A stretch of DNA of 24,334 bases from a virus: positions 1-24,334 of the IMG/VR virus record IMGVR_UViG_3300051212_000966; one strand, written 5' to 3'. The position numbers and the translations under genes are program-made. Below are positions 1-24,334 of this stretch, in pieces; the stretch's first letter is position 1; each line of letters begins with the position of its first letter. A model generated the notes under the pieces. It saw nothing but the letters and a program-made list of their open reading frames with translations. It made no database searches and was not told where the DNA came from.

Positions 1-70
1 TTCGACGTGGCTGTTCTACTGCTTCTGTGCTGGTGCACTGTATGAATGGTGGCGGATGCACAGAGAGTAA
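1..70 (+). CDS. C-terminal end of an unidentified membrane-type protein (partial)
   Basis: An open frame enters from the left edge (frame 2) and ends at TAA 68-70, giving 22 residues that are aromatic and hydrophobic (WLFYCFCAGAL) and finish with YEWWRMHRE. A hydrophobic stretch followed by a charged tail resembles the end of a small membrane protein. It is followed within 10 bases by a hairpin, which fits the end of a transcription unit. The piece is too short to identify, and it is the only + strand coding signal in the left arm. Confidence 0.4.
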   Translation, partial: STWLFYCFCAGALYEWWRMHRE

Positions 71-78
71 GTAAAACG

Positions 79-116
79 GTGGGATCAATCAGATGTTGAG
101 TCTGGTTCGATCCCAC
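79..116 (+). terminator. hairpin at the end of the leftmost + strand unit
   Basis: GTGGGATC (79-86) and GATCCCAC (109-116) form a perfect 8-bp stem with a 22-base loop, just after the stop codon at 68-70. There is no proper T-run after it, so it may be a weak terminator or an mRNA 3' end structure. Confidence 0.4.
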
Positions 117-121
117 AATCT

Positions 122-153
122 TGAAAAGAAACCCCGACCTTTGAGATCGGGAT
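122..153 (-). terminator. intrinsic terminator of the - strand gene block
   Basis: Read on the - strand, CCCGA...TCGGG (151 to 133) forms a stem extended by flanking A/T pairs and is followed by GTTTCTTTTC (132-123). It lies about 20 bases beyond the stop of the last - strand gene (173), where the - strand unit meets the + strand gene from the left edge. Confidence 0.65.
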
Positions 154-172
154 TAACTTCATTGGTTCGGAT

Positions 173-349
173 CTATTTCATCCTCCGAATAGAAACTACA
201 TCGAAGCGGGTGAATAAGCGACGCTGTGTTTCAGTGAAGAGTGATTCCTCATCCTCAACTTCGTTGTACACTTCCTCTACGAACTCTCTGTAGTGCTGCA
301 ACATATCTTGCAGTGTGTTCGCTTCCTTGTCAGTCAGTTGGAGTTCCAT
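173..349 (-). CDS. small acidic phage protein, unknown function
   Basis: 58 residues beginning MELQLTDKEANTLQDML and rich in Glu and Asp, ending with a basic tail (SIRRMK). The frame can be read from a GTG at 421, but that would overlap the upstream gene. The ATG at 349 lies 25 bases after that gene's stop, and its CACACGCACC-type leader resembles the one before the gene at 1282-1539, so 349 is preferred. The composition suggests one mostly helical soluble domain. It is the last gene of the - strand arm. Function unknown. Confidence 0.6.
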   Translation of the reverse strand: MELQLTDKEANTLQDMLQHYREFVEEVYNEVEDEESLFTETQRRLFTRFDVVSIRRMK

Positions 350-374
350 GGCGGCGGTAGTGGGTGCGTGTGGA

Positions 375-704
375 TCAGAAGTAGAGATTACTTCCACTGG
401 GAACGTAGTCATCGATATCACGATCGTCTGAATCGCTAATAACTGTCCATTCCTGGAGAGTCAATAGACCGTAGCGATTGATGATCTCTTCTAGTTCCTC
501 TTGGGTTTTACCATTGAAGTCGATACCATCAGCCAGACACTCTTTGTGGATGACTGTATAACACCGAGCGGGTGCATACTCTGGTGCATCCCATTGTGTT
601 TGACGGACAGTTTGTGGACCCATGTTTTCTACGATGGCGGTGATTTCTAGGTCACCGTTCTTCCTGACGTAGAACTCTTCGATGAGAATGATTTCGTAAG
701 ACAT
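375..704 (-). CDS. hypothetical phage protein
   Basis: 109 residues starting MSYEIILIEEFYVRKNGD. The first half looks like a beta-rich small domain; the second half has an acidic helix (KTQEELEEIINRYG) and a disordered Asp/Ser tail (SDSDDRDIDDYVPSGSN). No signal peptide or membrane segment. No clear ribosome site precedes the ATG, as for several neighbours. I do not recognise the family. Its position among other tiny - strand genes suggests an accessory or early role. Confidence 0.65.
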   Translation of the reverse strand: MSYEIILIEEFYVRKNGDLEITAIVENMGPQTVRQTQWDAPEYAPARCYTVIHKECLADGIDFNGKTQEELEEIINRYGLLTLQEWTVISDSDDRDIDDYVPSGSNLYF

Positions 705-776
705 GACCAGTTGCTAAGAATGGACGGGGTGAATAATCCCGATCGGGATTGTGTGGTTTAGACAGGTGATCGGTTG

Positions 777-983
777 TCAGCTGAACCTGTTGCAGCCAGG
801 AGGATACGGAAGCCACGTCCAGTGAGTACATTTGTTCTCCTGGATGCAGTCTTCGGCTTCATCATAGCCCGCGACCAGCCACCCATGCTCCTGGCAGTAG
901 AACAGAACGTTACCGTACGGGTCGGCTGCTTCAGGGCCTGGGAGTTGGTCAGCGAGGGGGAAGATGCTTTCGTCTAGTGTCAT
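777..983 (-). CDS. small Cys/His-containing phage protein
   Basis: 68 residues if started at ATG 983 (MTLDESIFPLADQLPG). The centre holds FYCQEHGWLVAGYDEAEDC followed by KCTHW, so three Cys and two His lie within about 25 residues, which could bind zinc. The open frame extends further upstream to 1109, but that part overlaps the neighbouring gene (1058-1279) and has no protein-like character. Function unknown. Confidence 0.6.
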   Translation of the reverse strand: MTLDESIFPLADQLPGPEAADPYGNVLFYCQEHGWLVAGYDEAEDCIQENKCTHWTWLPYPPGCNRFS

Positions 984-1057
984 GGTCAGAGGCAGAGAAA
1001 CAACATGAGGACCACCACAACTGTGGTATTGATAATGAGAGTCACTCTCAATAAAGA

Positions 1058-1279
1058 TCAGGGTTTCAGTGGAGTTGTGGGGCCCTCTGTTTTCACCCGA
1101 GAGATGCAAACGTAAGCAGACCCTAAACTCGTTTTGATTTCACCAAGGTTATAGATCCCACCAGTACATTGCCTCCGGTTGATTTCATTCTCTCTCTGTT
1201 GAATTGCGAGAGCTGAGATCATCCCCAAGGCAAGCAATCCAGTGGCGAAGTAGGAACGCTTTCTTACGACTTTAGTCAT
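1058..1279 (-). CDS. small membrane-anchored or secreted protein
   Basis: 73 residues: a basic start (MTKVVRKR), one hydrophobic helix at about residues 9-26 (YFATGLLALGMISALAI), then a short soluble tail with two Cys (residues 38 and 57) that could form a disulfide. This is the layout of a signal-anchor or exported small protein. The ATG lies 2 bases after the stop of the upstream gene, so the two are probably translationally coupled. Possible roles are envelope or superinfection-exclusion functions, but nothing in the sequence decides. Confidence 0.6.
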   Translation of the reverse strand: MTKVVRKRSYFATGLLALGMISALAIQQRENEINRRQCTGGIYNLGEIKTSLGSAYVCISRVKTEGPTTPLKP

Positions 1280-1281
1280 GA

Positions 1282-1539
1282 TCAGGAGTGCAGGGCTTGA
1301 TGTTGTTTCCAGGCAGCCTCGTGCATCTCAGATGCAGTGAGGGGTGGTTCTCCTGTCAGTTCGTCATCACTGGGGGTGTAATCAACGATTGCTTCGAGCC
1401 CAGAGATTACTTCATCTTCCAGGATTGAAAGATGATGGCTACATAGGTGTGAATCCATCAGATGCCTGCGCGTTTCACGTTCTACGACGGCTTCTAGTTC
1501 CTTGAGGATTCGGGAGAGGGTGGCGTATTCGTTAGCCAT
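1282..1539 (-). CDS. hypothetical helical phage protein
   Basis: 85 residues starting MANEYATLSRILKELEAV, mostly charged helix with a His-rich middle (DSHLCSHHLSILEDEV). The leader is CACCACGCACACACC directly before ATG, without a Shine-Dalgarno motif. It is coupled to the downstream membrane protein (stop and start 2 bases apart). Family not recognised. Confidence 0.65.
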   Translation of the reverse strand: MANEYATLSRILKELEAVVERETRRHLMDSHLCSHHLSILEDEVISGLEAIVDYTPSDDELTGEPPLTASEMHEAAWKQHQALHS

Positions 1540-1575
1540 GGTGTGTGCGTGGTGAGTTGATTAGAACTGTTGGGT

Positions 1576-1782
1576 TTAGGTGATCGATTCGATGAATCCG
1601 AGTTGGAGATCATGGAGCGGACCATAGTCCCCCCTGGGTTTGAGCTGATACCAGTTCATTTCCCAGCCATTAGCGAGTCGATCATCTTTGATGAGATCAC
1701 CAACATCTTGGACATCGTAGATGCCACCGGATAGGTGAACACGAATCTTGCGTGGGTTACGCTCTCGACGTGAATCAGACAT
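1576..1782 (-). CDS. hypothetical small basic phage protein
   Basis: 68 residues. A basic N-terminus (MSDSRRERNPRKIRVHLSGG) is followed by a compact domain with IYDVQDVGDLIKDDRLANGW and WYQLKPRGDYGPLHDL. No membrane segment. It is separated by 142 bases from the upstream gene, so it may have its own promoter or depend on read-through. The overlapping frame 1656-1874 is a shadow. Function unknown. Confidence 0.6.
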   Translation of the reverse strand: MSDSRRERNPRKIRVHLSGGIYDVQDVGDLIKDDRLANGWEMNWYQLKPRGDYGPLHDLQLGFIESIT

Positions 1783-1816
1783 GGGCAGGTTAAGAGAATG
1801 TTAAAGGAGAAGGAGA

Positions 1817-1842
1817 TTGCTACACTGCAGGAAATGTAGCAA
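1817..1842 (-). other. hairpin in a 142-base intergenic gap
   Basis: TTGCTACA (1817-1824) and TGTAGCAA (1835-1842) form a perfect 8-bp stem with a 10-base loop. Another inverted repeat, TGCCCA/TGGGCA, lies upstream near 1878-1898. Neither is followed by a good T-run, so an RNA processing or regulatory role is as likely as termination. Confidence 0.35.
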
Positions 1843-1924
1843 CCGATACAGTTTGCTAGGTAGTGATCCGGCATCCATGCCCAGGCCGGTATTGGGCAGT
1901 CCCATCAGGCGATAGCGTAGGCGA

Positions 1925-2257
1925 TCAGGTGCCCTTACGCACGTTCCGTTTAACGCCTACAACCTTCCTCAGTTCCTTACAAGTCAAGGAATCGAGTTGG
2001 GCTGCTACTTCAGCCAACGGATGAACCATTGGATTGACTTTGGTGGTGGCGGATCGTTTCACTAAAACCGACGAATAGATGCGACCCATGCGCTCGCTAA
2101 TGGTCAACACCTGGCGCCGAGCCCATGTAACGGAAAACCAAGCTAGAAATGCAGCAGTTACTAAACCATGGATCAAGATTGTGACGACTTCGCGCCAATC
2201 AATTTCATTCATGAACCAGCGCACTGCTGCGATGGTGGAGTGAAGAGAGTTAGTCAT
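1925..2257 (-). CDS. small single-pass membrane protein
   Basis: 110 residues from ATG 2257, which is preceded by the recurrent CCACCTAGAAAGGA leader with AAGGA at a good distance. One strong membrane segment lies at about residues 25-47 (VVTILIHGLVTAAFLAWF), followed by a basic, soluble C-terminus with LDSLTCKELRKVVGVKR. One transmembrane helix plus a charged tail could suit a holin, spanin or anchor, but no lysis partner is visible nearby, so no function is assigned. The frame is open up to 2314, but the upstream part is the structured leader. Confidence 0.65.
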   Translation of the reverse strand: MTNSLHSTIAAVRWFMNEIDWREVVTILIHGLVTAAFLAWFSVTWARRQVLTISERMGRIYSSVLVKRSATTKVNPMVHPLAEVAAQLDSLTCKELRKVVGVKRNVRKGT

Positions 2258-2265
2258 TGGTGGGT

Positions 2266-2339
2266 TCCTTTCTAGGTGGATGAGGGGGAGTGAACCCCTC
2301 AGAGAGCCTACCACGTGGGAAGGCTCCTTGAGAGAATCA
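2266..2339 (-). promoter_or_regulatory. structured leader: hairpin plus CCACCTAGAAAGGA
   Basis: Between the stop of the 2337-3011 gene and the ATG at 2257, the - strand has a GGAGCCTT/AAGGCTC-type hairpin (about 2303-2326), then GAGGGG/CCCCTC (2282-2300), then CCACCTAGAAAGGA (2266-2279). The first 42 bases, starting exactly at the TGA stop, are nearly the same as those at 3047-3088. Confidence 0.6.
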
Positions 2340-3011
2340 ACCGCAGTATTCGATCAAGAATAGATCAACAGTGTCGGATTCGGTGATCTCAACCTCCTGA
2401 CTATTCTCATCAGTGAGACTGTAGCCGTTGTAGCAGTTATCGACGGAAATTGTTTCACCATCGGCACGAGTTACAGTTCCCAAGACTTGCTCGGGAGCCA
2501 TGTAACCACACTCAAGTCGAAACAGTTTGGCGTCTGTATAACCACCGCGAACGTCACAGCCCTGGTGGATCTGGAGTAGAACGTAGTGTTCACCATCCAG
2601 CTCAAGATTGTGACCTTGGAGCACCTGGGAGAGAGAAGTCTCGCCGTTGTAGGTATTCCAAGCCCGGCGATGAGTGAAGCCTTTCTCGTCTAACCATTCC
2701 TGGCCAGACTTGCTGACTCCATAGCAATCACCATCCCAATCTTCTACATCCTGAGCGTTGAACTCATGGCAGAGATCATCTAGTTGAAGGTCGTTACATT
2801 TCATCAGGTAGTGAAATACACTGATGGTGTAATAGCCATACTTAGACCATTTAACCTCTGGCTCAGATTGGAAGTCTAAGAGAGACTTCTTCTGATTGCG
2901 CTCCCAGTGGCGCCCATAGGCACCGCCGGAGTCGCAGAGTGCTGCACCGGTTGATTCTGTGAGCATCCCGTAGATGGTTTGCTCAACGGTTTGACGGGTG
3001 AGAGTAGTCAC
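2337..3011 (-). CDS. conserved phage protein of unknown function (224 aa)
   Basis: 224 residues from GTG 3011 (MTTLTRQTVEQTIYGML). It has strongly conserved-looking segments: TESTGAALCDSGGAYGRHWE near residues 18-37, WSKYGYYTISVFHYL near 55-69, NTYNGETSLSQVLQG near 120-134, and YVLLQIHQGCDVRGGYTDAK near 143-162. From memory, phage proteins with the DSGGAYGRHW and GCDVRGGYTDAK signatures recur in many tailed-phage genomes without a known function. No membrane segment. The leader is the CCACCTAGAA module with a weaker ribosome site (ACGGA). It is the largest gene of the left arm. Confidence 0.8.
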   Translation of the reverse strand: MTTLTRQTVEQTIYGMLTESTGAALCDSGGAYGRHWERNQKKSLLDFQSEPEVKWSKYGYYTISVFHYLMKCNDLQLDDLCHEFNAQDVEDWDGDCYGVSKSGQEWLDEKGFTHRRAWNTYNGETSLSQVLQGHNLELDGEHYVLLQIHQGCDVRGGYTDAKLFRLECGYMAPEQVLGTVTRADGETISVDNCYNGYSLTDENSQEVEITESDTVDLFLIEYCG

Positions 3012-3022
3012 GTTTGATCCGT

Positions 3023-3088
3023 TCTAGGTGGAGAGGGAGTGAATCCCTCAGAGAGCCTACCAGATTGGAAGGCTCCTTGAGAGAATCA
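3023..3088 (-). promoter_or_regulatory. structured leader: hairpin plus CCACCTAGAA
   Basis: GAGGGA (3033-3038) pairs with TCCCTC (3044-3049) around the loop GTGAA (+ strand sense). It is followed, toward the gene, by CCACCTAGAACGGATC and GTG 3011. Upstream lies a second hairpin inside the 42-base near-repeat 3047-3088 that starts at the TGA of the preceding gene. Confidence 0.6.
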
Positions 3089-3250
3089 GGCAGGGACAAT
3101 TCGGAAAGATCCGAGTTTGTCACCTTGGACAATAATTCCTTCGCGTCTCGCTAATTCTGTTTTAGCCGAGATTTCGCTATGGTAGGTGCCGGGTAGTGGA
3201 TACCAGATCCCTTGTGTCCACATTTCGATTTTGAAACGTTGCTCAGACAT
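3086..3250 (-). CDS. small phage protein, 54 aa
   Basis: Below the usual length cut-off but well supported. ATG 3250 follows CCACCTAGAAAGGAACCACA, the best form of the recurrent leader. The 54 residues start MSEQRFKIEMWTQGIWYPLP and end SFRIVPA before TGA 3088-3086. The WTQGIWYPLPGTYHS segment and a short Ala/Arg-rich helix suggest a compact alpha/beta fold. Same strand and module type as its neighbours. Function unknown. Confidence 0.7.
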   Translation of the reverse strand: MSEQRFKIEMWTQGIWYPLPGTYHSEISAKTELARREGIIVQGDKLGSFRIVPA

Positions 3251-3260
3251 TGTGGTTCCT

Positions 3261-3290
3261 TTCTAGGTGGATGCTGGAGTGAATCCAGCA
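3261..3290 (-). promoter_or_regulatory. structured leader: hairpin plus CCACCTAGAAAGGA
   Basis: TGCTGGA (3272-3278) pairs with TCCAGCA (3284-3290) around GTGAA, followed toward the gene by CCACCTAGAAAGGAACC and ATG 3250. The stem sequence differs completely from the leaders at 2282 and 3033, while the loop and the conserved box are kept. Confidence 0.6.
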
Positions 3291-3327
3291 GAGAAGGGCC
3301 GGAGCCCCTCAGTGCTGGAATCGTACT

Positions 3328-3519
3328 CTACACGCTCTGGAGAGGACCGTAGATCGGAACTCGGAGCGGTAGGCGATCCTTAGTAATGTAGCAGCCAACC
3401 GGATCGTGTCCAGCGGCTAGGTGGCGACCTTTCCAACTGTAGGCGGCTTGGAAGGAGTAACAGTGTCCCCAATCCTTACCGTCTAACCACAGCCGGTAGA
3501 TCGTCTGCGCGTTGTGCAT
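3328..3519 (-). CDS. small phage protein, unknown function
   Basis: 63 residues starting MHNAQTIYRLWLDGKDWG, with SFQAAYSWKGRHLAAGHDP and GCYITKDRLPLRVPIYGPL. The pattern of a Trp/Tyr-rich strand plus a helix is similar in style to the 54-residue neighbour downstream. ATG 3519 is preceded by a variant of the recurrent leader (ACCTAGAAAACCAGCACC) without the AAGGA core. Family not recognised. Confidence 0.65.
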   Translation of the reverse strand: MHNAQTIYRLWLDGKDWGHCYSFQAAYSWKGRHLAAGHDPVGCYITKDRLPLRVPIYGPLQSV

Positions 3520-3527
3520 GGTGCTGG

Positions 3528-3578
3528 TTTTCTAGGTACGTGTGATGCCAGATTGCCGACTAATTGGCAGGCTCTGGC
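3528..3578 (-). promoter_or_regulatory. variant structured leader upstream of the 3328-3519 gene
   Basis: GCCAGA (3547-3552) pairs with TCTGGC (3573-3578), enclosing TGCC/GGCA (3554-3557, 3566-3569), followed toward the gene by ACGTACCTAGAAAA. It is a longer hairpin than its relatives but has the same order: hairpin, CCTAGAAA, start codon. Confidence 0.45.
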
Positions 3579-4011
3579 GGGCCAGCTCCCTGGTGGAAGC
3601 GGGAAGCAATCAGCTAGGGATTGCTCCGATGCCTCAATCCTAGACCATGGCGGGAGCGGATGCGGCCAAAGTTAAATAAGTACATAACTGCAGTACATAA
3701 TTCCCGATTAAATGCAGCCTCCTGCTCCCCGTTACAGTTACAATGGTTAATAACAATTTCCCCAGCTCATGCCGAAAAATTGAAATCGCCCGACGAATCT
3801 TCAGGCCCCACTGTTGACATCCGTTGCGCTGGAAGGGATTTCAAGGGAGAAAAGGGTATAATGATATAACGATAGCGTTGTACGTTAGGCTTATGTAACA
3901 TCCCTTTGTACTAAAAAAATCGCCATATGCGCCTAAACGCATAGTTCTCTCGGCCACTATCAACACAAAAAAAGGCCCCGAAGGGCCAATTTATGAATTG
4001 TCACAAATGGA
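3579..4011. other. 433-base non-coding region with repeats
   Basis: No convincing gene on either strand. The longest frame (3621-3869, +) has no ribosome site and no protein-like character. The stretch holds a GCAATC/GATTGC hairpin (about 3604-3623), one TAGGATT box (- strand, 3642-3636), a duplicated AGTACATAA near 3673-3696, GTAACTGTAACGGGG on the - strand near 3750-3730, a TATGCG/CGCATA hairpin (3926-3943) with a T-run 7 bases further on the - strand, and a terminator at 3967-3987. It is more A/T-rich than its surroundings. A control region or replication element is possible but unproven. Confidence 0.5.
3967..3987 (-). terminator. intrinsic terminator D
   Basis: On the - strand GGCCC-TTCG-GGGCC (3987-3974) is followed by seven T (3973-3967). 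It lies 25 bases after the stop of the 4012-4287 gene. The same stem-UUCG design appears at 4488, 5369 and 6031. Confidence 0.85.
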
Positions 4012-4287
4012 TCAGCAATCTGGCCATTCATAGCCTTCGGGATATTCCCAAAGGTCGCCATCTTGGTACAATCGCCACGTCACACCGTTATTTGTGAGCG
4101 CGGCATCATCCAAAATAGCCTGCCAGGCTTCCCAATACCATTCATGATCCGGGCCAGACTGACAAATTGTCACGTCTTCCCAGTCAATTCCGGCTTTCTG
4201 GGCCCATTCTTCGTCAATATCCGAGCAAAAAAGCTGCGGAATGAAGACGCCATGGGCATCGGAGAGCACGAGATTCGGTCCAAGCAT
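4012..4287 (-). CDS. small acidic Trp-rich phage protein
   Basis: 91 residues starting MLGPNLVLSDAHGVFIPQLF, with SDIDEEWAQKAGIDWEDV, HEWYWEAWQAILDDA and WRLYQDGDLWEYPEGYEW. Very acidic and rich in Trp. Small phage proteins with a WYWEAWxxILDxA helix and a WRLxQDGDLW strand recur in phage accessory regions (recalled, not searched); their role is unknown. It is the only gene between terminators A and D, with a TAGGAG ribosome site 12 bases before ATG 4287. Confidence 0.75.
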   Translation of the reverse strand: MLGPNLVLSDAHGVFIPQLFCSDIDEEWAQKAGIDWEDVTICQSGPDHEWYWEAWQAILDDAALTNNGVTWRLYQDGDLWEYPEGYEWPDC

Positions 4288-4420
4288 TGAAAAACTCCTA
4301 CTAAGTGAGCAAGTCGGTGATCCCGACCCATGAATCCTACCACTTGGCGCGGCCTGATGGCGGGAATCGATGGATCAGTGCCCATCCGACTCCTGAATCC
4401 TAGCAAACCGGACGCCACCA
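4288..4420 (-). repeat. leader with two TAGGATT repeats (cassette A)
   Basis: The - strand reads TAGGATTCAGGAGTCGGA (from 4402) and TAGGATTCATGGGTCGGG (from 4339), two imperfect copies 63 bases apart, each followed by a GGxCAC(C/T)G-like stretch. The ribosome site TAGGAG precedes ATG 4287. Similar pairs occur in cassette B. Confidence 0.5.
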
Positions 4421-4487
4421 CCCCCTGTAACAATGTCACAGAACTTCATAATGCGGCGGTTACTATCAACTATCAACAAAATGCAAC
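4421..4487 (-). promoter_or_regulatory. conserved post-terminator block A
   Basis: Immediately after terminator A the - strand reads TTGATAGTTGATAGTAACC, TTATGAAGTTCTGTGACA, TTGTTACAGGGGG. It aligns with blocks B and C. The position between a terminator and the next gene's leader suggests a promoter. TTGATA and TATGAA are only 13 bases apart, so this is not a standard sigma-70 arrangement. Confidence 0.5.
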
Positions 4488-4509
4488 AAAAAAGGGCCCC
4501 GAAGGGCCC
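4488..4509 (-). terminator. intrinsic terminator A
   Basis: On the - strand GGGCCC-TTCG-GGGCCC (4509-4494) is followed by six T (4493-4488), 11 bases after the stop of the 4521-4916 gene. Confidence 0.85.
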
Positions 4510-4520
4510 GTTTCGGTTAA

Positions 4521-4916
4521 TCAGCAAGGGTTCCGGAGCGAATCTAGGTCGTGACGGGGTTCCATTGCGGCGGATGCTAGGCGGCCCGTGGCTTGCCAGC
4601 GCTGGTAGGCGAACTGACAATAGGCTTCGGCATCTTCGAATCGGTTAAAGTCGGGCGATTGCCACCAGGTAACCGATTGCGCGTCTACCGGAAACTCGTA
4701 GTTAACGGTTTCCTTGACCCATACATTGAAAACATCGTAATCATTGACCGCCTCATCACGTCCGGCTTCGATTGAAAACTCGGCGGTGATGTTGGTGGCG
4801 TCGTGATCACACCACGCGTGGCGGATCACGTCGGATTGTGCTTCGATCGGGCTGCCGTAATGAATACGGGTGTACTCAAGCGGCAGGTGAGCGGTGCTGA
4901 CGGTTGCGGTTGTCAT
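4521..4916 (-). CDS. hypothetical phage protein, 131 aa
   Basis: 131 residues from ATG 4916 (MTTATVSTAHLPLEYTRIHY), chosen because CCACCTAGAAAGGAG sits just upstream; the frame is open to 4973 but that part is leader. Contents: TRIHYGSPIEAQSDVIRHAW, a Trp-rich middle (NVWVKETVNYEFP, SVTWWQSPDFNRFEDAEAYC) and a basic tail. No membrane segment. Second gene of the cassette that starts with the 4970-5191 gene. Function unknown. Confidence 0.75.
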   Translation of the reverse strand: MTTATVSTAHLPLEYTRIHYGSPIEAQSDVIRHAWCDHDATNITAEFSIEAGRDEAVNDYDVFNVWVKETVNYEFPVDAQSVTWWQSPDFNRFEDAEAYCQFAYQRWQATGRLASAAMEPRHDLDSLRNPC

Positions 4917-4923
4917 GGAATTC

Positions 4924-4962
4924 TCCTTTCTAGGTGGGTTGAATGGGGCCATTGCTGGCCCC
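4924..4962 (-). promoter_or_regulatory. structured leader: hairpin plus CCACCTAGAAAGGAG
   Basis: GGGGCC (4945-4950) pairs with GGCCCC (4957-4962) around a 6-base loop. CCCACCTAGAAAGGAG then leads to ATG 4916. Same order as the leaders at 2266, 3023, 3261 and 5618, with a new stem sequence. Confidence 0.6.
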
Positions 4963-4969
4963 GGTTTGA

Positions 4970-5191
4970 TCATAGCTCAGCGAGCATCTCATCGAGAGCC
5001 GCTGTGTCGATTCGGCCATCCATCCATCGGGCACCATCCGGAGTCATTTGCCCGAATCGGTGCTCTAGACGGGGGATGAGCGCATCGTAGCGATCGTACT
5101 GACGGGCCACTTTGTACATGCGCTCGTCATTCTGCAGCCACAGGGCCACGTTCCAGGTTTCCCAATTAGCCCAGCCGTTGAAATCGGCCAT
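4970..5191 (-). CDS. NGWxNxETWNVALWL-family phage protein
   Basis: 73 residues starting MADFNGWANWETWNVALWLQ, then NDERMYKVARQYDRYDA, a short helix (ALIPRLEHRFGQM) and DGARWMDGRIDTAALDEML. The NGWxNxETWNVALWLxND start is a signature I recall from a widespread small protein of tailed phages; the family has no known function that I can name. Ribosome site TAGGAGG 6 bases before ATG 5191. First gene of cassette B; the 131-residue gene follows after a hairpin leader. Confidence 0.8.
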   Translation of the reverse strand: MADFNGWANWETWNVALWLQNDERMYKVARQYDRYDALIPRLEHRFGQMTPDGARWMDGRIDTAALDEMLAEL

Positions 5192-5311
5192 TTGATCCTC
5201 CTATGTGGGTTGAGCCGAGCGGTGTGCCCGACCTGCCAATCCTACCGCATCAGAGCGGGGCTTGGCGAATCGGTGTCCGTTCGACCTCTCAATCCTACAC
5301 CACCGGCCACC
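5192..5311 (-). repeat. leader with two TAGGATT repeats (cassette B)
   Basis: The - strand reads TAGGATTGAGAGGTCGAACG (from 5297) and TAGGATTGGCAGGTCGGGCA (from 5244), 53 bases apart; both continue into CACCG. The 51 bases 5245-5295 recur without a mismatch at 6093-6143, inside another gene. TAGGAGG closes the leader before ATG 5191. Confidence 0.6.
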
Positions 5312-5368
5312 CCCTGGCGCTGTCACAATGTCGCAAAACTTCATAGTGGGGTGGCTACTATCAACATG
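5312..5368 (-). promoter_or_regulatory. conserved post-terminator block B
   Basis: After terminator B the - strand reads TTGATAGTAGCCACC, CTATGAAGTTTTGCGACA, TTGTGACAGCGCCAGGG. The parts TTGATAGTA, ATGAAGTT and TGTGACAGCGCCAGGG are shared with block C, and TTGATAGTA, TATGAAGTT and GACATTGT with block A. Confidence 0.55.
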
Positions 5369-5388
5369 AAAAAAGGGCCCGAAGGCCC
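5369..5388 (-). terminator. intrinsic terminator B
   Basis: On the - strand GGGCC-TTCG-GGCCC (5388-5375) is followed by six T (5374-5369), 5 bases beyond the stop of the 5394-5609 gene. Confidence 0.85.
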
Positions 5389-5393
5389 TAAGA

Positions 5394-5609
5394 TTAAGCG
5401 TCCGGCATGTACACCTTGGATGGAATCCCCATCTTATTGAGCGCCGTGTAGAACGCTGCACGCTCGCCACGCCAGCGATGGATGTCCGCGACGTGTTCCC
5501 CCATCCGTTCCCTGGCACACTTCGCAATGTTGAACCACGCCAGCGTGTGAACGCGGTCGGTCGGTTCGTAGTCCATGGTCAGGCCATGGGAGGTGTAGCT
5601 CGTGTTCAT
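5394..5609 (-). CDS. hypothetical phage protein, 71 aa
   Basis: 71 residues starting MNTSYTSHGLTMDYEPTDRV, then helices HTLAWFNIAKCARERMG and HRWRGERAAFYTALNKMGI, ending SKVYMPDA. Basic helical middle, no membrane segment. ATG 5609 follows CCACCTAGAAAGGATCATC, and the stop is directly followed by terminator B, so it is the second and last gene of its cassette. Function unknown. Confidence 0.75.
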   Translation of the reverse strand: MNTSYTSHGLTMDYEPTDRVHTLAWFNIAKCARERMGEHVADIHRWRGERAAFYTALNKMGIPSKVYMPDA

Positions 5610-5617
5610 GATGATCC

Positions 5618-5653
5618 TTTCTAGGTGGGTTGGATGGGCCCGTTGCCGGGCCC
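5618..5653 (-). promoter_or_regulatory. structured leader: hairpin plus CCACCTAGAAAGGA
   Basis: GGGCCCG (5636-5642) pairs with CGGGCCC (5647-5653) around a TTGC loop, followed toward the gene by CCACCTAGAAAGGATC and ATG 5609. It has the strongest stem of the set. Confidence 0.6.
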
Positions 5654-5670
5654 GTGGTCAGTGTAGCCGA

Positions 5671-5895
5671 TCAGCCGAGGCTATGGCCAGACCTGGCTTG
5701 TAGCCAGGATTCGGCATCGCCAACCGTTTCAAGCAACACGGCATCTTGCTTCCAACGGCACTTAAAACCGTTGGCAACACGGCCAATATAGCCGTCAATT
5801 TGCCACTGCTCTGGTAGTGAGAAGTATCGCACAGCGGTGAAGCCGCCCATGGCGCAGTCCTCGCCAGTGCCGATACGGGTCGTGAGTGAAGCCAT
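5671..5895 (-). CDS. hypothetical phage protein, 74 aa
   Basis: 74 residues starting MASLTTRIGTGEDCAMGGFT, then AVRYFSLPEQWQIDGYIG, VANGFKCRWKQDAVLLET and VGDAESWLQARSGHSLG. The alternating strands and final helix suggest a small alpha/beta domain. TAGGAGG lies 6 bases before ATG 5895. First gene of cassette C, followed by the 71-residue gene. Family not recognised. Confidence 0.75.
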   Translation of the reverse strand: MASLTTRIGTGEDCAMGGFTAVRYFSLPEQWQIDGYIGRVANGFKCRWKQDAVLLETVGDAESWLQARSGHSLG

Positions 5896-5974
5896 CTGAT
5901 CCTCCTATGGGGTTTGAACCGACCTCAGCGATCGGTCCCCTCACTGTAGCGCATCGCCCAGCCAACCCGTCAAT

Positions 5975-6030
5975 CCCTGGCGCTGTCACACTGTTGTGAA
6001 ACTTCATGCTGGCGCCGCTACTATCAACAC
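5975..6030 (-). promoter_or_regulatory. conserved post-terminator block C
   Basis: After terminator C the - strand reads TTGATAGTAGCGGCGCCAG, CATGAAGTTTCACAACA, GTGTGACAGCGCCAGGGA. It aligns with blocks A and B. Between it and ATG 5895 there is one GCTACAGT box but no TAGGATT pair. Confidence 0.5.
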
Positions 6031-6053
6031 AAAAAAAGGGGCCCGAAGGCCCC
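6031..6053 (-). terminator. intrinsic terminator C
   Basis: On the - strand GGGGCC-TTCG-GGCCCC (6053-6038) is followed by seven T (6037-6031), 7 bases after the stop of the 6061-6354 gene. Confidence 0.88.
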
Positions 6054-6060
6054 ATCCTGT

Positions 6061-6354
6061 TCACTTCGCGGCGCACACCGCGCCCCAGTGGGCCGCATCA
6101 GAGCGGGGCTTGGCGAATCGGTGTCCGTTCGACCTCTCAATCCACCTCCAGCGGAAGATCGGTGCGCACCCCCCTGGCCAAGCCACCTGCAGCTCATGCT
6201 CCTGGGCGATCAGGCGTTCGACCTGCGCATCCTGGGCAGCACTAAGGGGCCCATAGATTCCCTCCAGTCGGTCGATCCGCGCGTTCAAAAGAACGATGCG
6301 GCGGATGGCCTCACGGTGGCGGGAACGGACGGCGCTGCGGAACTGAGTGGTCAT
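6061..6354 (-). CDS. basic helical phage protein with a repeat-derived C-terminus
   Basis: 97 residues from ATG 6354 (MTTQFRSAVRSRHREAIRRI). Residues 1-58 are a strongly basic, coiled-coil-like helix (LLNARIDRLEGIYGPL, AQVERLIAQEHELQ). The last 27 or so residues (IERSNGHRFAKPRSDA and on) are encoded by a 51-base sequence that also exists, identical, in the untranslated leader of the 4970-5191 gene. The C-terminus may therefore be a recent extension. It is the first - strand gene left of the control region. Ribosome site weak (TAGAAGCG). Function unknown. Confidence 0.65.
   Translation of the reverse strand: MTTQFRSAVRSRHREAIRRIVLLNARIDRLEGIYGPLSAAQDAQVERLIAQEHELQVAWPGGCAPIFRWRWIERSNGHRFAKPRSDAAHWGAVCAAK
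6093..6143. repeat. 51-bp exact repeat, copy 2 (copy 1 at 5245-5295)
   Basis: The 51 bases starting CCGCATCAGAGCGGGGCTTG and ending GACCTCTCAATCC are identical in both places. One copy is in a non-coding leader, this one is in the 3' part of a reading frame. Flanks differ immediately outside on both sides. Confidence 0.85.
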
Positions 6355-6596
6355 CGCTTCTAAGGCGAACTACCCCACCAATATAGCCCGCTGCCAGCAC
6401 CACACGCCACCTTCGTAACATTTCAATCTGTAACGTTTCTTTTTTTCCTACATTGTAAACCTTTGTAACGGGCGGGCCAGATAGCTACCGGAAAATTTTC
6501 CCAAAATCGACCCTTTTAATGGGCCGGTAGGGTGTAACGAGCTGGCGTATTTAGTCGATCTAAAATCACTTATATCTAGATATAAGTATCAATAAA
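6355..6596. promoter_or_regulatory. divergent control region between the two gene arms
   Basis: It lies between the - strand gene at 6354 and the + strand gene at 6597. It holds GTAAC at 6415, 6430, 6465 and 6534 (plus GTAAA at 6455), an inverted repeat CTACCGG/CCGGTAG (6485-6491 and 6524-6530), a T-run (6439-6447) and a 20-bp palindrome. On the - strand, CTATATTGG at about 6386-6378 could be a -10 box for the leftward gene. Both arms must be started from here or pass through it. Confidence 0.6.
6568..6587. promoter_or_regulatory. perfect 20-bp palindrome, candidate operator
   Basis: ACTTATATCTAGATATAAGT equals its own reverse complement. It ends 9 bases before ATG 6597 and contains TATAAG, a plausible -10 box. 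A dimeric regulator bound here would cover the start of the + strand operon. If TATAAG is the -10, the mRNA would be nearly leaderless, which fits the lack of a ribosome site. Confidence 0.5.
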
Positions 6597-8537
6597 ATGC
6601 CTGTCTCTCCCCAGGACTTTGCGCTTTGGTCCGACCTCACAGGCAATCCTTATCCTCGTACGCCATCAGAGCAGATGGCACTGGCACCAGAGGTATATAG
6701 CTTTACCCGGAACTTGGGGCGTAAGGGCGGACCCACTATGAGTCCACTGCGTCGCGCTGTTGATGTTGTTGGTAAAGCTGCTCTTGGCGTCGGTGCTCTT
6801 GCTGGCGCTGCTTATCTTGGTAAACAGCTTTTAGGTGGTAGCGATGACGTTGAAAAAGTAAGTGTTGAAGATCTTGGTACAAGTAGCAGTCAACAACCCA
6901 CTGGTAAATCTTTTCTTGAATCTAAAGTTCAACAGCAACCTGAGGTTGAGCAAGCCACTTATCGTCGTGATCGCCCACGTGATGGTGAAATTGAAGAAGA
7001 CGTATACGCACCACGCTTGACCCGTGGGGAGTTAACAGATACTTACCCGACTGAGTTAACACAATCTTCACCTTTACCGGAACAATCTTTAGTTGCTGGT
7101 GAGACTTATAGGCCAAGTGGAACACCATCTACACAGATTACATCTGCGTGGGCCAAGGCAATTCGTGATCTAAAAACAGAAGGCGCACAAGCAAGACCTG
7201 CTCGCGAGCCTTATCCTCAATTAAGCGAAGCGGAAAAAGAAGCAGCATACTCAGAAATCGGCAGTTATGGTCCTTATGCGGTCGGGAGAGAGCATGAAGC
7301 TGTTTCTAAACGAGCGGAACAATTTATCTCCCGTCTTACCCCTGGGTTTACGAAGTTAGAAGTTGATAACGAAGTTGAAGTGCTTACTCCAGTTGAAAAT
7401 GCTGGGAGCATTGACGCTGCCTCGCCAGTTGTTAGAGCATCAGGGGATATTACTCCGGCAACTAGCGGAGATAATTATGGACAAAAAATCATTCCTGGTC
7501 AGACTGCAATCACTCAAGAAGTGAAAGGTTTATCATCAATTAAACCGACACGTACTCCAATTGAAGCAAAGCCTGTAACCCAGAGTGAAGTTATTTCTGG
7601 GCAACAGACTTTCTCTCCTGGCAGTGAAATTCAGATGGTGGGAGAGGATGCTGCGCAAAAAGCTGCAGCATTCCGTAAGAGCGCAGCTTACGCAACAATG
7701 CAAAAGCAGTATCCAGGTTTACAGGATATTGAATCTCCGACTCAGCCTGCATCTTCTGCACCCGTTGTGATTAAAGATGTAAACGTGGGTGAAGCCCTGC
7801 GGTCGAAAGGATTAGCCCTCGGCGGCGGCGGTGATGTCTACGTAACGACTCCAAGTGGGCGTGATCTACAAATTTTTCACCCATATGCTGAACACTCCAA
7901 GCCTGGTATCCGTCAAACCGCTTTAGCTGAACAAAACGAAGCACGTGAATTGCTTGCTTCTGCTGGTGTGACGCCTGAAGCTGCAAAAAGCTACTGGAGT
8001 GAAAAAATCGCTGGAAGCGCTGAAAGCCCAATCGCAGCCATGTCGAAACCTGCGGCTGCCCCTGTCACCGCAAAGGTGGAGCAATCCTTCGGTCCCACCG
8101 CCAGTGAAATCCGTGATTTAGATGCGTTACTTCTTCGCTCTAGGGCTGATCTCAGTCAGGAGCGTCGCAATGAGTTACGTGATCAGGTGCTATCAAAAAA
8201 ATACAAAACAATGGGAGCTGCGCCGTCCACTGTTACCACTGCTCCACAGCCTTCGCCTGCTTCTTTAGTTGAATCCGCTCCGGTCACGTACCCAGACGTA
8301 ATTTCAGGCCCCTCCCCTGAAAGTGTTCGCTTCGCCAGAGAAACTGCACGGGGCATGAGTCGCATGGGTCTTATGGCACAACGTGAAGCTGGTCGCGCAA
8401 GTCTCGCGCAGCGTGCTGAATTTGGTGGCGCACCAGTGGAAGCTCCTGGTGAGGAACCCCGTGAACTCGCTGATCCTCGTGTGATGCGTGAAATGATGCG
8501 TCGCCCAGCACCTTCTGCAATCCCTAGTTATTTTTGA
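6597..8537 (+). CDS. large presumed virion protein, unknown function
   Basis: 646 residues. The N-terminus (MPVSPQDFALWSDLTGNPYP, then SFTRNLGRKGGP) is followed by a Gly/Ala hydrophobic segment at about residues 54-80 (VGKAALGVGALAGAAYLG). Most of the rest is low-complexity, rich in Pro, Ser, Thr, Gln and Glu, with helical pieces such as LDALLLRSRADLSQERRNEL, and ends with a basic tail and SYF. It is the first gene of the structural operon, next to the control region. A membrane-active segment in a long flexible protein would suit an internal or ejected virion protein, but this is inference. No ribosome site is visible. Confidence 0.75.
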   Translation: MPVSPQDFALWSDLTGNPYPRTPSEQMALAPEVYSFTRNLGRKGGPTMSPLRRAVDVVGKAALGVGALAGAAYLGKQLLGGSDDVEKVSVEDLGTSSSQQPTGKSFLESKVQQQPEVEQATYRRDRPRDGEIEEDVYAPRLTRGELTDTYPTELTQSSPLPEQSLVAGETYRPSGTPSTQITSAWAKAIRDLKTEGAQARPAREPYPQLSEAEKEAAYSEIGSYGPYAVGREHEAVSKRAEQFISRLTPGFTKLEVDNEVEVLTPVENAGSIDAASPVVRASGDITPATSGDNYGQKIIPGQTAITQEVKGLSSIKPTRTPIEAKPVTQSEVISGQQTFSPGSEIQMVGEDAAQKAAAFRKSAAYATMQKQYPGLQDIESPTQPASSAPVVIKDVNVGEALRSKGLALGGGGDVYVTTPSGRDLQIFHPYAEHSKPGIRQTALAEQNEARELLASAGVTPEAAKSYWSEKIAGSAESPIAAMSKPAAAPVTAKVEQSFGPTASEIRDLDALLLRSRADLSQERRNELRDQVLSKKYKTMGAAPSTVTTAPQPSPASLVESAPVTYPDVISGPSPESVRFARETARGMSRMGLMAQREAGRASLAQRAEFGGAPVEAPGEEPRELADPRVMREMMRRPAPSAIPSYF

Positions 8538-8574
8538 TTACCGGGTGTAGATTTAATTTATTGAGGAACCAACA

Positions 8575-8970
8575 ATGACATTCGTGGAACCTGTTATTGC
8601 TTTGCTGATTGGTTTAGCAACTGGCGCCGTTGCAACCGCGATTCAAAAAAGTAAGCCAGCACAGACACTACTTAAATATGGACCTGTCGTTAAAAAAGCA
8701 TACGACATTATTGATCCGGTTTTAGATCAAAACCTGCACAACTGGAAAGGCTCTCAAGTTGATAAGGCATTCGAGCTTGCTATTGAAGTTGCGAGTGACG
8801 GTAATCTGACGCCAGCAGAGATCAAAATGATCGCTTATTCAATGGCGCAAGCCTGGTTGCCAAGAAAAGCTGCGGATAAAGTCCGTGAGTTTGAAGCAGC
8901 CTCTAATTCTGTCCCCGAACTCCAAGAGGCAGCAAATATTGCCGCTAAAATTAACGGCAAAGTCAACTAA
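8575..8970 (+). CDS. small protein with N-terminal membrane segment
   Basis: 131 residues starting MTFVEPVIALLIGLATGAVA. The first 22 or so residues are a hydrophobic helix, followed by a soluble, mostly helical domain (KSKPAQTLLKYGPVVKKAYD, LTPAEIKMIAYSMAQAWLP, REFEAASNSVPELQEAANI). GAGG lies 8 bases before the ATG. A single N-terminal helix without a signal cleavage motif suggests a membrane-anchored protein; a holin-like role is possible but unsupported, because no endolysin is nearby. Confidence 0.7.
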   Translation: MTFVEPVIALLIGLATGAVATAIQKSKPAQTLLKYGPVVKKAYDIIDPVLDQNLHNWKGSQVDKAFELAIEVASDGNLTPAEIKMIAYSMAQAWLPRKAADKVREFEAASNSVPELQEAANIAAKINGKVN

Positions 8971-8994
8971 CAAAATACTAAGTATTTCTTAATC

Positions 8995-9198
8995 ATGGCC
9001 GAAGGCGGCAAGTGGATTCAGGAAGCAGTCAGCGAGCATCCTGGCGCGTTCTCTAAAAAGGCTGAAGAAGCGGGAATGAGCACAGCTCAGTACGCATCTA
9101 AGGTAACTTCCAACCCGGAAGAGTACGATAAGCGTACGGTTAAACAGGCTAACTTAGCTAAGACCCTCAGCAAGCTACGTAAAAAGACCGGCAAGTAA
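8995..9198 (+). CDS. small basic phage protein (WIQ...KKAEEAG type)
   Basis: 67 residues: MAEGGKWIQEAVSEHPGAFS, KKAEEAGMSTAQYASKV, then a basic end with QANLAKTLSKLRKKTGK. Small proteins with the order WI(Q/A)xA, a GAFxKKAxxAGxS helix and a QAxLAxTLxxLRKK tail are widespread in phages and large DNA viruses, as I recall them; their function is not established. The charge suggests nucleic-acid contact or packing inside the capsid. 24 bases after the previous gene, 3 bases before the next. Confidence 0.75.
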   Translation: MAEGGKWIQEAVSEHPGAFSKKAEEAGMSTAQYASKVTSNPEEYDKRTVKQANLAKTLSKLRKKTGK

Positions 9199-9201
9199 GT
9201 A

Positions 9202-9651
9202 GTGACTGCACCCCCGTTCCCTGATAGGTCAACTTCCCCGGCGGACCAAGCGTGGCGCACTGGCGTGAGCCCGTATGCTGGAACGCTTGGTCCAAACAAA
9301 ACTGCAGATACAATAAAAAATAATTTTGTAGCAAGAACAAAAGAAAGTCCGGACTACGCCACTTTTTACAATCGTACATTCTCAGAAGTCGCTCCGCAGT
9401 CACAGGCAAAAATTGATGCTGCCGCTGCTTCTGATCAGCCGAATTTCTCCAATCCTGGGGACCAGTCCTTTGCCGCGCAGTTCGCAAAAAACTACGCGGC
9501 TGGTGTAAGCCGTGGATTAATTGAAGAAGACCGAGCCATCACTAAGGATGGGTTGGCTAGACTTAGCTCAGAATTTGCAACACAAAGATCTAATCAAAAG
9601 GATCCGAACGTTGCAGGTAAGTTTCCTAGTCAAGGCGTGAGTGTGGCATGA
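9202..9651 (+). CDS. hypothetical virion-region protein
   Basis: 149 residues from GTG 9202, three bases after the previous stop. Soluble: MTAPPFPDRSTSPADQAWRT, then a segment with PDYATFYNRTFSEVAPQSQA and helices SFAAQFAKNYAAGVSRGLIE and LARLSSEFATQRSNQKD. No membrane helix. Its TGA overlaps the next gene's ATG (ATGA at 9648), so translation is coupled and co-production is likely. Function unknown. Confidence 0.7.
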   Translation: MTAPPFPDRSTSPADQAWRTGVSPYAGTLGPNKTADTIKNNFVARTKESPDYATFYNRTFSEVAPQSQAKIDAAAASDQPNFSNPGDQSFAAQFAKNYAAGVSRGLIEEDRAITKDGLARLSSEFATQRSNQKDPNVAGKFPSQGVSVA

Positions 9652-10265
9652 CAGCATCAGCTTCAATGGGTTCCAGGGTGGCTGGGAAGGTTCTAGGTGA
9701 TTATCTTTCTGGCGTTGGGAAGATGATCCTAGGGGGTGCAACTGCTCTTGGAGCTAAAGCAGCGGGCGCTACTTCAAATATCCCTTTTCTGCAAACTTTA
9801 GGTGCTGGCACTGCTGAGGAAGCAAGTAAGGCGATTGCAGGTATTCCTTTAATTGGAAAAGCTTTAGCTGCTGCACCTGTTTCTGTGCCTACTTGGCAGG
9901 CTGCTGCAACCCATGCACCTAAAGCAGTCGGGGCGTTGACGACTGGAGGAACGCTCCTTGGTGGGGTCAAGGTATTGCCTGGATTGATTAATTCAATTGG
10001 ATTTGGTTCCGAGGATTCATCTCAAAGAATCCCTCCTTTTGCAACCAGTCAGTATATGCCTGGACGGTTACCGTTAACAAATGAACAAGCTGGTGAAATG
10101 CTGCTTAATCAACAGCGTTTTCAACAACAGATGCAGTTGATTCAAGCTAGACAATCTGCAAGCTCACCCCAAATGCAGCAAGCCGAAGAATTAGCTTATT
10201 CACCTCTTAATGCTGGTTCTATTGGCAACGTTTCGCGTGCCTTACAGCAAACATATAACTACTGA
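9648..10265 (+). CDS. glycine-zipper hydrophobic protein, presumed virion component
   Basis: 205 residues. There are two or three Gly/Ala hydrophobic segments (about 15-42 VGKMILGGATALGAKAAGAT; 60-75 AIAGIPLIGKALAAAPV; 96-117 LTTGGTLLGGVKVLPGLINS), then a Gln-rich helix (LLNQQRFQQQMQLIQARQ) and a tail ending YNY. The GxxxG-like spacing is typical of membrane-inserting or tightly packed helices. Coupled by ATGA to the upstream gene. Could be an ejection or internal head protein; no family recognised. Confidence 0.7.
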   Translation: MTASASMGSRVAGKVLGDYLSGVGKMILGGATALGAKAAGATSNIPFLQTLGAGTAEEASKAIAGIPLIGKALAAAPVSVPTWQAAATHAPKAVGALTTGGTLLGGVKVLPGLINSIGFGSEDSSQRIPPFATSQYMPGRLPLTNEQAGEMLLNQQRFQQQMQLIQARQSASSPQMQQAEELAYSPLNAGSIGNVSRALQQTYNY

Positions 10266-10273
10266 GACCGAAG

Positions 10274-10768
10274 ATGCCTTCCTCTACTTTTTTTGATATC
10301 AATAAAGCCTACACAGGTGGATATGGGGACTTCAGCTCCAAAGCAAACAAAGGAGACGGCAGTCCTTCGTGGTTAGAAGGTCGGAATTTTGAATCACCGT
10401 TTTCAGCCAGTACAGCCTTCAACCTGTCAAAAGGAGGCAGTGATGAAGATAGGACCGGGTGGTACAAAATGGCTAAAGAAAATTTGTATGATATAGCAAG
10501 AAAAAAACGAGAGAAATCAGAATCTTCCGTAAAATTTGGCCAGCCATTCAGTGGCGGCGGTGGGGAAATAGTGCCTGGACTGGGCTTTCTACAATCTCCA
10601 CAGCACCCTCCATTTGTTCTTGAAGGTACACAAGGTGATAGCGGCGGGTTATTCGGTAGTATCGGTGGTCTTGCTGGTAGTTTGGGTGCCGCTGCAGGAA
10701 TTTTTGGCCCCCTTGGTGCACCAATTGGCGCTGCAGTCGGTGGATTAATTGATCGAGCACGAGGTTGA
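10274..10768 (+). CDS. protein with C-terminal glycine-zipper segment
   Basis: 164 residues. A polar N-terminal two thirds (MPSSTFFDINKAYTGGYGDF, DRTGWYKMAKENLYDIARKK) is followed by a hydrophobic, glycine-rich end (GSIGGLAGSLGAAAGIFGPL, GAPIGAAVGGLIDRARG). Such C-terminal Gly zippers occur in membrane-penetrating proteins. 8 bases after the previous stop. Function unknown, but the segment is of the same kind as in the genes on both sides. Confidence 0.7.
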   Translation: MPSSTFFDINKAYTGGYGDFSSKANKGDGSPSWLEGRNFESPFSASTAFNLSKGGSDEDRTGWYKMAKENLYDIARKKREKSESSVKFGQPFSGGGGEIVPGLGFLQSPQHPPFVLEGTQGDSGGLFGSIGGLAGSLGAAAGIFGPLGAPIGAAVGGLIDRARG

Positions 10769-10810
10769 GAATAAATAGACTAAAATGAGATTTAAGAAAA
10801 GAATTTAATC

Positions 10811-11626
10811 ATGTTAGGTGCCGCCGTTCCAGTTGCACGTTTTGCAATGCAGGCAATCCCTATGGTGACTGCTGGTGTATCTGCCCTACCTGCTTTACAG
10901 AAAGGCGATCCACTGGGAGCACTTGTACAGGGAGGATTAGGTTACCTCACTGGTGGCGCCGTTAAAGGGGGTATTGGAGCCCTGACTCGTGCGGGTATGA
11001 AAGCAGCTCCTGGAGCATCAGCCGCCGCACAAAATGTTGTTGGACGTGTTGCACCAAATCTTGTCGATGCTCCGATGCTTCAAGCAGGGAACATTGCTCG
11101 TATTGCTCGTGTTGGTTTACCTATCGCTGGCTTAGCTGCTACCCCAATGATTGCCCGTGCAGCAATGGGCGCAGGTAATCAACTTGCGCAAGGTGTTCAG
11201 CAAGCAGGTCAGCTTCCTGTTCAAGCTGGTGCTGGGTACATCGGTACACAACCAACTCAAACTGATTACGGTGCAGGATTAAGTGCATACGATCAGCAGA
11301 ACTTGGAGCGCACCTTAGGTATGCAGTATGGTCTAAATCCGACTGACATTTTTGGCCCACGCGGCATGTCACGCACCGCTGAAACACAACGCGAAGCGCG
11401 TGCTCAAGCTGATGCTATGCGAATCTTAAATACTGAAGAGGCGCGATTCCTTAACGTAGCGAAAGCAAAGGATCTTGAGCGTAGTATTGCTGCGGCGGTT
11501 GCCCGTGAAAATATCGCACGCCAGAGTCAAATGCTCGGTCAGGCTCAGCTTGGGGCTCAGGATATCGCATCCAAGGCTGCTTCTGGCATTAGCCAAGGTC
11601 TGATGCAGCAGTACCAGTATAGCTAA
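10811..11626 (+). CDS. presumed virion protein with hydrophobic Gly/Ala segments
   Basis: 271 residues. Residues 1-60 are hydrophobic (MLGAAVPVARFAMQAIPMVT, LGALVQGGLGYLTGGAVKGG); a second segment lies at about 95-122 (IARVGLPIAGLAATPMIARA). The C-terminal half is helical and charged (RTAETQREARAQADAMRIL, RENIARQSQMLGQAQLGAQ) and likely coiled. A 42-base gap before it holds TTGATC-17-TAAATA, a weak promoter candidate. Stop TAA is 2 bases before the next ATG. No family recognised. Confidence 0.7.
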   Translation: MLGAAVPVARFAMQAIPMVTAGVSALPALQKGDPLGALVQGGLGYLTGGAVKGGIGALTRAGMKAAPGASAAAQNVVGRVAPNLVDAPMLQAGNIARIARVGLPIAGLAATPMIARAAMGAGNQLAQGVQQAGQLPVQAGAGYIGTQPTQTDYGAGLSAYDQQNLERTLGMQYGLNPTDIFGPRGMSRTAETQREARAQADAMRILNTEEARFLNVAKAKDLERSIAAAVARENIARQSQMLGQAQLGAQDIASKAASGISQGLMQQYQYS

Positions 11627-11628
11627 TC

Positions 11629-12195
11629 ATGGCAGCAACAAATCCGTTTACCAGTTTCACGCCAATTTCTTTCACTGGCACGGATTTGACCAGTGGAAAA
11701 AGAGGCGTAGATCTTTGGAAGATGGCAGCAAACAACCAGCTTCCCGATTACGCAAGTATGTTGAGCGGGGGTAAATCTACTCAACCCTCAATTACACCGA
11801 CCACTACCGACTACGGGGCAAGCGATTCCAGCGTTGGCGATCTGAAAAAACAATACGGAGCTGCGCTAGCGTTTGAAAGGGAGTTGCAGCCCATGTATCT
11901 CGATCGGATGCGTGAAGCTGCTAATTTACAAGCAATGCTCAGCAATGAGCAACTTCGGCAGGTTTACCCATTACTGAGTAGAGCTGCTTCAGAAACGACT
12001 GCACGTAACCTAGCGGCGAGCCAAGCCTATCGTAGTTTTGCAGAAGGTCTTCCTTCTAACGTGCAAAAAATCATGGGGTACAAGCAGGATCAAGCGACTT
12101 CTGCTGCCACTGCTGAAGCAGGACGTCAACATGCCACCGCAGCACAACAGCAAGCCGCCACGGATTTTGCTCGCATTTATTCCAGATCAGTTTAA
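11629..12195 (+). CDS. hypothetical helical structural-region protein
   Basis: 188 residues: a polar N-terminus (MAATNPFTSFTPISFTGTDL), a disordered Ser/Thr part, then a long Ala/Gln-rich helix (RELQPMYLDRMREAANLQAM, LSRAASETTARNLAASQAYR, ATAAQQQAATDFARIYSRS). No membrane segment. Resembles its upstream neighbour's C-terminal half in composition. Two bases separate the genes. Possible internal core or tail-chaperone role, not testable here. Confidence 0.7.
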   Translation: MAATNPFTSFTPISFTGTDLTSGKRGVDLWKMAANNQLPDYASMLSGGKSTQPSITPTTTDYGASDSSVGDLKKQYGAALAFERELQPMYLDRMREAANLQAMLSNEQLRQVYPLLSRAASETTARNLAASQAYRSFAEGLPSNVQKIMGYKQDQATSAATAEAGRQHATAAQQQAATDFARIYSRSV

Positions 12196-12227
12196 ACTAC
12201 AATTTAACAACACGGGCTGAAACACTA

Positions 12228-12647
12228 ATGGGAAGCTCCTCACCGCCGCCTCCGTCAATCGTATATTCTCCGCCGCCGCCACCGCCTGCGCCACCTACTC
12301 CGGTGCCTACGCAGTCTTTACAGACTCAAACAGCCCTGAACGAGGTCAGTGGTGCTCAGCAACGCCTTAACATGGAACTTGGTGCTCAGCTTGATCGCAC
12401 CAACGCCGAGTTCTTTGCGGGCCAGGATATCCGCCGCACACAAGCTGCTGGCTCCGAAGAACGGCTGCGTCTTGGCAGTGCGGGTGAACAAGAGCGTGCA
12501 ACCGTCTCTGCAACAGGAGGTGAAACTCGTAAGACCCTGGAAACATCTGGGGAGCAACAGCGACTGACTGATTTGCAGCAGGAGATGTTTAGACGCTATA
12601 AAGAGAATCGAGATTACGAACAATCACAACAGCAGTACAGGACATGA
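12228..12647 (+). CDS. polyproline plus 11-residue-repeat coiled-coil protein
   Basis: 139 residues. Residues 2-30 are dominated by proline runs (PPPPSIVYSPPPPPPAPPTP), followed by a helix and then four roughly 11-residue repeats near 75-120 (AGSEERLRLGS, AGEQERATVSAT, GGETRKTLETS, GEQQRLTDLQQ), a spacing typical of right-handed coiled coils. The end is RRYKENRDYEQSQQQYRT. Its TGA overlaps the ATG of the terminase-region gene at 12644. It may be a rod-like connector or internal protein; function unknown. Confidence 0.7.
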   Translation: MGSSSPPPPSIVYSPPPPPPAPPTPVPTQSLQTQTALNEVSGAQQRLNMELGAQLDRTNAEFFAGQDIRRTQAAGSEERLRLGSAGEQERATVSATGGETRKTLETSGEQQRLTDLQQEMFRRYKENRDYEQSQQQYRT

Positions 12648-13129
12648 TCGACTGGATTCAAGGCTTGACTGACAAAGACCGCGAATCCTTTCTCACATTC
12701 TGTAAACGCACTAACTCTCCAATTCAGATGTACCTGTACGCCCGATTCCTCGGGTTTACAGGTAGCATCGTTGAGTGCGATGAATGGTCGAAGAAAGATT
12801 TTAAAAAGCGTGACTTCAGTGGGCTGTTGGAGATGGAAATTGATTCCATGCAACAAGATATTTCAAAGCTGCGGGATGCCATTGACATGGGGATGGTGAA
12901 GCAGGATATGGGTACGTCCCGCATTGCCATGCTTCAGAAAGAACTTCGTGGTGCAATCAAACAGCTAAACGATGAAAAAGTCTTGATGGATAAACAAGGT
13001 TTGATCCTCGCTGGTGCAGACAGGGCTTTGCGAGAAATGCTTTCCATTTTTCGGGATGACCCGATTGAAGGCCCGCTTCAAGAGGCATCGATGGGCGTCT
13101 GGACAAAGATTCTGGCGGAAGAATCGTAA
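12644..13129 (+). CDS. probable terminase small subunit
   Basis: 161 residues, coupled by ATGA to the upstream gene and ending 13 bases before terL. Order: helix MIDWIQGLTDKDRESFLTFC, CDEWSKKDFKKRDFSGLL, a long central helix (SMQQDISKLRDAIDMGMVK, SRIAMLQKELRGAIKQLND) and RALREMLSIFRDDPIEGPL with a Trp near the end. A helical protein of about 160 residues directly before TerL is the normal place and size for the DNA-recognition subunit of the packaging motor. No clear helix-turn-helix can be assigned by eye, so the function rests mainly on position. Confidence 0.7.
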   Translation: MIDWIQGLTDKDRESFLTFCKRTNSPIQMYLYARFLGFTGSIVECDEWSKKDFKKRDFSGLLEMEIDSMQQDISKLRDAIDMGMVKQDMGTSRIAMLQKELRGAIKQLNDEKVLMDKQGLILAGADRALREMLSIFRDDPIEGPLQEASMGVWTKILAEES

Positions 13130-13142
13130 GGTTTATTCAGCT

Positions 13143-14666
13143 ATGCTACCTGCATGGCGGGCACGAGCATCTATTCGAACGGCGCGGGCGGCTGCTCAGA
13201 AGCGGGTCGTCAAACAGACTTCGACTGTAGACATTGAACGGGCACGGACTGATTTTGCTTATTTTTGTGACGTTGTAGGCGATAAACCTCCGGCTGCTCA
13301 TCATTTGGAGTGGCATCAACATTTATGCACAGATCAGGATTCAGTTTGTTTAAAAGGTATTGCTGGTCCAAATATTGATATTTTGGCTCCACGGGGTTCA
13401 GCCAAGTCTAGTGTTTTGGGTTTATTTACGGCATGGACGATTGGCGTCCACGCACTTTACAAAATGCCTTTAAAGATCCTGTACATTTCGTACACGATCG
13501 ACGTGGCGCGTCCGAAAAGTGCAGCAATTAAGCGCATCATTGAAGAGAGTAAAATTTACGGTGAAATTTTCCCGATGGTAAAGATTGCCAAGGGGATTAA
13601 CTCCAATGAATATTGGAGTATCGATTGGAAGTTCGCGGGTATCAAATCAACTGGTGAAGAAGAATTTACTGTTTGTTGCGCAGGTTTGAAAGGAGCTGTG
13701 ACCTCCAAACGATCTCACCTATGTATTATCGACGACATTTGTAAGTCAGCCGACGAAATCAAGAACCGCGACATACGAGCAGCGATGGAAGATAACTGGA
13801 ACTCGGTTATCGTTCCAACCATGTTTGAAGGTGGTCGTGCTATTTGCTTGGGCACTCGATTTCGCCACGATGATATGCACGGAACCACGTTTATCCCTGC
13901 CAATGATTGGGTTCAACTTATCCAATCAGCGATCATTGTAGACAAAGACGGTGAAGAGGTATCCTATTGGCCTGAAATGTGGTCTTTGGAATATTTACAA
14001 GATCGCCGCAGGCAGGCACCAATTGCTTTTAGTTTCCAGTATCAGAACCAGATTGTTCAAACCAGTGAGCTGTCGCTTTCCCCTGATCTGATTGTTAAGG
14101 GAGCAATTGCCACACAGTTTGATACCCTAGGTATTGGGGTGGATCTTTCTGCTGGCGTACGTGAGCAAAATGATTACACCGTTTTTGTTTTGGGTGGTCG
14201 CGTTAAAGATAAAATCCACATCATTGATTGCAAGCGTCTCCGCATCATGGGCAACCTGGAGAAACTTGAATCATTGATGGAAATGTGCGAGGAATGGGGT
14301 ATCGTACATAAGGACAACGGCCAGTACTTCCCCACTGGTAGTAGCATTGACATCTGGTCGGAAGCTGTAGCGTACCAGGCATCCTTGGAGGCAGACTTTA
14401 AACGCATCTGTCTCGGGGATCACGGGTTGTACAACTTGAATTGGCACGCTGTTAAGGGCTTCCGTGGTGATAAAGTTGCGCGTTTCCGTGGAATTATGGG
14501 CCTTTTTGAGCAGCGTAAGATCATCTTCAATAAGTATCGCCGTTTTGGGCCGTTGATTGATGAGATCGTAAACTTCGGGGTTAGCTCTCATGATGATTGC
14601 GTTGACGCTCTCATTTGGACCTGTAATGGTCTGATGAGTCGTGGTAATTTGCAGGTTGAGTACTAA
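13143..14666 (+). CDS. terL: terminase large subunit (DNA packaging ATPase/nuclease)
   Basis: 507 residues from ATG 13143. Packages phage DNA into the prohead through the portal. The ATPase part has a Walker A-type loop APRGSAKSS (residues 82-90), Walker B LCIIDD (193-198) and a coupling motif LGTRF (236-240). The nuclease part has the first catalytic Asp in GVDLSAG (D334) and an Asp cluster in HDDCVDALIW near the C-terminus, as in RNase H-fold terminase nucleases. The frame is open to 13014 upstream, but that would overlap the small subunit by 116 bases and its translation does not look like protein, so 13143 is chosen. Function is certain at family level. Confidence 0.93.
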   Translation: MLPAWRARASIRTARAAAQKRVVKQTSTVDIERARTDFAYFCDVVGDKPPAAHHLEWHQHLCTDQDSVCLKGIAGPNIDILAPRGSAKSSVLGLFTAWTIGVHALYKMPLKILYISYTIDVARPKSAAIKRIIEESKIYGEIFPMVKIAKGINSNEYWSIDWKFAGIKSTGEEEFTVCCAGLKGAVTSKRSHLCIIDDICKSADEIKNRDIRAAMEDNWNSVIVPTMFEGGRAICLGTRFRHDDMHGTTFIPANDWVQLIQSAIIVDKDGEEVSYWPEMWSLEYLQDRRRQAPIAFSFQYQNQIVQTSELSLSPDLIVKGAIATQFDTLGIGVDLSAGVREQNDYTVFVLGGRVKDKIHIIDCKRLRIMGNLEKLESLMEMCEEWGIVHKDNGQYFPTGSSIDIWSEAVAYQASLEADFKRICLGDHGLYNLNWHAVKGFRGDKVARFRGIMGLFEQRKIIFNKYRRFGPLIDEIVNFGVSSHDDCVDALIWTCNGLMSRGNLQVEY

Positions 14667-14711
14667 CTGTGGTTAGAGTATTCTCGTTTAAACTAGAAGA
14701 GTACTTACCTT

Positions 14712-14894
14712 ATGTCCACCAGCTACTTCAACGTTGAGCTTGAGCAAGATGCTTACGGCTCTGCAGTGATCCCTCTCCCCGATGAATTGTGCCATGACAT
14801 GGCGCTTCAACCAAACGAACGGTTTGAGTTAGAGGTTGAGGATGACGTAATTACACTCAAACGGCTGGCGGCGGGCTACGATATTGATCAGTAA
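14712..14894 (+). CDS. AbrB/MazE-like small DNA-binding protein
   Basis: 60 residues: MSTSYFNVELEQDAYGSAVI, then PLPDELCHDMALQPNERFEL and EVEDDVITLKRL. The sequence G-x-AVIPLPDEL...L-x-x-(N/G)-(E/D)-x-(F/L)-E-(L/V)-E-x-(E/D)-x-x-(I/V)-x-(L/I)-(K/R) matches the swapped-hairpin (AbrB/SpoVT/MazE) pattern, a dimeric DNA-binding or antitoxin fold. No toxin-like partner is next to it. It sits alone between terL and the portal gene. It might act as a regulator of late genes or only share the fold. Start has no ribosome site. Confidence 0.65.
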   Translation: MSTSYFNVELEQDAYGSAVIPLPDELCHDMALQPNERFELEVEDDVITLKRLAAGYDIDQ

Positions 14895-14913
14895 TCAGTT
14901 TATTTGACTTCCC

Positions 14914-17175
14914 ATGAGCGAGCGCAGAAACCAGACCCTCGACGCAATCCTCAAGGCAGTCATTAATCGAGATGGTGATGGCCCAGCAGATACGATGCTG
15001 GTTAACGCCCATCTATCGCAGCTCAGGATGTTCGGCATCCGCCAGGGTGTCGAGTTTTACCCAGCTCAAGATAATTTTGGTACACAGCGCTTTGATTTTA
15101 TTCAGCAAGTAATCAAGTTCAACAAGCTTGATGCTCGCTTAGATTCGATTTGGGATCGCTTTCTTTGTAACGGCAAGGGGCTTTTTTACATCCGCCCTAC
15201 GAAGAAAACATATCGTTTGTACTGGTTTGACAAAGATGCTTACCGTACATATTACTCGCCAGAAGGCGACCTGGAAGAAGTCATCATTATTTACCCGTAT
15301 AAGGTTAAATCAACGCGCGGATTCCAAGGCGTTGGGCTGAACACGGATAAACGGTACATGCGTCTTCGTATCACTGCCACTGAGATCGAAGAATACCACA
15401 GCGAGCAGGAAATTACATTCGACATGCCGTCCATGGAGTTCGGCGTTTTCGATAAGAAAACTGTTATCAACACGATGGAATTTATTCCTTGTGTTGAGGT
15501 TTTCAATAATCCTGATGCTTTTGGAACTGATGGCGTTGGCGAATTTGATTGGATGGCTAATCAAATTGTTGCCCACGATGAGATGGTGAAGAATATCAGG
15601 GCAAATTTATCGTTCTTTGGTAATCCGACTTTACTTTCTTCTCGCCCGAAACAAGATATCATTGAAAGCAGTGATTCTGACGGTACTGCCCAGCGTCCCA
15701 GTATCTCCAGTCAATCTGGTTTTCAATCCGAGTTTTTCTTATCCAGCTCTACGTATAAACAGGACAACGTAACTCGTCAGCCCCCTGGTTACATTGGTCG
15801 TCCAGGAGGCGGGATGCGTGTTCCCCGCGTCATTGCAAACCTGGAGCCAACTGATCGTGTCGGCTTTATTACCCCTAATGCAGTCAGCACCGATCAAGCT
15901 CGTTACGCTGAACAGCTACGCAGCGAGATTCGACTTGCTCTTGGCGGTATTGATGATCTCAGCATTACGAATGTAACCGCGACTGAGATCAAATCTGCCT
16001 ATGGTCGCGTCAGCGCAACCGCGAAGAAGAAATGCCTCCAGCTTTACACTTATGGTGTTTGTAAGTGTTTTGAATTAATGATCTTCCAGGAAGAACAAAT
16101 CTTCCGTAAATCACTTGCTTACGCATCCGGTATCAAGTATCCAGCTCCTCCTGAAGATCCGGAAGACGAGGCTTCAGTAGCTAAATACGAAAAACAAAAA
16201 GCAACTTACGAGAAAAAACTTCAAAAAGCAATTGATACCGCACTGGAGAAAAAAGAAATTCCAGACGGTGTTTTAGGTTTGGCTCCTGATGGTGATCGAA
16301 CTGTCGATTGGCGCTGGATGGGCCCTGTTTATGAAGATACGGCACAAGACAAACTTAACCAATCTATCTTTACCCGGAACCTTCAAGAGTTAGGGGTTGA
16401 TAGCATTGAAGCACTGAAGTATTTATTCCCTTCTAAAACGGATGATGAAATCGCGGGGATGCTCTCCGGTTTCCCATTCCGAATGGTAGGGGAAGTACAG
16501 AGGGCCTATTCCGCATTTATTGATCTTGTTAATCAAGAAATGCGGACACCACACCCACAGCAGCCAAACCTACCAATGGCTGCGGATCCGAGACTTGATC
16601 TCACTCCCTTCCTTTACCGAACGCTCGAAAGCCTACAAAAAGAGGTAACCTATGCAGGCCGATACCGCAATGCCGATCCAATCGGCACCCCAAGTATCCC
16701 CGACCCAGCCGATCAGCTACGCGGCTCCAGTGACGCAGCAGACGGCGGCTCAGGCCCCGGCGGTGGCAACAACGTCCCAATGGGTGGCGCCTTACCAAGC
16801 AGCGGTGGCCCCAGCCCCGCAAATGCAGGCCCAGATGGGGGTCCAAAGCTACCCATCCAGCCCTACAGCGTACGCCCCCCAGCAGCCCCAGGCGCCCCAA
16901 CAAGCGGAGAACCCGTACAAGGAAGCGTTCAACAAGGTGGTGGGGCTCCTGAGTTCGCCCGTCCAATTCCCATTCCAGGGTCAACAATCGACCGTGAACC
17001 CGATGGCCGACCAGGCCAACTACGGTTCCCAAACAGCTCCCCAATTCAACAACCTGGGGATGCCGACCTCTATGCCTGGGATCAGCAACAACCAGGCTTA
17101 CTCCAACGGTTATTCCCAAACTTCGCAGGAAATCAGCCCCCAGCAACTCCTGGCAAACGGGGTAAGCGAAGCTAG
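14914..17175 (+). CDS. portal protein
   Basis: 753 residues. Forms the dodecameric ring through which DNA enters and leaves the head. Identified from its place (after terL, before scaffold and MCP), its size, and portal-like composition: an acidic, mixed alpha/beta body with a membrane-free sequence, the segment YAEQLRSEIRLALGGIDDLS followed by NVTATEIKSAYGRVSATAKK and a long helical stem part. Residues from about 580 onward are a Pro/Gly-rich, disordered tail (GGSGPGGGNNVPMGG). This tail is encoded by the same 524 bases (16652-17175) as the N-terminal half of the next gene, in another frame. It starts 19 bases after the AbrB-like gene. Confidence 0.85.
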   Translation: MSERRNQTLDAILKAVINRDGDGPADTMLVNAHLSQLRMFGIRQGVEFYPAQDNFGTQRFDFIQQVIKFNKLDARLDSIWDRFLCNGKGLFYIRPTKKTYRLYWFDKDAYRTYYSPEGDLEEVIIIYPYKVKSTRGFQGVGLNTDKRYMRLRITATEIEEYHSEQEITFDMPSMEFGVFDKKTVINTMEFIPCVEVFNNPDAFGTDGVGEFDWMANQIVAHDEMVKNIRANLSFFGNPTLLSSRPKQDIIESSDSDGTAQRPSISSQSGFQSEFFLSSSTYKQDNVTRQPPGYIGRPGGGMRVPRVIANLEPTDRVGFITPNAVSTDQARYAEQLRSEIRLALGGIDDLSITNVTATEIKSAYGRVSATAKKKCLQLYTYGVCKCFELMIFQEEQIFRKSLAYASGIKYPAPPEDPEDEASVAKYEKQKATYEKKLQKAIDTALEKKEIPDGVLGLAPDGDRTVDWRWMGPVYEDTAQDKLNQSIFTRNLQELGVDSIEALKYLFPSKTDDEIAGMLSGFPFRMVGEVQRAYSAFIDLVNQEMRTPHPQQPNLPMAADPRLDLTPFLYRTLESLQKEVTYAGRYRNADPIGTPSIPDPADQLRGSSDAADGGSGPGGGNNVPMGGALPSSGGPSPANAGPDGGPKLPIQPYSVRPPAAPGAPTSGEPVQGSVQQGGGAPEFARPIPIPGSTIDREPDGRPGQLRFPNSSPIQQPGDADLYAWDQQQPGLLQRLFPNFAGNQPPATPGKRGKRS

Positions 17176-17656
17176 CCTCCAGGTTATTGATCACTTTGGC
17201 CCGGACGTTCCGGCTATCCTCAATAACTACGCTTGCCAACTGGAGGATGCTCTGATTACCACCAATAATCAGCTCATCGAAGCAGTGAATCTGCTCCAGG
17301 AAATGTCCTCTGAGCATAAAGCTTATGAGACCATCTTGACTGATCCAGACGTGCTGGCTGATTACACCTGTGAATTCTTTGGCGAAAACGGTCCTTATCC
17401 AATCCCTGATGAAGAGATTGGTTACGCTCCCGCGCCTCAAATGCAGGCTGTAGGCCAGCAGTTCCAGCGCCCCTCCGCTCCTCAGCGTCCTGAAATGCCT
17501 GTTCCTCCTCAGCCCCAGGCTCAAGGGAATCCCGCTGATTTCTGGAATAGCTTCGGCTCTCTTGCCGACCGGGATCCATCCAACGCTTGGCGCTACCTGA
17601 ACGCTGCTCAGTCTAATCCTGAAGTGTTCCGCCAGAAACTCCTGGTGATGGAGTGA
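16652..17656 (+). CDS. scaffold-like assembly protein overlapping the portal gene
   Basis: 334 residues. ATG 16652 follows AGAGGTAACCT, a good ribosome site inside the portal gene. Residues 1-170 are disordered and rich in Ala, Pro and Gln (QAPAVATTSQWVAPYQAAVA). Residues 175-245 are an acidic helical domain (EASLQVIDHFGPDVPAILNN, QLIEAVNLLQEMSSEHKAYE). The end holds a Pro-rich linker and SNAWRYLNAAQSNPEVFRQK. An acidic, helical, flexible protein between portal and MCP is what capsid scaffolds look like; this role is inferred from position and composition. It uses about 524 bases of shared coding sequence. A terminator follows 31 bases after the stop. Confidence 0.75.
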   Translation: MQADTAMPIQSAPQVSPTQPISYAAPVTQQTAAQAPAVATTSQWVAPYQAAVAPAPQMQAQMGVQSYPSSPTAYAPQQPQAPQQAENPYKEAFNKVVGLLSSPVQFPFQGQQSTVNPMADQANYGSQTAPQFNNLGMPTSMPGISNNQAYSNGYSQTSQEISPQQLLANGVSEASLQVIDHFGPDVPAILNNYACQLEDALITTNNQLIEAVNLLQEMSSEHKAYETILTDPDVLADYTCEFFGENGPYPIPDEEIGYAPAPQMQAVGQQFQRPSAPQRPEMPVPPQPQAQGNPADFWNSFGSLADRDPSNAWRYLNAAQSNPEVFRQKLLVME

Positions 17657-17687
17657 TCCCGTAAGTAATACTTACAGGATGTAAAAT

Positions 17688-17717
17688 AAGGGGTAGCAAA
17701 AGCTGCCCTTTAATTTT
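17688..17717 (+). terminator. intrinsic terminator after the scaffold gene
   Basis: AAGGGGTAGC-AAAA-GCTGCCCTTT forms a 10-pair stem (with G-T pairs) followed by AATTTT. A smaller hairpin GTAAG/CTTAC lies at 17661-17675. It would separate the packaging/portal unit from the MCP unit, though the T-run is broken by AA, so read-through is likely. Confidence 0.6.
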
Positions 17718-17721
17718 AGGA

Positions 17722-18033
17722 ATGATGCCTATTTCACCAGCAATGCGCATGGCTGGCCAGTTGGCTGCATCACTAGGTATTGTTGCTGGTGTGCCTGCAG
17801 TAATTGCCAGGAAACATGGAGAATCTGCCGGTTTCTCTAATCCTGCTACTTCAGGTATTGGTGGAACAGTTGGGTATGGATTACTTAGTCCACTTGTAAC
17901 ACCAATGGCTGCCATAGCTTATGGTCAAGGTCATCAGTTTGGCCGTGAAAAAGCTAAAGCTATTGCATTACAACAACAGCGGCAACAACAACAGGTTCCT
18001 ACAATGCAACCCGTTTTACCCATTAATTACTGA
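17722..18033 (+). CDS. small hydrophobic protein with Gln-rich tail
   Basis: 103 residues. Hydrophobic segments at about 9-30 (MAGQLAASLGIVAGVPAVIA) and 43-68 (SGIGGTVGYGLLSPLVTPMA), then a basic part and QQQRQQQQ, ending PVLPINY. ATG occurs twice in a row (17722, 17725) directly after TTTTAGGA, so the second may be the real start. Similar in type to the glycine-zipper genes at 9648-11626, though separated from them by the packaging genes. Function unknown. Confidence 0.65.
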   Translation: MMPISPAMRMAGQLAASLGIVAGVPAVIARKHGESAGFSNPATSGIGGTVGYGLLSPLVTPMAAIAYGQGHQFGREKAKAIALQQQRQQQQVPTMQPVLPINY

Positions 18034-18037
18034 AGTT

Positions 18038-18475
18038 ATGGCATCCAAAAAAGCCAGCGTAGGGGATCGAGCGAAGCAATTCCTGGCTAGTATCGGTACA
18101 GCAGGTGGACCAGTCGGTGCTCCTGGTTTGGTTGCATTTGGTGGTCAGGATTTGATGCAACAGATCCAGGCCGGTAATGTTGATGAATATGCTCCGATCC
18201 GCGCCGCCGCTGCAGCTCCTGCAGTTGGTAACCCCAATGTTCCGCAGCCACCAATGCCGCGTGATTTGGATGCAGCTTATTTGAAGTTAAATCTGCCTGG
18301 TTCTCCCCTCCCGCGTAATGGTCTGCTTACGCCGCGATTTTTAGATTCCGCAGAATATACGCAAGACGCAATCATCGCTAACGAACAGCGGATGATGTCG
18401 CAGTTTATGCCTATGACAGGCCAACTGCCGATGGGAATTCAACCACCTATGCCCCAAAAGAAAGGTAGCCGCTAA
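18038..18475 (+). CDS. hypothetical virion-region protein, 145 aa
   Basis: 145 residues from ATG 18038 (MASKKASVGDRAKQFLASIG), 4 bases after the previous stop; the frame is open to 17921 but the upstream part overlaps the previous gene. Gly/Pro-rich, with DLMQQIQAGNVDEYAPIRAA, PRDLDAAYLKLNLPGSPLPR and TQDAIIANEQRMMSQFMPM, ending in a basic PQKKGSR. TAATG overlap couples it to the next gene. No family recognised. Confidence 0.7.
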   Translation: MASKKASVGDRAKQFLASIGTAGGPVGAPGLVAFGGQDLMQQIQAGNVDEYAPIRAAAAAPAVGNPNVPQPPMPRDLDAAYLKLNLPGSPLPRNGLLTPRFLDSAEYTQDAIIANEQRMMSQFMPMTGQLPMGIQPPMPQKKGSR

Positions 18476-18726
18476 TGGACAAAAATAAAGCGAAAAAAGC
18501 AGTAAAGAAATCTGAATCGCGTAAACAACAGGCGACCGTTGCAGAAGCCATGCAAATGGCTCAGGTGCAGGGCATGGATCCTGAGATTCAAACTCCCACC
18601 CCTGACATGCAGCCTCCTACTGTGAATCCGTACCACGCGATGGGAGCCATGGCGCCGACCATGTACTCTGCGGGTAACATGTTGAACGGATACAACTCGC
18701 CGTACATGGTAAATCCGGAAACTTAA
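18475..18726 (+). CDS. small Lys-rich and Met/Pro-rich protein
   Basis: 83 residues. A strongly basic N-terminus (MDKNKAKKAVKKSESRKQQA) followed by a Met/Pro-rich end (MQPPTVNPYHAMGAMAPTMY). ATG 18475 overlaps the preceding stop (TAATG). A basic N-terminus with a flexible tail suggests binding to DNA or to an acidic partner in the head. It is the last gene before the MCP leader. Confidence 0.65.
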   Translation: MDKNKAKKAVKKSESRKQQATVAEAMQMAQVQGMDPEIQTPTPDMQPPTVNPYHAMGAMAPTMYSAGNMLNGYNSPYMVNPET

Positions 18727-18746
18727 TAATCCGGATTGATAAAGCC

Positions 18747-18756
18747 TTGCTATAAT
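18747..18756 (+). promoter_or_regulatory. extended -10 promoter candidate for the MCP gene
   Basis: TTGCTATAAT carries a consensus -10 (TATAAT, 18751-18756) with the TG one base upstream that makes an extended -10. No good -35 is seen 17 bases further upstream. It stands 137 bases before the MCP start, right after the previous gene's stop, so it would give a long structured 5' leader. Confidence 0.5.
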
Positions 18757-18784
18757 TTTTTCAATGGGACGGAAGTTCCAGGCC

Positions 18785-18864
18785 AGTAATGGCAGAACCT
18801 TGAAAACTGAATAAATTTTCCAGTTCTTGGTCCATTACTACCATGGATCTTCTAGATCCTGGTA
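18785..18864 (+). other. structured 5' leader of the MCP mRNA
   Basis: AGTAATGG (18785-18792) pairs perfectly with CCATTACT (18832-18839), and AACTG/CAGTT pairs inside it. A second hairpin follows (CCATGGAT/ATCCTGG, about 18841-18862). No Shine-Dalgarno motif stands before ATG 18894, so the folds may govern translation or mRNA stability. Confidence 0.45.
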
Positions 18865-18893
18865 TCAGCTAAACCTTATGCTGTAATACCAAC

Positions 18894-21800
18894 ATGTTTA
18901 TTGATAACGACTTTCCCAAGTTGCTAGGTGCAGAGCTGTATCGGCCTTAATTGAGTTACTTTATCCCTCTAACAGGTGACTCACGTGTGGGGCGCCCATG
19001 GTGAAAGCCATGGGGCAATACCCGTCAAATTCGGTGAACCCCTTGAGGTGGGGAATACCGAGCCAAGCCTTTTAAAGGAAGGTGTAGAGCCTGGACGGCG
19101 GGCTCCGTAGCATTGTATAATGCCGGAGAAGGGACAGGGATTAAGTGGATCATCAACGCTCTCGCGACGCACTGCGTTCTTTTCTTATTGGGACTCTTCT
19201 AGGGGATTGCCACGCTTCATCTGTTTATCAGTGGCAGTGGTCAAATACTTCTCTGGATTGGGTTGAATGGAAAGCCGCTTACATCCGCAAGAGAATGGGG
19301 TTTTCATGTAACGTACACCGGACAGAAGATAATTCATGTAAGTCCGGGTATATGTACGGGTTTACCGCTGCGTCTAATAAGGGTCGTCTACGTGTTTACC
19401 GAAATTGGTTTTATGACAAAACCAATGTAAAACGGATCACAAAAAAAATACAACACCTTGACCATCCTCTGGGGTTAACTGCATTGATTTTAGATCAAGG
19501 CTCATGCCGAGGTGGGTTAGACAAAAATCATAAAACGGGAAACTTCTATTATAGAAAACCTACAGTGCGTATACATCTGAACAAGCACTCACTTGATGAG
19601 CTTGTCTTGTTTCAAGACGCGCTTAAGCAGAATTTCGATTTGCGTACATCGATACAAATCAAAAATAAAGTTACCGGTTACCCGGATTTGTATTTTGGTA
19701 CAAAAGCTACTCAGGATTTGTGGGTATTAATTAAACCCACGGTTCCTGATATCCCTTTTGCGAACAAGAAATTCCATCCACTTATCAGCCAGACTACAAA
19801 CGCTAAGTTCGTTAAGCGCTCTAGAGGCGTTAACATTGTTTAGCGGCAGCGAAAGCTGTAGTAGTATTGCACCCAGCTTACATCGTCGAGATGGCTGCAG
19901 AGCCTGTAGTCGTCCACGATTTTACTAAGCAACCGGGTCAGACTGTTCAGTTAGATCGTTATCGTTTCTGGGGTAAATTGATTGCCCCCTTGATTTATTT
20001 AATCAAGGAAAACCGCGTGAATTGCTGGAACCCCGCCGCTATTTAATGGGGAATCAGCAGCCAAGCTATTTAGGAATAAATAGAAGGTTCAACGACTAGG
20101 TAAAGTAATCCAGACCGGATAAAATACCCACGAGCGCGTGGCAGCTAATAAAGCTGATGATATAGTCTGAACTCACGGGATGGAAAACCGTGAGAGCCAG
20201 AGGATAAAAAGCCTTTGGGATAACAAATTGAATCCTGGTACGAAAACTCAACGTGAACGGACCCAAGATCAGACAATCGGTACTGCTAACAGCCGGTCGA
20301 TTGTTAAGGACAAAGTGTTAGTATCGCTCCGCGAATACACCGGTCCTGCTGATCCTAACAATGCGAATCTTCCGAGCACCTTTAAAATCGCTTAACCCTA
20401 GGCGCCCGTACGAGTAATCGTTTGGTGCAAACTCCGTGAATTGCTGGGACCCCTCTACCATCTGCTAGGATGCCGGGGAATCAGCAGCCAAGCTTGATGA
20501 GTAATCATCTTGAAGGTTCAACGACTAGGGCAGACCTTGAACTTGATTCTTTGCCGCCAGAAGATAAGGCTTTTCTTAAAGCCTGTATTCTTGGAGATGG
20601 GTGGTTAGGGCTCCAACGCGGAACCTATACCCATTTGCGAATCGGACACTCAGCCAAGCAACTAGATTGGTTGAAATATAAAGCCGAACGCATAAATACA
20701 ATCTTAAGAAAAAATCGCAGGATTTTGGGGCCATACTTTCAAAGCGACGGTAAAACAAAAGAAAAGAAGCACGCTTCTTATTTGTTTTGCGTTGATGATC
20801 ATCACTTGTTCAAACCTTGGTTTGACCGTTGGTACGAAGTACCTGAGGAAGGTGATGTAATTAAGCATGTGACGCCTGATTTTCTTTCTGGTTTGGGATT
20901 AAAAGAGCTTGCAGTCGTGTGGTGTGACGATGGGTGTGTCACATCTTTAGATAGATTCAACAAGTACACCACAAAAAACGGCAGACTCAGGCTATACCCT
21001 TATGTAGAAGCCAGGGGGCAATTGGCTCTCTGCTCTTTTACCTACAAAGAACAAGTTTTATTGCAAGAATGGCTGCATTCTGTAACTGGAATGCACTGGA
21101 ATATAACGAAGAGAAGCAAGAACAAGCGAACCACGCTAACGATCGGCAAAAGAAACTTGCGTGAGTTTTTGCCGATGATTGCTCCTTATATTCCTGATTG
21201 TATGTCTTACAAGGTCGATCTTTCCCACTGCCGAGTAAAGCAAGGAAAGAGCCCCACGAGCGCGGAGCAACCTTCTTAGGTTGATGATATAGTCTGAACT
21301 TGCAGGATAGCAAACTGTAAGAATCAAGGGATAAAGAGCCCTTGAGATAACAAATTGCGGGAGACCCTGATGACGGCCCAGCGTCTTCTTTTAGACACTG
21401 GTAACCTCAATATGTTCCATCAAAGCATCGGTTCTCTAACCCTGCTTGATGATTACCGACGCTGGCGCGATCGAGTTTTTCTCGACGAATTTGCCAAATC
21501 TGAAGCTCGCGGTGCCGCTTCGGATACCCAGGGTGGTTACTACTACCCTAACGGCAAAGTTAAGACTGGTTCCACCACTCTGACTGCCTACACCGCTACT
21601 GAATACGCTTCTGAGCGTTACAAGTTCAACGTCAAGACTGACCTCCTTGAAGTTGTTAAACAACTCCGCAAACGCAACGTGCCCGTCTTCGCTGACGGCT
21701 ACTACCGTTGTATTGCAGATCCCTCCTTCATGAAGGATCTGCGTGCCGATCAAGGTTTCCGCGAAGTTGCTCGCTATCCTGGCATGGGGCAGCCGAATCC

Positions 21801-22520
21801 TCTGATGGGTTCTATGGCGCCTAACGCTGCCATCTATGGTGGCGGTCAGTATGGTCAGGCTCAATTTATTGCAGGGGAACCTGTGATGCCGTCCGGCTTC
21901 GTTTTTGAAGGGGTAAAAGAAACTTGCCCCGTTGCTGCGTAATCAGTAACAAGAACAGGGTGAATTGCTGGAAAGCTCATTCGGAGCCAATAACACCACA
22001 ACGTAATCGGTAATGGTAAGCGTGACGGTTTAAAAAGTTATTGGTGAGCTAATCAGCAGCCAAGCTGCCCAGGGATGGGTAGAAGGTTCAACGACTAGAT
22101 TCCGAGTCCAGAACGGACAGTAACGAATCCACGAGTGCCCTGGTTCCTACCTTGTCTTTCTAAAGGCAAAAGGAACAAGATATAGTCTGGCCCGCCGGGC
22201 CGAATTTGTCAACCGGCGGATCCATGGGATAAAGAGCCCATGGGATAACATGACGACGTTTCTTCGAGTCCACCAACTTTGCTGGCAAGAGCATTACCGT
22301 CGATACTGGCGATGGTGCTGGTGCCGTTTCCCATGATACTCCTCCTGCTCTGTTCTTCGGCCCTCAGGCCGTTGGCGTGGGCATCGGCGGTCCGAACGCT
22401 CAAGTTCTGATCAACAACAACGACGATTTCAGTCGCTTCATCATTCTGATTTGGCAACTGTACGCCGGTTTCGCGAACCTGAATAAGGATTTCGTGACTG
22501 CCGCCTTCACCATCGTTTGA
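18894..22520 (+). CDS. major capsid protein gene, five exons split by four group I introns
   Basis: Exons 18894-18947, 19870-19974, 20231-20392, 21358-21914 and 22253-22520 join into 1146 bases without a stop: 381 residues. The product starts MFIDNDFPKLLGAELYRP, continues HPAYIVEMAAEPVVVHDF (exon 2), NPGTKTQRERTQDQTIGT (exon 3), RETLMTAQRLLLDTGNLN (exon 4), and RRFFESTNFAGKSITVDT (exon 5), ending at TGA 22518-22520. The position after the scaffold-like gene and its size fit the HK97-fold shell protein; the identification is by context and remembered similarity to phage capsid proteins. Exon junctions were set by continuous reading frame, U before and G at the end of each intron, and guide-sequence pairing; the first junction could be off by a few bases. 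No single exon shows the full protein. Confidence 0.85.
18948..19869 (+). ncRNA. group I intron 1 in the MCP gene (with endonuclease ORF)
   Basis: 922-base self-splicing ribozyme. Visible core pairings: P2 GCCCATGG/CCATGGGGC (18994-19016), P3 CCGTC/GACGG (19022-19026, 19094-19098), P4 CGGT/ACCG, P5 CCCC/GGGG, P6 CCTTT/AAAGG, P8 CTCCG/CGGAG. The core reads CAAATTCGGTGAACCC, AATACCGAGCCAAGCC, GGAAGGTGTAGAGCCTGG, the style of chloroplast and cyanobacterial introns. The endonuclease gene begins after the P7 3' strand (near GGGACAGGG), so it sits in the P9 region. P1 is the weakest assignment (GCCU with GGGC at about 18989). Confidence 0.8.
19145..19843 (+). CDS. LAGLIDADG homing endonuclease of intron 1
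   Basis: 232 residues from GTG 19145. LAGLIDADG proteins cut the intronless target allele so that the intron is copied in. Motif 1 is SFLIGTLLGDCH (residues 12-23) with its Asp present. Motif 2 is GLTALILDQGS (110-120), where Gln stands at the position that is normally the catalytic Asp (DDG in most relatives). Between them is a basic DNA-contact region (EWKAAYIRKR, GRLRVYRNWFYDKTN, RITKKIQHLDHP). The C-terminal part has YRKPTVRIHLNKHSLDELVL. Lies wholly within intron 1, downstream of the ribozyme core. Could be partly inactive or a maturase. Confidence 0.8.
   Translation: MDHQRSRDALRSFLIGTLLGDCHASSVYQWQWSNTSLDWVEWKAAYIRKRMGFSCNVHRTEDNSCKSGYMYGFTAASNKGRLRVYRNWFYDKTNVKRITKKIQHLDHPLGLTALILDQGSCRGGLDKNHKTGNFYYRKPTVRIHLNKHSLDELVLFQDALKQNFDLRTSIQIKNKVTGYPDLYFGTKATQDLWVLIKPTVPDIPFANKKFHPLISQTTNAKFVKRSRGVNIV
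19975..20230 (+). ncRNA. group I intron 2 in the MCP gene (no ORF)
   Basis: 256 bases. P1: exon end GGGGU with guide GCCCC (about 19984-19988); GATT just before the guide can pair with the 3' exon start AATC (P10). P2 CCTTGATT/AATCAAGG. Core GAATTGCTGG, AATCAGCAGCCAAGC, GGTTCAACGACTA and GATATAGTCTGAA, with P7 GACTA/TAGTC and P4 TGCTG/CAGCA. P9 CTCACGG/CCGTGAG. Ends ATAACAAATTG. It is the minimal, ORF-free form of the same type as introns 3 and 4. Confidence 0.88.
20393..21357 (+). ncRNA. group I intron 3 in the MCP gene (with endonuclease ORF)
   Basis: 965 bases. Same core as introns 2 and 4: GTGAATTGCTGG, GAATCAGCAGCCAAGC, GGTTCAACGACTAG, then after the ORF GATATAGTCTGAACTTGCAG, and end GATAACAAATTG. 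P1 pairs exon CGCU with guide GGCG (about 20400-20403). P9 elements TTGCAG/CTGTAA and CAAGGG/CCCTTG are visible. The ORF occupies the P8 loop, and its 5' end reads through P4 to P7, so RNA core and protein share sequence. Confidence 0.88.
20470..21279 (+). CDS. LAGLIDADG homing endonuclease of intron 3
   Basis: 269 residues from ATG 20470; a start at ATG 20497 (MSNHLEGS) is equally possible. Either way the start lies inside the ribozyme core, so the first 25 or so residues are dictated by the RNA. Motif 1 FLKACILGDGWLG (residues 35-47) and motif 2 LKELAVVWCDDGC (144-156) both keep the catalytic Asp. Basic DNA-contact stretches lie between (KAERINTILRKNRRILG) and after (ITKRSKNKRTTLTIGKRN). 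Complete two-motif protein, expected to act as a monomer on an asymmetric site spanning the exon 3 / exon 4 junction. Confidence 0.85.
   Translation: MPGNQQPSLMSNHLEGSTTRADLELDSLPPEDKAFLKACILGDGWLGLQRGTYTHLRIGHSAKQLDWLKYKAERINTILRKNRRILGPYFQSDGKTKEKKHASYLFCVDDHHLFKPWFDRWYEVPEEGDVIKHVTPDFLSGLGLKELAVVWCDDGCVTSLDRFNKYTTKNGRLRLYPYVEARGQLALCSFTYKEQVLLQEWLHSVTGMHWNITKRSKNKRTTLTIGKRNLREFLPMIAPYIPDCMSYKVDLSHCRVKQGKSPTSAEQPS
21915..22252 (+). ncRNA. group I intron 4 in the MCP gene (no ORF)
   Basis: 338 bases. P1: exon end GGGGU with guide GCCCC (about 21926-21930), the same guide as intron 2. Core GTGAATTGCTGGAAAGC, AATCAGCAGCCAAGC, GGTTCAACGACTAGA and GATATAGTCTGG; P9 GGCCCGCCGG/CCGGCGG-like pairs and CCATGGG/CCCATGG near the 3' end; ends GATAACATG. 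It splits a codon after its second base (GT|A), unlike introns 1 to 3, which lie between codons. Confidence 0.87.
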
Positions 22521-22539
22521 GGATAGGAGGTAACTAACA

Positions 22540-23358
22540 ATGGCTACTTACAAAGAAGAAGCCGGTGCAATTCTGCAACCCGGTAATCAAATCAACCGTC
22601 TCTCCTCGTATAACACCGAAGGTGTGTACGGTTGGCCTGGTGTTGAAGCTTATGAGCTGATCGGCTATGTGAAGATCAGCAACCTGGCTGCCGATAAGGC
22701 TTCCTACAAGAGCTTCGATATCACCATCCCTTCGCCTGATCGTCGCCCTGATGATCGCGTGCGTGATAATCGCACCTCCCTCGTGGTGCAGGCCAGCGCT
22801 GCTCGTCCCGCCTATATCTACGGCGCTTCGATCGCTATCGCCCAGGATCTTCCTGCTGGCGGCCTCGCTGGCTTCCCTGCCTCCCCTGTAACCGCTAACA
22901 TCGGCGGTACTTCCACCGAAGGTCTGCTCCTCGGTCCTAATAACGCTGGCGCTCCTTTCGGTGTGCCTTCGACTCAAGCCAACGGTCTTGCCTGTGCTAG
23001 CGCCATCGTGAGTGCTACCAGCAGCCTGTTTGCTCAGGGCCTGAGTGACACCACCGTTGGCGATCTGCCCTTCACCACTAGCGTAACAACCGGTGGCATC
23101 GTGGCGGCAGACTTTGCCAACGCGATGTTCTATCGCGTCACTGCTGACACCACCTTCAAGGTGTTCAACGTCAACGGCGTGACCTCCACTACCGTTGATG
23201 GCGATGGTGTGTTCATCAGTCAAGATGATTATGATGCTGGTAAAGCCGGTTACATCCTGTGCCGCGTGAACTACCTGCGTCCTGCCGCTGCCGTGTCTTG
23301 GAATGATATCCAGGGCTTCGTTGATTTCGCCTCCCAGGTGGGTGGTACTGATAGCTGA
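22540..23358 (+). CDS. probable head-associated structural protein, 272 aa
   Basis: 272 residues, beginning MATYKEEAGAILQPGNQINR. The ribosome site AGGAGG (22525-22530) is the strongest on the + strand. Base use is richer in C-ended codons and very regular, as for highly expressed virion genes (the MCP exons look the same). Mostly beta-type sequence (YELIGYVKISNLAADKASYK, KSFDITIPSPDRR, TADTTFKVFNVNGVTSTTVD). Directly follows the MCP (19 bases) and is followed by a strong terminator. A capsid decoration or fibre-like head protein is a reasonable guess, not shown. Confidence 0.8.
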   Translation: MATYKEEAGAILQPGNQINRLSSYNTEGVYGWPGVEAYELIGYVKISNLAADKASYKSFDITIPSPDRRPDDRVRDNRTSLVVQASAARPAYIYGASIAIAQDLPAGGLAGFPASPVTANIGGTSTEGLLLGPNNAGAPFGVPSTQANGLACASAIVSATSSLFAQGLSDTTVGDLPFTTSVTTGGIVAADFANAMFYRVTADTTFKVFNVNGVTSTTVDGDGVFISQDDYDAGKAGYILCRVNYLRPAAAVSWNDIQGFVDFASQVGGTDS

Positions 23359-23378
23359 TCTAGAGCTACGGATAAATG

Positions 23379-23404
23379 AGCGGGTCTTCGGGCCCGCTTT
23401 TTTT
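23379..23404 (+). terminator. strong intrinsic terminator after the capsid unit
   Basis: AGCGGGTC-TTCG-GGCCCGCT (8 pairs, one G-T, UUCG tetraloop) followed by TTTTTT. Ends the MCP and head-protein transcription unit. Confidence 0.92.
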
Positions 23405-23451
23405 ATGGGATTGAGTTTGTTAAGCTAAGCGGAGACTGAAAAACTGCATTT

Positions 23452-23892
23452 ATGCTGTATCAATACAAGCTGACTGGCGGTCTGGTTGAAGTCGTTTCAA
23501 AACATGGTGACGGCATTCTGATGTGTGTAGATGCACAGGATGAAGTCATTTATGTCGAAGAATCGAATCTAGAGCCACACCTAGAAGCGACCAATGAGAA
23601 AATCCGAACAGAGGAGCGTTTGACGGCTCAGCTTGAGTCGGAAGGTGTTAAACCAGCCAAGCCGACTACCCGTGAAACATTTCCTGTTGATGTACGCATT
23701 AACATCAATACAGCTAGCGCCAGGCAGATCGCTGATGCACTCCCTGGTGTCGGCCTGAAGACTGCCCGCGACATCAAAGATCTACAGACTTCGATGCCTG
23801 GCGAAAAATTCCAACGCCTTGATCAACTTAAGAGCATCAAACGAGTTGATTGGGATGAGATTTTTAAGGAGAATTTAGTCCGCGTCGAATGA
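23452..23892 (+). CDS. helix-hairpin-helix domain protein
   Basis: 146 residues. The N-terminal part (MLYQYKLTGGLVEVVSKHGD) looks like a small beta domain, the middle is acidic, and residues 92-135 form a ComEA-type helix-hairpin-helix: ININTASARQIADALPGVG then KTARDIKDLQTSMPGEKFQR and LDQLKSIKRVDWDEI. This fold binds DNA non-specifically through its LPGVG hairpin. Standing after the capsid genes, it could touch DNA at the head-tail joint or be a head-completion protein; role not known. It begins a new unit after the terminator. Confidence 0.8.
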   Translation: MLYQYKLTGGLVEVVSKHGDGILMCVDAQDEVIYVEESNLEPHLEATNEKIRTEERLTAQLESEGVKPAKPTTRETFPVDVRININTASARQIADALPGVGLKTARDIKDLQTSMPGEKFQRLDQLKSIKRVDWDEIFKENLVRVE

Positions 23893-23912
23893 TAATTTGC
23901 GCGTGCTACTGT

Positions 23913-23949
23913 GTTATTGGGTGTAACTAGACGTGCTACACCTAATAAC
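23913..23949. other. 13-bp-stem hairpin between two genes
   Basis: GTTATTGGGTGTA (23913-23925) pairs with TACACCTAATAAC (23937-23949), all 13 pairs formed with one G-T. No T-run follows on the + strand. CGTGCTAC occurs twice, before and inside it (23902, 23932). It may be a processing or weak termination signal ahead of the next gene. Confidence 0.6.
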
Positions 23950-23964
23950 GCATTCTTCTGAGTA

Positions 23965-24334
23965 ATGCAACTAGACACCTTTCTCAAATCAAAAGTCCGC
24001 TGGCACCTGGGGTATAACCTGACTTCTGTCCCCGCTGGTGATCAAGCGCGACTTGAGGAAGCTGTCAACAATATCCAAGATTCGTTCTGGTATTCAAAGA
24101 TTGTCGAACAGATCGGTCGGTGCGATGAGGCTGAAAAACGCACTGACATGACTGGCAGCGTGAATAATAATACCGTCCCTCGTAATCGTATTGAGAGCAT
24201 TGCTGGCGACGTTGATCGTACGATTGCAACTTCTGATTTTGCAGACACGCTGAAAACCTGGACGGCAATTTATTTATACGAGACGGATCGACTAGCCCTC
24301 CATCTTTATGTTCCGAATTACCGAAACCCCGAGC
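23965..24334 (+). CDS. structural-region protein, 5' part (runs off the window)
   Basis: ATG 23965 opens a frame that is still open at the window end, giving at least 123 residues: MQLDTFLKSKVRWHLGYNLT, then helices RLEEAVNNIQDSFWYSKIVE and RIESIAGDVDRTIATSDFAD, and LKTWTAIYLYETDRLALHLY. Helical and polar, with no membrane segment. A gene here, after the capsid and head-protein genes, could encode a head-tail adaptor, but there is no recognisable motif. The - strand frames here are shadows. Confidence 0.75.
   Translation, partial: MQLDTFLKSKVRWHLGYNLTSVPAGDQARLEEAVNNIQDSFWYSKIVEQIGRCDEAEKRTDMTGSVNNNTVPRNRIESIAGDVDRTIATSDFADTLKTWTAIYLYETDRLALHLYVPNYRNPE

Follow-up and report, generated by a model that had tools for sequence, protein, structure and literature searches.

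In mycobacteriophage LittleE (Cluster J), the major capsid gene carries an intron whose splicing was demonstrated by RT-PCR and protein sequencing, and a capsid gene of Tuc2009 likewise has an intron (PMC3706429). Larger numbers per gene are on record as well. In the Bastillevirinae, the DNA polymerase and terminase genes are interrupted by as many as three group I introns, and homing nucleases accompany many of these (PMC11878797); three group I introns are also attributed to orf142 of Staphylococcus phage Twort, going by the title of a paper cited there (PNAS 1999, 96:7005). The window analysed here, 24,334 bases long, spans an entire IMG/VR contig. It is an incomplete genome from a lineage whose genomes are near 78-79 kb, and at positions 18894-22520 it holds a single major capsid protein (MCP) gene interrupted by four group I introns.

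This locus resembles that of LittleE in that a group I-like intron with an endonuclease gene lies in the major capsid gene, but LittleE is an unrelated phage with only one intron, and its endonuclease is encoded on the opposite strand (PMC3706429). The Bastillevirinae introns lie in different genes, with a maximum of three per gene, and in the text of that paper neither "capsid" nor "four introns" occurs (PMC11878797). The window's MCP gene has four introns and that of a relative, L197, has six, compared to three in Twort orf142. Twort orf142 is not known to encode an MCP. Streptococcus thermophilus phages, whose DNA resembles part of one intron described below, have a known self-splicing intron in their lysin gene; gene and host differ from those of the window. 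Within the incomplete coverage of our literature search, there was no report of at least four introns in one phage gene, the maximum found being three, and none of introns in S-EIVl-like MCP genes. The six introns of L197 also exceed those of any single phage gene that we found reported. The elements themselves are ordinary and of a known kind; what is new is how many of them occupy one essential gene, together with the hotspot that this gene forms across the lineage.

The interrupted capsid gene

The features of the locus, in window coordinates, are as follows:

18894..18947, plus strand: MCP exon 1, codons 1-18 (spliced alignment to the intronless relative L006; 98% amino acid identity)
18948..19869, plus strand: group I intron 1, 922 nt, site 18.0 (RF00028, 37.5 bits, E 3e-7)
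19145..19843, plus strand: LAGLIDADG homing endonuclease gene in intron 1, 232 aa, GTG start (PF03161, LAGLIDADG_2, E 1e-14)
19870..19974, plus strand: MCP exon 2, codons 19-53 (spliced alignment to L006)
19975..20230, plus strand: group I intron 2, 256 nt, site 53.0, no open reading frame (RF00028, 78.1 bits, E 2e-19)
20231..20392, plus strand: MCP exon 3, codons 54-107 (spliced alignment to L006)
20393..21357, plus strand: group I intron 3, 965 nt, site 107.0 (RF00028, 33.4 bits, E 6e-6)
20470..21279, plus strand: LAGLIDADG homing endonuclease gene in intron 3, up to 269 aa (PF03161, LAGLIDADG_2, E 1e-14)
21358..21914, plus strand: MCP exon 4, codons 108-293, ending in phase 2 (spliced alignment to L006)
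21915..22255, plus strand: group I intron 4, 341 nt, site 292.2, no open reading frame (RF00028, 56.7 bits, E 6e-13; boundary from spliced alignment)
22256..22520, plus strand: MCP exon 5, completing codon 293 and running through codon 380 to the stop (spliced alignment to L006)

Removal of the introns restores the frame of intronless L006 exactly, in a gap-free spliced protein-to-DNA alignment of 380 amino acids, and the joined exons are open throughout, whereas the unspliced frame contains many stops. These results bear out the preliminary description, which had proposed one MCP gene cut by four group I introns, with a stop-free frame emerging from five exons only once four segments are taken out. 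It had put the introns at about two thirds of the gene, in agreement with 2484 of 3627 bases (68%), and its expectation that gene callers would see unrelated pieces also holds up, since an MCP gene split in this way offers ordinary gene finders only fragments. Capsid homologues failing to align across the junctions had been named as an outcome that would refute it; instead, 73 intronless homologues run unbroken across all four.

The lengths first given for introns 1 to 3 (922, 256, and 965 nt) were exact, but the 338 nt given for intron 4 was wrong, the spliced alignment to L006 yielding 341 nt. The shorter intron, with exon 5 beginning at 22253, adds a second arginine that is absent from the intronless homologues compared and was rejected, whereas the 341-nt intron gives ...FEGVRFFEST... 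without a gap relative to the 380-residue protein of L006. Furthermore, as read from the sequence, the start of exon 5 (ACGUUU) pairs as P10 with an AAAC located immediately 5' of the intron 4 guide, which is impossible for the 338-nt choice. Because intron 4 is 341 nt, the protein is corrected from 381 to 380 residues, the length found in close intronless homologues.

The spliced protein is 98% identical, end to end, to the MCPs of the intronless IMG/VR contigs L006 and L007, and its IMG/VR relatives number in the hundreds. A tblastn search of phage records with the 381-residue query returned one match, Synechococcus phage S-EIVl (KJ410740), at 69.7% over residues 1-381 in a single piece; S-EIVl has the same MCP, but its gene is without an intron. 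The spliced protein is assigned by PHROGs to phrog_1357, major head protein (E 2e-15). Its match to TIGR04387, the NCBIfam model for the N4-gp56 MCP, does not reach the cut-off (24.4 bits against 60; E 2e-5), and Pfam Phage_capsid_3 gave only E 0.05. Judged by these comparisons, the protein is an MCP and, with the TIGR04387 match below cut-off, only a distant relative of the N4-gp56 family.

Ribozyme features of the introns

All four introns were matched by the Rfam covariance model RF00028, in line with the group I consensus blocks recognized in them at the outset; introns 2 and 4 score above the curated cut-off of 50 bits and introns 1 and 3 below it. The splice-site rule proposed at the same time, a U before each intron and a G at its end, is met in every case, the U closing the 5' exon lying opposite a G in a P1 of four to five pairs. 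The P1 strands are GCCU (18944-18947) and GGGC (18990-18993) for intron 1, in which the P1 loop holds a long extra hairpin, GGGGU (19970-19974) and GCCCC (19984-19988) for intron 2, CGCU (20389-20392) and GGCG (20401-20404) for intron 3, and GGGGU (21910-21914) and GCCCC (21926-21930) for intron 4. A P10 could be assigned to intron 2, between AAUC (20231-20234) and GAUU (19980-19983), and to intron 4, between GUUU (22258-22261) and AAAC (21920-21923).

Introns 2 to 4 have a common core (GAAUUGCUGG ... AAUCAGCAGCCAAG ... GGUUCAACGACUA ... GAUAUAGUCU), and the core of intron 1 is of a different type. Between P7 and P3, the location of the extra helices P7.1/P7.2 that serve as the criterion for subgroup IA2, introns 2 and 4 have an insert of approximately 30-40 nt and intron 3 has its endonuclease. 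Intron 1 is 74.5% identical over 608 nt to the intron at the same site in L209/L210, with paired changes in the P2, P8, and P9 hairpins; both helix sides are changed in P2 (CCAUGGUGAAAGCCAUGG versus UUAUGGCGAAAGUCAUAA) and in P9 (CAGCGAAAGCUG versus CGACGAAAGUCG). Streptococcus thermophilus phage DNA matches intron 2 over its 3' third, at 76-78% identity.

Endonuclease genes and insertion sites across the lineage

The two endonuclease genes had no place in the preliminary description. That of intron 1 is located after the P7-P8 core, and that of intron 3, which also matches phrog_11023 LAGLIDADG (E 8e-10), is inserted after the R segment and before the P3 3' strand, overlapping the ribozyme core at its ends. 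Solved structures searched with both endonucleases gave no match, and no relative of the intron 3 endonuclease was found in the phage records searched. By their substitution rates relative to same-site relatives (dN 0.31 and dS 2.2 for intron 1 against L209; dN 0.26 and dS 2.7 for intron 3 against L211), both genes are under purifying selection. At the site of intron 4, L225 carries a 1225-nt intron whose flanks are 96% and 98% identical to the 341 nt of the window and whose insert contains a 334-residue open frame with two LAGLIDADG-like motifs. By this alignment, intron 4 is the endonuclease-free form of the L225 intron.

Spliced alignment of the fetched relatives identified 44 other IMG/VR contigs with one to six introns in the same MCP gene: one in 19, two in 11, three in 7, four in 6, and six in a single contig, L197 (IMGVR_UViG_3300020414_002119), where they follow codons 4, 35, 85, 144, 219, and 242. 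At 227-287 nt, the L197 introns are all too short to hold a complete endonuclease gene. Approximately 20 conserved insertion sites are used, the figure being approximate because neighboring sites (35-37, 87-88) may each be one site, and the most frequent in the sample follow codons 4, 48, and 107. Long, endonuclease-length forms and short forms both occur at sites 4.0, 48.0, 107.0, 285.0, and 292.2. The intron after codon 4 was observed in L009-L012, L035, L037, L058, and L066, mostly at 808-810 nt but at 268 nt in L012; with only three or four residues upstream it is hidden from homology searches, and the spliced-alignment penalty was relaxed to detect it. An RF00028 search of 34 related records gave matches in 15, every one inside the MCP gene when positions were compared with the spliced alignments, and no match anywhere in the long intronless genomes, including that of S-EIVl (79 kb). 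Introns at the same site are often mutual nearest relatives, yet similarity of 80-87% also occurs between introns of different sites, so both homing and movement to new positions seem to have taken place.

Several limits apply to this sample. Spliced calls at site 184.2 in L213/L218 and those in L230 were left out as unreliable, calls at 33.0 are probably to be assigned to the 35-36 site, and the spliced frame of L236 contains one in-frame stop. Because patterns drawn from conserved exons were used to find several of the contigs, the higher MCP conservation at intron sites (0.978 versus 0.925 at random positions, approximately 1 in 10,000) comes from a test biased towards this result. Part of the sample was retrieved by site-specific patterns, and some of its contigs are near-identical, making it unfit for frequencies; the split of 73 intronless to 50 intron-bearing loci among the 123 examined, duplicates included, was set by how the loci were found.

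Presence and absence of an intron could be compared directly at the intron 3 site, 107.0, where nine other contigs besides L207, a contig with the same four introns as the window, carry same-site introns. In L206 and L208, which come from other samples and match the window at 99.3% identity across the 1670 bases leading up to intron 3, this intron is exactly absent. Between the window and L206, 8 nucleotide differences fall in the 93 bases before the site and 9 in the 142 bases after it; around introns 1 and 2, by comparison, the flanks hardly differ. This clustering fits co-conversion during homing, with the caveat that a second cluster lies directly after intron 4, which both contigs carry.

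Inferred splicing and homing, and alternative explanations

We are confident that the locus represents the MCP gene of an S-EIVl-like tailed phage colonized by four self-splicing, partly homing introns. The host would probably be a picocyanobacterium, as inferred from S-EIVl. Each intron is predicted to fold into a ribozyme in the transcript and to attack the 5' site after the U held in P1, after which the exons would be closed behind the terminal G of the intron to give an mRNA for a normal 380-residue capsid protein. The LAGLIDADG endonucleases of introns 1 and 3 may cut intronless copies in co-infecting relatives, allowing these introns to spread by homing. Introns 2 and 4 lack an endonuclease, and intron 4 may have lost one or not yet gained one. 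The MCP gene is a standing target: other intron combinations, with as many as six introns in one gene, are found in relatives at about 20 conserved positions. The sequence, the structure matches, the exact empty sites, the selection on exons, and the presence or absence of introns between close relatives are direct observations, whereas splicing in the cell and homing are inferences, as there is no RNA evidence and endonuclease activity is untested.

It is conceivable that the introns are useful rather than only selfish, delaying or tuning capsid synthesis or producing exon-skipping capsid variants. Introns 2 (19970-19988) and 4 (21910-21930) share the exon end and guide GGGGU/GCCCC, which in principle would permit exon 2 to be joined wrongly to exon 5, with intron 4 attacking exon 2 at its 3' end and exons 3 and 4 being skipped. 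Group I exon skipping has been reported for phage Twort, to go by a title cited in PMC11878797. However, joining exon 2 to exon 5 would shift the frame, 73 of the 123 relatives examined are intronless, albeit in a biased sample, and intron combinations differ freely between viruses, as expected of selfish elements. We therefore consider a useful role improbable.

A decaying or dead copy, broken by insertions that do not splice, in a virus that is defective or relies on a different capsid gene, would be compatible with the lack of RNA evidence and with a contig that is only a 24-kb fragment in a lineage with genomes near 78-79 kb. A second MCP copy could also lie outside this fragment, although S-EIVl gave a single match. 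Against a dead copy, all five exons are in frame and, relative to intronless L006, have a dN of 0.018 and a dS of 1.08 over 380 codons, a dN/dS of approximately 0.02 that marks strong purifying selection; this is evidence that the gene works, and a dead or unspliced copy would look different. The insertions also end at exact codon-preserving points that obey group I boundary rules, and among the many relatives with one to six introns in other combinations, the spliced frame is nearly always intact. A dead copy is thus very unlikely.

Erroneous joining of sequences from several viruses during assembly deserves mention given that the contig is metagenomic and its close relatives show presence/absence variants, but it is scarcely credible: L207, a separate contig, is identical to the window at 5519 of 5519 bases (5.5 kb), and L206 and L208 carry introns 1 and 2 in the same places, L206 also having intron 4. 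L207 is possibly the same virus population resampled and is not fully independent. Homing endonucleases occur in inteins too, but inteins or excision at the DNA level can be dismissed, as no insert is read through in the MCP frame and group I ribozyme cores are present.

The MCP gene ranks with the phage genes of highest expression and often serves as a marker. If the introns splice as proposed, this gene must survive four correct splicing events, or six in L197, which makes it a demanding natural trial of ribozyme efficiency. Genes split in this manner will escape annotation and MCP surveys. For testing homing, endonuclease loss, and intron competition, the lineage supplies dozens of naturally occurring alleles that either have or lack each intron and each endonuclease, and the hotspot provides a concrete case for why essential, conserved genes collect introns. 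A broader proposal, that the MCP gene of S-EIVl-like cyanophages is a general hotspot where endonuclease-armed introns choose which capsid alleles survive co-infection, and where intron order and shared guides give regulated or alternative mRNAs, remains speculative and we think it unlikely in this full form.

Two minor observations concern annotation and the rest of the window. In the S-EIVl record (L005, KJ410740.1), the MCP frame is open over its full length at 8001-9152 on the plus strand, with a GTG start, but only the C-terminal part is annotated (AHV82228.1), with an opposite-strand gene over the rest (AHV82227.1); the MCP is probably misannotated in the deposited genome. At 3953-6154 of the window, repeats of 35-79 nt in three to four copies lie between small minus-strand genes, and some comprise a GC-rich hairpin beside a plus-strand A-run (a minus-strand T-run); they look like repeated terminator or regulatory units.
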